Shown piece after piece: positions 1 through 64,000 of a DNA stretch of 64,000 nt. The DNA lies in assembly GCF_017355785.1 (NCBI RefSeq), contig NZ_JAFEWE010000015.1:62001-126000 (forward strand). The letters run 5' to 3'. The notes below the pieces were generated by a model. It was given only the letters and a program-made list of their open reading frames with translations. It had not been told where the DNA came from and made no database searches. Each line of letters opens with the position of its first letter. Within the stretch, counting starts at the first letter, position 1. The DNA comes from Desertivirga arenae. GTDB lineage: Bacteria > Bacteroidota > Bacteroidia > Sphingobacteriales > Sphingobacteriaceae. The translations under genes were made by a program, and so were the position numbers.

Positions 1-354
1 AAGGAATCTGATTTTTTATCACAAAAATAGTAAAATCAGTACCAGGTGCAACTGATAAAAATCACGTCATCGTTCCCGGAAACGATTGCGTAAAAATTGT
101 AGAGTGATTCGTCTTTTATGTAATATAAACTCTTTAAAATTGTTGAAAACTAGTCCCTTTACTAACGGAAGGCCAGCTACATAAAGATTTATAATAGTGC
201 TTGTTAGGAAACCAAGCCGCAAAAACAAGCTTAAGATGTTCACCAACTGTGGCAGGCTAAAGCTTCTCTTTTGTAACAAACTTTATTCCTGGTCCCCTGC
301 GGGATAGGATATTATTATTGCGAATTAACCGTTTTAACGAAAACCAAAATATAA
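1..354. other. 5' intergenic region upstream of the GH28 gene
   Basis: No convincing gene lies here; the short minus-strand frame at 67-279 has no family features. The stretch holds the palindrome at 69-86 (separate entry). It also holds an inverted repeat GCTTGTT/AACAAGC (199-205 and 224-230), which could fold in a long 5' leader. The distance from the palindrome to the start codon at 355 is about 270 nt, so either the leader is long or the promoter lies nearer the gene. No good TTG/TAnnTTTG pair was found close to the start. Confidence 0.6.
69..86. promoter_or_regulatory. Candidate regulator operator upstream of the pectin operon
   Basis: ATCGTTCCCGGAAACGAT is an 18-bp palindrome with one mismatched pair. 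Its right part, CGGAAACGATTGC (77-89), matches CGGGAACGATTGC at 14184-14196, between kdgK and kdgA, in 12 of 13 positions. Dyads with CG near the centre of each half are typical of LacI-family operators. The regulator is inferred; the nearest candidate is the LacI-type protein at 31445-32458. Confidence 0.5.
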
Positions 355-2031
355 ATGACACATACATTTAAAGTACTTGCATTTCTGGGACTGGTGACGG
401 CGATTGGGGCAACAAATGCAAATGCTCAATCGGCTAAGCCGCAGCAGTGGCCCTCCGTTTTGCCAACTGTACAACTTCCCCAGTTTAAAAAAGACACTAT
501 TAGCATCGTTAAAAATGGAGCTATCAGCGATGGCATCACATTAAATACAAAAAGTATAAATCAAACTATTGATGAAGTAAGCAAAAATGGAGGAGGAGTA
601 GTTCTTGTTCCCCGTGGAATATGGGTAACCGGTCCGATAGAGCTTAAAAGCAATGTCAATTTACATTTGGCCAAAGACGCTCTGTTAAGTTTTACTGAGG
701 ACTTCTCGCAATACAAACTTGTGGAAACAAACTGGGAAGGCCTTGGAGCTGTTCGTAATCAATCACCAATTTCAGGAACAAATCTTGAAAACGTGGCTAT
801 TACTGGTTATGGTATTGTAGACGGAAACGGCGATGCCTGGAGAATGACTAAAAAGGAAAAGCTTACGGAGTCTCAATGGAAGAAATTAGTTGCTTCAGGG
901 GGGGTAGTTAGCGAAGATAAAAAATCATGGTACCCATCTGAAAGTTCATTGAAAGGTTCTAAAGTTAAAACTGCAGGAGTTATTGGTGCGGGGAAAACCA
1001 TTAAAGATTTCGAGGAAATCAAAGACTTCCTTCGTCCCAATTTACTGGTATTAACTAATTGCAAAAAAGTACTGCTTGAAGGAGTAACCTTTCAGAACTC
1101 TCCAGCCTGGAACCTTCACCCTTTAATGTGCGAGGATCTTACAGTAAGAAACGTTTATGCTAAGAACCCCTGGTATGCACAGAATGGGGATGGGATTGAC
1201 GTGGAAAGCTGTAAAAATGTTTTGATAGAAAACAGCACCTTCGATGTAGGTGATGACGGTATTTGTATAAAATCTGGCAGAGATGAACAAGGACGACTTA
1301 GAGCAAAGCCAACAGAAAATCTGATAGCCAGAAACAACGTAGTATACCACGCTCACGGAGGTTTTGTAATTGGATCAGAAATGTCTGGTGGTGCTAAAAA
1401 CCTTTATATCTATGATAATACCTTTATTGGAACAGATATCGGTTTACGCTTTAAAACTACTCGAGGCAGAGGTGGGGTTGTTGAAAATATCTTCGTTAAA
1501 AATATCAACATGAAGGATATCCCAGGTGAAGCTATTCTTTTTGACATGTACTATGCAGCTGTGGATCCGGTTCCTGCCGCGGGTGAAAAACGAGAAGCTC
1601 CTAAAGTTGAATTACTCCCTGTTACAGACGCCACACCAGTCTTCAAGAATTTTTATATTAGTAATGTAGTAGCTCAGGGTGCAGAAAAAGCAATTTTTGT
1701 TCGGGGCTTACCTGAGATGAACATCAGTAATATTTTCCTTGAGAATATTATCATCCAGGCAAAAAAAGGAATAGAGATCGAAGAGGCAAAAGGCTTATAC
1801 CTTAAGAATGTAAATGTTGTAACTTCAGAAACTAAGCCTGTTGTTAATGTAAATAACAGTACTCAGGTATATTTTGATAACTTAGCTTTCAATAAAGGCG
1901 CAGAACTATTGTTTAACGTGAATGGTAAACGTACTGCCAATATTAATGTAACCAATACTAAAACTACCAATGCTAAAGTAGTTGCTTCCTACAATCAGGA
2001 GGCTACTAAAAAGGCGCTAAAAGTAAAATAA
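355..2031 (+). CDS. Secreted GH28 polygalacturonase
   Basis: Hydrolyses alpha-1,4-galacturonosyl bonds in pectin, probably in the periplasm or outside the cell. A signal peptide occupies residues 1-24 (cleavage after ANA). The rest is a parallel beta-helix of the pectin-lyase fold. All GH28 signatures are present: NGDGID at 277-282 (the NTD motif with Gly for Thr), GDD at 299-301, HGG at 334-336 and RFK at 365-367 (the RIK motif). At 558 aa it is longer than simple polygalacturonases; an insert of about 50 residues around 165-220 separates early strands. It is the first gene of an operon, and the GH105 gene starts 14 nt downstream. Linkage preference (homogalacturonan, rhamnogalacturonan or exo-acting) cannot be told from sequence alone. 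The ATG at 355 is chosen because the signal peptide starts there. Confidence 0.92.
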   Translation: MTHTFKVLAFLGLVTAIGATNANAQSAKPQQWPSVLPTVQLPQFKKDTISIVKNGAISDGITLNTKSINQTIDEVSKNGGGVVLVPRGIWVTGPIELKSNVNLHLAKDALLSFTEDFSQYKLVETNWEGLGAVRNQSPISGTNLENVAITGYGIVDGNGDAWRMTKKEKLTESQWKKLVASGGVVSEDKKSWYPSESSLKGSKVKTAGVIGAGKTIKDFEEIKDFLRPNLLVLTNCKKVLLEGVTFQNSPAWNLHPLMCEDLTVRNVYAKNPWYAQNGDGIDVESCKNVLIENSTFDVGDDGICIKSGRDEQGRLRAKPTENLIARNNVVYHAHGGFVIGSEMSGGAKNLYIYDNTFIGTDIGLRFKTTRGRGGVVENIFVKNINMKDIPGEAILFDMYYAAVDPVPAAGEKREAPKVELLPVTDATPVFKNFYISNVVAQGAEKAIFVRGLPEMNISNIFLENIIIQAKKGIEIEEAKGLYLKNVNVVTSETKPVVNVNNSTQVYFDNLAFNKGAELLFNVNGKRTANINVTNTKTTNAKVVASYNQEATKKALKVK

Positions 2032-2045
2032 ACTTATTTACACAC

Positions 2046-3962
2046 ATGAAGAGGATTTCAATTTTATCCGCTGCAGTAACTTGTCTGTTTTCTTTTCAGG
2101 TTGCAACGTCTTCTGCTCAGACCAAACCTCTGTCAGAAAGAATGGCAGCTCAGGTAATGGACATTTGGGCAGATTCGCTATGGACTGGAAGACCTTTCAA
2201 ATGGACTTATGATCAGGGCGTAATTCTTGAAGGTATAGCTGATGTCTGGTATAAAACCGGAGATACAAAGTATTTCAATTACATCAAAAAAAGCATGGAC
2301 CACTTTGTTCAGGCTGATGGAACTGTAAGAACATATAAACCAGATGAGTTCAATATTGACCATGTAAAAAATGGCCGGTCTGTGTTGCTTCTTTACAAAG
2401 TGACAGGTCAGGAAAAATACTTGAAAGCAGCCCAAAGCTTCAGAGATCAGTTAAGCAAGCACCCCCGCACCAAAGAGGGAGGTTTCTGGCACAAACAGGT
2501 TTACCCAAACCAGATGTGGCTTGATGGCCTATATATGGGAGAGCCTTTCTATGCTGAATATTCTGCTTTAACAAATGATGCTTCGGGGTTTAATGATGTT
2601 GCCAATCAATTTATCTGGATGGAACAACATTCGCGTGATCCTAAGACAGGTTTGATGTATCACGGCTGGGATGAGTCGAAAGAGCAGCAATGGGCAGATA
2701 AGAACACTGGCCGCTCCCCTCACGTTTGGGGTCGCGCAATGGGTTGGTACGGAGTTGGTCTGGTTGATGCATTAGAATATTTCCCTGAAAATCATCCAAA
2801 GCGCAAAGAGCTTATTGCCATATTAAATCGCTTTGCTGATGCCGTTAAGAAAGTTCAGCAACCGAACGGATTATGGTATGACGTGATTGATGTGCCTAAC
2901 GGAAAGGGAAATTATTTCGAGTCTTCTGCAGCAGCGATGTTCGTAACTACTATTGCTAAGGGAGTGCGACTGGGTTACTTACCGCAATCCTATATGGCTG
3001 TAGCTGAAAGAGCTTATGCTGGCATGAAGAAAGAATTTGTAGAAGAGGTGAATGCTGATAAAGTAAATTATAAAGGAACAGTTAATGTTTCTGGCTTAGG
3101 TGGAAAACCTTATCGTGATGGTAGTTTTGAGTATTACATGCGTGAGAAGGTGATCACTAACGATCCTAAAGGTGTAGGTGCCTTTATGATGGCGGCTTCA
3201 GAAATGGAGATTGCTGCGCTTCCTAAAATGGGTAAAGGAAAAACAGTAACCGTTGATTCCTATTTCAATAATGAATTCCATAAAGAACCTGCGACAGGCA
3301 AAATGGAGCCTTTCCATTACATCTGGACTGAAAAAGACAATAATGGGTACTCCTTACTTGGCCATATCTTTAACGCAAGGGGAGCTAAACTTTCCACTCT
3401 TGAGGATGCTCCAACTGCAGCTAACCTAAAGAACTCTAGCGTTTATATTATTGTAGACCCTGACACGGAAAAGGAAACTGAGAAACCAAATTATGTACAG
3501 CCAGCGCATGTTAAAGCTGTTTCTGATTGGGTTAAGGCTGGTGGTGTGTTGGTATTCTTCCACAATGACGCTGGCAATGCTGAGTTTAAAAACTTCAACA
3601 CTCTGGCAAATGCTTTCGGAATAAACTTTAATGAGGTAAGTAAAAACAGAGTGCAGGGTAGTCAATTTGAGCAAGGCGCGGTAATGATGCCTGCTAATCA
3701 CCCTATCTTCAAAACCACTAAAAAAGCTTACCTGAAGGAGATTTCCACTTTGACTTTAACGTCTCCTGCAAAGCCTTCTGTAACTCATAATGGCGACGTA
3801 ATTATTGCAACAGCCAAGGTTGGTAAGGGAACTGTTTTCGCGGTGGGCGATCCGTGGTTATATAATGAATATACGGACGGAAGAAAACTTCCTGCTGATT
3901 TTCAAAACTTTAAAGCTGCTAATGATTTAGTAGAATGGTTATTAAACCAGGCAAAAAAATAA
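2046..3962 (+). CDS. Secreted GH105-type unsaturated uronyl hydrolase with extra C-terminal domain
   Basis: Removes the unsaturated 4,5-uronate from pectin oligomers left by lyases. Residues 1-24 are a signal peptide (SSA/QT). The alpha6/alpha6 barrel (about 30-390) carries QMWLDG with D160 as the likely general acid/base, and HVWGRAMGW at 226-234, both typical of YteR/GH105. After about residue 400 comes a second domain of roughly 230 aa. It has Rossmann-like segments such as VYIIVDPDT, WVKAGGVLVFF and GTVFAVGDPW, resembling the glutamine-amidotransferase-like/DUF4350 fold; its role is unknown. Family members with the barrel alone are about 370 aa, so this is a fusion. It is translated in an operon with the GH28 gene. 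Confidence 0.88.
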   Translation: MKRISILSAAVTCLFSFQVATSSAQTKPLSERMAAQVMDIWADSLWTGRPFKWTYDQGVILEGIADVWYKTGDTKYFNYIKKSMDHFVQADGTVRTYKPDEFNIDHVKNGRSVLLLYKVTGQEKYLKAAQSFRDQLSKHPRTKEGGFWHKQVYPNQMWLDGLYMGEPFYAEYSALTNDASGFNDVANQFIWMEQHSRDPKTGLMYHGWDESKEQQWADKNTGRSPHVWGRAMGWYGVGLVDALEYFPENHPKRKELIAILNRFADAVKKVQQPNGLWYDVIDVPNGKGNYFESSAAAMFVTTIAKGVRLGYLPQSYMAVAERAYAGMKKEFVEEVNADKVNYKGTVNVSGLGGKPYRDGSFEYYMREKVITNDPKGVGAFMMAASEMEIAALPKMGKGKTVTVDSYFNNEFHKEPATGKMEPFHYIWTEKDNNGYSLLGHIFNARGAKLSTLEDAPTAANLKNSSVYIIVDPDTEKETEKPNYVQPAHVKAVSDWVKAGGVLVFFHNDAGNAEFKNFNTLANAFGINFNEVSKNRVQGSQFEQGAVMMPANHPIFKTTKKAYLKEISTLTLTSPAKPSVTHNGDVIIATAKVGKGTVFAVGDPWLYNEYTDGRKLPADFQNFKAANDLVEWLLNQAKK

Positions 3963-4020
3963 ATAATACAGGCAGTACACCCCATGATAGTAAACAGGCG
4001 GGTTTTAATGGGGGTTTATC

Positions 4021-4028
4021 TAAGTTTG
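4021..4028 (+). promoter_or_regulatory. Possible -7 box upstream of uxaC
   Basis: TAAGTTTG matches the Bacteroidota -7 consensus TAnnTTTG in the 177-nt gap between the GH105 gene and uxaC. No TTG was found at the usual -33 distance, so the call rests on one element. It would give uxaC a start independent of the GH28/GH105 transcript. Confidence 0.35.
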
Positions 4029-4139
4029 CGTGCTTCTATAACCAACGGGGATCAGTAAATAAATCAGACAATACGAGTGACTCTTTCATCACAGACAGAT
4101 ACAGAAAGATAACAAAGTAAAAGAAAGTACTAATAGATA

Positions 4140-5540
4140 ATGAAACAGTTTTTAGACGAGAACTTCTTATTAAACACGAAGACGGCACAAACGCTTTACC
4201 ATGACTATGCTAAAGATATGCCGATCCTGGATTATCACAATCACCTGATCCCTGAGCAGATTGCTAAGGATGTGACCTTTGAGAACATTACACAGGTTTG
4301 GTTGTACGGCGACCATTACAAATGGCGCGCGATGCGTACTAATGGTGTTGACGAGTCGTACATCACGGGAAACAAGAGCGATTACGAGAAGTTCGAGAAA
4401 TGGGCTGAAACAGTTCCATATACTTTAAGAAATCCACTTTATCACTGGACACACCTTGAACTTCAGAGATATTTTGGAGTTAAGGATATCCTTGACGGTA
4501 AATCGGCAAGAAAGATCTATGATATCTGTACGGAGAAGCTTCAATCGAAAGAGTACTCTGTGAGGAACCTTTTAAAAATGCAGAAAGTAGAGCTAGTGGG
4601 AACAACTGATGATCCTACTGATTCTTTAGAGTGGCACAAGGTTATCAATGGCGATAACTTTGGTTTAACAGCTCGTCCAACTTTCCGTCCTGATAAAGCG
4701 ATGGCTGCTGAAGATGTTGCAGGCCTGAATGCTTATATTGACAAATTAGAAGGCGTTACTAACTTAAGCATCTCTGATTTTGACACCTATTTAAAAGCTT
4801 TAAAACAGCGTCATGACTTCTTCCATGAAAATGGAGCAAGGATCTCTGACCACGGTTTGGAGCAGATCTACGCCGAAGACTATACTGATGCTGAGATCAA
4901 AGCGATTTTTGATAAGATTCGCGCGAATCAGGTTTTAACTAACCAGGAAGTATTGAAGTTCAAATCAGCAATGCTGATCTACTTCGCGGTTTGGGATCAT
5001 GAAAAAGGCTGGGTTCAACAGTTCCACTTAGGAGCGTTGCGTAACAATAATACGCGTATGCTTACTCAATTAGGCCCTGACACTGGATGGGATTCCATTG
5101 GCGACTTTAGTCAGGCTCGTCAGCTTTCTAAATTCTTAAATAAACTGGATACTGAAGATAAGTTAGCTAAGACCATCCTTTATAACCTTAACCCTGCAGA
5201 TAACGAATTGATGGCTACTATGATCGGTAACTTCAACGACGGATCTGTAGCTGGTAAAGTTCAATTTGGGTCAGGATGGTGGTTCTTGGATCAGAAAGAC
5301 GGCATGATCAAACAAATGAACGCTCTTTCTAACATGGGATTATTAAGTCGCTTAGTTGGTATGTTAACCGACTCAAGAAGCTTCTTATCCTATCCTCGCC
5401 ACGAATACTTCAGAAGAATCCTTTGTAATCTATTCGGAGATGATATCGAGAATGGAGAGATCCCTAACGATATTGAGTGGGTTGGAAAAGTGGTTCAGGA
5501 TATCTGTTACTTTAACGCAAAGAATTATTTTGAACTGTGA
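4140..5540 (+). CDS. uxaC: Glucuronate/galacturonate isomerase UxaC
   Basis: Interconverts D-galacturonate with D-tagaturonate and D-glucuronate with D-fructuronate, the first cytosolic step of the isomerase route. At 466 aa it is the usual family length. The amidohydrolase-type metal motif HNH (33-35, in ILDYHNHLIP) lies near the N-terminus, and the conserved GSGWWF and DSRSFLSYPRHEYFRR segments are near the C-terminus. The stop overlaps the GTG start of the next gene by four bases, so translation is probably coupled to the kinase. No signal peptide. Confidence 0.95.
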   Translation: MKQFLDENFLLNTKTAQTLYHDYAKDMPILDYHNHLIPEQIAKDVTFENITQVWLYGDHYKWRAMRTNGVDESYITGNKSDYEKFEKWAETVPYTLRNPLYHWTHLELQRYFGVKDILDGKSARKIYDICTEKLQSKEYSVRNLLKMQKVELVGTTDDPTDSLEWHKVINGDNFGLTARPTFRPDKAMAAEDVAGLNAYIDKLEGVTNLSISDFDTYLKALKQRHDFFHENGARISDHGLEQIYAEDYTDAEIKAIFDKIRANQVLTNQEVLKFKSAMLIYFAVWDHEKGWVQQFHLGALRNNNTRMLTQLGPDTGWDSIGDFSQARQLSKFLNKLDTEDKLAKTILYNLNPADNELMATMIGNFNDGSVAGKVQFGSGWWFLDQKDGMIKQMNALSNMGLLSRLVGMLTDSRSFLSYPRHEYFRRILCNLFGDDIENGEIPNDIEWVGKVVQDICYFNAKNYFEL

Positions 5541-6556
5541 TAACTAAGGTTTTATGCTTTGGCGAACTACTTTTGCGAGTGTCGCCGGCTCCAAATGACG
5601 TAGAAGAAAAACAGCCTTTCCATTTATACATGGGTGGGGCGGAGGCAAATACTGCTACGGCTTTGGCGGGATGGAATGTACCTGTGAAATATTGTACTGT
5701 GCTTCCCGATAACTTTATGTCGCGTTACATATTAGATTATTTAGAGTATAGGGGAATTTATACTTCCTCTATCCTCTTTTCTGGTAACCGTGTCGGGGTA
5801 TATTACCTCGACAGGGGAGCCGACTTGAAAAGCAGCGTTGTGTATGACCGGGAACGTTCTTCTTTTTCTGAATTGAAACGGGGAATGATCGATTGGGATA
5901 AAGTCCTTCGCGATGTTTCCTGGCTTAATCTGACAGCTATCAGTCCCGCTTTAAATGCTAATGTGGCTGATGTTTGTTTGGAAGCCCTAGAGGCGGCCTC
6001 AAGAAAGAAAATTACTACTTCTATTGATCTGAACTATCGTTCGAGATTATGGAAGTACGGTAAACAGCCTATAGAAGTAATTCCGGCTCTTGTGGAGCAC
6101 TGTGATTTAGTAATGGGAAATATCTGGGCAGCAAACAGCCTTTTAGGTACCTCGATTGATGAGCAGATCCATGAAAAGGGCAGAAAAGAAGATTACCTCG
6201 AACATGCTAAAGCTACTTCATTGGAAATCATGGAAAGATTTCCAAGATGTAAATCAGTAGCAAATACGTTCCGATTTGATAGTGATAAAGACAACCTGCT
6301 TTATTATACCAGTTTATATACCGATGGTAAGCAATTCAACTCTCCGGAATTCAGAACCAAAGGTGTAATTGACCGCTCTGGCAGTGGGGATTGTTTTATG
6401 GCTGGTTTAATCTATGGTTTTTATAATCACCATCAGCCACAGGATATTGTTAACTATGCTACTGCAGCCGCCTTCGGGAAATTGCAGGAACAAGGTGACG
6501 CTACAGATCAGGATGTGTTTACAGTAAGTAAACTGCGCACTGATAACGATGCTTAG
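5537..6556 (+). CDS. PfkB-family sugar kinase, KDG-kinase paralogue
   Basis: Predicted to phosphorylate 2-keto-3-deoxygluconate (KDG). It has the PfkB/ribokinase fold: N-terminal GGAEANTA (33-40), a DLNYR substrate-loop segment near 164-168, and the anion-hole/catalytic GSGD at 282-285 with D285 as base. It starts at GTG 5537, inside the last codons of uxaC. At 339 aa it closely resembles the kinase at 13056-14081, and both carry the SIDLNYR segment. It lacks that protein's TIPGD segment near the C-terminus, where it reads KLQEQGD. A kinase for a different 2-keto-sugar acid in the pathway is possible. Confidence 0.8.
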   Translation: MITKVLCFGELLLRVSPAPNDVEEKQPFHLYMGGAEANTATALAGWNVPVKYCTVLPDNFMSRYILDYLEYRGIYTSSILFSGNRVGVYYLDRGADLKSSVVYDRERSSFSELKRGMIDWDKVLRDVSWLNLTAISPALNANVADVCLEALEAASRKKITTSIDLNYRSRLWKYGKQPIEVIPALVEHCDLVMGNIWAANSLLGTSIDEQIHEKGRKEDYLEHAKATSLEIMERFPRCKSVANTFRFDSDKDNLLYYTSLYTDGKQFNSPEFRTKGVIDRSGSGDCFMAGLIYGFYNHHQPQDIVNYATAAAFGKLQEQGDATDQDVFTVSKLRTDNDA

Positions 6557-6576
6557 TTAGTAGTCTTGCAGTGAGA

Positions 6577-6601
6577 CGGGAACCAGAAATATGGCTTCCC
6601 G
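6577..6601 (+). other. Hairpin-forming inverted repeat before uxaB
   Basis: CGGGAACC (6577-6584) pairs with GGCTTCCCG (6593-6601) apart from one bulged C. No T-run follows, so it is a poor intrinsic terminator. It contains the heptamer CGGGAAC found before the other uronate units, so it may be a regulator site rather than an RNA structure. Confidence 0.4.
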
Positions 6602-6694
6602 GACTTGAAAATGGAAATCGATTGACAAGCATTACCCGGGCGGTTAAGAAAAATTGAATTAAAAGATTTAAGATTAAATATTGATTTAGAAATC

Positions 6695-8140
6695 ATGCAA
6701 TTAAGTAAAAAAACGTATACAGGATATCGCGAATATCCGGAGAAGATTCTTCAGTTTGGTGAAGGTAACTTCCTTCGTGCTTTTGTTGACTGGTTCTTCC
6801 AGGAACTTAACAATAGTGGAAAGTTTAGCGGTTCGGTTGTAGCTGTACAACCTATTGCACATGGTATGGCTGATATGCTGAACGAGCAGGACGGTTTATA
6901 CACCCTTTACCTGCGTGGTTTAAAGGATGGAAAGCCTGAAAGTAAGCATGTAACTATGGATGTTATCAGCCGTGCGATTAATCCATATGCTGATTTTGGT
7001 GCTTATTTAAAAACAGCTGAGAATCCTGAAATGCGTTATGTGATTTCTAACACTACCGAGGCTGGTATTGCATATGATGAGAACGATGAGCCTACAATGA
7101 CTCCTCCGAACTCTTTCCCTGCAAAGCTGGCAGTTTGGTTAAATCACCGTTATAAAACTTTCAATGGCGATGCCTCAAAAGGTATTCATATCATCCCTTG
7201 TGAGCTTATTGACAAAAATGCGGATAACCTTAAGCGTATCATCCTTCAATTAGCCTCTAAATGGAGCCTTGAAGAAGGGTTTGTTAACTGGTTAAACACT
7301 GCATGTACTTTTAGCAATACATTGGTTGACCGTATAGTACCAGGTTACCCACGTGAGCGTATAGCTGAGATCACTGAAGAATTAGGTTACGAAGATAAAC
7401 AAGTTGTTGAAGCAGAGCCTTTCCACCTTTGGGTAATTGAAGCACCTGAGTCATTACAACAAGAGCTGCAATTCCCTTCTCTAGGTCTGGATGTTAAATA
7501 TGTTCCAGATATGAGCCCTTATCGTACCCGTAAAGTAAGGATCCTGAATGGTGCGCATACTACTTTAGTTCCTGTAGCCTATTTGTTTGGATTAGATACA
7601 GTGCGTGAGTCAGTTGAGCATGAAGTAGTGGGTAAATTCCTGAAAGATGCCATCTACGAAGAAATCATCCCGACTTTAGATCTACCAAAAGAAGAGCTGG
7701 AGCAATTTGCTGCTGATGTAATTGATCGTTTCCGTAACCCATACATCAAGCATTTATTGATGAGTATCTCTTTGAACTCATGGTCAAAGTTCGAAACTCG
7801 TGTATTGCCTTCAGTGTTGGAGTATATTAAGAGAAAAGGCGAGATCCCTCAAAAATTAGCTTTCTCTTTAGCTGCAACTATTGCTTTCTATAAAGGAAAA
7901 CGTGGCGAAGAGGCGATCAACTTGAATGATGATGCACCATTAATCGAGCTTTTGAAAACGTCTTGGGCTAAATATGATGGAACTGATGAGTCGTTTGAAG
8001 ACGTAGTTACTTCAGTTTTAGGTTTTGAAAGAAACTGGAAAATGAATTTGAATCAGGTAGAAGGATTAACTGCTGCTGTAACCAAACACTTAACTAACAT
8101 TGAGACGTTGGGTATGCAGAAAGCAATTGAGACTGTTTAA
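6695..8140 (+). CDS. uxaB: Tagaturonate reductase (altronate oxidoreductase) UxaB
   Basis: NADH-dependent reduction of D-tagaturonate to D-altronate in the cytosol. The protein is 481 aa, typical of UxaB. The N-terminal dinucleotide-binding region reads ILQFGEGNFLRAF (19-31), characteristic of the mannitol dehydrogenase/UxaB family. The later segment RKVRILNGAHT with its Lys and Asn belongs to the catalytic C-terminal domain. It lies 138 nt after the kinase gene and 91 nt before uxaA, completing the galacturonate branch. Confidence 0.94.
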   Translation: MQLSKKTYTGYREYPEKILQFGEGNFLRAFVDWFFQELNNSGKFSGSVVAVQPIAHGMADMLNEQDGLYTLYLRGLKDGKPESKHVTMDVISRAINPYADFGAYLKTAENPEMRYVISNTTEAGIAYDENDEPTMTPPNSFPAKLAVWLNHRYKTFNGDASKGIHIIPCELIDKNADNLKRIILQLASKWSLEEGFVNWLNTACTFSNTLVDRIVPGYPRERIAEITEELGYEDKQVVEAEPFHLWVIEAPESLQQELQFPSLGLDVKYVPDMSPYRTRKVRILNGAHTTLVPVAYLFGLDTVRESVEHEVVGKFLKDAIYEEIIPTLDLPKEELEQFAADVIDRFRNPYIKHLLMSISLNSWSKFETRVLPSVLEYIKRKGEIPQKLAFSLAATIAFYKGKRGEEAINLNDDAPLIELLKTSWAKYDGTDESFEDVVTSVLGFERNWKMNLNQVEGLTAAVTKHLTNIETLGMQKAIETV

Positions 8141-8159
8141 AATAACATTAATAAGACAG

Positions 8160-8208
8160 CGGGAACCGAACCCTTTTAGTAAATTTGTAGTATAAGGCTT
8201 TGGTTCCC
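8160..8208 (+). promoter_or_regulatory. uxaA promoter region flanked by an inverted repeat
   Basis: CGGGAACC (8160-8167) and GGTTCCC (8202-8208) form an inverted repeat. It brackets TAAATTTG (8180-8187), a full match to the Bacteroidota -7 box. No clear -33 TTG is visible. The left arm repeats the CGGGAAC heptamer seen before uxaB, at the kdgK/kdgA divergence and in the 69-86 palindrome. Operator control of this promoter is inferred. Confidence 0.45.
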
Positions 8209-8231
8209 ATCTGTTTAGAAAGGATTGATAC

Positions 8232-9722
8232 ATGAAAGAGTTTATTAAAATACATTCGAAGGATAATGTGGTGATTGCACTGAAGAGTTTCAGTGTTGGT
8301 GATGTAATTGAGGTTGAAGGAAAACGCATTATTGTAATTAGCGACGTTGAACGCGGACATAAAATTGCTACTGAAGATATAGCTAGCGGTTCTGATATCA
8401 TCAAATACGGTTACCCAATTGGTCACGCAATTTCTGATATTAAAACTGGTGAGCATGTGCACGTACAGAACGTTAAGACTAATTTGAAAGATGTTTTTGA
8501 TTACTCTTACGAACCTGCTTTGCTTGAAAACCTACCTCATGCGTTTGAAGGTCGTACTTTTAATGGTTACCGTCGCGCAAATGGAGATGTAGGTATACGT
8601 AACGAAATCTGGATTGTTCCTACTGTAGGTTGTGTTAACGGAATTGCTGAGCAGATCATCCGTGAGTTTAAGGCTGAAGAAAACCCGACAGATTTAGAGG
8701 GTATCGAAGTGTTTAAGCATAGCTATGGCTGTTCCCAGTTAGGTGATGACCATGAGAACACTCGCCAAATCCTTGGTGATATTACTTTGCATCCAAATGC
8801 AGGTGGGGTATTGATCCTGGGACTTGGTTGTGAGAACAACAAGATCGACGAATTTGAAGCTTCGTTAGGAAACTACGATAAGAGCCGCATTAAATTCCTT
8901 TCCAGTCAGAGCACTTCTGACGAAGTTGAAGATGCGAAAGCTCTATTGAAAGAAATTTATGAAGTGGTTCGTCAGGATAAACGTGAACCTATCCCGGTTT
9001 CAGAACTTAAAGTTGGTTTGAAATGCGGTGGTTCAGATGGGCTATCAGGTATTACAGCTAACCCGTTACTAGGTTACTTCTCAGACTGGTTGATCAGTCA
9101 GGGTGGAACTACCATCTTAACTGAAGTACCTGAGATGTTTGGTGCTGAAACGATCTTGATGAGCCGTTGCGTGAATGAAGAAGTTTTTGATAAAACTGTT
9201 CATTTGATCAATGATTTCAAACAATACTTCATCGATCAGAAACAGCCTATTTATGAGAACCCTTCCCCGGGTAATAAAGCTGGTGGTATCAGTACTTTAG
9301 AGGATAAGTCTTTAGGTTGTACTCAAAAGGGCGGTATTGCAAATGTTGTTGACGTATTGAAATACGGTGAGCGAGTGAAGACTAAAGGTTTAAACCTTCT
9401 TTCTGCTCCTGGTAATGACCTGGTTGCTACCACTGCTTTGGGAGCATCTGGTTGTCACATCGTTTTATTCACTACTGGTCGTGGTACTCCATTCGGTAGT
9501 TTTATCCCAACATTGAAGATCTCTACTAATAATGAACTAGCTACTAAAAAGCCTCACTGGATTGATTATAATGCAGGTCCTTTAGCTGAAGACAAGACTT
9601 TTGATGAAGCTTTAAAGGAATTTGCGGATAAAATCATCAGAGTTGCAAGTGGAGAGAAAGCACACCACGAAAAGAACGGATTCCGCGAGATCGCAATCTT
9701 TAAAACTGGTGTAACATTATAG
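8232..9722 (+). CDS. uxaA: Altronate dehydratase UxaA
   Basis: Dehydrates D-altronate to 2-keto-3-deoxygluconate. At 496 aa it has the standard two-part build: an N-terminal SAF domain (about 1-95) and the large GD_AH catalytic domain. Conserved cysteine-bearing segments include TVGCVNG, HSYGCSQ and LGLGCENN, with LKCGGSDGLSGI and SLGCTQKGG further on. These cysteines are thought to hold the iron centre in the family. It is the last gene of the first uronate block; a strong terminator follows at 9747. Confidence 0.95.
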   Translation: MKEFIKIHSKDNVVIALKSFSVGDVIEVEGKRIIVISDVERGHKIATEDIASGSDIIKYGYPIGHAISDIKTGEHVHVQNVKTNLKDVFDYSYEPALLENLPHAFEGRTFNGYRRANGDVGIRNEIWIVPTVGCVNGIAEQIIREFKAEENPTDLEGIEVFKHSYGCSQLGDDHENTRQILGDITLHPNAGGVLILGLGCENNKIDEFEASLGNYDKSRIKFLSSQSTSDEVEDAKALLKEIYEVVRQDKREPIPVSELKVGLKCGGSDGLSGITANPLLGYFSDWLISQGGTTILTEVPEMFGAETILMSRCVNEEVFDKTVHLINDFKQYFIDQKQPIYENPSPGNKAGGISTLEDKSLGCTQKGGIANVVDVLKYGERVKTKGLNLLSAPGNDLVATTALGASGCHIVLFTTGRGTPFGSFIPTLKISTNNELATKKPHWIDYNAGPLAEDKTFDEALKEFADKIIRVASGEKAHHEKNGFREIAIFKTGVTL

Positions 9723-9746
9723 TGCATATAGTCGAGTTTTAAATAG

Positions 9747-9777
9747 AAAAGGGGCATCAGAAATGAGGCCCCTTTTT
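9747..9777 (+). terminator. Intrinsic terminator after uxaA
   Basis: AAAAGGGGC (9747-9755) pairs with GCCCCTTTT (9768-9776) around a 12-nt loop and ends in a T-run. It closes the uronate block before the glycosyltransferase islet. Confidence 0.85.
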
Positions 9778-9895
9778 CGTATCTATTAAATGTGGTGCTT
9801 CAGTCAATTCTTCAACACCGTCCTGATAATATTTTTATTTTTGCCCTCACAAAGAGTCTGCTTAATTTGATGTGCCTAGGCCAAGAGCTTTTATT

Positions 9896-10828
9896 ATGAA
9901 TAATTCGAAATTTAGAGTATCCGTTGTAATTCCAATTTTTAATGAAGAAGGAAATGTAGCGAAAATTGTGGATGCTCTTTATGAAATACTTAACAGATAC
10001 AGTGACTTTGAAATTTTATTTGTCAACGACGGCAGCACAGACGGAACATTACAAGTACTAAGAGCGATCTCATCGGAAAAAAATCAGATAAAGTATTTGT
10101 CCTTTTCACGAAACTTCGGACACCAAAATGCATTAAAAGCCGGCTTGGATAATGCCGAAGGTGACTGTATCATTTCGATGGATGGAGATCTTCAACATCC
10201 GCCACATCTTATTCCAAGCTTAATTGAAAAATGGCTGGAGGGTTATGATGTTGTTTATACTTTAAGGAAAGAAGATCCCAGACTTGGCTTTTTCAAAAGG
10301 TGGTCTGCTAATTTGTTTTATAAGACAATAAACTCCTTATCAGATATTTCAATAGAAAAGGGAAGTGCCGATTTTCGTCTAATCAGTAAAGCAGTCAACG
10401 AAGTGATCCGAACTCTGCCAGAAAATCCTATTTTTTTTCGAGGCATGATCAAATGGCTCGGTTTCAAGCAGATTGGTATAGAATATATGCCGGAGGAACG
10501 TCTGTGGGGAAAATCAAAGTATTCCTTAAGCAAGATGTTCAAATTTGCAATTATAGGCGTTACGGGATTCAGTATTAAACCTCTCCACCTATCAACATTG
10601 ATTGGGTCGTTTCTGTCGTTTTTCTCCTTCTGTTACGGCCTGTACGCCATTGCCGCATATTTCTTCTCTAACGCCACGGTCTCTGGATGGACATCAATCC
10701 TGGCTTTGATTGCGTTTATAGGGGGAGTGCAATTACTGATGATGGGTATTATAGGAGAATATTTGGGTAAATTATTTATTGCATCGAAACAACGCCCACA
10801 GTATATCATCGCAGAAAAAAAACTTTAA
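9896..10828 (+). CDS. GT2 glycosyltransferase, GtrB/dolichol-phosphate-sugar synthase type
   Basis: Probably transfers a sugar from a nucleotide donor to undecaprenyl phosphate at the inner membrane face. The GT-A domain starts with VSVVIPIFNEEGN, followed by FVNDGSTDGT and the metal-binding MDGDLQHPP. Two transmembrane segments (about 230-295) close the protein, the layout of GtrB-like enzymes. I chose ATG 9896 (310 aa); a GTG at 9872 in frame would add eight residues outside the family start. TATTTTTG at 9836-9843 is a possible -7 box. The next gene, a membrane protein, starts 25 nt downstream and is likely the acceptor transferase. The pair is AT-rich and unrelated to uronate breakdown. 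Confidence 0.85.
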   Translation: MNNSKFRVSVVIPIFNEEGNVAKIVDALYEILNRYSDFEILFVNDGSTDGTLQVLRAISSEKNQIKYLSFSRNFGHQNALKAGLDNAEGDCIISMDGDLQHPPHLIPSLIEKWLEGYDVVYTLRKEDPRLGFFKRWSANLFYKTINSLSDISIEKGSADFRLISKAVNEVIRTLPENPIFFRGMIKWLGFKQIGIEYMPEERLWGKSKYSLSKMFKFAIIGVTGFSIKPLHLSTLIGSFLSFFSFCYGLYAIAAYFFSNATVSGWTSILALIAFIGGVQLLMMGIIGEYLGKLFIASKQRPQYIIAEKKL

Positions 10829-10853
10829 TATTTCTTTAGTAGAATTCCATTTT

Positions 10854-12377
10854 ATGAATAAACGCAATGATTCCTTCGTATTAATAGGTTTAGCCCTTGT
10901 GATCTTTTTGTTCCTTTACCTTACCGGGACTATTACCTCAGGCTATCACAATACCGACGACCACGAGATCTTAGACATATTGAAGGACGTTAAAAAGTTA
11001 CCGATACAGGACGTTATTTACAAATGGATAGAAAACGACCTTAATATTAGATATCGTCCAATGTACTTTGTCCACCGTGTTTTACAGACAGCTATATTTC
11101 AAGATGATCTGTTGCTCTGGTCTATTTATAACTATATCTTATGCGTCTGCACATTCTTTTTATTTTATAAAGGAATGAGAAATCTCAGATTCTCTATATT
11201 AGAGTCGTTGCTTTTTAATATTATCGCGTTTTGGGGGACCCAGATTGCGGTTTGGTGGATGCTCGGGCCAAATGAAACGATTGGATGTTTTTTTCTCTCC
11301 ATTAGTTTTTATTTCCTCTCAAAGTGTAATGGTGAAAAGTACTATACCAAAAATTCTATGCTATTTACTCTTTTTTTGGCCTTAAGTTCCTTAAGCAAGG
11401 AAAGCTTTACTCTTATTATTCCAGCAATGATCCTTCTTAAAGTTTCGAATGAAAAAGAAGTGTATAATTCATCCTGGGAAAAGGCAATAAGAAAAAATAG
11501 ACTTCAATTATTATCATTTCTAGTTCTCCTATTTAATCTGCTTGTTATTGTACTATATGTTGGAACAAATAAGATTGGATATGCGGGCGTAGATCAGGAT
11601 GTCCTTTACAAGTTGAAAGAGATCAACCAAGTTCTGGGAAGTCTTTCTAAATACCTTTTGATACTAGGTATATCTTTCCTTGGTTTACTAGTTGCAAGAA
11701 TTACTTTAAAAAAAGGAACAATGAAGGACATCTGGATTCCAATTTTTATTTTTCTTCTGATAGCAATACCTAATATTCTACTGTATACAAAAAGCGGAAT
11801 GTCTGGTCGCTATTTCTTACCTGCTACAATAGGTTTTGCTTTTATTATTATTTTTTTACTCAGAGCGTTTAAGCCTCTCAGTTCTGGAAGCTATTGGCTG
11901 CTTATCTTAATATCTCTTTTTATTCTGAAAAAGCCCATTAGAAAATCCGTGGAGGAAGCACGGAACTTTGCGAAAGAGGGCCATGAAAATAATGAACTGC
12001 TTGCCGAGGTACTTAAATTTTACCATGATGGAAAAAATACAGTACTTGCGGCAGATCCAGTTGGTGCTCATGAAGCTTCCAGCTCTATCTTCACATACTT
12101 AAATTTCAATCAACAAGTTAAACTATATGCTTACGAAATAGAGGACAAAACTTCTTGGGGAAATGATAGTGTTTTTGCAAAAAGATTGACCGATGCTTGG
12201 AGAGGATGGTTTTCCAAGTCTTTATATAAGGATATGAAAGGGAGGCCAGATATGATTATTTTCCTAAAGAAAGATTTGTCAAACCGTTTCTTTACAGACT
12301 CTAAAATAGACAGTCTAGACTATACTAATACCATTCCCACAAATTCAAGATATTCTTTTTTTGTTAAAAAACAATAA
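10854..12377 (+). CDS. Polytopic membrane protein, putative GT-C-like glycosyltransferase
   Basis: Not recognised as a named family. The 507-aa protein has about ten hydrophobic segments, the first at about 9-27. This is followed by the loop motif NTDDHEI (D35, D36, H37, E38). Acidic residues in the first extracytoplasmic loop are the hallmark of GT-C lipid-linked-sugar transferases, and RYRPMYF soon after fits that layout. The last 130 residues are soluble. With the GtrB-like gene immediately upstream, a role in decorating a cell-surface glycan is inferred. ATG 10854 is preferred over an in-frame start at 10779 that would overlap the upstream gene. No GtrA-type flippase lies beside it. Confidence 0.6.
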   Translation: MNKRNDSFVLIGLALVIFLFLYLTGTITSGYHNTDDHEILDILKDVKKLPIQDVIYKWIENDLNIRYRPMYFVHRVLQTAIFQDDLLLWSIYNYILCVCTFFLFYKGMRNLRFSILESLLFNIIAFWGTQIAVWWMLGPNETIGCFFLSISFYFLSKCNGEKYYTKNSMLFTLFLALSSLSKESFTLIIPAMILLKVSNEKEVYNSSWEKAIRKNRLQLLSFLVLLFNLLVIVLYVGTNKIGYAGVDQDVLYKLKEINQVLGSLSKYLLILGISFLGLLVARITLKKGTMKDIWIPIFIFLLIAIPNILLYTKSGMSGRYFLPATIGFAFIIIFLLRAFKPLSSGSYWLLILISLFILKKPIRKSVEEARNFAKEGHENNELLAEVLKFYHDGKNTVLAADPVGAHEASSSIFTYLNFNQQVKLYAYEIEDKTSWGNDSVFAKRLTDAWRGWFSKSLYKDMKGRPDMIIFLKKDLSNRFFTDSKIDSLDYTNTIPTNSRYSFFVKKQ

Positions 12378-12451
12378 AGTCTGCGTTTTGAATAGTTTAA
12401 AATCTAGTACTAGCTTTAGTAGTCAAAAAAATACCTGAACAACTTTTCGTT

Positions 12452-12491
12452 AAAGCAATTGAGCAAATGTATTCTTTGCTCAATTGCTTTT
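12452..12491. terminator. Bidirectional terminator
   Basis: AAAGCAATTGAGCAAA (12452-12467) is perfectly complementary to TTTGCTCAATTGCTTT (12475-12490) around a 7-nt loop, with A/T runs on both sides. It serves the convergent membrane-protein and YhcH-family genes. Confidence 0.85.
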
Positions 12492-12505
12492 ACTGCTCCG
12501 ACAAA

Positions 12506-12949
12506 TTATATTTTAATTTTAACAACTAATTTCTTGACATTGCCCTCTCCAATCTGAGGAGCGTGTACGTCTTCAGGAAAGAAAACTGCAAACTGACCAA
12601 ATTGAAGGTCGAAATAAGTGCCTGGCTTATCCTTCCAAAAAATCACATCTTTTTCAGAATTGTATTCGCCTGCAGGATCTGAAACAGTGCTTCGTTCAGA
12701 ATATCCGAAAGTCTCTCTTGGGGATAAAGCTACCTGGATATCCATCCAATTGTTGTGGCATTCAAATTTTGCAGTTTCTGTTGTATAAGCTTCTTTGTCT
12801 GATGTACCGGCTTTTAATCCTTCGGCGATCTCCCATTTACCCACTTCAAGGGAAGATAGATCCTGGCTTTTAATCCACTCGAAAGCTTGTTTGAAAAGCG
12901 GGTGAACACCGTAATATTTTTCCGCGTTCTGTAATGAATCGATTATCAT
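12506..12949 (-). CDS. YhcH/YjgK/YiaL (DUF386) family protein
   Basis: A 147-aa cytosolic cupin-like protein of the family once labelled beta-galactosidase subunit beta. Visible family features are the KWEIAEG segment, the ETAKFECHNNWMDIQVAL stretch, and the closing FAVFFPEDVHAPQIG with a His likely to bind metal, then KKLVVKI. Members are linked to sugar-acid and sialic-acid use; an anomerase or epimerase role has been proposed, and the true activity here is unknown. It lies downstream of kdgK in the same direction, but a terminator-like hairpin at 12981-13012 separates them, so read-through or a separate promoter is needed. Confidence 0.85.
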   Translation of the reverse strand: MIIDSLQNAEKYYGVHPLFKQAFEWIKSQDLSSLEVGKWEIAEGLKAGTSDKEAYTTETAKFECHNNWMDIQVALSPRETFGYSERSTVSDPAGEYNSEKDVIFWKDKPGTYFDLQFGQFAVFFPEDVHAPQIGEGNVKKLVVKIKI

Positions 12950-12980
12950 TTAATTTTCTATTTATATGGTTGTTAAAAAT

Positions 12981-13012
12981 AAAAAAATCCGCCTTACTTG
13001 TGCAAGGCGGAT
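12981..13012 (-). terminator. Terminator after kdgK
   Basis: On the minus strand, ATCCGCCTT pairs with AAGGCGGAT (arms 13004-13012 and 12987-12995) and a run of seven T follows (12981-12987). It probably ends or attenuates the kdgK transcript before the YhcH-family gene. Confidence 0.8.
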
Positions 13013-13055
13013 ATATGAGTTTTACCCATTCTCCCCCTTAGGGGACAAGGTGTAA

Positions 13056-14081
13056 TTAGCGTTGTACACGACCTGAAGCGTCACCGTTCATTAACGTTTC
13101 AACTTCAGATAAAGTAGCGTGATTTAAGTCGCCAGGAATTGTGTGTTTTAATGCAGATGCAGCAACACCAAATTCAGCAGCTTCGCCCATTGATTTTCCA
13201 GTTACTAAACCAGTGATAAAACCAGAAGCGAAAGAGTCACCAGAACCTACACGGTCAACGATACGAACTTCGTATTGTTTAGTGTGGTAGAATTCGTTTC
13301 CATCGTATACTAATGCAGACCATCCATTATCGGAAGCACTGTGGCTTTCACGTAATGTAGAAGCGATGTATTTGAATCCGAATTTCTCTTTCATTTGCTT
13401 ACATACTGATTTGTATCCGTCAAGGTTCAATTCACCTTTAGTGATGTCAGTACCTTCAGCTTTGAAACCTAAACTAGTTTCAGCATCTTCTTCGTTACCA
13501 ATACAAACGTCAACATACTGACAAAGTTCAGTCATTACCTGACGAGCTTTTTCTTTGCTCCAAAGTTTCTTACGGTAGTTAAGGTCGATACTTGTAGTGA
13601 TACCTTTAGCTTTAGCAGCCTTTAAAGCCTCTAAAGTAAGAGCAGCAGCAGCATCGCTCAACGCTGGAGTGATACCAGTAGTGTGGAACCAGTCAGCTCC
13701 TTCGAAAATAGCATCCCAGTCAAAATCAGAAGCTTTTACTTCAGCGATAGCAGCATCAGCACGGTCATAAATAACCTGTGAAGCACGCATAGAAGCACCT
13801 GTTTCAAGGAAATAGATACCTAATCTTTTTCCACCTCTTGCAACATACTGAGTATCTACACCATAACGACGTAAATGGTTGATAGCAGCTTGTCCGATAG
13901 CATTATCAGGAACTTTAGAAACGAACACACCGTTTAAACCGTAGTTAGTTACTGCTACAGCAACGTTAGCTTCACCACCACCATAAGTTACATCAAAGCT
14001 ATCGCTTTGTACAAAACGCTCGAATCCTGGAGTAGATAAACGTAGCATGATCTCTCCAAGGGTCACTACTTTTTTTGACAT
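13056..14081 (-). CDS. kdgK: 2-keto-3-deoxygluconate kinase KdgK
   Basis: Phosphorylates KDG to KDPG in the cytosol, where the isomerase and Kdu branches meet. The 341-aa PfkB-family protein has GGGEANVA (34-41), SIDLNYR (164-170) and the catalytic GSGDSFASG motif with GSGD at 279-282 (D282 as base). TIPGDLNHA near the C-terminus is the usual nucleotide-site segment of KDG kinases. It is divergent from kdgA across a 241-nt region holding a -7 box (14133-14140) and the shared operator-like motif. It is the better-conserved of the two kinases in the window, so I give it the name. Confidence 0.9.
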   Translation of the reverse strand: MSKKVVTLGEIMLRLSTPGFERFVQSDSFDVTYGGGEANVAVAVTNYGLNGVFVSKVPDNAIGQAAINHLRRYGVDTQYVARGGKRLGIYFLETGASMRASQVIYDRADAAIAEVKASDFDWDAIFEGADWFHTTGITPALSDAAAALTLEALKAAKAKGITTSIDLNYRKKLWSKEKARQVMTELCQYVDVCIGNEEDAETSLGFKAEGTDITKGELNLDGYKSVCKQMKEKFGFKYIASTLRESHSASDNGWSALVYDGNEFYHTKQYEVRIVDRVGSGDSFASGFITGLVTGKSMGEAAEFGVAASALKHTIPGDLNHATLSEVETLMNGDASGRVQR

Positions 14082-14132
14082 CTTTAAGTCTATTTAATTA
14101 TTAGAGGTTTAAAAATCAAGTTAAAAACTTGG

Positions 14133-14140
14133 CAAAAGTA
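14133..14140 (-). promoter_or_regulatory. kdgK -7 box
   Basis: On the minus strand this reads TACTTTTG, a full match to TAnnTTTG, about 50 nt before the kdgK start. No TTG is seen at the -33 distance. Confidence 0.5.
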
Positions 14141-14181
14141 CATTAAAGTTAAACACTTAGTGTATTTGAGCGGAAAAAATC

Positions 14182-14196
14182 ATCGGGAACGATTGC
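14182..14196. promoter_or_regulatory. Operator-like motif between kdgK and kdgA
   Basis: ATCGGGAACGATTGC shares CGGRAACGATTGC with the palindrome region at 77-89. It lies about 40 nt upstream of the kdgK -7 box and 130 nt before kdgA, placed to affect both divergent units. The left half-site is less conserved than at 69-86. Confidence 0.5.
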
Positions 14197-14272
14197 ATAA
14201 TTTTTTTGTTACCAGAGGCGTGATTCTCATCACCTTTGGGGTAAAAAGCTACATACTTTTATATAAAATTTC

Positions 14273-14280
14273 TACTTTAG
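14273..14280 (+). promoter_or_regulatory. kdgA -7 box candidate
   Basis: TACTTTAG matches TAnnTTTG at seven of eight positions and lies 42 nt before the kdgA ATG. No -33 element was recognised. Confidence 0.35.
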
Positions 14281-14322
14281 CCCTCGATTATAAATCATCT
14301 AAAAAAATTCCAATAATTTAAT

Positions 14323-14982
14323 ATGAGCAAGAAAGAAGAAGTTCTAAAAGTAATTACTGACCAGGGAATATTACCGTTGTATTTTAATAAGGATGCTCAA
14401 ACTAGTGTTGACTTATTAAGAGCATTATATAAGGCTGGCATCAGAACTGTTGAATATACAAACCGCGGCGAAGCAGCATTGACAAACTTTGCTGAAATGA
14501 AAAAAGTTATCGACGCTGAACTTAGGGGAATGCTTCTTGGTGTAGGTACAATTAAAGATGCTGCTGCTGCTGAAGCTTTTGTTAATGCAGGTGCAGATTA
14601 CGTTATTAGTCCCGGATTAGTGGAAGATGTAGCTGAATGGGCAGAGTCTAAAGGTATTCTTTGGGTTCCTGGCTGTATGACCCCTTCGGAAATCATCAAA
14701 GCTGAGAAACTAGGTGCTAAATTCGTTAAATTGTTCCCTGGTAATATCTTAGGTCCAAGCTTCCTTTCAGGAATCAAAGCATTATTTCCAAACCTTCTTT
14801 TCATGCCTACAGGTGGTGTTGATACAACAAAAGAAAACATTTCAGGATGGTTTAAAGCAGGAGTTTGTGCAGTAGGTATGGGTAGTAACCTGGTTACTAA
14901 AGACATTATGGACAACAAGCAATATGACTTGTTAACCGAAAATACTTTGAAAGTTCTTGAGGTGATCAAGTCCTGCAAATAA
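14323..14982 (+). CDS. kdgA: KDPG/KHG aldolase KdgA (Eda)
   Basis: Cleaves 2-keto-3-deoxy-6-phosphogluconate to pyruvate and glyceraldehyde-3-phosphate. The 219-aa class I aldolase is a single (beta/alpha)8 barrel. K136 in AKFVKLFPGN is the Schiff-base lysine, and E44 in VEYTNRGEAA is the conserved acid. GVGTIKDA and PTGGV phosphate-binding segments are present. The MFS gene begins 29 nt downstream, so the two are probably cotranscribed from the promoter region shared with kdgK. Confidence 0.95.
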   Translation: MSKKEEVLKVITDQGILPLYFNKDAQTSVDLLRALYKAGIRTVEYTNRGEAALTNFAEMKKVIDAELRGMLLGVGTIKDAAAAEAFVNAGADYVISPGLVEDVAEWAESKGILWVPGCMTPSEIIKAEKLGAKFVKLFPGNILGPSFLSGIKALFPNLLFMPTGGVDTTKENISGWFKAGVCAVGMGSNLVTKDIMDNKQYDLLTENTLKVLEVIKSCK

Positions 14983-15011
14983 CCAGGGTTATAAACCTAC
15001 ATTAAACGAAA

Positions 15012-16550
15012 ATGGAAAATCAAAAAGCAAGTAATTACAGGTGGACCATTTGCAGCCTCCTGTTCTTTGCTACAACTATCAATTACCTCGACAGGCAGGT
15101 ACTTTCTTTAACCTGGAAAGATTTCATTGCTCCGGAGTTTCACTGGACTGATAGTGACTATGGTACCATAACTGCATTGTTCTCTATCTTTTACGCAGCT
15201 TCTATGCTATTCGCTGGACGTTTCGTAGACTATATGGACACGAAAAAAGGCTTTTTATGGGCAATATTTATTTGGTCTCTGGGCGCTTGTCTTCATGCTT
15301 TCTGTGGTATCGCAACTTCAGGTTTGGTTACCGGCGATTGGATGGTAGGCTTTGAAGGAGCGAAAGAAGCTATTTCAAAAGTTGGCGACACAGCACTGGT
15401 GCTATCTACCAGCGTAACTTTATTTATCGTAGCACGCGTAGTTTTAGCATTTGGCGAGGCCGGGAACTTCCCAGCAGCTATTAAAGCTACTGCTGAATTT
15501 TTTCCTAAAAAGGATAGAGCTCTTGCTACAAGTATCTTCAACGCTGGAGCAACAGTAGGAGCCTTAGCTGCACCTGTTACTATTCCCTTAATAGCTAAGA
15601 ATTTCGGTTGGGAAATGTCATTTATCCTCATTGGAGCATTGGGCTTCGTTTGGATGGGATTCTGGGTTTTTGTTTACAAGAAACCACATGCTCATCCTCG
15701 TGTGAACAAGGCGGAGTTGGAATATATTCAACAAGATATTGTCTCAGAAAACCAAGTTATTGAGCCTGTTATAGGAACTGAAAAAAAGATGAGCTTTGCC
15801 TCATGCTTCAATTATAAACAGACTTGGGCTTTCGCCTTTGGAAAGTTTATGACTGACGGAGTTTGGTGGTTCTATCTGTTTTGGTTCCCGGCTTACTTAA
15901 GCTCCGTTTATGGATTAAAATCAGATAATCCTTTAGCCCAAACAATGATGTTTGTGTTATATGCGATCACTCTCCTATCCATAATTGGAGGTTGGCTTCC
16001 GACTTACTTTGTTGATAAGAAGAAAATGAATCCTTATGAGGGTAGAATGAGGTCGATGCTTATTTTCGCGTTCTTTCCTCTTTTAGCTTTATTAGCTCAG
16101 CCACTTGGTAGCTATTCGGCTTGGTTTCCGGTTATCATAATTGGTATAGCGGGCGCTGCTCACCAGGCATGGTCTGCAAATATCTTCTCAACAGTGGGAG
16201 ATATGTTTCCAAGATCTGCCATTGCAACCGTTACCGGTATCGGGGGAATGGCTGGGGGATTAGGATCGTTTTTCATCAATAAAGGATCAGGTATCTTATT
16301 TGATTTTGCAAGAAAAAGCTGGACAACAGTAAATGGAGAGCCTCTGGCTTCTGTAAAACCAGAATGGGTTACTGCTGACTTTAAGTTAAGCGATACCATG
16401 CTGAAAGACCTTGCTAAGGAAGGAGTGGAAGTTGCAAACGGAGTGAATACAGGTTATCTGATCATTTTCTCTATTTGTGCTGTTGCCTACCTGATAGGTT
16501 GGTTTGTGATGAAGACGCTTGTTCCAAAATACAAGCCTATACAACTGTAA
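15012..16550 (+). CDS. MFS hexuronate transporter, ExuT type
   Basis: Proton-coupled uptake of galacturonate/glucuronate across the inner membrane is the expected role. The 512-aa protein has about 12 transmembrane segments. RWTICSLLFFATTINYLDRQVLS at the first helix (TTINYLDRQ as key) is the anion:cation symporter signature, and GEAGNFPAAIKA lies in helix 4. An insert of about 35 residues (roughly 97-132) between helices 3 and 4, and another of about 35 near residues 430-470 before the last helices, make it longer than E. coli ExuT. It is cotranscribed with kdgA and ends at a strong terminator. Confidence 0.9.
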   Translation: MENQKASNYRWTICSLLFFATTINYLDRQVLSLTWKDFIAPEFHWTDSDYGTITALFSIFYAASMLFAGRFVDYMDTKKGFLWAIFIWSLGACLHAFCGIATSGLVTGDWMVGFEGAKEAISKVGDTALVLSTSVTLFIVARVVLAFGEAGNFPAAIKATAEFFPKKDRALATSIFNAGATVGALAAPVTIPLIAKNFGWEMSFILIGALGFVWMGFWVFVYKKPHAHPRVNKAELEYIQQDIVSENQVIEPVIGTEKKMSFASCFNYKQTWAFAFGKFMTDGVWWFYLFWFPAYLSSVYGLKSDNPLAQTMMFVLYAITLLSIIGGWLPTYFVDKKKMNPYEGRMRSMLIFAFFPLLALLAQPLGSYSAWFPVIIIGIAGAAHQAWSANIFSTVGDMFPRSAIATVTGIGGMAGGLGSFFINKGSGILFDFARKSWTTVNGEPLASVKPEWVTADFKLSDTMLKDLAKEGVEVANGVNTGYLIIFSICAVAYLIGWFVMKTLVPKYKPIQL

Positions 16551-16563
16551 TTGCTGAACTAGC

Positions 16564-16607
16564 AAAAAAAGAGGCTGAAACCCGATAGGTTTCAGCCTCT
16601 TTTTTTT
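16564..16607 (+). terminator. Strong intrinsic terminator after the MFS gene
   Basis: AAAAAAAGAGGCTGAAACC (16564-16582) pairs fully with its complement at 16588-16606 around a 5-nt loop, followed by a T-run. Confidence 0.92.
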
Positions 16608-16667
16608 GCCGCTTTCGTACCTGCTATAGTTATCTGTGCTTCATATTTTATTACTCTATTATTCTAA

Positions 16668-16694
16668 TACCAAGTCACTCAATGACAATTGGTA
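16668..16694. promoter_or_regulatory. Imperfect palindrome upstream of the gapN-like gene
   Basis: TACCAAGTCA (16668-16677) opposes TGACAATTGGTA (16683-16694) with a 2-nt bulge. It sits about 65 nt upstream of TAAGTTTG (16759-16766), a full -7 match for the aldehyde dehydrogenase gene. It could be an operator or a cruciform; it lacks the CGGGAAC motif of the uronate block. Confidence 0.35.
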
Positions 16695-16758
16695 CTGGCT
16701 TGCATTAATTATTTACTTTCAATTGATCTATTCCACTTCCAAGTCTTGCTCAAAACCG

Positions 16759-16766
16759 TAAGTTTG
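16759..16766 (+). promoter_or_regulatory. -7 box of the gapN-like gene
   Basis: TAAGTTTG fits TAnnTTTG and would start a leader of about 65 nt. The nearest upstream TTG is only 10 nt away, so the -33 element is uncertain. Inside the leader, ATG AAA TTT TAC TAA at 16812 forms a four-codon frame just before the main start. Confidence 0.4.
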
Positions 16767-16836
16767 CCTTAACCGTTATTAAAATTCTTTTGGAGCAAAA
16801 TAGCCAATAGAATGAAATTTTACTAAAACAAGTAAT

Positions 16837-18459
16837 TTGGAAGCAACATTAAACCTGGAATCGATTTTCTTAGAGGAAAATCAGATTCCATCAGAGTTTC
16901 TGATTGAAGAAGTTCATCAGAAAGAGTATCTGAGCAATGGAGAGATGAAACGCTGGGAAGGAGACACAAGCTCAGTTTATTCTCCCGTATGCGTAAAAAC
17001 ACCAGAAGGCCTTAAGCGAAAGCTTATTGGAAGCTACCCTGTTTGTACAGAGAAAGAAGCTATGGAAGCTTTAGCGGCAGCTGAAGCAGCCTATGACAAT
17101 GGTAGAGGGCAATGGCCTACAATGAGTGTTCAAGACCGCATCAAATGTGTTGAAGATTTCACGAAAAAGATGATCGAACAGAAAGACATCGTGGTGAAAT
17201 TGATCATGTGGGAAATTGGTAAGTCCTATTCTGATTCTGTCAAAGAATTCGATCGGACCGTTGAGTATATCTACGCTACTATCGATGCTTTAAAAGACAT
17301 TGACAGGCAATCTTCCCGGTTTGAAATAGAACAGGGAATTGTGGCGCAGATACGCCGCTCTCCTCTAGGGGTGGTATTGTGTATGGGACCATTTAACTAT
17401 CCGCTAAATGAAACCTTTACTACCTTAATTCCTGCATTAATCATGGGGAACACTCTCCTATTCAAACCACCTAAGCACGGAACGTTATTACACTACCCTT
17501 TATTGAATGCATTTAAGGATTCGTTCCCTAAAGGGGTAGTAAATACTATATATGGAAGAGGAGCAACGATTGTACCTGCCCTTATGCAATCAGGAAAAAT
17601 CAACGTTCTTACTTTAATCGGGTCTTCTAAGGTTGCCGACCAGTTGAAAAAGCTGCACCCTAAAGTAAACCGTCTTCGTGCAATTCTTGGTCTGGATGCT
17701 AAGAACGCAGCTATCATATCAGAAAAAGCAGATTTAAAATTAGCAGTTAGCGAGACAGTACTAGGTTCCCTCTCTTTTAATGGGCAGCGTTGTACAGCCT
17801 TAAAGATCATCTTTGTGCACGAAGCTGTAGTTGATCAGTTCCTGAGCATGCTTGCGGAAGAAGTTTCAAAATTGAAGTTTGGTATGCCATGGGAAAAAGG
17901 AGTTGCGTTAACCCCACTTCCAGAGCCACACAAGCCTGCTTATTTGAAAGAGTGTATTGATGATGCAATTGCTAACGGCGCGAGGGTAGTAAATGAACAT
18001 GGAGGAGAGAGCTTTGAATCTTTTGTGTACCCTGCAATTGTTTATCCAGTAAAGAAAAACATGAAGCTTTACCTTGAAGAGCAATTTGGTCCGGTTATTC
18101 CAGTGGTTCCTTTTTCTGACGTAGAGGAGCCGATTGAATACCTGATTGAATCCACTCATGGTCAACAAGTAAGCGTTTTCAGTAACGACGCGGACGAGCT
18201 TGCTTCACTTATTGATCCTTTAGTTAATCAGGTGAGTCGTGTAAATATCAACTGTCAATGCCAGCGCGGACCAGACGTATTTCCTTTTACAGGAAGAAAA
18301 GACAGTGCTGAAGGAACTTTGTCAGTAGTTGATGCTCTTCGGTCTTTCTCAATCAGGTCTTTAGTAGCTACTAAGCTGAATGATAACAACAAGCAATTGC
18401 TGAACGAGATCGTAGCAGATAATAATTCGAACTTTTTAAGCACTAAGTTTATTTTCTAA
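16837..18459 (+). CDS. GapN-like NADP-dependent glyceraldehyde-3-phosphate dehydrogenase (ALDH superfamily)
   Basis: Predicted to oxidise glyceraldehyde-3-phosphate directly to 3-phosphoglycerate with NADP. C319 in FNGQRCTALK is the catalytic cysteine and N187 in GPFNYPLN the oxyanion asparagine. The usual base motif ELGGK is replaced by LGLDAKN (D287 nearby), as in a distinct ALDH subgroup. The start is TTG 16837: an in-frame stop lies at 16813 and the next ATG comes only at residue 37, inside conserved sequence. KDPG cleavage by KdgA makes its likely substrate, which explains the location after the uronate genes. Another aldehyde substrate is possible because the active-site motif differs from streptococcal GapN. 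Confidence 0.8.
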   Translation: MEATLNLESIFLEENQIPSEFLIEEVHQKEYLSNGEMKRWEGDTSSVYSPVCVKTPEGLKRKLIGSYPVCTEKEAMEALAAAEAAYDNGRGQWPTMSVQDRIKCVEDFTKKMIEQKDIVVKLIMWEIGKSYSDSVKEFDRTVEYIYATIDALKDIDRQSSRFEIEQGIVAQIRRSPLGVVLCMGPFNYPLNETFTTLIPALIMGNTLLFKPPKHGTLLHYPLLNAFKDSFPKGVVNTIYGRGATIVPALMQSGKINVLTLIGSSKVADQLKKLHPKVNRLRAILGLDAKNAAIISEKADLKLAVSETVLGSLSFNGQRCTALKIIFVHEAVVDQFLSMLAEEVSKLKFGMPWEKGVALTPLPEPHKPAYLKECIDDAIANGARVVNEHGGESFESFVYPAIVYPVKKNMKLYLEEQFGPVIPVVPFSDVEEPIEYLIESTHGQQVSVFSNDADELASLIDPLVNQVSRVNINCQCQRGPDVFPFTGRKDSAEGTLSVVDALRSFSIRSLVATKLNDNNKQLLNEIVADNNSNFLSTKFIF

Positions 18460-18473
18460 TTGCTTATTTTATT

Positions 18474-18504
18474 AAAAAAGCTCCCATTGATCGGGAGCTT
18501 TTTT
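18474..18504. terminator. Bidirectional terminator
   Basis: AAAAAAGCTCCC (18474-18485) pairs with GGGAGCTTTTTT (18493-18504). A and T runs on both sides suit the convergent gapN-like and metallo-hydrolase genes. Confidence 0.9.
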
Positions 18505-18530
18505 ACGTTTTTGCCGGATGCCTAGAACCA

Positions 18531-19931
18531 CTAAAGCTCTTCCATCTGATGGTGGCCCGGTATGATCACGTTTTCGAAACCTGCATCCTCTAGCTTGTGC
18601 TTGAAAATCTTTTGAACATCATATTCCCCATGCACAAGAAATAACTTTTTTACAAGCTTTGGATCCTGACAGGAAACGAACTTCAAAAGGTCTTCATAGT
18701 CCCCATGCGCACTCATCGATTTGATCACCTGCACCTCTGCCCGAACATCATATTCATCTCCAAATATCCTGACCACCTTAGATCCATTAATTAATCTTCC
18801 GCCCAAAGAGGTAGGCTCGGCGTAGCCGACCATAAGTATAGTATTCTTCTCATTACCGATATTATTCTTGATATGGTGTCTGATCCTGCCTGCCTCTGCC
18901 ATGCCGGAAGATGAGATAATTACACAAGGACGTGGATCTGTATTAAGAGCTATTGATTCCTGCACCACCTCTATAAACTTCAGGCCTTTAAAATGAAAGA
19001 TATCGTCGTCGGTCTTCATTACCTGCTGAACATCGCGGTTATATTCATCGGGATGTTCCTTCAAAACTTCCGTAGCCTTCTTAGAAAGTGGGCTGTCTAC
19101 ATAATAAGGTACGTCTGGGAGCAAACCTTTTAATTCAAGGGCATTCAACGCGTACAATAATTCTTGTGTTCGACCGACACTAAATGCGGGAATTATAACT
19201 TTCCCTCCTTTTACTATGCACGTCTGATGTATAATTTCCCTTAGCTGCCCTTCTATAGGGTCGAGATCTTTATGCAATGAATCCCCATAAGTAGACTCCA
19301 GCACTATATAATCCGCCTGAGGAAAGGTTGAAGGACTTCTAAGAAGCATATCACCAAAGCGCCCCACGTCTCCGCTAAAGGTTAATTGTTTGAATTGACC
19401 ATCCTCCAGAATTGTCAGGTGGACAGCAGCACTTCCAAGAATATGCCCTGCATCGGTAAATCTCAGTGTTACCCTCGGATCAATTTCAAAATCTTCATTG
19501 TACTCCACTATCTTAAACAAGCCTATTGCCTTAACTACATCGTCTTCTGTGTATATGGGTTGAATAGGTTCAAGTCCTTTCTTCTTCCTAATGGTATTTT
19601 CATACTCTGCATCCTGCATTTGAATATTTGCAGAGTCGGCCAGGAGGATCTTTGCCAGGTCCATGGTTGGAGCGGTAGAAAAAATAGTTCCGTTAAAGCC
19701 TTCGGCTACCATTTTAGGAATCAATCCACAATGATCTATATGAGCATGTGACAGTATTAAGTAATCAATATTATCTGGCCTGAAACCAAAATGGTCATTC
19801 AGGCCCTCCGTCTCGTCCCCAAGACCCTGAAACAAACCGCAGTCTAACAATATCTGAAGGCCGCTATCGAGTTTTATTAAGTGTTTGCTGCCTGTTACAT
19901 TTCGTGCAGCTCCGTGAAACGTAATTCTCAT
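18531..19931 (-). CDS. Beta-CASP metallo-beta-lactamase-fold hydrolase (RNA-processing type)
   Basis: A 466-aa protein related to bacterial CPSF/RNase-J-like exonucleases. The zinc motif HAHIDH is at 62-67, and later histidines occur in DAGHILGSAA. The beta-CASP part includes PAFSVGRTQELL, VIISSSGMAEAGR and the closing MSAHGDY plus FLVHGE segments, with a C-terminal RMMBL-type end. It probably cleaves RNA; the exact substrate is unknown. Its start lies 120 nt from the divergent blaI gene, and the BlaI-type operators lie between them, so it could share control. Confidence 0.85.
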   Translation of the reverse strand: MRITFHGAARNVTGSKHLIKLDSGLQILLDCGLFQGLGDETEGLNDHFGFRPDNIDYLILSHAHIDHCGLIPKMVAEGFNGTIFSTAPTMDLAKILLADSANIQMQDAEYENTIRKKKGLEPIQPIYTEDDVVKAIGLFKIVEYNEDFEIDPRVTLRFTDAGHILGSAAVHLTILEDGQFKQLTFSGDVGRFGDMLLRSPSTFPQADYIVLESTYGDSLHKDLDPIEGQLREIIHQTCIVKGGKVIIPAFSVGRTQELLYALNALELKGLLPDVPYYVDSPLSKKATEVLKEHPDEYNRDVQQVMKTDDDIFHFKGLKFIEVVQESIALNTDPRPCVIISSSGMAEAGRIRHHIKNNIGNEKNTILMVGYAEPTSLGGRLINGSKVVRIFGDEYDVRAEVQVIKSMSAHGDYEDLLKFVSCQDPKLVKKLFLVHGEYDVQKIFKHKLEDAGFENVIIPGHHQMEEL

Positions 19932-19989
19932 TCTATCCTATTTGGAATAACACAACAAAAGAGGGGGAAAAGAGATTTATTTTAAACTA

Positions 19990-20023
19990 ACTAAAACTTT
20001 AGTTTTAAAACTAATGTTTTAGT
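19990..20023. promoter_or_regulatory. Twin BlaI-type operators
   Basis: ACTAAAACTTTAGT (19990-20003) and ACTAATGTTTTAGT (20010-20023) both fit ACTAA-N4-TTAGT. Their centres are 20 bp apart, about two helical turns. TGTATTTG (20026-20033), a 7/8 match to the -7 box, follows directly, so bound repressor would cover the promoter of the blaI gene. Autoregulation is the expected mode for this family. Confidence 0.7.
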
Positions 20024-20050
20024 TATGTATTTGAATTGATATTTATACTA

Positions 20051-20422
20051 ATGGAAATTAAAGAGTTAACTAAAGCTGAAGAACAGGTAATGCAAGTTTT
20101 ATGGACTTTGGAAAAAGCATTTGTGAAAGAGATCATAGACGAGATCCCAGAGCCTAAGCCTGCGTATAATACTATCTCTACCATAATTCGAATCCTGGAA
20201 ACGAAAGGATTTGTTGACCATGAAGCATTTGGTAAAAGCCACAGATACTTCCCTCTAATCGGAAGAGAAGAATACAAAAGCTATGCGACCGAGAAGCTTT
20301 TAAGCTCCTATTTCGGCAACTCTGTGGAGAACATGTTTTCCTTTTTCGTTAAGAAAGAGAAAATTGACCTCAAAGAAGCTGATGAAATAATGAAACTAAT
20401 CGAGAAACTTAAAAATAAATGA
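20051..20422 (+). CDS. BlaI/MecI/CopY-family transcriptional repressor
   Basis: A 123-aa winged-helix repressor. The N-terminal LTKAEEQVMQVLW and the recognition region YNTISTIIRILETKGFVDHE are typical of BlaI. The C-terminal helices (SYFGNSVENMFSFF onward) serve dimerisation and hold the site normally cleaved or released on signalling. ATG 20051 is chosen over a TTG at 20036. The stop overlaps the start of the M56 gene by four bases, tying the repressor to its likely sensor. The regulon need not concern beta-lactams; in Bacteroidota such pairs are common and mostly uncharacterised. Confidence 0.9.
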   Translation: MEIKELTKAEEQVMQVLWTLEKAFVKEIIDEIPEPKPAYNTISTIIRILETKGFVDHEAFGKSHRYFPLIGREEYKSYATEKLLSSYFGNSVENMFSFFVKKEKIDLKEADEIMKLIEKLKNK

Positions 20423-21984
20423 CCATGACTTTCCTAAATTTCCTTATCCAGGTTAATATCTACCTGACGCTATTTTATCTGTTTTATGTACTGCTTTTGA
20501 AGAACGAAACATTTTTCACATTAAACAGGCTTTACTTAATTACAACAGCATTTCTATCATTGATGATTCCCTCATTGCAGCTGGAATGGGTTCAAGATCT
20601 ACTTCCAACGCAGAAAGCTGGTGAGATGGCGTATAGCATTACTCTCAAAGCAGTTCCTATAGTATACAATGACCACTCTAGTCGAAACGACTTAGCCCTT
20701 ATTGATTATTTAAAATACTTCTACCTATCTGGAGTAACCATCTTTAGTGCTCGTTTTATAATTAATTTAGCTAGCACTATCTATCGTAAGTCAGAAGCTA
20801 ACCAGGCCTATTCATTCTTCGGGAAAATAAGAGTATCCCAGGCGTTTGAAAATCGTGATGTTATTATGAAGCATGAGCTAGTTCACGCAAGGCAATTTCA
20901 TTCAGCTGACGTCATATTCTTGGAACTATTAGCTATTGCCAATTGGTTTAACCCAGTGCTATATCAGTATAAGAACGCGATTAAACTAATTCATGAATTC
21001 ATAGCTGATCAACTCACTACCGAAACAGAGGACAAAGCAAAATACGCAAGCTTACTTTTAAGTCAAGCCTTAAATTCTTCGCATAATTTAAGTAATAGTT
21101 TTTTCAATAGATCACTCTTAAAACAAAGAATACTTATGTTACACAAACCCAAATCAAGCAAGACAGCCATTTTGAAATATGGCTTCTCCCTTCCTCTTTT
21201 TGCAGGAATGCTAATTTTTTCCTCTGCAGCTTTAAAAGCAGGAACAACAAGTCGGTTGGAAAAGACCTTAGAAAAGTTAGAGGGGCCTTCCCTAATCAAA
21301 GTAGAAACAACACCAGAGGAAACATTGACGCTTGCCAGGCAATTCACAACAGAGACAATACGTCCAGGAAGAACAACACAGGAAACTCCAAAACCCCTTG
21401 TTGAAACAACGACTTCCGATCTAAGTGACCTCGAAGAAGCATCTCTAGCAGACTCAATATTTGATATAAGAACATTGGATGCGCTACCTGAATATCCGGG
21501 AGGGCTTGATAAGTTCTATTCCTATATAGGACAGACTTACAAGTATCCGCAAGCTGCTAAGGAAAAAGGAATCCAAGGCCGTCTTATACTTAATTTTGTA
21601 ATAGGAACTGATGGTTCATTAAATGATATAAAAGTACTTAGGGATCTTGGCTACGGCACAGGAGAAGAGGCTGTAAGGGTGTTGCAATCTTCTCCAAAAT
21701 GGAATGCTGGAATAAAAGCAGGGAAGCCCGTTAGAGTAAGTTATACCATTCCTATTGTAGTAAACTCTGGCAACTCCCCCCTTAAAGAAATTAATATTAC
21801 TCCCTCTGATGGGTCGAAAAACGTTTATATAGTAAACGGAAAAAAAATATCTCAAGAAGAATCCAGGAAACTAGATATGAAAACGATAGAATCAATAAAC
21901 GTAATTAAAGATGATAAGGAGAAATTTAAAGAATACGGAGCACCCGAGGATGCAACTGCTGTAATTATTATAAAACTTAAATAA
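20419..21984 (+). CDS. M56 (BlaR1-type) membrane metallopeptidase with TonB C-terminal domain
   Basis: Likely sensor/protease partner of the upstream BlaI-type repressor. Transmembrane segments lie near 5-27, 36-52, 98-118 and 220-240. The gluzincin motif HELVH is at 152-156, followed by the conserved N175-F-N-P and EFIADQ. A periplasmic part carries a TonB C-terminal domain from about 355 (YPGGLDKFYSYIG ... KYPQAAKEKGIQG ... PIVV). A last 60-residue stretch resembles a receptor-plug fragment (IVNGKKI ... IESINVIKD). There is no penicillin-binding sensor domain as in staphylococcal BlaR1, so the signal is unknown. Confidence 0.88.
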   Translation: MTMTFLNFLIQVNIYLTLFYLFYVLLLKNETFFTLNRLYLITTAFLSLMIPSLQLEWVQDLLPTQKAGEMAYSITLKAVPIVYNDHSSRNDLALIDYLKYFYLSGVTIFSARFIINLASTIYRKSEANQAYSFFGKIRVSQAFENRDVIMKHELVHARQFHSADVIFLELLAIANWFNPVLYQYKNAIKLIHEFIADQLTTETEDKAKYASLLLSQALNSSHNLSNSFFNRSLLKQRILMLHKPKSSKTAILKYGFSLPLFAGMLIFSSAALKAGTTSRLEKTLEKLEGPSLIKVETTPEETLTLARQFTTETIRPGRTTQETPKPLVETTTSDLSDLEEASLADSIFDIRTLDALPEYPGGLDKFYSYIGQTYKYPQAAKEKGIQGRLILNFVIGTDGSLNDIKVLRDLGYGTGEEAVRVLQSSPKWNAGIKAGKPVRVSYTIPIVVNSGNSPLKEINITPSDGSKNVYIVNGKKISQEESRKLDMKTIESINVIKDDKEKFKEYGAPEDATAVIIIKLK

Positions 21985-22006
21985 ATCTAAACCTTATGAA
22001 ACACAA

Positions 22007-22043
22007 GAGCCCGGAAACATTGCTGTTTCCGGGCTCTTTTTTT
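22007..22043 (+). terminator. Intrinsic terminator after the M56 gene
   Basis: GAGCCCGGAAAC (22007-22018) pairs perfectly with GTTTCCGGGCTC (22025-22036) and seven T follow. Confidence 0.92.
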
Positions 22044-22066
22044 CCTCCTTGCCTCGTAATGCAAAG

Positions 22067-22837
22067 CTAATCAATTTCTTCCTCTTTAAAAAACTTAGCG
22101 TTGAAATAATCTCTGCGCATTCTATTGATATTTGTAAGAGAAATCTCTTTTGGACATTCGATTTCGCAGGCTCCTGTATTGGTACAGCTTCCGAAGCCTT
22201 CCGCATCCATCTGAGCAACCATCGCTTGTACCCGACGATAACGTTCAGGTTGACCTTGTGGCAATAATGCCAACTGAGAGATCTTCGCTGAAACGAATAA
22301 AGATGCAGAAGCATTTTTACAAGCAGCTACACAAGCACCGCACTGAATACAAGTGGCTGAGTTGAAAGCCTCATCCGCAATTGTTTTAGGAATTGGAATT
22401 TCGTTGGCATCCGGAATACCGCCAGTATTTACTGATACATATCCTCCGGCCTGCTGAATTCTATCAAAGGCAGAACGATCTACAGCTAAATCCTTAATTA
22501 CAGGGAATGCAGTTGCTCTCCATGGCTCGATCGTAATAGTCTCACCATCCTTAAAGCTACGCATGTGTAACTGACATGTTGTAATTGCCCTTTTCGGCCC
22601 GTGAGGTCTGCCATTGATATACAATGAACACATTCCGCAAATACCTTCCCGGCAGTCATGATCAAAATGAATTGGATCCTCGCCTTTTTTCGTTAATCCC
22701 TCATTCACTACATCCAACATCTCCAGGAAAGACATGTCCTGAGATATACTATCAGCTTTGTAAGTAACAAATCCCCCCTTGTCGTTGGCATTTTTTTGTC
22801 TCCAAACTTTCAGGGTTAAATTCATGTTTCCGCTCAT
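22067..22837 (-). CDS. sdhB: Succinate dehydrogenase/fumarate reductase iron-sulfur subunit
   Basis: Carries electrons from the flavoprotein to the membrane quinone site. The 256-aa protein has the [2Fe-2S] ligands C62, C67, C70 and C88 ([10 protein letters not shown] and TTCQ). The other clusters are bound by [11 protein letters not shown] and, nearer the C-terminus, the [16 protein letters not shown] segment. It is the third gene of the sdhC-sdhA-sdhB order usual in Bacteroidota, 67 nt after sdhA. Confidence 0.95.
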
Positions 22838-22904
22838 CTTATTTTGAGTTTGGAAGTCTGAGGTCTGAGGTTTTTAATACCTCAAGCCTCAGGCCTCAAT
22901 CTTT

Positions 22905-24839
22905 TTACTTATAACTACGTTGTGTTAATTTTACGTTCTCGTACACTAAGTGTTCCTTGTGAAGTTCCTGAGGTACATTGTCTCCTTTGTATTCCCAGGC
23001 TGCCACATATGCGAATTCGTCATCATTACGTTTAGCTTCTCCCTCTTCAGTCTGGCTTTCTTCACGGAAGTGACCACCACAAGACTCTGCGCGGTTCAAA
23101 GCATCACGAACCATCAGTTCACCAAGTTCAATAAAGTCTATAACGCGGTGTGCCTTTTCAAGTGACATATTGAACTCTTCATTCACACCAAGAACCTTAG
23201 CATTTTTCCAGAAATCAGCCTTTAACTCCTGTATCAAACCGATCGCTTTAGTTAAGCCAGCTTCATTACGGGCCATTCCACAGTATTCCCACATAATGTT
23301 TCCAAGCTCACGATGGTACTCATCAACAGTCTTAGTTCCATTAAGAGCAAGAAGCTTATTAACCGTCTCCTCTACACCTTTTTTAGCTTCCGCAAAAGCA
23401 GGATGTTTATCATCAACTGGTTTTGGACCAATGGTAGCAAGATAATCGCCCAAAGTGTAAGGGATTACAAAGTAGCCGTCAGCAAGTCCCTGCATTAAAG
23501 CAGAAGCTCCTAAACGGTTAGCCCCGTGATCTGAGAAGTTACATTCTCCCAAAGCATATAATCCAGGTACGGTAGTTTGCAGGTTATAATCTACCCAAAG
23601 GCCACCCATTGTATAGTGAACAGCAGGATAGATACGCATTGGCATTTCATACGGATTCTCGTCGGTGATCTGATAGTACATATCAAACAAGTTACCATAC
23701 TTAGCTTCTACAGCGTGTTTACCCAAACGTTTAATTGCATCAGCAAAGTCAAGATAAACTGCTTTACCAGACGAACCCACACCCCGACCATCATCAAATG
23801 CTTCTTTAGCATTACGTGAAGCAACGTCACGAGGTACAAGGTTACCGAAGGAAGGGTACTTACGTTCTAAGAAGTAATCTCTGTCTTCTTCTTTAATGTC
23901 TGCAGCTTTTAATTGTCCTTTACGAACCTTCTCGGCCATTTCACGAGTCTTAGGAACCCAAACACGTCCGTCGTTACGTAAGGACTCAGACATCAGCGTT
24001 AACTTAGACTGGTGATCACCACTTACAGGGATACAAGTAGGGTGGATCTGAGTATAACAAGGATTTCCGAAGAAGGCTCCTTTTTTATGTGCACGCCAGA
24101 TGGCAGTAGTGTTACTACCCATCGCATTTGTAGATAAGTAGAATACGTTTCCATATCCACCTGTACAAAGCAATACTGCATGACCTGCGTGAGATTCAAT
24201 CTCGCCGGTAATTAGGTTACGAGTGATAACACCCTGAGCTTTTCCGTCAACTTTAACAATGTCAAGCATCTCATGGCGGTTGTACATTTTTACTTTACCT
24301 TCATTGATCTGACGGTTTAAAGCTGAATAAGCTCCTAAAAGTAATTGTTGTCCGGTTTGGCCTCTAGCATAGAAAGTACGGGATACCTGAGCACCACCGA
24401 AAGAACGGTTGTCAAGTAAACCTCCGTATTCCCGTGCGAAAGGAACGCCCTGAGCCACACATTGGTCAATGATATCTACAGACACTTCAGCTAAACGATA
24501 AACGTTAGCTTCACGTGCACGGTAGTCACCACCTTTGATGGTATCGTAGAACAAACGGTAAACAGAGTCACCGTCATTACGATAATTCTTAGCAGCGTTT
24601 ACACCACCCTGAGCAGCAATGGAGTGAGCACGGCGAGGACTATCCTGAAAGCAAAATGCTTTAACGTTATATCCTAATTCTGCTAAAGATGCCGCAGCAG
24701 ATGCTCCTGCTAAACCTGTTCCAATTACGATTACAGTATATTTACGCTTATTAGCAGGGTTAACTAGCTTTAAGTTAAATTTATGTTTAGACCATTTTTC
24801 GGCCAATGGCCCTTCTGGTATTTTCGAATCTAAAATCAT
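22905..24839 (-). CDS. sdhA: Succinate dehydrogenase/fumarate reductase flavoprotein subunit
   Basis: Oxidises succinate to fumarate using covalently bound FAD. At 644 aa it is typical of the B-type enzymes. The FAD motif [17 protein letters not shown] lies near residue 40. [15 protein letters not shown] is the flavin-attachment region, and the substrate/active-site part has [10 protein letters not shown] with a later [18 protein letters not shown]. It lies 36 nt after sdhC and is cotranscribed. Confidence 0.96.
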
Positions 24840-24875
24840 TTTAATTTTTTTTACTCCTCTTAACTTACTAACGAA

Positions 24876-25661
24876 TTATTTCAGGAAGAAAAAGTACAAT
24901 GGCATGGCTGCAAAAATTGCAGGAATAATTATGCTAAATACCCAAAGACCAAGGAAATCAATCAGAGGCTTATACTTGCTGTGATCAAACCCAAGAGTTT
25001 GAAAGCCGCTTTGAAAACCATGATACAAGTGAAAGCCCATGGCAATCATGGAAACAACGTAAAGCACAACGTACCACCATTGTTTAAATGATTCGCTCAC
25101 GATCTTATAAAGATCTTTAGCAACTACTACCTCTGTTCCTTTTTGAGTATCTACATACTGAGAATGAACCAAATGTTTACCATCAAAAGGTAACTCTGTA
25201 ACCTGTACATCTGTAGCGTCATTCAGGTTCATCTCGTATCTGGCATAAGGCAATTTACCCCAATGATACTGAGCCCAGAAGTTACTCATGTGAACAACGA
25301 TGAAGATTAATAAAATAGTACCCAGTATACCCATGTTTCTTGAGCTCCAGGTGCTGTTTGCTTCACCTTTTGTTACCGCATATCCAACAGGACGAGCCTT
25401 CTTGTTAGCAGTTGTTAAAATTAAAGCGTACACAGCATGCAAAATGATCGATGCGTACAGCAAATAAGAAACGATTTTGATGGGCGTAAAATGCGTCATG
25501 AAGAATGAATACTCATTGAACGCCTTTCCACCATCATCTTTAAATAATTGAAGGTTACCTATGAGATGGACTACTAAAAACAAGGATAAAAACAGCCCTG
25601 TTAAGCCCATGATCAATTTCTTCCCCAACGTAGACGAGAAAGCTTTACTGAAATTGCTCAT
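24876..25661 (-). CDS. sdhC: Succinate dehydrogenase cytochrome b subunit
   Basis: A single 261-aa membrane anchor with five predicted transmembrane segments, as in the di-haem B-type complex. Histidines usable as haem ligands occur in LVVHLIGN, ILHAVYAL, IVVHMSNFWAQYH and GFHLYHGFQSG. There is no sdhD gene, as expected for this type. The operon's -7 box is at 25699-25706. Confidence 0.93.
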   Translation of the reverse strand: MSNFSKAFSSTLGKKLIMGLTGLFLSLFLVVHLIGNLQLFKDDGGKAFNEYSFFMTHFTPIKIVSYLLYASIILHAVYALILTTANKKARPVGYAVTKGEANSTWSSRNMGILGTILLIFIVVHMSNFWAQYHWGKLPYARYEMNLNDATDVQVTELPFDGKHLVHSQYVDTQKGTEVVVAKDLYKIVSESFKQWWYVVLYVVSMIAMGFHLYHGFQSGFQTLGFDHSKYKPLIDFLGLWVFSIIIPAIFAAMPLYFFFLK

Positions 25662-25698
25662 TACTTTTCTTGATTGATTTAATTAATTTTTCGGGATA

Positions 25699-25706
25699 CA
25701 AAAGTA
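25699..25706 (-). promoter_or_regulatory. sdhCAB -7 box
   Basis: TACTTTTG on the minus strand, a full TAnnTTTG match about 40 nt upstream of sdhC. No -33 TTG is evident. Confidence 0.55.
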
Positions 25707-25865
25707 TTTAATTAGGTCGAATATATACACTATGTAACGCGACTGTCAAAAGATTTACATTATTTAGAAACATTCTAAAATTAAAATTCCATATGATCTA
25801 CATCATAATATTAAAGGAGTTTAAAAGAAGAAAGGAGATATTATAAAGAAAGCATAGAAAAATTA

Positions 25866-26528
25866 CTACAATTCAATCACCTTTTCGTTAACTATACCAA
25901 AAACCAAAGAAGAATCTTCAACTTCTACACAAAAATTTCCAGTAAATCTTCCAAAAGCTGGCAAAACAGCTTGTTTAACTCCAAAATAAAAGCAAGAAAT
26001 AGTCAAATTCTGCCTGGCAGAGCCTACAAGCTTCACACCTGGGTGCAAATGCCCTGACAAAACGTACTTCTCTTCCAAATTCAACTGTCCTGCACTTAGG
26101 GGTTCGTGAATAAATGCAAACGTTGAAGTCACAAGACGGTCTGTCACTATAAACCCAGCCTCTTCATAGAACTCAGGATTAAGGATATCATGGTTTCCCT
26201 TTACAAGGATCATTTCAATATGAGGGAATAGATCACGCCACAATTGCAACCAGTGCCAGTCGCTGTTCATATCACTATGAAAAAGGTCTCCAAGGAAAAT
26301 TACTCTATAGGGCTTCCATTCATGGATCAGATCAGACAACTTGCTTAAATCTTCCTGTTCAAGGTTCCGGGGGATAGCGATACCTGCTTTTCTAAAATGT
26401 CCCACCTTACCTATATGCAAATCAGAAACAATAAGGGAGTTTTCTTCCTTCCAGAAAAGGGCTTTCTGAGGAAGAAGATAAAGGGTTTGTTCAAGAAATT
26501 TCCACTCCAGGCTGCGCGCACTTATCAT
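25866..26528 (-). CDS. pdeM: PdeM-type metallophosphoesterase (ligase-associated DNA-damage endonuclease)
   Basis: A 220-aa calcineurin-like phosphoesterase. Motifs in order are VSDLHIGKVGHFRKAGI, FLGDLFHSD, VKGNHDIL and SGHLHPGV. This is the metal-binding set, and the GKxxHFRK feature is typical of PdeM. The family is usually encoded with an ATP-dependent ligase and an Lhr-like helicase; neither is adjacent here. A nuclease role in DNA repair is inferred from family knowledge only. Confidence 0.82.
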   Translation of the reverse strand: MISARSLEWKFLEQTLYLLPQKALFWKEENSLIVSDLHIGKVGHFRKAGIAIPRNLEQEDLSKLSDLIHEWKPYRVIFLGDLFHSDMNSDWHWLQLWRDLFPHIEMILVKGNHDILNPEFYEEAGFIVTDRLVTSTFAFIHEPLSAGQLNLEEKYVLSGHLHPGVKLVGSARQNLTISCFYFGVKQAVLPAFGRFTGNFCVEVEDSSLVFGIVNEKVIEL

Positions 26529-26542
26529 ACAATCGCAAAAAT

Positions 26543-26574
26543 AAAAAAAGCCTTCTGTTTTTCCACAGAAGGCT
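26543..26574 (-). terminator. Terminator after the degQ-type gene
   Basis: On the minus strand AGCCTTCTGT pairs with ACAGAAGGCT (26549-26574), followed by a T-run (26543-26549). The hairpin lies just before the PdeM start, so the two genes are separate units. Confidence 0.85.
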
Positions 26575-26596
26575 CTTCCTTAATTATACCTTTTGC

Positions 26597-28135
26597 TTAA
26601 TTAGTTAAAGGCACAGTTAGCATTATCTTTCCACCTTCCGGAGTTATACCGTCAAGTCTTAACATATTATTTTTCGAAGCACCTAAAGCAGCATTGATAT
26701 CATCTACCTTATTAACAGGCTTTCCATTCATGCTGGTAATTATAGTACCGGCAGGAATCTCATAGTCTGATAGTAAACCTCCCGGCTTAATATTCGAAGC
26801 TACAAGGCCTGAATTGATTCCAAAACGTTGCTTTTGAGCTCCGGTCACCGGACTGAAACTTGCACCTAATTTATCAACTACAGCTTTTGAAGATAATGAA
26901 TTAGCTGTCTTAACTGTTTCTTCACCTTTAAGTGTAACGTTCACTGTTTTATCATCACCACTTCTTTCGTAGGTTAGTTGAACCTTATCTCCCGGACGTA
27001 ATCTTCCAACCCTCTCTTGAAGATCAGCAGACGACATGATATTTGATCCATCAACTTTAGTAATGATATCACCCTCTTTGATTCCTGCAGCAGCAGCTCC
27101 GCCGTTCGGCACTACGCTATTCACATACAAACCATTGATACGTTTAACCCCAAGCTCTTTAGCCACACTTGCATTTAACTCACGGAAAGTAACCCCCACA
27201 AATCCACGTTTAACACTGCCGAATTTGATAAAATCATCCATAATCTTTTTGGCCAGATTAATTGGAATAGCGAAACCGTATCCCTCATAAGTACCAGATT
27301 TGGATGCAATGGCAGAGTTAATTCCTACAAGTTCCCCTTGAGCGTTTACTAAAGCACCTCCACTATTTCCTGGATTGATAGCCGCATCAGTTTGAATAAA
27401 TGACTCAATTGCGGAATTTACTCTTTGTTGAGGCTGCTCATCCTGTTGTGACCAGCTATCACGATCATTCTGTTCACCAAGAATACCTATACTCCTTCCT
27501 TTAGCACTTACAATCCCAGCAGTAACTGTAGAATTTAATGTTAACGGATAGCCTACCGCTAAAACCCATTCACCAATTTGCACATTATCCGAATTACCAA
27601 TTTTAACTACAGGCAAGTTTGATGCTGTTACTTTAACTAATGCCAGGTCGGTATTAGGATCCCGTCCAATAACCTTGCCTTCGAAAGAGCGATTATCCGG
27701 AAGAATAACTTCAATTTTGCTGGCGTTTTCAACTACGTGATTATTAGTAACAATGTAGCCATCGTCGCTCACGATAACCCCTGAGCCTGAGGCCATTTGT
27801 GGCATACGCTGCATGTTCCGTGGAGATCCAAAGAAATCTCTGAACATATCATCAAACGGATCGCCACCGCCACCGCTTCTACCTCTGTTAGAGGCATTCG
27901 TATTTCCATAAGTTGTTTGTATATGAACCACTGCCGGTGTTACCGCTGCGGCAGCTTGTACAAAATCAACTTGTCCGGCTGAGGAAACATTTAAAGGGTT
28001 ATTAGTAAAATAAACCTTCTGTTTCTCATCGATACTCATTTTTTCGGCGTACTTGGTTTCAACAAGCTTATATCCGCCTATTGCTACTGCACCTCCAATA
28101 AATGCAGTTAAAAGTGTTACTCCTATTTTTTTCAT
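26597..28135 (-). CDS. Do/DegQ-family periplasmic serine protease
   Basis: Degrades or refolds damaged envelope proteins. The 512-aa protein has an N-terminal membrane/signal segment (3-24). The trypsin-like domain has triad residues H133 (VTNNHVV), D163 (NTDLALVKV) and S258 (NPGNSGGALV). Two PDZ domains follow: one from about 300 (KRGFVGVTFREL) and one from about 420. A Gly-rich linker near 82-92 precedes the protease. Its promoter (28166-28197) has both -7 and -33 elements. Confidence 0.93.
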   Translation of the reverse strand: MKKIGVTLLTAFIGGAVAIGGYKLVETKYAEKMSIDEKQKVYFTNNPLNVSSAGQVDFVQAAAAVTPAVVHIQTTYGNTNASNRGRSGGGGDPFDDMFRDFFGSPRNMQRMPQMASGSGVIVSDDGYIVTNNHVVENASKIEVILPDNRSFEGKVIGRDPNTDLALVKVTASNLPVVKIGNSDNVQIGEWVLAVGYPLTLNSTVTAGIVSAKGRSIGILGEQNDRDSWSQQDEQPQQRVNSAIESFIQTDAAINPGNSGGALVNAQGELVGINSAIASKSGTYEGYGFAIPINLAKKIMDDFIKFGSVKRGFVGVTFRELNASVAKELGVKRINGLYVNSVVPNGGAAAAGIKEGDIITKVDGSNIMSSADLQERVGRLRPGDKVQLTYERSGDDKTVNVTLKGEETVKTANSLSSKAVVDKLGASFSPVTGAQKQRFGINSGLVASNIKPGGLLSDYEIPAGTIITSMNGKPVNKVDDINAALGASKNNMLRLDGITPEGGKIMLTVPLTN

Positions 28136-28165
28136 ACCTTATTTTCCTCGTGTATTTTCTGTTTT

Positions 28166-28197
28166 CAAATTTAATACCAGTTAAACGGTTTTTGCAA
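28166..28197 (-). promoter_or_regulatory. degQ-type gene promoter
   Basis: On the minus strand a TTG (28195-28197), 21 nt of spacer, then TAAATTTG (28166-28173). This is a good Bacteroidota -33/-7 pair about 30 nt before the start codon. Confidence 0.65.
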
Positions 28198-28242
28198 TTC
28201 CTGCATATTTCAAATCCTGTTAAAAATTGTTAAAACCGTTTA
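28182..28242. repeat. 11-bp perfect inverted repeat between degQ-type gene and dapF
   Basis: TAAACGGTTTT (28182-28192) and AAAACCGTTTA (28232-28242) are exact reverse complements 39 bp apart. The left arm sits between the -33 and -7 boxes of the protease promoter. A looping repressor site is a possible reading; no regulator gene is adjacent. Confidence 0.55.
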
Positions 28243-28362
28243 TATAGCAGAGTGGGATTATAATTAGAGCGCAATATCTCAATTATATCCACAAATTTCC
28301 TTCCACAATTCGTATTCTTGCTTGTGTTTTTCCAAAGCATTTTAGTTCATTTCTTTTAATTT

Positions 28363-29148
28363 ATGAAACTCCATTTTTACAAATATCAGGGTGCAGGGAA
28401 TGATTTTATCCTTGTTGATAACCGAAATTCTGACATCAATCACAATGATCCAGCTCTCATATCCTCCTTATGTGATAGAAGATTTGGTATAGGTGGTGAT
28501 GGAATGATGTTTCTGCAGAAGAAAGAGGGCTTTGATTTTGAAATGATCTACTATAACTCAGATGGCCAACCTAGCAGTATGTGCGGAAATGGAGGCCGGT
28601 GTATTGTAGCATTTGCGCATGATCTGGGAGTGATTGAGAAAAACACTAACTTTTTGGCAGTAGATGGTCCTCATTATGCCACAATTTCAGCAGAGGAAAA
28701 CTGGGTAAGTCTTCAAATGATAGATGTAGAAGAAATCAAGATGGATGGAGAAGCATCTGTCTTAAATACAGGATCACCTCACTACGTATTACCGGCTGCA
28801 AATCTTAAAGAGAAAGATGTTTTTGAGGAAGGAAGGGCAATTCGTTACAACGATACCTATAAAAAGCAGGGTATCAATATAAACTTTGTTGAAGATCTTG
28901 GAGATCATTACTTTGTAAGGACTTATGAACGAGGGGTGGAAGACGAAACCTTCGCTTGTGGTACTGGAGTAACAGCGGTTGCACTGGCCATGGCTAAAAG
29001 AAAAAATCAGACAGGAAGTTTAAGTACTCCGATAAAAGTATTAGGAGGCGATCTGAATATTCGTTTTGATCATGACGGAAATCACTTCTCAAATATATTT
29101 CTTGAAGGGCCTGCAAAGTTTGTATTTGAGGGAGACATCGAAATTTAA
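28363..29148 (+). CDS. dapF: Diaminopimelate epimerase DapF
   Basis: Converts LL- to meso-diaminopimelate for lysine and peptidoglycan synthesis, cofactor-free. The two catalytic cysteines are C74 (SSMCGNGGRC) and C199 (FACGTGVTA). At 261 aa it is standard length, with the N-terminal KYQGAGNDF motif intact. It is divergent from the protease and lies 150 nt before aspS. Confidence 0.96.
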   Translation: MKLHFYKYQGAGNDFILVDNRNSDINHNDPALISSLCDRRFGIGGDGMMFLQKKEGFDFEMIYYNSDGQPSSMCGNGGRCIVAFAHDLGVIEKNTNFLAVDGPHYATISAEENWVSLQMIDVEEIKMDGEASVLNTGSPHYVLPAANLKEKDVFEEGRAIRYNDTYKKQGININFVEDLGDHYFVRTYERGVEDETFACGTGVTAVALAMAKRKNQTGSLSTPIKVLGGDLNIRFDHDGNHFSNIFLEGPAKFVFEGDIEI

Positions 29149-29271
29149 TACAAGTCAACAAAAGAAATTTATACCTTAGAAGTACGAAAGGGACTTATTA
29201 ATAAGCCCCCCAATGAGATTTACAATCCGTACTTATTTTTCAGTTTCAAATAGTATATCCCTCAAAAAATA

Positions 29272-29279
29272 TACTTTTG
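29272..29279 (+). promoter_or_regulatory. aspS -7 box
   Basis: TACTTTTG fits TAnnTTTG and would give a leader of roughly 12-15 nt before the ATG at 29299. No -33 TTG is clear. Confidence 0.55.
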
Positions 29280-29298
29280 CACCTCTAACCGTAATTTT

Positions 29299-31044
29299 AT
29301 GCATAGGACACATACCTGCGGCGAATTAAATATCAATGATTTAGGCAAAGAAGTTACCCTGGCAGGATGGGTACAAAAGTCGCGCGATTTAGGTGGAATG
29401 ACTTTCATCGATGTTCGCGACCGTTATGGCATTACACAGCTTTTATTCAATATGGACGAAGATCCTTCGCTATGTGAAGGTGCTCGTAAATTGTCACGTG
29501 AGTTTGTTATTAAAGTAAGTGGCAAAGTGGTAGAAAGGACGAATAAAAATCCTAAAATACCTACTGGCGATATTGAAATTAAAGTTTCCGCATTGGAGGT
29601 TTTAAATCCCGCTAAATTGCCACCCTTCCTTATTGAAGACGAAACAGATGGTGGAGATGAATTAAGAATGAGATATCGTTATCTTGATCTTCGTCGTAAC
29701 CCGGTTAGAAATAATCTGATCCTTCGCCATAAAATGGCCCAGGAGATCAGGAAATATTTAGACAATCAAGATTTCTTAGAAGTTGAGACTCCGGTTCTCA
29801 TTAAGTCTACTCCAGAAGGTGCACGCGACTTTGTTGTTCCAAGTCGCATGAATCCCGGAGAGTTTTACGCCTTACCGCAATCACCACAAACATTCAAGCA
29901 ATTGCTGATGGTTTCAGGCTTTGACCGTTACTTTCAAATTGTAAAGTGTTTCCGCGATGAGGACTTACGTGCAGACAGACAACCGGAATTTACACAAATA
30001 GATTGCGAGATGGCTTTCATTGAACAGGAAGATATTCTTAACCTGTTTGAAGGGATGATACGTCACTTATTCTCTACTGTAAAAGGTATTGATCTAGGGG
30101 AGGTTCCTCGCATGGTTTATGCTGATGCAATGAAGTATTACGGTTCTGATAAACCTGATACCCGTTTTGGCATGAGGTTCGTTGAGTTGAACAACCTGGT
30201 AAAAGGCGCAGGTTTCCCTGTGTTCGATAATGCCGAGCTCGTCGTTGGTATCAATGCAAAAGGCTGTGCTCCATATACTCGTAAGCAAGTTGACGAGTTA
30301 ACTGACTTTGTTAAACGACCTCAGATAGGCGCTACTGGGTTAGTATACCTTAGATACAACCAGGATGGATCTTTAAAATCATCAGTTGATAAGTTCTTCA
30401 ACGAAGATCAATTAAAAGCATGGGCAGCTGTTTTCGAAGCTGAGCCGGGCGATTTAATTCTATTAATGGCAGGTCCTACAGATAAGGTTAGAAAGCAACT
30501 GAACGAACTTCGTTTAGAAATGGGAACCCGCCTTGGCTTAAGGGATAAGAATAAATTCGCGCCACTTTGGGTAATAGATTTTCCTCTATTGGAGTGGGAT
30601 GAAGAACATGCACGTTACCATGCAATGCACCATCCCTTTACTTCACCAAAGCCAGAAGATATTGAGTTATTGGATTCAAAACCGGGAGAAGTTCGCGCAA
30701 ATGCATATGACCTGGTAATCAATGGAACGGAAATAGGTGGCGGATCAATCCGTATCTTCGAAAAAAGCTTGCAATCACTGATGTTTAAGCACCTGGGATT
30801 CAGCCCTGAAGAGGCTCAAAAACAGTTTGGATTCCTTCTTGACGCTTTTGAGTACGGCGCTCCACCTCACGGAGGTATCGCATTTGGTTTTGACCGTCTC
30901 GTATCAATCTTTGCTGGTCTGGATTCAATCCGTGACGTAATGGCTTTCCCTAAAAATAATTCGGGTAGAGATGTGATGATAGACTCTCCTGCAACCATCT
31001 CGGATGACCAGTTGAAGGAGTTAAATATTAAGACGACGGTATAA
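29299..31044 (+). CDS. aspS: Aspartyl-tRNA synthetase AspS
   Basis: Charges tRNA-Asp. The 581-aa bacterial-type enzyme has an N-terminal OB anticodon-binding domain ([21 protein letters not shown] at 3 on, VTLAGWVQ as key). The class II core has motif 1 around FLEVETPVL and motif 2 [18 protein letters not shown], and motif 3 [10 protein letters not shown] lies near the end. The GAD insertion domain is present between them. Monocistronic by its flanking promoter and terminator. Confidence 0.97.
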
Positions 31045-31065
31045 GATAAGTTATACCAGTATATA

Positions 31066-31102
31066 AGCAAAAAGCCTTCTGAAGTTCAGAAGGCTTTTTG
31101 CT
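31066..31102. terminator. 37-bp palindromic bidirectional terminator
   Basis: AGCAAAAAGCCTTCTGAA (31066-31083) and its exact complement (31085-31102) flank a single G. Flanking A and T tracts suit both aspS and the small minus-strand gene. The stem core AGCCTTCTG also forms the terminator at 26549. Confidence 0.9.
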
Positions 31103-31119
31103 TTAAGGAAAAAACTAAA

Positions 31120-31302
31120 CTATTTTATAGAGAAAACTACCTGAACTACACTCTTTAACTGAGGCAAATTACATGATGTAACAGCTTGCATCTGCTCAGC
31201 CTCCTCATTATTAATTGGATTAAAAGCAAGCAGGGCAACAACTAATAACACGGGAATCAATAAAATGATAAATGGAGATATGTTGTTGATTGAATTTTTC
31301 AT
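31120..31302 (-). CDS. Small single-span membrane protein, unknown
   Basis: Sixty residues from the ATG at 31302, with a hydrophobic segment at about 9-28 and a short polar tail. No family is recognised. Support is the clean membrane helix, the terminator behind it and no competing gene; expression is uncertain. A start 14 codons upstream is possible but adds a Cys-rich stretch with no clear purpose. Confidence 0.4.
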   Translation of the reverse strand: MKNSINNISPFIILLIPVLLVVALLAFNPINNEEAEQMQAVTSCNLPQLKSVVQVVFSIK

Positions 31303-31444
31303 GTCGTTAAGCTTTAATACTTCAAAGCAACAACATATTATCATGAAGAGAAAAAGCTTTAGACTAACAGTTTAAATTTGTAGATAAACAATTAGCAGAG
31401 GAATTCATAGCATAAAAAGGAGTTCGTCGATCCTTCAAGCCAGT

Positions 31445-32458
31445 TCATCGAACAATTAACTCTGTATCCAGCATCCTCGTCTCAAATTCTGTCACCGGAT
31501 ATTTACTTTCAATCAGCTTTATAAGTAACTCTGTAGCCGCCTGGCCAATTTCAAAAGCCGGCTGGCGAACAGCAGTAAGCGATGGACTAAATAGATCTAC
31601 TACATTTGAATTGGTAAATCCCGCTATTTTCACCGTGCTTGCATAGTAGGGAGCCAGTTTTCTTAAAGCAAGCAGACATCCGGTACTTAGCTTATCCTGA
31701 GCAATAAAGATAGCATCCGGACGCTCTGGTAGAGACAAAAGATCAGATACAGCATGCTCCACCTCATTTTGTAGCACCCCTGCATACTCACAGTACTTTA
31801 CATAACTATCATCAAATTGCAGTCCATGCTTTTCAAGTGCTGATCTATATCCTTCAAACCTCTCTTTGGTTATCGACAAATGAGCTGCATTAGTAATATG
31901 AGCAATCCTCTTCTTACCCAGTCCGATCAAATACTCTGTAGCATCAAAGCCACCTTTAAAATTATTAGCTATTACCTTATGCGTTTTTATTTCCTCTGAA
32001 ACCCTATCGAAAAAGACTATTGGAAGTCCTTTTCCATAAAGATCCTTCAGCAATGAAACATCAGAGGTTTCAGAAGAAAGGGAGATCAGCAGCCCATCTA
32101 CAGAACGTGACGCCAGATGTTGCACATTCACAATCTCTCTCTCATACGACTCATTACTCTGAGTAATAATAACATTATATCCGGCACTATAGGCAATAGA
32201 CTCAATTCCATTAATTGCTTGAGAAAAGAAATTATTAGCGATCTCGCAAACAACAATACCGATAGAATGGCTGCGGCGTTCCTTCAAACTAAGTGCAATA
32301 GGATTAGGCTTATAATTTATTTTCGCAGCATAGTCTAAAACTATCTTTTTTGTTTCTTCACTAATCTCATATCCTCCCCTAAGTGCTCGCGAAACAGTCG
32401 AAGTCGAAAGTCCCAGTGCCTTGGCAATATCCTTTATAGTTATTGTTTCAAACTTCAT
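31445..32458 (-). CDS. LacI-family transcriptional regulator
   Basis: A 337-aa repressor/activator. The helix-turn-helix is at 5-27 (TIKDIAKALGLSTSTVSRAL), followed by the hinge and a periplasmic-binding-protein-like effector domain (SIGIVVCEIANNFFSQ ... DGLLISLSSE ... GGFDATEYLIGLGKKRIAHI). It is next to SDR and kdu genes, so a uronate or KDG-like effector is inferred. It is the only LacI-type regulator in the window and a candidate for the CGGGAAC-containing sites upstream of the first pectin locus. Confidence 0.9.
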   Translation of the reverse strand: MKFETITIKDIAKALGLSTSTVSRALRGGYEISEETKKIVLDYAAKINYKPNPIALSLKERRSHSIGIVVCEIANNFFSQAINGIESIAYSAGYNVIITQSNESYEREIVNVQHLASRSVDGLLISLSSETSDVSLLKDLYGKGLPIVFFDRVSEEIKTHKVIANNFKGGFDATEYLIGLGKKRIAHITNAAHLSITKERFEGYRSALEKHGLQFDDSYVKYCEYAGVLQNEVEHAVSDLLSLPERPDAIFIAQDKLSTGCLLALRKLAPYYASTVKIAGFTNSNVVDLFSPSLTAVRQPAFEIGQAATELLIKLIESKYPVTEFETRMLDTELIVR

Positions 32459-32522
32459 TAGCTAGTGTGTACTGTCGAAAGTAATAAAAAAAACACAAGG
32501 TACAATACCTCTGTAAATACAA

Positions 32523-32555
32523 TAGCCGGTAGCGGTTTTAATACACTGCCGGCTA
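32523..32555 (-). terminator. Hairpin downstream of the SDR gene
   Basis: AGCCGGTAG (32524-32532) pairs with CTGCCGGCT (32546-32554) with one G-T or mismatched pair and a 13-nt loop. T content after it on the minus strand is modest, so termination is probable but not certain. Confidence 0.5.
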
Positions 32556-32638
32556 ATAAATATGAAATTAATGATCGAAGCAATTGTTTTAGGCAATTAA
32601 ACTGCCTGGTGGTCTAATGCGGAAGTATATTTAGAAGA

Positions 32639-33427
32639 TTACTCATTTGATGCCTTGCCAAGCGTTGCTAAGATTCCCCCGTCTACATATAGAATGTGAC
32701 CACTAACAAAATCCGAAGCTTTTGCTGCCAGGAAGATAGCTGCTCCTTGTAAATCTTCAGGTTCTCCCCACCTTGCCGCAGGTGTACGACTTATAATGAA
32801 ATCGTTGAATGGATGACCATCAACACGAATGGGAGCTGTTTGAGTGGTTGCAAAATATCCGGGACCAATTCCATTCACTTGTATGTTGAACTGAGCCCAT
32901 TCTGTCGCAAGATTCTTCGTAAGCATCTTTAAGCCACCCTTTGCTGCAGCATAGGCACTTACAGTAGCTCTTCCCACCTCGCTCATCATAGAACAGATAT
33001 TAATAATTTTACCAGCACGTCTCTTCACCATATATTTCCCTACAGTTTTCGACATAATAAATGGACCTGTAAGATCTATTTTTATTACCTGTTCCCAATC
33101 TGCAACCTCCATTTCAAGCACTGGTATCCGTTTAATAATTCCAGCATTATTTACCAGAATGTCAATAGGCCCTACTTCCCGCTCAATTTTGCTGACTGCA
33201 TCAATTGCAGCATTCTCGTCTGTTACATCAAACTGATAACCTAATGCATCAATTCCATTTGACTTATATTCAGCAATAGCATTATCTAACTTCTCCTGAG
33301 AGATATCATTTATGATGATCTGGGCACCCGCCTTTGCAAGACCTGTGGCCATAGACATTCCTAACCCGTGGGTTGCTCCGGTAATCAGAGCTCTTTTTCC
33401 TGTTAAATCAAATAGAGATACCGACAT
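32639..33427 (-). CDS. SDR-family dehydrogenase, gluconate 5-dehydrogenase/KduD-like
   Basis: An NAD(P)-dependent short-chain oxidoreductase of 262 aa. TGATHGLG (about 16-23) binds the cofactor and NNAG lies in ILVNNAG. The catalytic Ser/Tyr/Lys are in INICSMMSEVG and YAAAKGG. It resembles gluconate 5-dehydrogenases more than the second SDR next door. A role in reducing a keto-sugar acid from pectin is inferred from the shared divergent promoter with kduD-kduI. Exact substrate unknown. Confidence 0.82.
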   Translation of the reverse strand: MSVSLFDLTGKRALITGATHGLGMSMATGLAKAGAQIIINDISQEKLDNAIAEYKSNGIDALGYQFDVTDENAAIDAVSKIEREVGPIDILVNNAGIIKRIPVLEMEVADWEQVIKIDLTGPFIMSKTVGKYMVKRRAGKIINICSMMSEVGRATVSAYAAAKGGLKMLTKNLATEWAQFNIQVNGIGPGYFATTQTAPIRVDGHPFNDFIISRTPAARWGEPEDLQGAAIFLAAKASDFVSGHILYVDGGILATLGKASNE

Positions 33428-33600
33428 AGTTTAATATTTTAAATGGTTTATATTGAGCTTTTCTAAACGATACAATGTTAAGCCACAAGCCTTGGGTAAA
33501 AAATGATGGGAATCAGTCGAAATAATAAAATATGTTATTTTACTACTTCCTATTCTTAGGCATAAACAGTAATTTGCGCCGCATATTCATCAATAGACCA

Positions 33601-34371
33601 ATGAGTAACCAAGATTTTTTTAGCCTTGAAGGCAAAATAGCGCTTGTGACGGGATGTAATCGTGGGATAGGTAGAGCTATGGCAGAAGCACTTGCAGAGG
33701 CAGGAGCAGATATAATAGGGGTTTCGTCTTCCATCGCTTTAAGCGGAAGTGATGTCGAAAAATCTATCAATGAAATTGGCAGAAAGTTTAAAGCATATCA
33801 ATGTGATTTCGGTGATAAGGATTCGGTAACTAATTTCCTAAAAAAAGTATTAGCAGAAAATCAACAGATTGATATTCTTGTGAACAACGCCGGTACAATT
33901 TTACGGCAGCCTGCAGCAGAACACTCTGATGAGTTCTGGTATAAGGTGATAGACATTAACCTGAATAGTCAATTTGTTATTACGAGAGAAATTGGAGCCA
34001 GAATGTTGGAACAAGGTTCTGGAAAAATTATTTTTACAGCCTCTCTTCTTACGTTTCAAGGTGGTGTTAACGTACCAGGATATGCAGCAAGTAAAGGAGC
34101 AATCGGAAGTTTAGTTAAAGCATTTTCAAACGAGTGGGCATCTAAAGGCATAAACGTTAATGCAATTGCTCCAGGCTATATATCAACTGATAATACAGAA
34201 GCACTAAGAAATGATCCGGTTAGAAGCAAGTCCATATTAGACCGGATCCCTGCGGGAAGATGGGGTGAGCCGGAAGACTTTAAAGGACCAGTGGTGTTCC
34301 TTGCATCTAAAGCTGCGGATTACGTAAATGGCACCATACTTACAGTTGATGGTGGCTGGATGGGAAGATAA
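33601..34371 (+). CDS. kduD: 2-dehydro-3-deoxy-D-gluconate 5-dehydrogenase KduD
   Basis: Reduces 2,5-diketo-3-deoxygluconate (DKII) to KDG. The 256-aa SDR has TGCNRGIGRAMAEALAEAG for the cofactor, ILVNNAGTILR, and the FTASLLTFQGG plus YAASKGAIG catalytic segments. The tail DRIPAGRWGEPEDFKGPVVF and TVDGGWMGR closely follow E. coli KduD. ATG 33601 is chosen; an in-frame start at 33532 would add 23 unrelated residues. kduI follows after 23 nt. Confidence 0.92.
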   Translation: MSNQDFFSLEGKIALVTGCNRGIGRAMAEALAEAGADIIGVSSSIALSGSDVEKSINEIGRKFKAYQCDFGDKDSVTNFLKKVLAENQQIDILVNNAGTILRQPAAEHSDEFWYKVIDINLNSQFVITREIGARMLEQGSGKIIFTASLLTFQGGVNVPGYAASKGAIGSLVKAFSNEWASKGINVNAIAPGYISTDNTEALRNDPVRSKSILDRIPAGRWGEPEDFKGPVVFLASKAADYVNGTILTVDGGWMGR

Positions 34372-34394
34372 TAAACTAGTATAAAAATACAAAC

Positions 34395-35234
34395 ATGATA
34401 ATGAATCAACGTTATGCACAGGGCCCAAAAGAAGTAGCTGCTTTAAGTACAGCTGAACTTAGGGAAAACTTCCTTGTTGAAGACCTGATGCAAGCAGACC
34501 AGTTCAATTTCACTTACTCACACTATGACAGAGCAATCGTAGGTAGTGTTTCACCGGTAAGTCAAACACTTGAACTTCCAAACGATTACGAAAACCTTCG
34601 CTCTGACTATTTTTTGGAAAGACGCGAAATGGGGATGATCAACGTTGGCGGAGATGCAGAAGTAACTGTAGATGGAACAACTTATTCTGTATCTAAACTA
34701 GATGCAGTTTATGCTGGAAAAGGAGTTAAGTCGGTGACATTCAAAAGTGTTTCTGCAGAAAACCCTGCTAAGATCTTTATTTACTCTGTTCCTGCTCATC
34801 ACTCATATCCTACCCGTCTGATGAAAAAGGAAGAAGCGTCGCCCTTAGACATTGGAAGCAAAGAAACGGCGAATGAGCGTACAGTTTATAAGTATATCCA
34901 CCTGGAGGGAATTCAAAGCTGCCAAATGGTAATGGGACTTACAGTTCTTAAACCAGGTAGCGTTTGGAACACTATGCCTTCTCACGTTCACGATCGTCGT
35001 ATGGAATCTTATTTCTACTTTGACGTTCCACAAGGACAAATTGTATTGCATTTGATGGGACAACCTCAAGAAACCCGACACCTTGTAGTTCAGAATCACC
35101 AGGCCATCATATCTCCACCTTGGTCTATTCACTCTGGATCAGGAACTACTGCTTACGGCTTCATTTGGGCTATGGCAGGCGAGAACCTGGTATATACAGA
35201 CATGGACACTTTCCCTGTAAATGAATTAAGATAA
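34395..35234 (+). CDS. kduI: 5-dehydro-4-deoxy-D-glucuronate isomerase KduI
   Basis: Isomerises DKI, formed from unsaturated uronate released by GH105-type enzymes, to DKII. The 279-aa cupin-type protein shows SYFLERREMG-like RSDYFLERREMGMINVGG, and the zinc-site region NTMPSHVHDRRMESYFYF plus SPPWSIHSGSGT. It matches E. coli KduI in length and motifs. Start could be the ATG at 34395 or 34401. It forms an operon with kduD and links the GH105 product to KdgK. Confidence 0.95.
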   Translation: MIMNQRYAQGPKEVAALSTAELRENFLVEDLMQADQFNFTYSHYDRAIVGSVSPVSQTLELPNDYENLRSDYFLERREMGMINVGGDAEVTVDGTTYSVSKLDAVYAGKGVKSVTFKSVSAENPAKIFIYSVPAHHSYPTRLMKKEEASPLDIGSKETANERTVYKYIHLEGIQSCQMVMGLTVLKPGSVWNTMPSHVHDRRMESYFYFDVPQGQIVLHLMGQPQETRHLVVQNHQAIISPPWSIHSGSGTTAYGFIWAMAGENLVYTDMDTFPVNELR

Positions 35235-35250
35235 GTTCTAGAAATCTAAT

Positions 35251-35291
35251 AAAAAGAAAGCCTTTCTGTAAACCGGGGAGGCTTTCTTTTT
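35251..35291 (+). terminator. Terminator after kduI
   Basis: AAAAAGAAAGCCT (35251-35263) pairs with AGGCTTTCTTTTT (35279-35291) around a 15-nt loop. Confidence 0.85.
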
Positions 35292-35326
35292 GCGCCATAT
35301 TTTCCTGGAACTTACAAGAAGTATAC

Positions 35327-35359
35327 AAAAAAAGGCCCAGTTGTGAAAACTGAGCCTTT
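35327..35359 (-). terminator. Terminator after nrdJ
   Basis: On the minus strand AAAGGCTCAGTT pairs with AACTGGGCCTTT with one mismatch and a 5-nt loop, followed by more T. Confidence 0.85.
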
Positions 35360-35380
35360 GAACTTTATTCCTAGCTTACT

Positions 35381-38300
35381 CTAAGAACAACCGCCTTGAG
35401 TACCGCAATTCAAACATTTGTAGCAAGTTCCTGAACGAACCATGATATGACCACAGTTAGTACAAGCAGGAGCATCACTTTGACCTCCACCTGAAATATC
35501 AAGAACAGGTTTCAATACTTTATCTGATACCGTCTTTGTTACTTCTATAGCTTGTGGAGCCTGAGGATCATGATTAACGTCTTCATCTGCCATTTGAGGG
35601 TTTCCTAAGATGGCCTTTTGTTCTGTAATCACGTGAACCAGGTCTGTACGATTTAGGTACTCATAACCAAGGATACGGAAGATATAATCAATTATCGAAG
35701 TAGAGCTCTTGATGTTATCATGTCCACTAACCATACCAGATGGCTCGAAACGAGTGAAGGTGAACTTGTCAACAAACTCCTCTAATGGCACACCATACTG
35801 AAGGCCTACAGAGATAGCGATAGCAAAACAGTTCATTAACGAACGGAAGGTTGCACCCTCTTTATGCATATCTACAAAGATCTCACCTAAGGTTCCGTCT
35901 TCGTATTCCCCAGTTCTAACGTATACAGTTTGACCACCTACTGATGCTTTCTGAGTGAATCCACGTCGTTTTGAAGGCATGCTCTTCTTCTCCACCACAG
36001 ATGAAAGCTGACGTTTGAACGTCGTGTCGGTCGACTTCTCAAGGATTGCGCGAGCGGCTTCTAATACTTGCTCAGGTGTAAGATCACTTAGTCTCACATT
36101 AGCTGCTTCTCCAAGTACTTCTTCTACGCTGTCAAGTTTATCTTCTTTAGTATCCGACTTGGTGGATAACGGTTGAGACAGTTTGCAACCGTCACGATAA
36201 AGAGCGTTTGCCTTTAATGCCAATTTCCAGGATAACTCATAGCAATCCTTAATCTCTTCCACCGTTGCTTCATTTGGAAGGTTGATGGTTTTAGAAATTG
36301 CACCAGAAAGGAAAGGCTGGGCAGCAGCCATCATTTTAATGTGGCCGTGAGCGTGGATATACCGAACTCCTTTTGCACCGCACTTGTTAGCACAATCAAA
36401 AATCGGATAGTGCTCTTCCTTCAGGTACGGAGCACCCTCAATAGTCATTGTACCGCAAATGTATTCGTTAGCCTCATTTATTTGCTGACGGCTAAATCCT
36501 ATGGAGCGAAGAAGGTTAAAATCAGGTGCATTATATTGTTCTGATTTAAAGCCCAGGCGTTTCAAACAATCTTCACCTAGAGTCCACTGGTTAAATACGA
36601 AACCGATCTCAAATGCTGCAAGTAAAGATTTGTCGATCTTCTCTAATTCATCCTGAGTAAATCCTTTAGCCGCAAGAGAGTCAAAATTGATATGAGGAGC
36701 ACCTTTTAAAGTTGCATGTCCTTTTGCGTAATTTACAATAGCTTCAATCTCATGCTCTTTATATCCCTGATTCTTCAAGGCAGCAGGAACACCCTGATTA
36801 ATGATCTTGAAGTAACCACCACCTGATAGCTTCTTGAATTTAACCAAAGCAAAATCTGGTTCAATGCCTGTTGTATCGCAGTCCATTACGAGACCGATTG
36901 TTCCGGTAGGAGCAATAACTGTTGTTTGTGCGTTACGGTAACCATATTTTTCTCCTAATTCTAAAGCCTTATCCCATGCATTACATGCAGCCGATAATAA
37001 GTAATCAGGACAATGTTTTTGATCAATTCCCGGAGGCGCAATTTCCAGGCCTTCATAAGCATCCGTAGCATTATAAGCTGCATAGCGATGGTTACGCATC
37101 ACGCGAAGCATATGTTGTTTATTGTCCTCGTAGCGTCTGAAAGTACCCAGCTCTCTAGCCATTTCAGCGGAAGTAGCATAAGCTGTACCTGTCATGATTG
37201 CCGTGATAGCTCCACCTATTGCCCGAGCCTTGTCACTATCATAAGGGATACCTGCAACCATTAGCATAGAACCTAAGTTAGCATATCCTAAACCTAAAGT
37301 TCTGTAATCGTATGATAGTTGAGCAACCTCTTTAGAAGGGAACTGAGCCATAAGAACCGAAATCTCAAGAACCATAGTCCAAACGCGGCAAGCATGCTCG
37401 AAACCTTTCACATCGAAAGTTAATGTATCAGGATTGAAGAAGTGTGCAAGGTTAATGGAGGCCAGGTTACACGCTGTATTGTCCAGGAACATGTACTCAG
37501 AACATGGGTTAGATGCATTGATGCGACCGCCCTCTGGACAAGTATGCCATTCATTGATCGTAGTATCGTATTGCACACCCGGATCAGCGCAGGCCCATGC
37601 AGCAAAGGCAATATCCTGCCATAATTTCTCTGCAGAGATCGACTTCATTGTTTTTCCGGTAGTACGCGCTACCAAATCCCAGCTCGCTCCGGTTTCTAAA
37701 GCTCTGAAGAAAGCATTTGGAATACGAACGGAATTATTTGAGTTCTGGCCAGCAACAGTGCGGTATGCTTCACCTTCGTAGTCTGAAGAATAACCTGCTG
37801 CTATTAAAGCAGCAACCTTACGTTCCTCTTCTACCTTCCAGTTAACAAAGCCTTCTATCTCAGGATGATCAAGGTCTAAACAAACCATTTTGGCTGCACG
37901 ACGAGTGGTACCTCCTGACTTGATAGCACCAGCTGCACGGTCACCTATTTTCAGGAATGACATTAAACCAGAAGAATAACCGCCTCCTGATAATTTTTCA
38001 TTTTCTCCACGAATGGCGGAGAAGTTAGTACCTACACCCGAACCGTATTTAAAGATACGAGCCTCACGAACCCAAAGGTCCATAATGCCACCTTCGTTAA
38101 CTAGATCATCTTCTACTGAAAGAATGAAACAGGCATGAGGTTGAGGACGCTCGTAAGCTGAAGTAGATTTTTTTAGTTCTTCAGTTTCCGGATCTACGTA
38201 ATAGTGTCCCTGTGGTTTACCTGTGATTCCATAAGATGAATGCAAACCAGTATTAAACCACTGAGGCGAATTTGGAGCAGCAAGCTGACCGACAATTGTG

Positions 38301-38683
38301 TATACTAGCTCATCGTAAAATATATCAGCATCAGCTTTTGATGCAAAGTATCCATAACGTACACCCCACTGTCTCCAGCAATCAGCCATACGGTGAGCTA
38401 CCTGTTTTATGCTTTTTTCCGATGAGGTAGTTCCATCTGGCTGTGGAACTCCCGCCTTACGAAAATATTTCTGAGCTAGAATATCTGTAGCTACCTGACT
38501 CCAAGAAGCAGGAACTTCTACGTCGTTCATCTCAAATACTGCATCCCCGGCTGGGTTTCTGATGACAGAAGATCTTTTCTCATATGTGAATAAATCATAA
38601 ACACTCAGTCCTTCTTTCGTGAAGTAACGCGGAATGCTCAAACCGCCACCTTTTCCTGTTTTTGCTGCAGTATTTTTGCCCAT
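35381..38683 (-). CDS. nrdJ: Adenosylcobalamin-dependent (class II) ribonucleotide reductase
   Basis: Reduces ribonucleotides to deoxyribonucleotides using coenzyme B12, independent of oxygen. At 1,100 aa it is the long class II form. Motifs include [46 protein letters not shown] (NPCSE as key) and [20 protein letters not shown]. The C-terminus carries [12 protein letters not shown] then [13 protein letters not shown], a cysteine-rich tail probably used for zinc binding and re-reduction. No class I genes are in the window. Upstream are a good promoter and three DnaA-box-like sites. Confidence 0.95.
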
Positions 38684-38747
38684 GTCCTATAAAAATTAAT
38701 GTTTCTAATGCGTTTCTATGTATAAAAAAACTAAAGGGGTTTTTTAC

Positions 38748-38778
38748 CAAATTTACTCTCCATAATCAGATACCACAA
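38748..38778 (-). promoter_or_regulatory. nrdJ promoter
   Basis: On the minus strand TTG (38776-38778), a 20-nt spacer, then TAAATTTG (38748-38755). It is a near-ideal Bacteroidota -33/-7 pair, giving a leader of about 60 nt. Confidence 0.7.
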
Positions 38779-38784
38779 TTTCGG

Positions 38785-38871
38785 TTTTCCACACCCTTTA
38801 ACTCAAAACGCTTGTAGAAGTTATCCACATTTCTTAATACGCTTAAAAACAGCTTTTTACAATGTGGAAAA
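38785..38871. promoter_or_regulatory. Cluster of three DnaA-box-like sites upstream of nrdJ
   Basis: TTTTCCACA (38785-38793), TTATCCACA (38821-38829) and TGTGGAAAA (38863-38871, the complement of TTTTCCACA) all fit TTWTNCACA. They lie within 87 bp, directly upstream of the nrdJ -33 element. DnaA control of ribonucleotide reductase is known in E. coli nrdAB; here it is inferred. Confidence 0.5.
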
Positions 38872-39136
38872 CTTCAAAAAACATCAAGAAGTTATGTCCT
38901 TTTTATGTCATAACTGCCTGATAATTATTACACTATTTCTACTCTATCCTGTTGGAAAAGCCGCAGCTATTTTGTAGGTAAAGTGTGAATGATATTTACG
39001 ATAGTTTTGGCTGAACTTATCGGGATAACATTACAATAACTTTATCTTCCTTCAGCTTTCGTTAAAGGTTTTACAAGGAAAGCAAAAGGCCCATTGGAAT
39101 AGACCGGAATTCCTGCAATTAAAAGAAGTAGTAGGA

Positions 39137-39169
39137 AAAGAAAAAGCCCCGTTGATCAACAGGGCTTTT
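39137..39169 (-). terminator. Terminator after pyk
   Basis: AAAAGCCCCGTT (39142-39153) pairs with AACAGGGCTTTT (39158-39169) around GATC with one mismatch; T-rich on the minus strand. Confidence 0.85.
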
Positions 39170-39200
39170 CCTAAAAAAATGAGGTTACTATTAGCAGCTC

Positions 39201-40631
39201 TTAATCCACTATTGTAACGCGTATCATGTTTGTTTTACCTTTCTTCTCAATAGGCATTGCTGCTGTATTGATTACGATCTCACCTGGCATGATGAGGCGC
39301 TCATCGCGAAGAATACGGTTTACATCACTTATTGACTGGTCTGTACTTTCTGCTTTATCGTAGAAAAATCCTCTTACCCCCCAAAGCAAACTTAAAGTAT
39401 TAAGAAGCTTTTTATTATTAGTGAAGATAAAGGTGCTTGCTTTTGGACGGTGACTGGATACTTCAAATGCAGTATAACCGGAAGAAGTCATTGCAACGAT
39501 ACCAACAGCGTTAGTTTTCTCAGATAAATATACAGCTGAGCCACAAACAGCATCAGACATATAGCGTGGAGAACTTTGGTTAAGCTTCTTAGGCGTTTGA
39601 TATGGATAAGCAGTCTCCTCGATATTGGTGATAATCTTAGCCATTGTTTCAATAACGATAAGTGGGAACTCGCCAACAGATGTTTCTCCACTCAACATTA
39701 CCGCATCGGCACCATCAAGTACAGAGTTAGCAACATCGTTCACCTCAGCACGGGTTGGACGAGGAGTTGTAATCATACTCTCCAGCATCTGAGTAGCTAC
39801 GATAACAGGCTTAGATGCCTCGCGACATTTACGTGCAATCATTTTTTGAAGTACTGGAACTTGTTCCATTGGCATCTCAACTCCCAGGTCTCCACGAGCA
39901 ACCATCACACCATCTGTAGCAGCGATAATTGCATCTATGTTGTCAATAGCTTCAGGCTTTTCGATCTTCGCAATAACTCTTGCTGATTTTCCGCTTCTGT
40001 TAATGATTCGTTTTAACTCAACGATATCTTCTGCTGTACGAACAAAGGATAAACCAATCCACTCCACATCATTTTCAAGAACGAACTCCAAATTATTTAA
40101 GTCGTCTTCAGTAAGGGATGGGATAGAAATCTTTGTATTTGGAAGGTTAACACCTTTACGCGACGTTAAAACTCCACCATGAACAACTTCACATACCACT
40201 GTATCTTTGTTATTACTATCTATAACGCGCATTTGCAGTTTTCCATCGTCCAAAAGGATGATTTCACCAGCTCTTACGTCTTTAGGGAAGTTTTGGTAAG
40301 TAATATATATTTGCTTTTCGTCGCCGATCAGCTCGTTGGTTGTAATCTCAATACGGCTTCCGTTTACTAGCTGAATTCCGCCTTCTTTCACTTTTCCAAT
40401 GCGGATCTTCGGACCTTGAAGGTCAGCTAAAATGCCAACATTAGTTTTGTATTGCCTGTTAATTTCCCGGATAGTGTCGATTACTTTCTGGTGATCTTCC
40501 TGACTTCCGTGAGAAAAATTTAACCGGCACACATCTACTCCGGCCTTAATCATGCTCAGCAAGGTTTCCTTTGGAGAAGATGCCGGGCCTAACGTTGCAA
40601 CAATTTTTGTCCTTTTATGAACTTGTCTCAT
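39201..40631 (-). CDS. pyk: Pyruvate kinase
   Basis: Converts phosphoenolpyruvate and ADP to pyruvate and ATP, the last glycolytic step. The 476-aa protein begins RTKIVATLGPASS. It has the LNFSHGSQEDH segment, the active-site IAKIEKPEAIDNID (catalytic Lys), and GVMVARGDLGVEMP with TQMLESM. The C-terminal allosteric domain is present, without the extra PEP-utiliser domain of some Bacillus enzymes. The divergent IPExxxVDY/acpP segment upstream is a common Bacteroidota arrangement. Confidence 0.96.
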   Translation of the reverse strand: MRQVHKRTKIVATLGPASSPKETLLSMIKAGVDVCRLNFSHGSQEDHQKVIDTIREINRQYKTNVGILADLQGPKIRIGKVKEGGIQLVNGSRIEITTNELIGDEKQIYITYQNFPKDVRAGEIILLDDGKLQMRVIDSNNKDTVVCEVVHGGVLTSRKGVNLPNTKISIPSLTEDDLNNLEFVLENDVEWIGLSFVRTAEDIVELKRIINRSGKSARVIAKIEKPEAIDNIDAIIAATDGVMVARGDLGVEMPMEQVPVLQKMIARKCREASKPVIVATQMLESMITTPRPTRAEVNDVANSVLDGADAVMLSGETSVGEFPLIVIETMAKIITNIEETAYPYQTPKKLNQSSPRYMSDAVCGSAVYLSEKTNAVGIVAMTSSGYTAFEVSSHRPKASTFIFTNNKKLLNTLSLLWGVRGFFYDKAESTDQSISDVNRILRDERLIMPGEIVINTAAMPIEKKGKTNMIRVTIVD

Positions 40632-40691
40632 TTTTTTAACCTTTTAATATATGGTTGACTGGGTGTACAAAATACACTATGAAATTATCGG

Positions 40692-41108
40692 CTAAAATAT
40701 CAGATTTTCTTTAGATTTCAACTTTTCAGGATCAACTTCTGCTGCTACTACCACTTCCTGAAGTTTATTTAAGCCGTCGATAATATAATTTAAGTCTTCT
40801 TGGTCTATAAAATTTTTAATTAAAATAAAATAATCTACCCTTTTCATTTCAGGAATCAGATAAGATTCTGTGCCTTTATTGGCAAGAAGGTAAAATTCGG
40901 TATCGGAATTAGGGATTTGATAAAAATAACGCGAAAAAAAAGAAGAACTGCTGCTTCTTGAGGAAAGACTTAGTTCTTCTATCTTATGGAAATTAGTATT
41001 CAACTGTTTATTTATTTTAAAACATAACGTGTAATCTTTCAGTGATGAGGTCACTGCGATTAAAACAAAATCGAGATCCAGTTCGTATTTTAATATAAGC
41101 CTGTTCAA
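40692..41108 (-). CDS. IPExxxVDY family protein
   Basis: A small Bacteroidota-specific protein of unknown function, named for its motif, here IPEMKRVDY about 45 residues from the C-terminus. Homologues usually begin close to NRLILKYELDLDF. This points to TTG 41108 (138 aa), with GGAG two bases upstream, rather than the ATG at 41228, which would add 40 unlike residues and run across the acpP promoter. Its neighbour acpP is divergent and pyk follows in the same direction, a conserved context suggesting a link to lipid or central carbon metabolism. Confidence 0.75.
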   Translation of the reverse strand: MNRLILKYELDLDFVLIAVTSSLKDYTLCFKINKQLNTNFHKIEELSLSSRSSSSSFFSRYFYQIPNSDTEFYLLANKGTESYLIPEMKRVDYFILIKNFIDQEDLNYIIDGLNKLQEVVVAAEVDPEKLKSKENLIF

Positions 41109-41194
41109 AACTCCTTTTTTCGATCCAAACAAAGGTAACAAAGAAAGGGGTTTCCTATTATGACTCAGGTCATTTTTGTGCAAAAACAAAAAGG

Positions 41195-41225
41195 TTTGAT
41201 ATTTATTAGAATTTATTTTTCTTTG
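41195..41225 (+). promoter_or_regulatory. acpP promoter
   Basis: TTTG (41195-41198), 19-nt spacer, then TTTCTTTG (41218-41225), seven of eight positions of TAnnTTTG. The acpP start is 36 nt downstream. Confidence 0.55.
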
Positions 41226-41260
41226 CACTGAATTATTTAACCCATTTAAAAAATAAAACT

Positions 41261-41497
41261 ATGTCTGATATCGCTTCAAGAGTAAAAGCAATTATCGTAG
41301 AAAAATTAGGTGTAGATGAAAGTGAAGTAACACCTGAGGCATCTTTCACTAATGATCTTGGCGCAGACTCTCTGGACACCGTAGAGTTAATTATGGAGTT
41401 CGAAAAAGAGTTTAATGTTGCTATTCCTGATGACCAGGCTGAAACAATCGGCACAGTAGGCCAAGCAATCGCTTACTTAGAAAAAAACGTAAAATAA
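41261..41497 (+). CDS. acpP: Acyl carrier protein AcpP
   Basis: Carries fatty-acyl intermediates on a phosphopantetheine arm attached to S37 in [11 protein letters not shown]. At 78 aa, acidic and helical, it is standard length. It is the first gene of acpP-fabF-rnc; fabF begins 21 nt later. Confidence 0.97.
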
Positions 41498-41517
41498 TCC
41501 ACGCATCCACAATATAA

Positions 41518-42774
41518 ATGGAGCTTAAAAGAGTTGTAGTAACAGGATTAGGTGCGCTTACTCCACTGGGGAACACCGTTGCAGAGTACTGGAACGGTTT
41601 GATTAATGGAGTAAGCGGTGCCGCTCCGATTACAAGATTTGATGCTACAAACTTCAAAACCAAGTTTGCCTGCGAAGTCAAAAACTTCAATCCCGAAAAC
41701 TTTCTTGACAAAAAAGAAGCACGTAAAGTAGACCCTTTCGTACATTATGCTATCGCCTCAACAGACGAAGCAGTTAAGGATGCAGGTTTTACTGATTTCA
41801 GTAAATTTGATACTAACCGAATTGGTGTGATCTGGGGTTCTGGAATTGGTGGGTTAAAAACCTTCTTGGATGAAGTATCAAATTTTGCCAAAGGTGATGG
41901 TACTCCTCGTTTTAATCCTTTTTTCATTCCTAAAATGATTCTGGATATTGCCCCAGGTCATATTTCAATTAAGTATGGTTTAAGAGGCCCTAACTTCTCG
42001 ACCGTATCTGCGTGTGCATCTTCCACAAATGCACTTATAGACTCCTTCAATTATATCAGACTGGGAATGGCTGACGTGATTATTTCAGGAGGATCTGAAG
42101 CGATTATCAACGAAGCGGGCATGGGCGGGTTCAACGCAATGCATGCGCTTTCTACCCGGAACGATGATCCTCAAACCGCATCCAGGCCTTTTGATAAAGA
42201 CCGTGATGGGTTTGTTGCAGGAGAAGGATCCGGAACTATTATTCTCGAAGAACTGGAGCATGCCAAAGCTCGCGGTGCTAAAATCTACGCCGAGATTATC
42301 GGAGGTGGAATGAGTGCTGATGCTAATCATATTACAGCACCTCATCCAGAAGGACTGGGTGCAAAGCTGGTAATGACCAACGCTCTAAGAGATGCGAAAT
42401 TAACTACTTCAGACATAGATTACATCAATGTCCACGGTACTTCAACTCCGCTTGGCGACATTAGCGAATCAAGAGCAATCATTGATCTATTTGGAGAGAA
42501 TGCTTATAAGCTAAACATCAGCTCTACAAAATCAATGACAGGGCACTTGTTAGGGGCCGCAGGAGCTATTGAATCTATAGCTTCCATACTTGCTGTACAG
42601 AACGATATTATTCCTCCAACAATTAACCACTTTACTGACGATCCAGAAATAGATCCAAAGTTAAATCTGACTTTCAATAAAGCTCAGAAGCGTGTGGTAA
42701 GGGCTGCTCAGAGCAACACTTTCGGTTTCGGTGGTCATAATGCGTCTGTGATCTTCAGAAAGTATGAGGGTTAG
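41518..42774 (+). CDS. fabF: Beta-ketoacyl-ACP synthase II FabF
   Basis: Condenses malonyl-ACP with acyl-ACP in fatty-acid elongation. The 418-aa thiolase-fold enzyme has C166 in VSACASSTNA as nucleophile. Histidines in NVHGTSTPLGD and KSMTGHLLGAAG complete the Cys-His-His triad. In operon with acpP; rnc follows after 90 nt. Confidence 0.97.
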   Translation: MELKRVVVTGLGALTPLGNTVAEYWNGLINGVSGAAPITRFDATNFKTKFACEVKNFNPENFLDKKEARKVDPFVHYAIASTDEAVKDAGFTDFSKFDTNRIGVIWGSGIGGLKTFLDEVSNFAKGDGTPRFNPFFIPKMILDIAPGHISIKYGLRGPNFSTVSACASSTNALIDSFNYIRLGMADVIISGGSEAIINEAGMGGFNAMHALSTRNDDPQTASRPFDKDRDGFVAGEGSGTIILEELEHAKARGAKIYAEIIGGGMSADANHITAPHPEGLGAKLVMTNALRDAKLTTSDIDYINVHGTSTPLGDISESRAIIDLFGENAYKLNISSTKSMTGHLLGAAGAIESIASILAVQNDIIPPTINHFTDDPEIDPKLNLTFNKAQKRVVRAAQSNTFGFGGHNASVIFRKYEG

Positions 42775-42864
42775 CAGGAACTTTTGCTCAAAGCGAGCAT
42801 ATAGATTGTCGAAAATGGCTATTTTTATGTAACAGTATCTTACGCTTTTATGTAAAATATACGC

Positions 42865-43593
42865 ATGCCATTAAGCAAGATATATAAACTCTACTTTTCT
42901 CCGCAAAGAAAATACGTTAAGACATTAAGGAACTTGCTGGGCTTCGTGCCCGGCAACCTTAGTTTATACAGAATGGCGTTCCGCCATCGCTCAGCAGCTG
43001 TTATGCTTAAAAACGGCACAAAGAACAGCAACGAAAGACTTGAGTTCCTTGGGGACGCAGTTCTAGGATCCGTCATAGCAGAAGAGCTCTTCAAACGTTA
43101 TCCATATAAGAGCGAAGGCTTTTTAACAGAGATGCGCTCCAAAATTGTAAGCCGGGCCAATCTTAATCAGTTGTCAAGGAAACTTGGCCTCAACGAATTG
43201 ATAGAGTACGATAACAAGATTGTAAATTACCCTAACAAACAGGGATCCTTATTAGGAGATGCTTTTGAAGCTCTTATAGGTGCAGTTTATCTCGATAAGG
43301 GATATGATTTTACCCACTCCTTCATTTTAAACAGGATAATAAAACCTCATGTTGATATCCACACCCTCGAGAATACGGAAACCAATTTTAAGAGCAAATT
43401 AATTGAGTGGTGCCAACGCCATGGAAAAGATATTACGTTTGAGCTAGTAGCTAATAACGAGGGTGATAGTAGCAAACTGTTTACCATCCAGGTGAGTATA
43501 GATGGAGAAACGTATGGGTTAGGTAGAGATTACAATAAGAAAAATGCGGAAAAGCTTGCCGCAGAAAAAGCGTGTGAAGCTTTAAGTCTCTAA
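42865..43593 (+). CDS. rnc: Ribonuclease III
   Basis: Cuts double-stranded RNA in rRNA and mRNA maturation. The 242-aa protein has the signature ERLEFLGDAVL (E60, D64) and GDAFEALIGAVYLD (D132, E135), the metal-binding residues. A dsRNA-binding domain at about 165-240 ends in KNAEKLAAEKACEAL. The N-terminal 30 residues precede the catalytic domain, as in other Bacteroidota RNase III. Confidence 0.96.
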   Translation: MPLSKIYKLYFSPQRKYVKTLRNLLGFVPGNLSLYRMAFRHRSAAVMLKNGTKNSNERLEFLGDAVLGSVIAEELFKRYPYKSEGFLTEMRSKIVSRANLNQLSRKLGLNELIEYDNKIVNYPNKQGSLLGDAFEALIGAVYLDKGYDFTHSFILNRIIKPHVDIHTLENTETNFKSKLIEWCQRHGKDITFELVANNEGDSSKLFTIQVSIDGETYGLGRDYNKKNAEKLAAEKACEALSL

Positions 43594-43674
43594 GATTAAT
43601 ATACTTCTTTAAAAAAACCAAATCATATTGATCTCTCTGATTGTTCTTGCTTAAATAATTAGAACAATAAAGTT

Positions 43675-43920
43675 ATGAGATTAAAATCTGCACTACTATT
43701 TGCGTCGGCAGCATTTGCCTTTGCTTCATGTCAACCCAAAAATGCCAATCAGGAAGCCACTGATACAACTACTATTTATGGCAATTCCACAGATACAGGA
43801 CGTCGGGAAGGCGATACTGTTATTGATAGAGGAATGGGAGATACTGCTGGAGTACAATCTGGAGGAACTAAAACCAATGTAGGACAGGATACCGTTGGAA
43901 AGCAACCTCATGATCACTAA
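43675..43920 (+). CDS. Small lipoprotein, unknown
   Basis: An 81-aa protein with a lipoprotein signal: hydrophobic 5-18 and lipobox AFASC with C19. The mature part is short and rich in Thr, Asp, Gly and Asn, with repeated D-T pairs, and looks disordered. Its composition resembles the Gly-Thr lipoprotein at 45090. No function is recognised. Confidence 0.65.
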   Translation: MRLKSALLFASAAFAFASCQPKNANQEATDTTTIYGNSTDTGRREGDTVIDRGMGDTAGVQSGGTKTNVGQDTVGKQPHDH

Positions 43921-44251
43921 GTTAGTCTATCTCTTTTGAACGTCGTTATTCAGGCCCAAAATAGCAGTAAGCGTTTTAATGATATAATAATTTACTTTGG
44001 AAAGCTGTTTCATTTGAAGGAATTTTAGATGTAAGTTACCAGCAGAAGATGAAGGTAGCATGAAGACAACCATAAATCTCAGTATTTTGTTTACAAATAA
44101 AATCGACAAAGGACTTCGTAGAAATAGCATTATCTGTACATCGTAGCAGTTACAGCTTTTTAACAAACCTGCATAAAAAATAAAAAGCCGGAAGATCCGG
44201 CTTTTATTTATAAGAGAGTTAATCCAGAATAGTTTCTTATAGAATATCAGA
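43921..44251. other. Intergenic region
   Basis: About 330 nt between the small lipoprotein and a convergent secreted protein. A terminator lies at 44183-44205. A minus-strand frame crosses it but overlaps the next gene and shows no family feature; I see nothing else. Confidence 0.5.
44183..44205. terminator. Bidirectional terminator
   Basis: AAAAGCCGGA (44183-44192) and TCCGGCTTTT (44196-44205) form a perfect stem with an AGA loop, flanked by A and T tracts. Confidence 0.85.
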
Positions 44252-44749
44252 CTACAAGCTTTTGAAATAAGAGATATCGTTACTTGAACTAATCTTAACC
44301 ACAATCTGGGTATCTGACTTGCGTAAGCTTACGAAATAGTAAGAATTTCCACTATCACTTGAAAAGCTGTACGGTAAGGTGCTTACTTGACTGTCAACTT
44401 CGAAATGAAGTACTTCTCCGATAATATAGCCCTTGTATAACTTTTGCAATTTCGCTACGCTGGCAGCAGGAATTTTATCCGCTTTAATGTATTGGGTAGT
44501 TGCAACGTACTCTCCCTGAGCATCAAAAAACGCTGACTTCTTTTCACCGTTTAACGTAAAAGACGCCTTGTAATAATTATCCACCTCAGACCATTCTACG
44601 TCTTTTGCGCCCTGGAATTTTGAGGTGAAATTATTTTTAGCGAAATAAGAAGCTCCTGTTTCCTTTTTAACAGTTTTGTTTTTGTCGACCGCAAATCCGT
44701 TTACAAGCAACGCCAGAACAAAAAAGGCTGATAAAAATAAATTTTTCAT
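44252..44749 (-). CDS. Secreted PepSY-like protein
   Basis: A 165-aa protein with a signal peptide (1-20). The mature part has a pattern of the PepSY-like putative beta-lactamase-inhibitor domains of Bacteroidota: a WSEVDNYYKASFTLNGEK segment (YYKASF as key), then AFFDAQGEYVATTQYI. A second, less clear repeat follows (YYFVSLRKSD). Probable periplasmic or outer-membrane-associated; role unknown. Confidence 0.7.
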   Translation of the reverse strand: MKNLFLSAFFVLALLVNGFAVDKNKTVKKETGASYFAKNNFTSKFQGAKDVEWSEVDNYYKASFTLNGEKKSAFFDAQGEYVATTQYIKADKIPAASVAKLQKLYKGYIIGEVLHFEVDSQVSTLPYSFSSDSGNSYYFVSLRKSDTQIVVKISSSNDISYFKSL

Positions 44750-45089
44750 TTTGTTAAATTTTATTTTTCATAACAAAGATGCACAGCTAATATGATATTC
44801 TAAAACTTTTTTCACTTTTTATAAATATTTCATAATAAAAAGGCGCAATTAATAGAACTTTTAAAAAATAAAGCTCCAGAGGTTAAAAATTTGAGAATCT
44901 CTTAAAAAAGGAAATACACAGAATTATATAACATCGGGAAGATTTAAGCAAAGAGGTAGGGTTTAAAGATAATTTATGGTAGAGTACATAATAACACGGT
45001 GATTACAAGCTGAGTACCCGTTTTTATTTTTTTTAAATCTATTGTTAACCTTCACTGTTAAGACATAAAATCTCACAAAAACAGAAACT
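44750..45089. other. AT-rich divergent intergenic region
   Basis: About 340 nt between the PepSY-like gene and the repeat lipoprotein, very AT-rich. It must hold two divergent promoters. I could not identify a full TAnnTTTG box; the PepSY-like gene has only CATCTTTG about 30 nt before its start. Confidence 0.5.
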
Positions 45090-45515
45090 ATGAAAACTAA
45101 AATGTTAACAGTGTTGCTTGCCACGGGACTAGGCCTTGCCTCTTGCTCTTCAAGCAAACAAGGAAACACCGGATCTGATTCTGCAACGGCTGATTCAATG
45201 GGTGGAACAACTGTAGACACAACAACTACTGGTACAGGAATGGGTACTACTGACTCAACTGGTACTGGAACGGGTACTGGAACAGGTACGGGTACTGGCA
45301 CTGGCACTGGCACTGACGGTACCGGAACTGGTGGTACTGGTACAGGTACCGGAAATGGCGGTACTGGAACTGGTACTGGTACTGGAACTGGTACTGGTAC
45401 TGGAACTGGAACTGGTTCAGGAACAGGAACTGGTGGTACAGGAACAGGTACAGGTACAGGTTCAGGAACTGGAACTAGTGGTTCAGGAGGCGGAACAACC
45501 ACACCTCGTCCATAA
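45090..45515 (+). CDS. Lipoprotein with long Gly-Thr repeat
   Basis: A 141-aa predicted lipoprotein: signal 1-18, lipobox LASC with C19, then a Ser/Thr/Asp linker. From about residue 46 to 130 it is almost entirely alternating Gly and Thr with a few Ser, Asp, Asn or Met breaks. Synonymous codons vary (GGN ACN), so the sequence is not a pure DNA repeat, although hexamers such as GGTACT and GGAACT recur. The tail ends TTTPRP. No function is known. The opposite strand gives a Val-Pro repeat frame without a start signal and is judged a shadow. Confidence 0.75.
   Translation: MKTKMLTVLLATGLGLASCSSSKQGNTGSDSATADSMGGTTVDTTTTGTGMGTTDSTGTGTGTGTGTGTGTGTGTDGTGTGGTGTGTGNGGTGTGTGTGTGTGTGTGTGSGTGTGGTGTGTGTGSGTGTSGSGGGTTTPRP
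45228..45480. repeat. Degenerate GGNACN hexamer repeat
   Basis: Roughly 40 copies of a six-base unit encode the Gly-Thr tract. Because the unit is two codons, gain or loss by slippage would change the length but not the frame. Confidence 0.8.
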
Positions 45516-45553
45516 AAAAAAAGCCCGACTATTTTTTCTAGCCGGGCTTTTTT
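45514..45553. terminator. Bidirectional terminator
   Basis: A-run plus AGCCCGACTA and TAGCCGGGCT plus T-run (one mismatch) form a stem between the convergent lipoprotein and pdhB genes. Confidence 0.88.
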
Positions 45554-45570
45554 CATAAATATATAAGATC

Positions 45571-46557
45571 TTATTTCTGAACGTATAGAACGTTTTTCAC
45601 TGCTTTAACTACACGCTCTGCATTAGGCAATGCTTCCTTAATAAGAGTAGGAGCATATGGAAGCGGGGTATCGGCTGAAACAACACGAACTACAGGAGCA
45701 TCAAGATAATCAAAAGCATCCTTTTGAACTTTGAACGCAATCTCGGTAGCGATTGATCCTAGAGGCCATGCCTCCTCAACTACTACCAGGCGATTAGTTT
45801 TCTTAACAGAATTAATGATAGTGTCATAATCGATCGGACGAACAGAACGTAGATCGATCACTTCTGCATTGATTCCCTCTTTAGTTAGTTCTTCCACAGC
45901 AGGGTTCACCACTCTGCTAAGCATTTTACCAAAAGTTACGATCGTTACATCAGTACCTTCTTTTACAATGTTAGCCTTGCCTATCTCGATGTAATATTCC
46001 TCTTCAGGAACTTCACCCTTGTCTCCGTACATCACTTCAGATTCCATGAAGATCACCGGATCTGGATCTATTATAGATGATTTTAACAAACCTTTAGCTT
46101 CGTAAGGAGTCGACGGAACAACTACCTTTAAACCTGGACAGTTAGCATACCAGTTTTCGAAGTTTTGAGAGTGCTGCGCTCCAAGCTGACCAGCATTTCC
46201 AGTTGGCCCACGAAAAACAATTGGCACTGTGAACTGGCCACCGCTCATAGAATATACCTTAGCGGCACCATTGATCACCTGGTCAATTGCTACAAGCGAG
46301 AAGTTGAACGTCATGAACTCAACTATCGGTTTTAAACCGTTCATTGCAGCGCCGGTTGCGATACCAGCAAAACCAAGTTCAGCAATTGGAGTATCAATTA
46401 CGCGCTTCGCTCCAAATTCATCAAGCATTCCCTGGGTTACTTTATAAGCTCCGTTATACTCGGCAACTTCTTCACCCATGATAAAGATCTTATCGTCTTT
46501 GCGCATCTCTTCGTTCATTGCTTCACGAAGCGCTTCTCTGAACTGTATTTCTCTCAT
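45571..46557 (-). CDS. pdhB: Pyruvate dehydrogenase E1 component beta subunit
   Basis: With an E1 alpha subunit it decarboxylates pyruvate to feed acetyl-CoA formation. The 328-aa transketolase-like protein has MGEEVAEYNGAYKVT near the start, the INGAAKVYSMSGGQ segment, FRGPTGNAGQLGAQHSQ, and a C-terminal domain with VVEEAWPLGSIATEIA. E1 alpha and E2 genes are not adjacent, as is common in Bacteroidota. It has its own promoter. Confidence 0.93.
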   Translation of the reverse strand: MREIQFREALREAMNEEMRKDDKIFIMGEEVAEYNGAYKVTQGMLDEFGAKRVIDTPIAELGFAGIATGAAMNGLKPIVEFMTFNFSLVAIDQVINGAAKVYSMSGGQFTVPIVFRGPTGNAGQLGAQHSQNFENWYANCPGLKVVVPSTPYEAKGLLKSSIIDPDPVIFMESEVMYGDKGEVPEEEYYIEIGKANIVKEGTDVTIVTFGKMLSRVVNPAVEELTKEGINAEVIDLRSVRPIDYDTIINSVKKTNRLVVVEEAWPLGSIATEIAFKVQKDAFDYLDAPVVRVVSADTPLPYAPTLIKEALPNAERVVKAVKNVLYVQK

Positions 46558-46584
46558 TTTATGTTAAATCAATATTTTGGAACG

Positions 46585-46615
46585 CAAATATAAGGGAGTA
46601 TAACTGCAAATCCAA
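46585..46615 (-). promoter_or_regulatory. pdhB promoter
   Basis: On the minus strand TTG (46613-46615), 20-nt spacer, TATATTTG (46585-46592), a full -7 match about 27 nt before the start. Confidence 0.65.
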
Positions 46616-46654
46616 CGAGTAGAAAGATAGGATTTGTAATATTTCTTATTATAA

Positions 46655-49534
46655 TTACCGTCCGCACATCTCCTTATAAGCACAATAACCACAGTTAGCT
46701 GCTCTGGACGTTTGTGCAAAAGGAATTTCGGGATTAAACAACTCCTCCAGCAGCTCCCTCAGTTTAGTATAGAAGCCTGATTTAATATCTTCCAAATGCT
46801 CTGCCTGGAGAAAAGCCTTACCATTTCGCCCTCCCGAAAAAAACAAGGTTCCATCATTTTTCATCTTGCGGATGATATAAAGGTTTGGCTCAACTTTTTC
46901 TACCTGCTTCACCTGCTCGTAGATATAGGTGTAGAACAAAGTCTGTATCATGGCCTTATTTTGCCTGTCTCCATCCCGTTCAAATAGTGCATCCAGGTCG
47001 CTATACTTAACCTCGTCACTACCTGTCTTATAGTCAACTATACGAATAGTCCCATCACGTCTATCTACACGGTCAATTATTCCGTAAAGAAGAACCTGAT
47101 GTTCTCTGTCTTTGATAGAAATTGGAAAACGAAGCTTATAGTCCTTTTTATTCTCCAATTCAATTATTGCAAAAGGAGCAACGTTTTCATCATGACTAAG
47201 TATAGCATCCACATACTCCTCTACAATGCGAAGTATTATTTGCTGCATACTATTTGCTGAGCGGAGTTTAGTTTTATTTCCAAAGAGGACCATGGAAAGT
47301 GCCTGCTTACATAACTGAGGGACCTCTGATCTCTTCTTCTTTATGTCTTCTGCAGTAATCGCTTTCTGCCCTTTTGATAAGTCTTCATAATACCATTCCA
47401 TCACCTGGTGAAGAACAGACCCAACCTGGTTCGCTTCCAGATTTTCCGTTATTTCTTCGGGCTCCTTAATCTTAGCCACGTATTTGAAGAAGAACTGAAG
47501 GGAACAATTCAAATAGGTAGTTAAAGCTGTCGCTGATATCTTCTCATCATCCCAATTTCCCTTAGACTGAAGGAACTTTTGAAGAGAGCTCCACACTTTA
47601 CCTTTTTTCTCTACCACCAGATCTTTAGCGGATTCGATCTGAACAGGCTGATTCTGCAGATAATATTTAAAGGTAAAACCGCTTTCGAATTCCAGCTGCC
47701 TCAGGAACCTGCTTGGTTCACCACTGTTACTTTCATCGATGAGACTATTATAGATGAAACTAATATTTGTTGACCTCTGCAATAAACGATAGAACAAGTA
47801 AGCTGCAATAGCATCCTGATTTTCGAGAACAGGAAGCCCGTGAACCCTCCGTATACTGTCTGGAATGAAAGAAGGAGAGGTACTTAATTTTGGCAGAGTG
47901 CCTTCGTTTACACCCAGGATAATAACATTCTCAAAATCGAGGCAGCGGCTTTCCAATAGCCCCATCACCTGAATTCCCCTTAATGGCTCCCCCTCTAAGG
48001 GTACTGACAGTCCTTGCAAAGCCTTCCTAATTAAAGACAATGCAAAGGTCAAGGGTAAATTGTCCTGATAAGTACTTAGTCCATCAAATAGCAGATTTAG
48101 CTCCTTACTTACTGCCATCAACAAATTTGCCTCTAATTGCTGCAATAAACCTTGTTTCTGCCTTTGCTCGAGCACCGCAGTAAGCAAAACGTATAGTGCA
48201 TCTATAGTCTGGAGGCCTGCATGTTTTACTGTAAAGAAGTTTGGTGCTAACAGTGAAGAAAAATGCAATTCCGTTAGTGGGACCTCCACCCACTGATTCT
48301 CCAGCATTCGTTTCTGCAGTATATCTTTCTCCCTATCCTGAACTCCTGTCAATGGGTGCGACAGGAAAGCAAGCACATCTTTATAATAAATGGAATCCTT
48401 ACGCTCTTTATGCACTTGCTCCTGAATGCTTAACCAAAGGTCAATCAGTCCAAAAACAGTTGACTGGGCTAAAGGAAATCCCATTGTTACGTTAACCTTA
48501 GCGGTATCAGAGGGAATAGTTTGCAGTACCGGCAGCAACAAGCTCTCGTCGGCTATGATAATTGCTGTCTTCTCAGGGTCGTTCGCTGCTGCCAACGAAG
48601 TCTTAATATTCTCGAATTGACTTATAGCTTTTGCCTGGGAAGCGTGACCATGGGTTTGAATTACCTGTATCTTCCTTCCCTCACTCTTAATCAAATTGGG
48701 AGATTCTCCCAGGGCATTAATTAAACCGCTTTCTGAAAGGTTCCTTCTGATAAAAAGACCTGCCTCCTGCAGTACATCGTCAAGATAATACGAATCGGTA
48801 TCGAAATAAAAGAGCGCTTTTTCTATCTCCTGCCAGTGCTTGAACAACTTTACCTCTGCACGATTTAAAGCATTGAAACCTACAAAAACAACTTTCTTAA
48901 ATTGATTAACAAACTCAGAACTTTCGCTTTCTGCCAGATTCCTGTATAATGCAGGGATGGTAGCATAACCGGCCTTCTTCAATTCCTCATGAAAAGCCTT
49001 ATACAAATCCGGCATCCTTTTCCAAAGATCAATGAACTTCTGCTGGAAGCTCTGCTGCTTCTCTTTTGAAAACGATGACCAAAACTGCTCCAAAAACTGA
49101 TACTGCTCAGGATTAAAATGCGGGAACTGTTGTTGAATAACGGCAATATCCTCAAGCTGGCAAAAAAGGTCCTCTGCATTTACAAGATCATAATCTATCT
49201 GAGAAAAATCACCTAAAATGATTTCTGCCATAGAATAAAACTTGTCGGGACTTATTTCCTCTTTTCCTTCTTCTTTCAGAATCCGGTTATACTCTTTATG
49301 CAGCACAAAAAATTGAGTAAACTGATCTGCTACTACCAGGTTTGATGATTTAGCAAAGAACTCACCCACAGTAAAAAAAGCTGGGCTCCATAAGGATTTT
49401 CCCGCCAACTCACCCAGATGCTTCTTCAGGAACAATCCCGGACGCTTATTATTAAAAACGATAGCAACATCCTGAAGATCGTCGTTAAAACGAGCCAGGA
49501 GATCTGCAGCTACTTCCTGTAAAAATGATTTCAT
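46655..49534 (-). CDS. AddB-like PD-(D/E)XK nuclease with iron-sulfur motif
   Basis: Partner of the UvrD-type helicase encoded just upstream; together they should process double-strand breaks like AddAB/RecBCD. The 959-aa protein starts MKSFLQEVA. The helicase-like first part begins VAIVFNNKRPGLFLKKHL and shows no Walker A GxGKT motif, so it may be structural only. The nuclease domain carries IRIVDYKTGSDE. Four cysteines that could hold an Fe-S cluster are present: one in TTYLNCSLQFF and C948, C951, C957 at the end. ATG 49534 is chosen because the family starts there; an upstream in-frame ATG at 49561 is possible. Confidence 0.85.
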   Translation of the reverse strand: MKSFLQEVAADLLARFNDDLQDVAIVFNNKRPGLFLKKHLGELAGKSLWSPAFFTVGEFFAKSSNLVVADQFTQFFVLHKEYNRILKEEGKEEISPDKFYSMAEIILGDFSQIDYDLVNAEDLFCQLEDIAVIQQQFPHFNPEQYQFLEQFWSSFSKEKQQSFQQKFIDLWKRMPDLYKAFHEELKKAGYATIPALYRNLAESESSEFVNQFKKVVFVGFNALNRAEVKLFKHWQEIEKALFYFDTDSYYLDDVLQEAGLFIRRNLSESGLINALGESPNLIKSEGRKIQVIQTHGHASQAKAISQFENIKTSLAAANDPEKTAIIIADESLLLPVLQTIPSDTAKVNVTMGFPLAQSTVFGLIDLWLSIQEQVHKERKDSIYYKDVLAFLSHPLTGVQDREKDILQKRMLENQWVEVPLTELHFSSLLAPNFFTVKHAGLQTIDALYVLLTAVLEQRQKQGLLQQLEANLLMAVSKELNLLFDGLSTYQDNLPLTFALSLIRKALQGLSVPLEGEPLRGIQVMGLLESRCLDFENVIILGVNEGTLPKLSTSPSFIPDSIRRVHGLPVLENQDAIAAYLFYRLLQRSTNISFIYNSLIDESNSGEPSRFLRQLEFESGFTFKYYLQNQPVQIESAKDLVVEKKGKVWSSLQKFLQSKGNWDDEKISATALTTYLNCSLQFFFKYVAKIKEPEEITENLEANQVGSVLHQVMEWYYEDLSKGQKAITAEDIKKKRSEVPQLCKQALSMVLFGNKTKLRSANSMQQIILRIVEEYVDAILSHDENVAPFAIIELENKKDYKLRFPISIKDREHQVLLYGIIDRVDRRDGTIRIVDYKTGSDEVKYSDLDALFERDGDRQNKAMIQTLFYTYIYEQVKQVEKVEPNLYIIRKMKNDGTLFFSGGRNGKAFLQAEHLEDIKSGFYTKLRELLEELFNPEIPFAQTSRAANCGYCAYKEMCGR

Positions 49535-49576
49535 TTGAATAACCCGCTTCCCAAAAAGCACAAATGCTTCTCTTGT

Positions 49577-52500
49577 CTAAACTTCCTTTAATTCTTTTAA
49601 ATACCCATAATACAGGTATGCCTTTATATTACCATATCCCATTTCGGATAACAATTCTTTATAGGCCTCTACCTGTTTGTAATGTTGAGGCTTTGGCTCT
49701 TCCGTAAACTTAAAATCTATAAGAACCACCTCATTCGGTCCTACAAGAACTTTGTCCGGCCTATAACTCTCCCCCTTACCACTAATAATCGTCTGCTCAT
49801 TAAGATTCTTATAAGGCTTCTCTAATAAAGCTTTTAAGTTAGGCTGGAGTAGCACACTTTCTGCCAATGATTTGATTTCCGGTTCGTCGGCCCGGCGAAA
49901 CACGCCCTCCTTCTGCATATCCCTTATAACACCAGGCAAATCTTCTACTGCGGTTACCCGTGATAAGATTTCGTGAAGGATCAATCCCCTTCTTCTTGCT
50001 GAATTTCCACTTAGCAGATCAAGCTGTTCAAAAACTTTGTCATTTGATAAGGCTTCCTCCAACCTATCTGATGTAGGATAAGATACGAAATACCAATTAG
50101 TACGATCACTTGATGCTCCATCTGCTGTTTTTTTCCCTTTGGATTCTACAGGGACATCAATCAACAAAGTCTGTTCATCAAATTCCGCATTCAGTTCAGC
50201 TGCATATAATTTTAGGGGATGAAAAATAAGGTCGCCAATCAGATTAAACTGATCGTCCTTCCCTGAAACTTGGCCAGGGGCTGTAATATATAAATGCTTA
50301 CGTGTACGGGTAGTAGCAACATAAAGCATATTTATAGCATCCATATAATTGAAAAGCAACTCCTCAAAATAGGCTTTACCGAAGGCCGACTGTCCTAAGC
50401 TTTTCTTATAATGAACAGGAACGCTGCTTAACATCGAATAGGGTGTATGACCGGCGTCTACCCAAAAAATACCATTAGTCATTCCATCTAAATTCCAGCA
50501 ACAGAAAGGCAACATCACTACGTCAAATGCTAATCCCTTAGACTTGTGTATAGTCATTACCTGAACCGCATCGCTCTGCTCAGAGGAAGGCAATGCCTTA
50601 CGCTCACCTTCTTCCTCCCACCAGGTTAAGAACGATGATATGCCTTTCTCACCCTGCCTGGCAAAACTGCTAACCATATCCCGGAATGCCAAAAGATAAG
50701 GCAAATGAACCTGAGAGAAATTCAGGCTATATGCTTCAATTAGTTTCTCAACCAGCTCAAACAAGGGTAATTGTTGCCATGAGAGCCAATTATCGCAGAG
50801 GACTGCCGGAAGGAAGCCCTTTAAATTCTCTACATCTGTTTTATTAATTTTTAGCCATACCTCTGTAGGCACCGGCTTATTCATCTCTAGATTATACAGG
50901 TGAATACAATTTGCTTTATATAAAGCCCTATCATCCTTCTTGGCTATCATAGCATAAAAAGTATTGATGATAAGCTTAACAGCCGTGTTGTTAGCTATCA
51001 ATAATGCTTCTCCTGAGATAACAGGGATATTCAAGGCCATCAAATGCTCAACAACACTTCTGGCTTCGGTATTGCTTCGAACCAGCACGCAAATTTCACC
51101 AGCCTTATAACGGGGCGTGTCGGTTAACAACCAATCTGCCAAAGTAGCCGAAAGACGAGCTAAGGCAGCTTCCTTGCTTTCTGAAGCACGGGTCCTATTG
51201 TCTTTTACTTCTAGAAAATCGATTTGAATGGAACCTCCTTCTAAGGTTGAAGGAGCTTTCTGCTGGTAGCTTTGTTCATAAGCACTTTGAATGATCGAAT
51301 CATACCCTTCGGCTCTCCACCAATTATCAAACAAGCTAATTCCACCGTCTTCTATTACCTTATTGTTGATATGAGATTGAAGAAGTTGTGGTGCATGCTT
51401 AAAGAGAAAATTATTGAAGTTTATGATGTTGCCAGCACTTCTATAATTCTCCTTTAAATTATCATCAATCACTCGTAACTCTCCAATATGTCTTTTTGCA
51501 TGGCTATGCAGTATTCTCCAGTCGCCATTACGCCAACGGTAAATAGACTGCTTAACATCTCCAACGATCAAATGATCGGTGAGTTTACCGTTAGCTTCTG
51601 CAATAGCATTTTTCAGCAGGGGAAGAAAGTTTGTCCATTGAAAAGAAGAAGTATCCTGAAACTCGTCAAAAAGGAAATGGCGAAAACGGTTACCTACTTT
51701 CTCCCAAATGAAAGAAGGGTTATCCACTTGCTCGGCTGTAATACCTTTTAATAAATTCTGGGCGTCGCTTATCAACAAGGAGGAGTTTTCCTCCCGGTAC
51801 TCTTTCATCAGGCCTGCCATCTCCTGCATTAAGCGCAGGTAGTATAAATTAGCGTCCAGGGCTTTAGCCATCTGATACCTGGGTAACTCCTCATGATAAA
51901 ACTCGTATAGCTTATTAAGCAAAGGGTTCAGGCTTGAGTATAAAAGACTGATATTTCCATCCATTCCTCCTTTTTGCCATTCCTCAGGCTCATTCAGCAC
52001 CTTTTCAAGACCTGCTATTTTAGCATAATCACCATCAACTATTTTTGTTAGGTTGTTCAGAGGTGATCTCGACTTCCCCTTTAACTGATCCATTAATACT
52101 CCGGAAGTTCTAAATACTTGAACAGCTTCTTTCGCGATATCCGTAACAGCCCCCTCAAAAAAATTAATAAGGCTCTTCGTTAATTCCTGAAGATCTTTAA
52201 AGAGAACATCTGGTTCTAAATCCCGGATAGCATTTTCAAATGGTTGATACCTTTCCTTAAAGATCTCGTCGGCAAGACTAAGCAAGGTTTCACGATAATT
52301 CCAGCTTTTATTATCTCTGATCCTCTCCAGAGCCAGATTGATGATCCATTGTAAGAGTTCTGGCTTTCGTTCCAGCTGTTCATTCAGTTTCACTGCAAGT
52401 TCCCGCTTCACCTTGTCCAGGTTCATCTCGAGGCGGTAACCCGCATCCAAACCTAATTCGAATGAAAAACTGCGAATAACCTTTTGAACAAAACCATCAA

Positions 52501-52834
52501 TTGTATTGACTGAAAAACGACTATAGTCGTGCAAGATTCGACGGTAAATGGCATGGGCTTTTAATTTAAGTTCTTCTGCTGCGAGCCCGGGATAAGCATT
52601 GAGAATAATATTCCGATAAGTCTCAACTCCCTGATCACCTACAGCAATCCCTCTCAACGTTTCAAGAATTCTGCTCTTCATCTCCTCCGTTGCCTTATTG
52701 GTGAAGGTTACAGCAAGGATTTCCCTGTACTTTGTCTCTGAAGAGAAGAGTAAAGTAAGGTAGTGGGCAGTAAGACTAAAGGTTTTTCCAGAACCGGCAG
52801 AAGCCTGAAGTATTTTTAGAGGTTTAATTTGCAT
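49577..52834 (-). CDS. UvrD-type helicase/exonuclease, AddA-like
   Basis: Unwinds and degrades DNA ends in recombination repair. The 1,085-aa protein has Walker A ASAGSGKT at 11-18, motif Ia VTFTNKATEEMKSRIL, Walker B FDEFQDTS, QSIYRWRNGD (motif III), VMTIHKSKGLAFD (motif V) and YVATTRTRKHLYI (motif VI). A C-terminal RecB-type nuclease motif reads VVLIDFKF. The AddB-like gene starts 42 nt downstream, so the two form an operon. Confidence 0.92.
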   Translation of the reverse strand: MQIKPLKILQASAGSGKTFSLTAHYLTLLFSSETKYREILAVTFTNKATEEMKSRILETLRGIAVGDQGVETYRNIILNAYPGLAAEELKLKAHAIYRRILHDYSRFSVNTIDGFVQKVIRSFSFELGLDAGYRLEMNLDKVKRELAVKLNEQLERKPELLQWIINLALERIRDNKSWNYRETLLSLADEIFKERYQPFENAIRDLEPDVLFKDLQELTKSLINFFEGAVTDIAKEAVQVFRTSGVLMDQLKGKSRSPLNNLTKIVDGDYAKIAGLEKVLNEPEEWQKGGMDGNISLLYSSLNPLLNKLYEFYHEELPRYQMAKALDANLYYLRLMQEMAGLMKEYREENSSLLISDAQNLLKGITAEQVDNPSFIWEKVGNRFRHFLFDEFQDTSSFQWTNFLPLLKNAIAEANGKLTDHLIVGDVKQSIYRWRNGDWRILHSHAKRHIGELRVIDDNLKENYRSAGNIINFNNFLFKHAPQLLQSHINNKVIEDGGISLFDNWWRAEGYDSIIQSAYEQSYQQKAPSTLEGGSIQIDFLEVKDNRTRASESKEAALARLSATLADWLLTDTPRYKAGEICVLVRSNTEARSVVEHLMALNIPVISGEALLIANNTAVKLIINTFYAMIAKKDDRALYKANCIHLYNLEMNKPVPTEVWLKINKTDVENLKGFLPAVLCDNWLSWQQLPLFELVEKLIEAYSLNFSQVHLPYLLAFRDMVSSFARQGEKGISSFLTWWEEEGERKALPSSEQSDAVQVMTIHKSKGLAFDVVMLPFCCWNLDGMTNGIFWVDAGHTPYSMLSSVPVHYKKSLGQSAFGKAYFEELLFNYMDAINMLYVATTRTRKHLYITAPGQVSGKDDQFNLIGDLIFHPLKLYAAELNAEFDEQTLLIDVPVESKGKKTADGASSDRTNWYFVSYPTSDRLEEALSNDKVFEQLDLLSGNSARRRGLILHEILSRVTAVEDLPGVIRDMQKEGVFRRADEPEIKSLAESVLLQPNLKALLEKPYKNLNEQTIISGKGESYRPDKVLVGPNEVVLIDFKFTEEPKPQHYKQVEAYKELLSEMGYGNIKAYLYYGYLKELKEV

Positions 52835-52950
52835 TGAAGTATCGGCAATCGCGCCTTCTTTAACCGCGGATCAAAACAAATTTACTAATAAAAATAGCAA
52901 GATACTTTTTAATTCTCCACATTCAGATAAGCTTGAATCCTACAAAAAAT

Positions 52951-53961
52951 TTAAATTGTAAGACCAAGGCCAGGAGACGGTGGTAGTATCCAACTACCAT
53001 TTTGAAATGCGGGCATATTAAAGGGATTATTTGAAGTAAGGAAAGGCCCGTCAAGGTCGGCCCAATCACATAAGGGAGCTAAGGCCGCTCCAGCAAGGGT
53101 AGCTATACTCGTCTCACTCATACACCCGATCAGAACTTTCATATTCAGCTCTCTTGCACGGGATATGATCTTAAACGCTTCATGCATTCCGGCACTCTTC
53201 ATCAGCTTAACATTGATTCCATGATAAGCATCCTTAATGATTTCGATATCCTTCAGGCGTTGAATAGCTTCATCTGCAAGGATGGGAATAGGACTTCGCT
53301 CCGTTAACCAGGCATTCCCCTCCAGATCAGTCTTAAACATAGGTTGCTCGACTATCTCAACGCCCTGCTCTTCTAACCAGTATAACATATCCAATGCTTT
53401 GAACTTGTCATCCCAACCCTGATTGGCGTCTGCGTACAATGGCTTGTCTGTAATGCTGCGAATAGTTTTAACCAGGTTCTGATCGTGGTCTGATCCCAAC
53501 TTCACCTTCAACACCTGCGCTCGCTCTGCATCCATTACCTTCCTCACTATCATTTCCGGCGAATCTATACCAATGGTAATAGCGGTAACAGGCATATTTT
53601 CTGGCACAGAGTTGAACATGGTATAACAAGGGATTCCTTTTAACTTTCCCTCTAAATCATGAAGAGCAATGTCAATCGCAGCTTTAATTGCAGGACTGCC
53701 TTGTTCCAGCGCATCCAGATAGTCTACTACTTCCTCAAAATCGAAGGGTGGTTTAAACCGTTGAAGCTCTAGTTTGTTCAGGAACGAGGTGGCTGTTTCT
53801 ACACTTTCTCCCATATAAGGCACCATCGAGGCCTCCCCATATCCTACCTTCCCATCGTATTCTATAGTTACAAGAATAAGAGGTGTTGATAATCTGGAGT
53901 AGCCTGAAATACCGAAAGGGTATTTCAGTTTCAGCTCGAATGCTTTAAAGGTAAGTTTCAT
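52951..53961 (-). CDS. Dipeptide epimerase (L-Ala-D/L-Glu type)
   Basis: Enolase-superfamily enzyme of 336 aa, expected to recycle murein dipeptides. The lysine pair K152/K154 (VLKVKLG), metal ligands D178 (YADANQGWD), E205 (EQPMF) and D230 (ADEAIQ), and K252 (NVKLMKSAG) are all present. Residues that set specificity were not analysed, so other dipeptides are possible. It is divergent from the gene at 54064. Confidence 0.88.
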   Translation of the reverse strand: MKLTFKAFELKLKYPFGISGYSRLSTPLILVTIEYDGKVGYGEASMVPYMGESVETATSFLNKLELQRFKPPFDFEEVVDYLDALEQGSPAIKAAIDIALHDLEGKLKGIPCYTMFNSVPENMPVTAITIGIDSPEMIVRKVMDAERAQVLKVKLGSDHDQNLVKTIRSITDKPLYADANQGWDDKFKALDMLYWLEEQGVEIVEQPMFKTDLEGNAWLTERSPIPILADEAIQRLKDIEIIKDAYHGINVKLMKSAGMHEAFKIISRARELNMKVLIGCMSETSIATLAGAALAPLCDWADLDGPFLTSNNPFNMPAFQNGSWILPPSPGLGLTI

Positions 53962-54050
53962 GAAAAAGATCTCGTTCAGATTTTAAATATACTCATATCA
54001 TACAAGTGTTAATTGTTTTTGTTGCTTAAGCTAAATGAACTGCTGCTTTG

Positions 54051-54058
54051 TACCTTTG
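54051..54058 (+). promoter_or_regulatory. -7 box immediately before the gene at 54064
   Basis: TACCTTTG is a full TAnnTTTG match ending five bases before the ATG at 54064. Transcription would start at or next to the start codon, making a leaderless mRNA. No -33 TTG is clear. It also argues against the in-frame start at 54013. Confidence 0.5.
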
Positions 54059-54063
54059 TCGCG

Positions 54064-55038
54064 ATGAGCAAAGCTATATTCCGCCCTTTTGATCGCTATA
54101 CTTTTGGTGAAGATATCTGTTTTCTAACTGGTGAACCTGCTGTGCTTCAGCAAACTGTTTTTCCTCAATGGGTATTGCAACAGTTTGATCTGGAAGATAA
54201 GCCTTTCAAAATGATGGATGAGCGGATAGCAACTTATGGTGATATAAAAGTTCCCGTTTCTGCGGTAGCCATAACAGCAATCCATGCTTTGGATCAGGAA
54301 ATTGAACAAGCATTTAACTCAGGATATGAAGCAGTAAAATTATTACCTGAACTAAAGTTATTTCAATGGATAACCAAACAGGTTTACGGAATTATCCACT
54401 GGGAGGTAAGGGCCGGAATCCGTCAGCAAAAGGCTGTAGGGGAGGATTTCAATTTTTCACAGTCCATTGCTCATAAGTTTGGCAACCTGCATATCATGCT
54501 GCAATCACTGACAAGGGAAGTTGAATTCGAAGGAGTGCTTCCATGGAGCATAAAAGTACTCCCGGTTAATAATACCCCTGAAACTTTTGGATATCGTGAT
54601 GAGATGAACACGCTCGTGTTCTCGCTTCGGATGAAAGACTTTGGAGTAATAGCTTGCTTACAGGACAACAATGAAAGTTTAAACTATCACAGAGAGGTAC
54701 TTGAGAAGGTCGAAGGTAAGCAGCTTCACCCCATACAATTCGAGGAATTGAGCGCGCGTTTTTTCTATTCAGCTTACCTCTTCAATCGCTTACCCGAATA
54801 TACTATCCTTCCTACTGAGGAAGCTATATACATCGAGTCTATGCCGCTTAGGATAAGCAGTAAACCTGTTTATGACAACTGGCAAGTGAAAACATACGGA
54901 CAGGTTTTGGAAGCCTTTTGGAAAGCATGGGGCTATTCCCTATTTGAGATCATCAAAAATCCGGAACAGCCCATGAGTTTTATTGAGAATGAAGATGGAG
55001 CTTTTATCAGCGCTGAAGCTATTGAATTACCACTTTAG
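54064..55038 (+). CDS. Conserved-looking cytosolic protein of unknown function
   Basis: A 324-aa protein I do not recognise. It has no signal peptide, no membrane segment and no standard catalytic motif. Visible features are Trp- and aromatic-rich stretches (FPQWVLQQFDLE, YGIIHWEV), a central DNNESLNYHREVLEKVEGK region and an acidic C-terminus. It lies between a dipeptide epimerase gene and a peroxidase gene and seems monocistronic. ATG 54064 fits the promoter. Confidence 0.65.
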   Translation: MSKAIFRPFDRYTFGEDICFLTGEPAVLQQTVFPQWVLQQFDLEDKPFKMMDERIATYGDIKVPVSAVAITAIHALDQEIEQAFNSGYEAVKLLPELKLFQWITKQVYGIIHWEVRAGIRQQKAVGEDFNFSQSIAHKFGNLHIMLQSLTREVEFEGVLPWSIKVLPVNNTPETFGYRDEMNTLVFSLRMKDFGVIACLQDNNESLNYHREVLEKVEGKQLHPIQFEELSARFFYSAYLFNRLPEYTILPTEEAIYIESMPLRISSKPVYDNWQVKTYGQVLEAFWKAWGYSLFEIIKNPEQPMSFIENEDGAFISAEAIELPL

Positions 55039-55150
55039 TACGTGTAAACGCTTTTCATATTATTGACGAACCGGTAAAAGCTTCACGTGGAACACCTGTT
55101 GTTTTTAAACAACAAAGAGTTATTAGCCTCGATACTTTTCGAACTATGGC

Positions 55151-56935
55151 TTACTTGTCCGTTAAAGTCTTTAAAAATGCTACAATTTCCTTTTTTTCTA
55201 TTGGAGAAAGATTCAAAGGGTTTGAAGGAAGCGTCTGGAATTCCAACTTGATACCCAAACCTGCCCCCCCTCCCTGGTCATAAAAGTCGATCACCTGCTC
55301 CAGGGTTTTAAAGGCGCCGTTATGCATGTAGGGAGCAGTTTTAGAAACGTTTCTTAGAGTAGGGGTTTTGAAGGCATATTTTAACTGTTCAATCTTCGTT
55401 CTGAGATATCTGCCAGAATCAGGGTCTATTTTACCAACTCCTGGTGATACAGGAACACCGAGAACTTCGCCTTCAGTCGAAGAAAAAACCGGAGGAGCGG
55501 TACCATTAAATAAAGGCATAAAATGGCAGGTTCCACATTTAGCTTTTCCCATAAATAGATTGAAACCCTTCTTTTCCTCTTGTGAAAGTTGTCCCTTGTC
55601 TCCCCTCATGTATTGATCAAATCGGGAATTAAAAGGACTTAAAGATCTGATATAGCTTGCAAGGGCAATCATGACAAAACGAGGTTTTAGCTCATTATTC
55701 TCCATAGTAGAAAATGCTGCTTTGAATTGCTTCATGTAGTTTTCCGACTTACTCAACTTCTTTGCTGCCTCTTCCACAGATCCGTGCATCTCGTCTTTGT
55801 TGGCGATGACGTCCATTGCCTGGTTCTCCAATGTAGGAGATCTCATGTCATAAAATTGTGCATGTTGAAAGCCTGCATACATTAGGGTTGGAGCATTTCG
55901 CTTAACGAAAGTCCCCGGAATCAAGGCAGCACTTTTAGTTAAACCATCAGTAAATGCTAAAGCAGGATTGTGACAGCTTTTACAAGTTCTGTTAGAACCA
56001 GTAAGTGTGGGCTCGGAAAAAAGCCTTTTACCTAAATCAGCTTTCTCTTTCGTCATCCAGCCTTCCTTGTTTGTGCTGAAATAATTAATGTTAAATGCTG
56101 CAGGTTCAAATAATGTAGAGGCTGTACTGTTCAGTCCGCCCGATCCTTCAATAAGCTCTAATCTTAGATTCTTCTGCCATTGAGTGATCTCAGTTGTAAT
56201 AGGATTCGCGTAATTAACAATAAAGCCCATTCGATCGAACGTGTTAAAGTCATTATTAAACTTTAATTCTTTAATTGCTCCGGCAGCTAGTCTCGAAAGG
56301 TTTTTATTCTCTCCGAAGTGGTTCAGCACTTCGATAACAGAGCCCAATGAAATAACCGATTCCTGGATCCCGGTTTGTGCGATAGGGGTATCAAATCCAG
56401 TGATACCTAAAGCGATTATACGAAAGACCTCTTGTTTACAGGCATTAAAAATGTGAGCATCAGACAACTCAGTACTCTCAAGAATGGTTTTTGCGCGGCC
56501 TAATATGGATTGCATAGCCTTAACTTCTCCAATTAGTTCCTCTTTATCACTTAGGTCTACATTCGGGTAGATATATTCTTCAATTACCTGAAAGCCTTTT
56601 GGTGGAAGTACTTTATTCTCTTCAATTTCAATCTCTGGCAAGGCGGCACCATTTAGTTCTTTAGCACCAAGAGGAGCATAGTACTCTACAAACCATTCCG
56701 TTTTTTTATAGGCTTGTCTTGACTCTACAAAGGCTACTCTAATTGAATCTTTATTACCTTCATGAATGGATTTCAACAGCTTTAATCCAATCTTCTTATC
56801 AAGTGAATCAAGCTGAAGTTCTAACATCTGTTTAATCTCAACATTCCTCCCTGCAGGCCTGTTACTTTGAGAGCAGAAGGAAAGAAGAAATACAAAAGAG
56901 ACAATTACAAAGACGACTATTAGGAGTCTGAACAT
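55151..56935 (-). CDS. Di-haem cytochrome c peroxidase-family lipoprotein
   Basis: Probably reduces hydrogen peroxide or oxidises a periplasmic substrate. The signal segment (5-20) ends at C21 (LLSFC), a weak lipobox. Residues about 30-260 form a helical N-terminal domain containing EWFVEYYAPLGAKELNGA. The CCP/MauG-type domain follows with haem sites CKSCH (318-322) and CGTCH (467-471). It lies 65 nt after the PhoX-like gene in the same direction, but a TTCG-loop hairpin separates them. Confidence 0.85.
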   Translation of the reverse strand: MFRLLIVVFVIVSFVFLLSFCSQSNRPAGRNVEIKQMLELQLDSLDKKIGLKLLKSIHEGNKDSIRVAFVESRQAYKKTEWFVEYYAPLGAKELNGAALPEIEIEENKVLPPKGFQVIEEYIYPNVDLSDKEELIGEVKAMQSILGRAKTILESTELSDAHIFNACKQEVFRIIALGITGFDTPIAQTGIQESVISLGSVIEVLNHFGENKNLSRLAAGAIKELKFNNDFNTFDRMGFIVNYANPITTEITQWQKNLRLELIEGSGGLNSTASTLFEPAAFNINYFSTNKEGWMTKEKADLGKRLFSEPTLTGSNRTCKSCHNPALAFTDGLTKSAALIPGTFVKRNAPTLMYAGFQHAQFYDMRSPTLENQAMDVIANKDEMHGSVEEAAKKLSKSENYMKQFKAAFSTMENNELKPRFVMIALASYIRSLSPFNSRFDQYMRGDKGQLSQEEKKGFNLFMGKAKCGTCHFMPLFNGTAPPVFSSTEGEVLGVPVSPGVGKIDPDSGRYLRTKIEQLKYAFKTPTLRNVSKTAPYMHNGAFKTLEQVIDFYDQGGGAGLGIKLEFQTLPSNPLNLSPIEKKEIVAFLKTLTDK

Positions 56936-56945
56936 AAACTTTAAT

Positions 56946-56973
56946 ACAAAAGCCCTCTCCGAAGAGAAGGCTT
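56946..56973 (-). terminator. UUCG-loop terminator after the PhoX-like gene
   Basis: On the minus strand AAGCCTTCTC, loop TTCG, GAGAGGGCTT with one mismatch, then TTTGT. The stable tetraloop supports termination, though the T-run is short. Confidence 0.7.
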
Positions 56974-56999
56974 ACCTTTATATATAGATGTGAAAATAA

Positions 57000-58511
57000 T
57001 TAACGATCTAAACCTGTAAGTATGATGGTTTGACCACCTTCCGAATTGACGACTGCGCCACTTCCATCCGCTCCCTTACCATCAATTAAAAAGCTGTTAC
57101 TTGTCCAGGTATGAGGGTGAATATTAACAGTAAAGGTATTTGGAATACCTACAAGGTCTGAAACATCCATCATTGCGCCATACTCCCAAGAACTCAAACG
57201 AGTATCATTACCTGGATTATATTTGCTATTAAACGTTGGGTCCGTACGTCTGTGGTCCATTTCCAATACGGGCTTTAATGCTTTAGTAGCAAGGTTAAAT
57301 TGCCAGATGCGTCCGTCATGCTTATTATTAGCATAATAAGAATCGCCATCTTCCTGAATGTAAACGTAATTCTTTGTTACGCATAAATTATCAGGATTAA
57401 CAATGCTGTTACCTGGATTCTCAACACCGTCAATAAGTGGAGTAAGTTTTCCTTTTAGGGGATCATTAGAATTCAATTCTAGCTTATAAACCCGTCCCCA
57501 CATTGTTAGTCCGCTTACTGGAGTAACTTTATCTGCCTGACTAACACCTGTGGCAGTAAAATAAACTACTCGGTTTGCTTCGGCGCTTCCTTTTCCATAA
57601 TCAAGATCTTCAACTCTTGCAAATTGAATAGCACTCTTCGCGATCGTTTGCGCGGTCATTTGAACTCCTGTAGTGGCAGCAGTTACATTATCATACTCTA
57701 CAAATTCAACATCATAACTTGTTCCTACAGCCATATCTGTTTCTACAACATTTAGATTGGTGCGACGAAGCATATAAAGCTTGCCACCTTTCAAGTCACC
57801 CACTGTATTAGAAAGGTACATATTTACCTGGCCATAGCTATTAGCAGCACCGCTCTCATCCTCACCAATAAAAATAGCAGTTTTTCCGGGATAGGCATTT
57901 TTAGGAAGCGGAACAGCGTTCTCTGCGCTGCAACGACCTAAAGCTGTTAGAGTTCGGTCTGTACGACTTTTATCTGCAGTAGAACCCAATGGATCGATAG
58001 CATGGATCATGGATTCAACGCTTGTTTCCCCTGCAGTTAAAAAGACAGGCCCAAAACCGTGTTCTTCCGGAGTGGCCATCGTTGCAGAACATAAACGCCA
58101 TTGTCCACCAGTTCCGTTCACCAAATACTCACCCTTGACAGGCTTAAAATTCTTATCAAGGTAAACCCTCGAAACAGAACGCAAGATTTCATGATTCGTA
58201 ATCATGATAAAACCATCGCTGTTTGGGTCTTTGATAATCCCTGCACCATCAGGCTGAGCACCATAAATAAAACCTGGTGATTCAGGAAGTTTATCATCAC
58301 TACTTATTAATGGATACAATTTTAAAGCGTCAAAACCAGATAGCGTTTTAACCAAGGAAGGAGTAACAGAGTATGCCTTTAATTCAGCTACCGGCTGTTG
58401 ACCGTTGCCATTGTTATCATCATTCTTCTTACAAGCAACGAAGGCTGTTGCTGCCGAAATTGCAGTAACAGCAAAGGCTACTGATAATCTTTTTTGTACA
58501 AAATTTTTCAT
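57000..58511 (-). CDS. PhoX-like (DUF839) predicted lipoprotein
   Basis: A 503-aa protein with signal segment and possible lipobox AFVAC (KKNDD after it). The body has beta-propeller features of the PhoX family: GFIMITNHEI, FIGEDESGAANSYGQV, DGRIWQFNLA and ARVEDLDYG. PhoX enzymes are calcium/iron-dependent alkaline phosphatases, but many relatives lack proof of activity, so phosphatase is only a suggestion. ATG 58511 gives a better signal than the in-frame start at 58532. It lies upstream of the di-haem peroxidase gene. Confidence 0.75.
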   Translation of the reverse strand: MKNFVQKRLSVAFAVTAISAATAFVACKKNDDNNGNGQQPVAELKAYSVTPSLVKTLSGFDALKLYPLISSDDKLPESPGFIYGAQPDGAGIIKDPNSDGFIMITNHEILRSVSRVYLDKNFKPVKGEYLVNGTGGQWRLCSATMATPEEHGFGPVFLTAGETSVESMIHAIDPLGSTADKSRTDRTLTALGRCSAENAVPLPKNAYPGKTAIFIGEDESGAANSYGQVNMYLSNTVGDLKGGKLYMLRRTNLNVVETDMAVGTSYDVEFVEYDNVTAATTGVQMTAQTIAKSAIQFARVEDLDYGKGSAEANRVVYFTATGVSQADKVTPVSGLTMWGRVYKLELNSNDPLKGKLTPLIDGVENPGNSIVNPDNLCVTKNYVYIQEDGDSYYANNKHDGRIWQFNLATKALKPVLEMDHRRTDPTFNSKYNPGNDTRLSSWEYGAMMDVSDLVGIPNTFTVNIHPHTWTSNSFLIDGKGADGSGAVVNSEGGQTIILTGLDR

Positions 58512-58624
58512 ATCCCGTATTAGATGAGCCAAAGCTACCGGGAGTATGTAAGCGGGGAATTATTCCTATTTTAAGTTTATATAAAGAAACTTGCAGGAAT
58601 ATTAAAGCTTTGTTAAGAAACCTG

Positions 58625-59233
58625 TCAATTTAATAATTGGGTAAAAAAGTGATTCAGCACACCGGGATTAAATATAATGGTAATGATAATTCCGGCAAGG
58701 GCTCCAAAGAAGTGAGCATCATGGTTAATATTGCTGGATTGTTTGGATGCATAGGCACTATACACCAAGTAAAGGATACCAAAAACTACTGAGTTGATGG
58801 GGATTGGAATAAACATCAGATAAAAAGACGCATCAGGAAAAAACAGGATATAGCTGAATACTATTGCAGAAATAGCTCCGGAAGCTCCTAAACTATTATA
58901 CCAAAAATGGTCTTTATGCTTAATAATAGTGCTCATATCGCTTAAGGCCAGACTTGCAATATAAAGGATAGCAAACTTTACAGACCCTATTTGCCTCTCA
59001 AGGGTGAAGGCAAACATATAATAGGAGAACATATTAAAAAACAAATGGCTCCAATCCTTATGGATCAGGCCACTGGTAAAAATTGAATAAACTCGTTCTC
59101 CCCTGCTTACGCTATAAGGGTGAAGCATAAATTTTCCGTACACCTGCGGGTTAGAAAAAGCGTATAAGCTAGTTACAATGGTCAGCAGGAAGATAATTCC
59201 GGCAACAGGTGTATCGTAAAAAAATGACTCCAT
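58625..59233 (-). CDS. Rhomboid-family intramembrane serine protease
   Basis: A 202-aa protein with six hydrophobic segments. The catalytic serine S118 is in LGASGAISA and the histidine H174 in HDAHFFGALAG. WSHLFFNMFSYYMF supplies the conserved His-Asn oxyanion-side region. Substrates unknown. It starts 60 nt after the outer-membrane barrel gene and may be cotranscribed with it. Confidence 0.9.
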   Translation of the reverse strand: MESFFYDTPVAGIIFLLTIVTSLYAFSNPQVYGKFMLHPYSVSRGERVYSIFTSGLIHKDWSHLFFNMFSYYMFAFTLERQIGSVKFAILYIASLALSDMSTIIKHKDHFWYNSLGASGAISAIVFSYILFFPDASFYLMFIPIPINSVVFGILYLVYSAYASKQSSNINHDAHFFGALAGIIITIIFNPGVLNHFFTQLLN

Positions 59234-59292
59234 TTATTTTTCAGCAGTTAAAGAACCAAATATATTCTTTTTGCTGATGTTTGATTTAAATA

Positions 59293-59982
59293 TTAGTATA
59301 AACCTTCTGGTCCAAAACAGAACTTAAGACCAACAGACAATACACCGTACATATCCGGAATGTTACTAAAGGCACCACCTTTCGATGCATCATTATATCC
59401 GTCCAGACCTTCCCCTGTTGTTACGTTAAATTGATAACCAACATTAAAGATATAACGCGTATAACCCCATCTGTCAAGAATATTAAAATTCATCCCTGCA
59501 CTTACAGGAACTACAATCCCTGTACTTTTGTCCTTACCAGGGAATTCATAACCGTCAGTAGGTTTAAAACGCACAACATCCTTTACATTATTTTTTATCA
59601 TTCCTACTCCCAAGCCCATATAAAGGCCACGGATAGCATACAAAAAATTGTTGCTTTCAAAATCCACAACCTGACCTAGTTGAACCTGCCCACCTAACGT
59701 AAGAGAGGAATAACTATTTTTAAAATATCTTAAATGTGGGTCATTCAACTTATCACCTCCGGTTAAGCTTCCATTTTGATACTCCAATCCTAACGTAGTG
59801 AAGGGAGTTAGATGGTAATTAAGATTTGCTGCCAAAGTTTGTGCCGGACGCTTCTTGTTAAGGTCAGCAAATGCAACATTTGAGCCAACATTTACACCCG
59901 CAGAAAGACGATAGTAGTTATATTGGCCGAAGCTTTTAACAAAAAAGAAACACGAAATTAGAACGAGTAGATAATTTCTCAA
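59293..59982 (-). CDS. Outer-membrane beta-barrel protein
   Basis: A 229-aa protein with signal peptide (1-19, FGQ). Amphipathic strands alternate through the chain, and the C-terminal strand ends near VLSVGLKFCFGPEGLY. Features match small Bacteroidota porin-like beta-barrels (outer-membrane protein fold). Function unknown. Upstream of the rhomboid gene. Confidence 0.7.
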   Translation of the reverse strand: MRNYLLVLISCFFFVKSFGQYNYYRLSAGVNVGSNVAFADLNKKRPAQTLAANLNYHLTPFTTLGLEYQNGSLTGGDKLNDPHLRYFKNSYSSLTLGGQVQLGQVVDFESNNFLYAIRGLYMGLGVGMIKNNVKDVVRFKPTDGYEFPGKDKSTGIVVPVSAGMNFNILDRWGYTRYIFNVGYQFNVTTGEGLDGYNDASKGGAFSNIPDMYGVLSVGLKFCFGPEGLY

Positions 59983-60056
59983 AGCAATACATTTAAAAGT
60001 CGAGGTAAAATAAGCTAAAAAATATAAAATTTCAAATACTTAATTATTAAATCACT

Positions 60057-61349
60057 ATGAAACAAACGCATTTAATAGAAAGTTTAAAAAGTTATCAATA
60101 TATCAGCCTGAGTAAATTTCTTAAATATGTCACTATTGACACTCAATCAGATCCACATTCCAAGAGCTTTCCTTCTACAGAGAAACAGAAAAACCTGGGG
60201 AAGATATTAGTGGAGGATCTTCTTGAAATAGGTGTTAAGGACGTACACCTGGACGAGCATGGCTACGTATACGCTACAATTCCTTCAAATTCTGAGAAAT
60301 CTGTACCGGTAATCTGTTTTTGCTCTCATATGGACACCTCTCCGGATGCAAGTGGAGAAAATGTTAAACCTATCATTCATAAAAATTATAACGGAGAGGA
60401 TCTGGTACTTCCTGACGACCAAAATCAGGTTATTCGCCTTAAGGACCATCCGAAGTTAAAATCTCAAATAGGAAATGATATTATAACGGCAAGCGGTACT
60501 ACGCTTCTTGGTGCTGATAATAAAGCGGGTGTGGCAGAAATAGTTGATGCAGCAAACTTCTTTATCAGTCACCCGGAAATAAAGCATGGTGAAATAAAGA
60601 TACTTTTCACTCCCGACGAAGAGGTTGGCCGGGGAGTAGAACGCGTAGACCTTAAGAAGTTAAATGCAAACTTCGGCTATACAGTGGATGGCGAAGCCAG
60701 AGGGACAATTGAAAATGAAACTTTCTCTGCAGACTATGCTGCCATCAGGATAAAGGGGGTAAGTGCACACCCTGGATTTGCAAAAGGATCCATGGAAAGT
60801 GCCATTAAAATAGCATCAGAAATTGTAGCAGCCTTGCCAAAAGACCGCTACTCGCCGGAAAGCACTTCAGATAAGGAGGGTTTTATTCACCCCGTTTCGA
60901 TGAGTGGAACGGTTGAGGAGGCAACGATTGAATTTATTTTAAGAGACTTTGCTGATGAAGAACTAGCAAGCCATGCAAGGATTCTTGAAGCTATTGCCAA
61001 CGAAGTGATCGAAGGATATCCAAATTCTTCTTTCGAGCTTGAAGTGAAGGAACAGTATAGAAATATGAAAGCTGTACTTGATAAATTTCCTCAGGTAATA
61101 GAATTTGCTAAAGAAGCTGTTGAAAGGGCCGGAATGGAACCAAAGCTTCAAAGTATCCGCGGAGGAACAGACGGTTCAAGGCTTTCTTTTATGGGACTTC
61201 CATGTCCTAATATTTTCGCAGGCGAACATGCTTTTCATAGTAAACACGAGTGGGTTTCCATTCAAGACATGCAAAAGGCTGTAGATACAATAATACATCT
61301 TGCCGTGGTTTGGGAAGAAAAATTCAATCAGGAAGTCGCAAATTATTAG
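60057..61349 (+). CDS. pepT: Peptidase T
   Basis: Aminotripeptidase of the M20 family, 430 aa. Zinc and catalytic residues are in HMDTSPDAS (H91, D93), GADNKAGVAE (D153), FTPDEEVGRG (E188, E189) and GEHAFHSKHEW. The insert from about 215-325 is the dimerisation domain. Frees amino acids from tripeptides in the cytosol. Separate from flanking genes. Confidence 0.93.
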   Translation: MKQTHLIESLKSYQYISLSKFLKYVTIDTQSDPHSKSFPSTEKQKNLGKILVEDLLEIGVKDVHLDEHGYVYATIPSNSEKSVPVICFCSHMDTSPDASGENVKPIIHKNYNGEDLVLPDDQNQVIRLKDHPKLKSQIGNDIITASGTTLLGADNKAGVAEIVDAANFFISHPEIKHGEIKILFTPDEEVGRGVERVDLKKLNANFGYTVDGEARGTIENETFSADYAAIRIKGVSAHPGFAKGSMESAIKIASEIVAALPKDRYSPESTSDKEGFIHPVSMSGTVEEATIEFILRDFADEELASHARILEAIANEVIEGYPNSSFELEVKEQYRNMKAVLDKFPQVIEFAKEAVERAGMEPKLQSIRGGTDGSRLSFMGLPCPNIFAGEHAFHSKHEWVSIQDMQKAVDTIIHLAVVWEEKFNQEVANY

Positions 61350-61421
61350 TCATTCGTCTTCAATTTCAGCTTCTTTAGCTCAATTTAAAATAAGAGTTAT
61401 TGAAGCTGTTATTTTTGTAAA

Positions 61422-62519
61422 ATGGCTATTAAAAACCAGCAGATTAACAAATATCTTACGCCTGTAGGACATATCCTTTTTTGGATGCTCTTGCTGTTCC
61501 TGCCCCATATGGTAAGGATTTCCAGCACAGGCGTACGATTTTCCGACTCCGTACAAAACAGACTAATTGTAGGCAACCTCTTCCTGATAGCCTTCTTCTA
61601 TATCAATGCCTATATATTTTACCCCCTTATTTATAAAAGAAAGGGAATGCTGCTCTATGTTATTGTTGTGGCAGTAACTGTATTTCTTTTTGTAAAAACG
61701 TCCTTTACTATTGAACGAACCTACTTTAGGATGAAACCGCCCCAGGTAGAAAGTGTACCAAATAACAAACCAGCGTCACCTAACGACGATAAAGCAAGGA
61801 AAAAGCGGTACAGAGAAGGAAACCTTTATTTCCTGATATTCCCATATATATTTATAATAGGAGTTAGCGTAAGTTATAGGATAATCCGGGATTCTTCCAG
61901 AGAAGAGAAAAGTCGTAAAGAGAAAGAAAATGAGAATTTAAAAACAGAACTTTCCTTTTTACGGTCGCAGGTAAGTCCGCACTTTATGTTTAATGTACTG
62001 AACACCCTTGTGGCAATGGCGAGAAAAAAGTCTGATATGATGGAACCCTCGCTAATAAAATTATCTCATATGATGCGTTACATGCTTTACGAGAGTAACG
62101 ATGAGAAAATATCCCTGGACAAAGAGGTTGAGTATTTAAGGAATTACATTGACCTGCAACTTTTGAGATTTGGAGACGACCTTCTTCTGGAGCTTGACAT
62201 AGCTGATGCTTATGAGGGATATGAGATAGAACCTATGCTTCTTATATCTTTCATCGAAAATGCATTTAAACATGGAATAGGAATGGTGGATGATCCCTTT
62301 ATAAAGATAAAGCTCGAAGTGAACCGTAATACAAACTGGCTGGAGTTTAAAGTTGAAAATTCTGTTTCACCAAGGGATAGCGCCAAAGACAAGGCCTCCG
62401 GAATCGGCCTGAACAATATGCGCAGACGCTTGGAGCTTCTGTATAAAGACCGTTACAAGCTGGAAACAGTTTTGAACGGGAGTACTTTTGTTTCAAAACT
62501 AAACATCCAACTGAAATGA
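61422..62519 (+). CDS. LytS-like sensor histidine kinase
   Basis: A 365-aa membrane kinase with four hydrophobic segments in 1-160 (near 15-30, 48-70, 76-92, 136-152). A short coiled stretch rich in Glu and Lys follows, then the His_kinase domain with H187 in [14 protein letters not shown] as phosphoacceptor. The ATPase part has ENAFKHG and [11 protein letters not shown]. Its ligand is unknown. It overlaps the response-regulator gene by four bases. Confidence 0.92.
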
Positions 62520-63226
62520 TCCGCTGCCTGGTAGTTGACGACGAAAAGTTTGCTGCAGAACTAATGGAAGATAATATATCTCAAGTGCCATTTCTACAGC
62601 TTGAGGCAACATGCAGGAATGCTATGGATGCAATGAAAGTACTAAGTGAGAAAACAATAGATCTTATCTTTCTTGACGTTCAAATGCCTGGACTAACCGG
62701 TCTTCAATTATTAAAAAGCCTTAATAATCCTCCTATGGTGATCCTGGTTACAGCTTATGAGAAATATGCCCTTGATGGATTTAATCTTGATGTATTGGAT
62801 TACCTGGTGAAGCCATTTCCTTTTGAGCGATTCATGAAAGCCGCTAACAAGGCCCTGGAGTTGTTCAACTTAAAGAATCCTCAGCAAATAAACCCCGCAA
62901 GCCCTGCAACCGAAAGTCTTTTTGTGAATGCGGATTACTCTCTGGTACGAATTAACTTACAGGACATCCTATATATTGAAGGGTTGAAAGATTATATTAA
63001 AATTTATCTCACTGATACGGATAAGCCTGTTATAACCCGCCTTAGTATGAGGTTCATGGAAGAAAAATTACCTTCAGAGAGATTTATGAGAGTTCATAAA
63101 TCATTCATCATCTCGCTTAATAAATTGTCTGCTTTCAAAAAGAACAGAGTAGTTATTCAAGATACCGAAGTACCGGTTAGTGATAACTACAAAGAAGCAC
63201 TGCTGCAATACATGGGACAACAATAG
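62516..63226 (+). CDS. LytTR-family response regulator
   Basis: A 236-aa partner of the upstream kinase. The receiver has D8/D9 and the phosphoacceptor D54 in IFLDVQMPG, with Lys in [11 protein letters not shown]. The LytTR DNA-binding domain (about 130-236) includes [15 protein letters not shown] and [14 protein letters not shown]. Targets are unknown; the outer-membrane gene downstream, in the same direction, is one candidate. Confidence 0.94.
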
Positions 63227-63230
63227 TTAT

Positions 63231-63253
63231 AGACGAGATTAACGCTTTCGTCT
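63231..63253 (+). terminator. Weak terminator-like hairpin
   Basis: AGACGA (63231-63236) pairs with TCGTCT (63248-63253), loop 11 nt, followed by a short T-rich stretch. Termination is doubtful. Confidence 0.35.
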
Positions 63254-63362
63254 CTTTATTCTTAGCCTAAGTATCATTTAGTTTAGAGTTACTTCTCAAG
63301 GTACTTTATTTGCAGCGTTATAAACTTTAAAAATTCAATCAAAATCTGAAATAAAACCACAC

Positions 63363-64000
63363 ATGAAAAAAATAGTACTAATGCTATTCCTACTGATTTC
63401 AACTCACCTGTTTGCTCAAACGGGACGACAAATTAGTGGAGTCGTAAAAGATTCTACGGGAATTAGTGTCATTGCGGGATCCGTAAAGCTGGTATCTGCG
63501 AAAGATACCCTGTCTACTGTAACTGATGTAAATGGCAACTTCACCTTTCGAAATGTTAAGTCATCTCAATTTCTTATTACTGTAGCAGCCTTAGGATATC
63601 AAACATTGAATAAAAGGTTCCTTTATAAAGATGAAGCCGCCCCATTAAAGCTTGAGGCTATTACTCTTCGTTCTGAAAGTAAGCTACTTAATGCTGTAGT
63701 AGTTTCAGGTACCAAAGGTGTGGTAGTAAAGCAAGATACAGTAGAGTACCGCGCCAGTGATTACCCTGTCAGGGAAAATTCAGTAGCCGAAGACATCATT
63801 AAAAAACTTCCTGGGGTAGAAGTTGATAAGGATGGAAATGTTACTACTCAGGGAAAAAGTGTAACGCGCGTTCGGGTGAACGGACGGGATTATTTCGAGG
63901 GCGACTTGAAAACAGCAACGCAAAATTTACCTGCAGAAATAATCGAGAAAATACAAATTGTAGACGACTATGGAGATCAGTCAAAAATTACCGGGATAAG
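63363..64000 (+). CDS. Outer-membrane protein with carboxypeptidase-like and TonB-plug domains, truncated by window end
   Basis: The frame is open for 212 codons to the edge. A signal peptide (1-19, LFAQ) precedes a carboxypeptidase regulatory-like domain (about 21-100: ISGVVKDSTG ... TVTDVNGNFTF). A plug-like segment follows (SVAEDIIKKLPGVEVDKDGNV, with IIKKLPGV as key), and the RVRVNGRDYFEGD loop. This is the layout of the outer-membrane beta-barrel/TonB-receptor-related proteins of Bacteroidota; the barrel itself lies outside the window. TTTATTTG at about 63306-63313 is a 7/8 -7 match. Confidence 0.85.
   Translation, partial: MKKIVLMLFLLISTHLFAQTGRQISGVVKDSTGISVIAGSVKLVSAKDTLSTVTDVNGNFTFRNVKSSQFLITVAALGYQTLNKRFLYKDEAAPLKLEAITLRSESKLLNAVVVSGTKGVVVKQDTVEYRASDYPVRENSVAEDIIKKLPGVEVDKDGNVTTQGKSVTRVRVNGRDYFEGDLKTATQNLPAEIIEKIQIVDDYGDQSKITGI

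Follow-up and report, generated by a model that had tools for sequence, protein, structure and literature searches.

A conserved inverted pair of DnaA-box-like sites at nrdJ promoters of Desertivirga arenae and its relatives, with similar boxes at other ribonucleotide reductase operons

Introduction

The expression of ribonucleotide reductase (RNR) must match replication, and the locus described here raised the question of whether a B12-dependent reductase could be tied to the initiation of replication through DnaA. The window, i.e., the whole stretch of 64,000 nucleotides that was analyzed (G000:C6:62001-126000), belongs to the 6.19 Mb genome of Desertivirga arenae, which is assembled in 43 contigs. 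The DnaA box follows the consensus TTWTNCACA. Three sites of this kind had been noticed directly upstream of the nrdJ gene in a sequence-only reading, which raised DnaA control of the gene and named a replication origin as the alternative.

Results

The nrdJ upstream region

All three boxes were recovered exactly as read, within the AT-rich gap of 517 nt between the start of nrdJ (38683) and the end of pyk (39201), both genes lying on the minus strand. The features of the region were as follows.

35381-38683, minus strand: nrdJ, class II B12-dependent ribonucleotide reductase, 1100 aa (PF08471, E 7.8e-35; PF02867, E 1.5e-128)
38724-38745, minus strand: inverted repeat AAAAAACCCC...GTTTTTTT at the predicted nrdJ transcript start (near 38743), recognized by eye
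38748-38755, minus strand: putative sigma-A -7 box TAAATTTG (TAnnTTTG)
38776-38778, minus strand: putative -33 element, reading TTG on the nrdJ strand and preceding the -7 TTTG by 27 bp
38785-38793, minus strand: proximal DnaA-like box, TTTTCCACA on the plus strand and TGTGGAAAA in the nrdJ direction, exact match
38821-38829, plus strand: middle DnaA-like box, TTATCCACA, not shared by the other genomes compared
38863-38871, minus strand: distal DnaA-like box, the inverted partner, TTTTCCACA in the nrdJ direction, exact match
39201-40631, minus strand: pyk, upstream of nrdJ

The distal and proximal boxes were 78 bp apart, start to start. Another short inverted repeat, AGTTATG...CATAACT, was seen just upstream of the distal box (38890-38896 and 38909-38915). 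Judged by eye, the repeat AAAAAACCCC...GTTTTTTT recurs in many of the nrdJ upstream regions that were aligned and may serve in start-site choice by nucleotide level, as a weak hairpin or as an operator. Elsewhere in the window, a minus-strand open reading frame of 197 aa with Pro-Val repeats (44963-45556) was of low complexity and may not be a gene.

Conservation of the inverted pair

The nrdJ loci of 80 relatives were fetched and, together with the window, gave 81 upstream regions. The closest relatives by name were Pedobacter sp. SYSU D00535 (94% NrdJ identity), Paradesertivirga mongoliensis and Desertivirga xinjiangensis. A pair was counted when TTTTCCACA...TGTGGAAAA was present, or when each of the two boxes departed from TTWT[CG]MACA at no more than one position. 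Such an inverted pair was recorded in 77 of the 81 regions, 67 of which had a spacing of 76-78 bp: 78 bp in 35 regions, 77 bp in 25 and 76 bp in 7. The window was included among the 35 by its 78-bp pair and not via its middle box (42 bp). The remaining spacings were 57 bp in five regions, 45 bp in two, and 67, 86 and 26 bp in one each; the 86-bp (L112) and 26-bp (L113) pairs were probably due to chance, yet they were included in the 77, and all other spacings lay near whole-turn steps when judged by eye. Four regions were without a pair (L063, L080, L099 and L115), of which L063 had 2 bp of upstream DNA and was still counted.

In the other 80 loci, among them the congeners L037 and L038, the stretch between the outer boxes had no TTWTCCACA, and the middle box was left out of the element because it was not conserved. 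Hence, conservation in relatives, on which the proposal of DnaA control had been staked, was observed for the outer two boxes only, and the three sites could not be kept as one unit.

The pair was also searched for more widely, in genome sets that overlapped with the 80 fetched loci and contained related loci. The pattern TTWTCMACA-N67-70-TGTKGAWAA occurred in 66 of 151 genomes of the family and its reversed control in 4 of the 151. In 61 genomes of the family that were also searched for NrdJ, the pair was found in 31 of the 32 genomes with nrdJ, four of these being available as fragments only, and in none of the 29 without it (Fisher 1.4e-16, kinship ignored); the sole nrdJ-bearing genome without the pair was G015. 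In an examined subset of 45 loci that matched the pattern in the 151 genomes, the pair was located at most 700 bp upstream of nrdJ in 42, the exceptions being L149, L151 and L156. Among 25 nrdJ loci from other families, eight had a pair at 45-59 bp, by eye again near whole-turn steps; of the 25, at least L280 and L286 repeat L099 and L106 of the 80-locus set.

Some further occurrences were recorded. Second copies of the pair were seen further upstream of nrdJ at L133:2003-2089 and L139:2849-2936. The same 78-bp pair stood beside genes that looked type I restriction-like by eye, and not beside an RNR gene, at L149:3528-3614 and L151:3527-3613, which come from two genomes of one genus. The genes next to these pairs (262 and 225 aa) had no Pfam match; TAAATTTG was present at the right distance in L149, and TTTG only in L151. 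The 12-mer GAGTTTTCCACA was uninformative within the family, as it occurred in 25 of 60 genomes and many showed matches to the reversed control instead. In G008:C1, from a family genome without nrdJ, ten copies of GAGTTTTCCACA were seen (reversed control 0), of which three lay inside 4.6 kb around 4.18 Mb.

Promoter geometry

TAnnTTTG is the sigma-A -7 box of Flavobacterium psychrophilum and lies at -12 to -5 (PMC9723704). With TAnnTTTG in that position upstream of nrdJ, the proximal box would span about -51 to -43 and adjoin the -33 element. The conserved TTTG was also considered as a -33 box; this was rejected, since it fits the -7 box described in PMC9723704.

Measured from the start of the proximal box, the -7 TTTG was 42-44 bp away in 70 of the 81 nrdJ upstream regions. 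All 70 promoters bearing this unit had the full TAnnTTTG, and 24 of the 70 had a TTG at the putative -33 position, 27 bp before the -7 TTTG. The same distance was measured in 10 of 25 nrdJ loci of other families, leaving 15 without this geometry, in 12 of 15 class Ib nrdHIE loci, and for class Ia nrdBA in 11 of 20 loci within the family and 6 of 14 in other families; the class Ia counts (e.g., 6/14) are weak alone because several candidate boxes occurred per region. The 14 were left after the exclusion of L309, which had another gene order, from 15 other-family class Ia loci. The full TAnnTTTG accompanied the unit at 7 of 10 nrdJ promoters of other families and at all 11 nrdBA promoters of the family; it was absent from the 12 class Ib and the 6 other-family class Ia promoters, where only TTTG was kept.

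As to the background, among 182 boxes in 400 kb of the single-contig relative G135, seven had TTTG at 42-44 bp, one of the seven being that of nrdJ itself. In 839 kb (373 boxes), part of which had been chosen around boxes and three loci of which repeat the nrdJ site, the unit with the full TAnnTTTG was confined to nrdJ of both genomes and one orphan site. The claim that the sites adjoin the nrdJ -33 region was upheld for a conserved regulatory element whose sequence and variation fit DnaA boxes. The inverted pair is, with near certainty, a conserved operator of nrdJ promoters.

Boxes at other reductase classes

L156, one of the three exceptions mentioned above, was a class Ib operon (nrdH-nrdI-nrdE) with the pair upstream, where two proximal boxes stood in tandem, one 79 bp and the other 88 bp from the distal box. 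It originated from G096, three genus-mates of which (G017, G061 and G075) were without nrdJ. At other class Ib loci, the boxes were 88 bp apart, by eye near a whole-turn step (L185 and L189), or formed arrays (L186, L187 and L191). The class Ia nrdBA promoters of several loci, inside and outside the family, had same-strand boxes 18-21 bp apart, and their proximal boxes were often TTTTAAACA or TTTTTAACA, which are poor DnaA boxes. Class Ib and Ia promoters kept the box-to-promoter distance, with other layouts of the partner box. Given this similar distance at class Ib and Ia operons, the module is not restricted to the B12-dependent enzyme.

A cobalamin riboswitch was seen at L164:2237-2371 (contig C34 of G000), where it separates nrdB from the promoter boxes of the class Ia nrdBA operon. 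L182 and L183 have one likewise, and L165 and L156 do not. No cobalamin riboswitch was found in the window and hence none at nrdJ. Presumably, the cell relies on nrdJ when B12 is present.

The protein that reads the boxes

NrdR, the box of which is a longer palindrome, was searched for in 198 genomes of the class. None exceeded the cut-off, the own genome included, when 9 of 14 control genomes did; two sub-threshold matches lay in frames of about 800 aa. An NrdR regulon was rejected, since NrdR was not found in this genome.

DnaA is encoded in this genome and has a normal domain IV, which was aligned (E 8.7e-18) to 1j1v, the structure of E. coli DnaA bound to its box. The nrdJ boxes showed a C/A change at position 6 and an A/T change at position 3. 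The same two changes, besides other letters, were present at the unfiltered sites near -128 and -139 of a candidate oriC, described below. These common substitutions support DnaA as the reader of the nrdJ boxes and are not a proof of it. Taken together, boxes near the promoter, a conserved outer pair and a normal DnaA were found by computation, as would suit a DnaA-regulated RNR promoter.

A dedicated RNR regulator of Bacteroidia, with a motif (about GTTTTCMACA) that merely resembles the DnaA box, would be another reader. At nrdJ, TTTTCCACA was preferred over TTATCCACA, the latter being the sequence that E. coli DnaA prefers, and an additional preference beyond the 9-mer was visible by eye (AG before and CT after). 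The degenerate nrdBA boxes, the near restriction of the full unit to nrdJ in the 839 kb and the lack of a box upstream of dnaA itself in L117 point in the same direction. However, a dedicated regulator would have to share its substitutions with the candidate oriC sites, and a non-palindromic 9-mer that occurs in direct and inverted orientation at variable spacing would rather suit a monomer-binding protein such as DnaA. We therefore consider a dedicated regulator unlikely.

It was also considered that the inverted repeat could be a conserved RNA stem of a leader or riboswitch, given that the two 9-mers could pair at every position in the window and, with the window counted, in 32 of the 67 regions with a spacing of 74-80 bp. 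However, position 6 paired in only 37 of the 67, and the arms varied independently there (Fisher p = 1), for which reason the RNA stem was rejected. Further, the arms lay upstream of the putative promoter, and no Rfam match reached the gathering threshold in the window, those below it being at chance level. We regard a stem as very improbable.

The candidate replication origin

Boxes resembling those of DnaA within an AT-rich gap could also be a replication origin or part of one. The skew evidence on this point was drawn from the window profile and from G135, the own genome being in 43 contigs. There was no skew minimum at 38.8 kb in the window. The sampled skew of G135 had its turning points near 1.1 Mb and within 3.0-3.2 Mb; the lowest cumulative value was near 3.12 Mb, 0.1-0.2 Mb from the nrdJ pair at 3.31 Mb. 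Moreover, the element accompanied RNR genes, class Ib operons included, and boxes were enriched between nadB and nadA near gidA. Thus, the alternative of an origin at nrdJ was abandoned as extremely improbable.

The AT-rich nadB-nadA gap near gidA was located at 3.089 Mb in G135 (C1), far from dnaA, and nadA of the present genome (start 4970) is on contig C38, beside the candidate origin. The 460 bp upstream of nadA were collected from 26 genomes (11,960 bp), with L278 and L279 left out for their partial nadA, and contained 14 TTWTCCACA in 11 genomes against 1 in the reversed control, and 63 TTWTNMACA against 16. Conservation of the candidate oriC sites was loose in the 14 of 26 sequences that were aligned: of five sites, that near -376 was gapped in 7 of the 14, that near -301 was present in the reference only, and one was coding. 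A conserved TTATCCACA near -575 was rejected as an oriC box because it falls in the nadB coding sequence. When 400 kb of G135 were scanned with strict boxes, no clear oriC cluster emerged; relaxing the boxes put the nadB-nadA stretch in first place, with a score that includes the nadB coding box. For the family, the gap between nadB and nadA near gidA is put forward as the candidate chromosomal origin, which it resembles.

Box density and chance

In the whole window, TTWTNCACA was found 10 times against 7.9 expected, so the density was not raised. Genome-wide, TTWTCCACA was counted 138 times against 152 for the reversed control, likewise without an excess. Since neither the window nor the genome was enriched in the motif, the signal lay in the cluster and not in the density. 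Upstream of nrdJ the boxes did exceed the background, with 108 TTWTCCACA sites within 250 bp in the 80 loci and none for the reversed control. The number of such box trios expected by chance in the genome was about 0.00025 at the genome-wide rate, which makes a chance cluster unlikely; an AT-rich gap would raise this number somewhat. Chance clustering of AT-rich 9-mers, favored by the background-level counts genome-wide, is practically negligible in view of the conservation, spacing and link to RNR genes of the outer pair, for which it was refuted, and is still possible for the middle box.

Discussion

It is proposed that the nrdJ upstream operator consists of two inverted DnaA-box-like 9-mers, one of which would abut the -33 region, with the distal one about seven helical turns further upstream. 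The operator probably belongs to a DnaA-responsive promoter module for ribonucleotide reductases, in which DnaA would be the reader. On the proximal box, DnaA would touch RNA polymerase, and the distal box would allow cooperative DnaA binding, so that RNR expression would respond to how much DnaA is present and to which nucleotide it carries, with DnaA standing in for the missing NrdR. As to the sign, our guess is that activation would take place at low DnaA or by ADP-DnaA, and that high ATP-DnaA would lead to less activation or to repression, as for E. coli nrdAB. Of the original suggestion that DnaA controls a B12-dependent RNR, the part that stood was a conserved element fitting DnaA boxes, with DnaA as its likely binder; the control would not be confined to class II.

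The similar box layout in many relatives and at other versions of RNR suggests that the supply of DNA precursors is tied to the start of replication. A wider proposal, for and against which we would speak about equally, is that in Bacteroidia, which lack NrdR, DnaA would be the general regulator of RNR classes Ia, Ib and II, coupling dNTP supply to initiation through one promoter module, kept or re-created when one reductase class is exchanged for another. In this general form, the module comprises a box that stops 6-7 bp short of the -33 element and a helically phased partner box. If this is true, a replication-initiator operator common to several reductase classes would answer how RNR is regulated without NrdR.

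The control of RNR by DnaA is a known idea, and its use in a fixed geometry at class II and Ib genes without NrdR was not found in the open-access literature searched, passages of PMC3019208 and PMC4009431 holding nothing decisive. In PMC8203912, the promoter region of the E. coli class Ia nrdAB operon is described as having three DnaA boxes, with activation by DnaA when its level is low or when it carries ADP, and repression by ATP-DnaA when this is high. The present case is similar in having DnaA boxes within an RNR promoter region. It differs in that the principal case is class II, class Ib and Ia promoters having a similar spacing, in that the box lies at almost the same distance from the promoter from genus to genus, in that NrdR is absent, and in that the boxes were recognized here from sequence alone. 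For B. subtilis and C. crescentus, too, it has been proposed that DnaA regulates RNR genes (PMC8203912); these proposals likewise place DnaA at RNR genes, and no comparable conserved geometry is given in the passages concerned. A cobalamin riboswitch, which acts on RNA, is found at the class Ia operon of this genome and not at nrdJ. As for NrdR, PMC12176259 reports two sites before RNR operons of several classes and binding of the repressor to all three RNR operons in E. coli. The present boxes are like those of NrdR in forming two sites before RNR operons and unlike them in that the motif is a DnaA-like 9-mer, in a genome where NrdR was not found.
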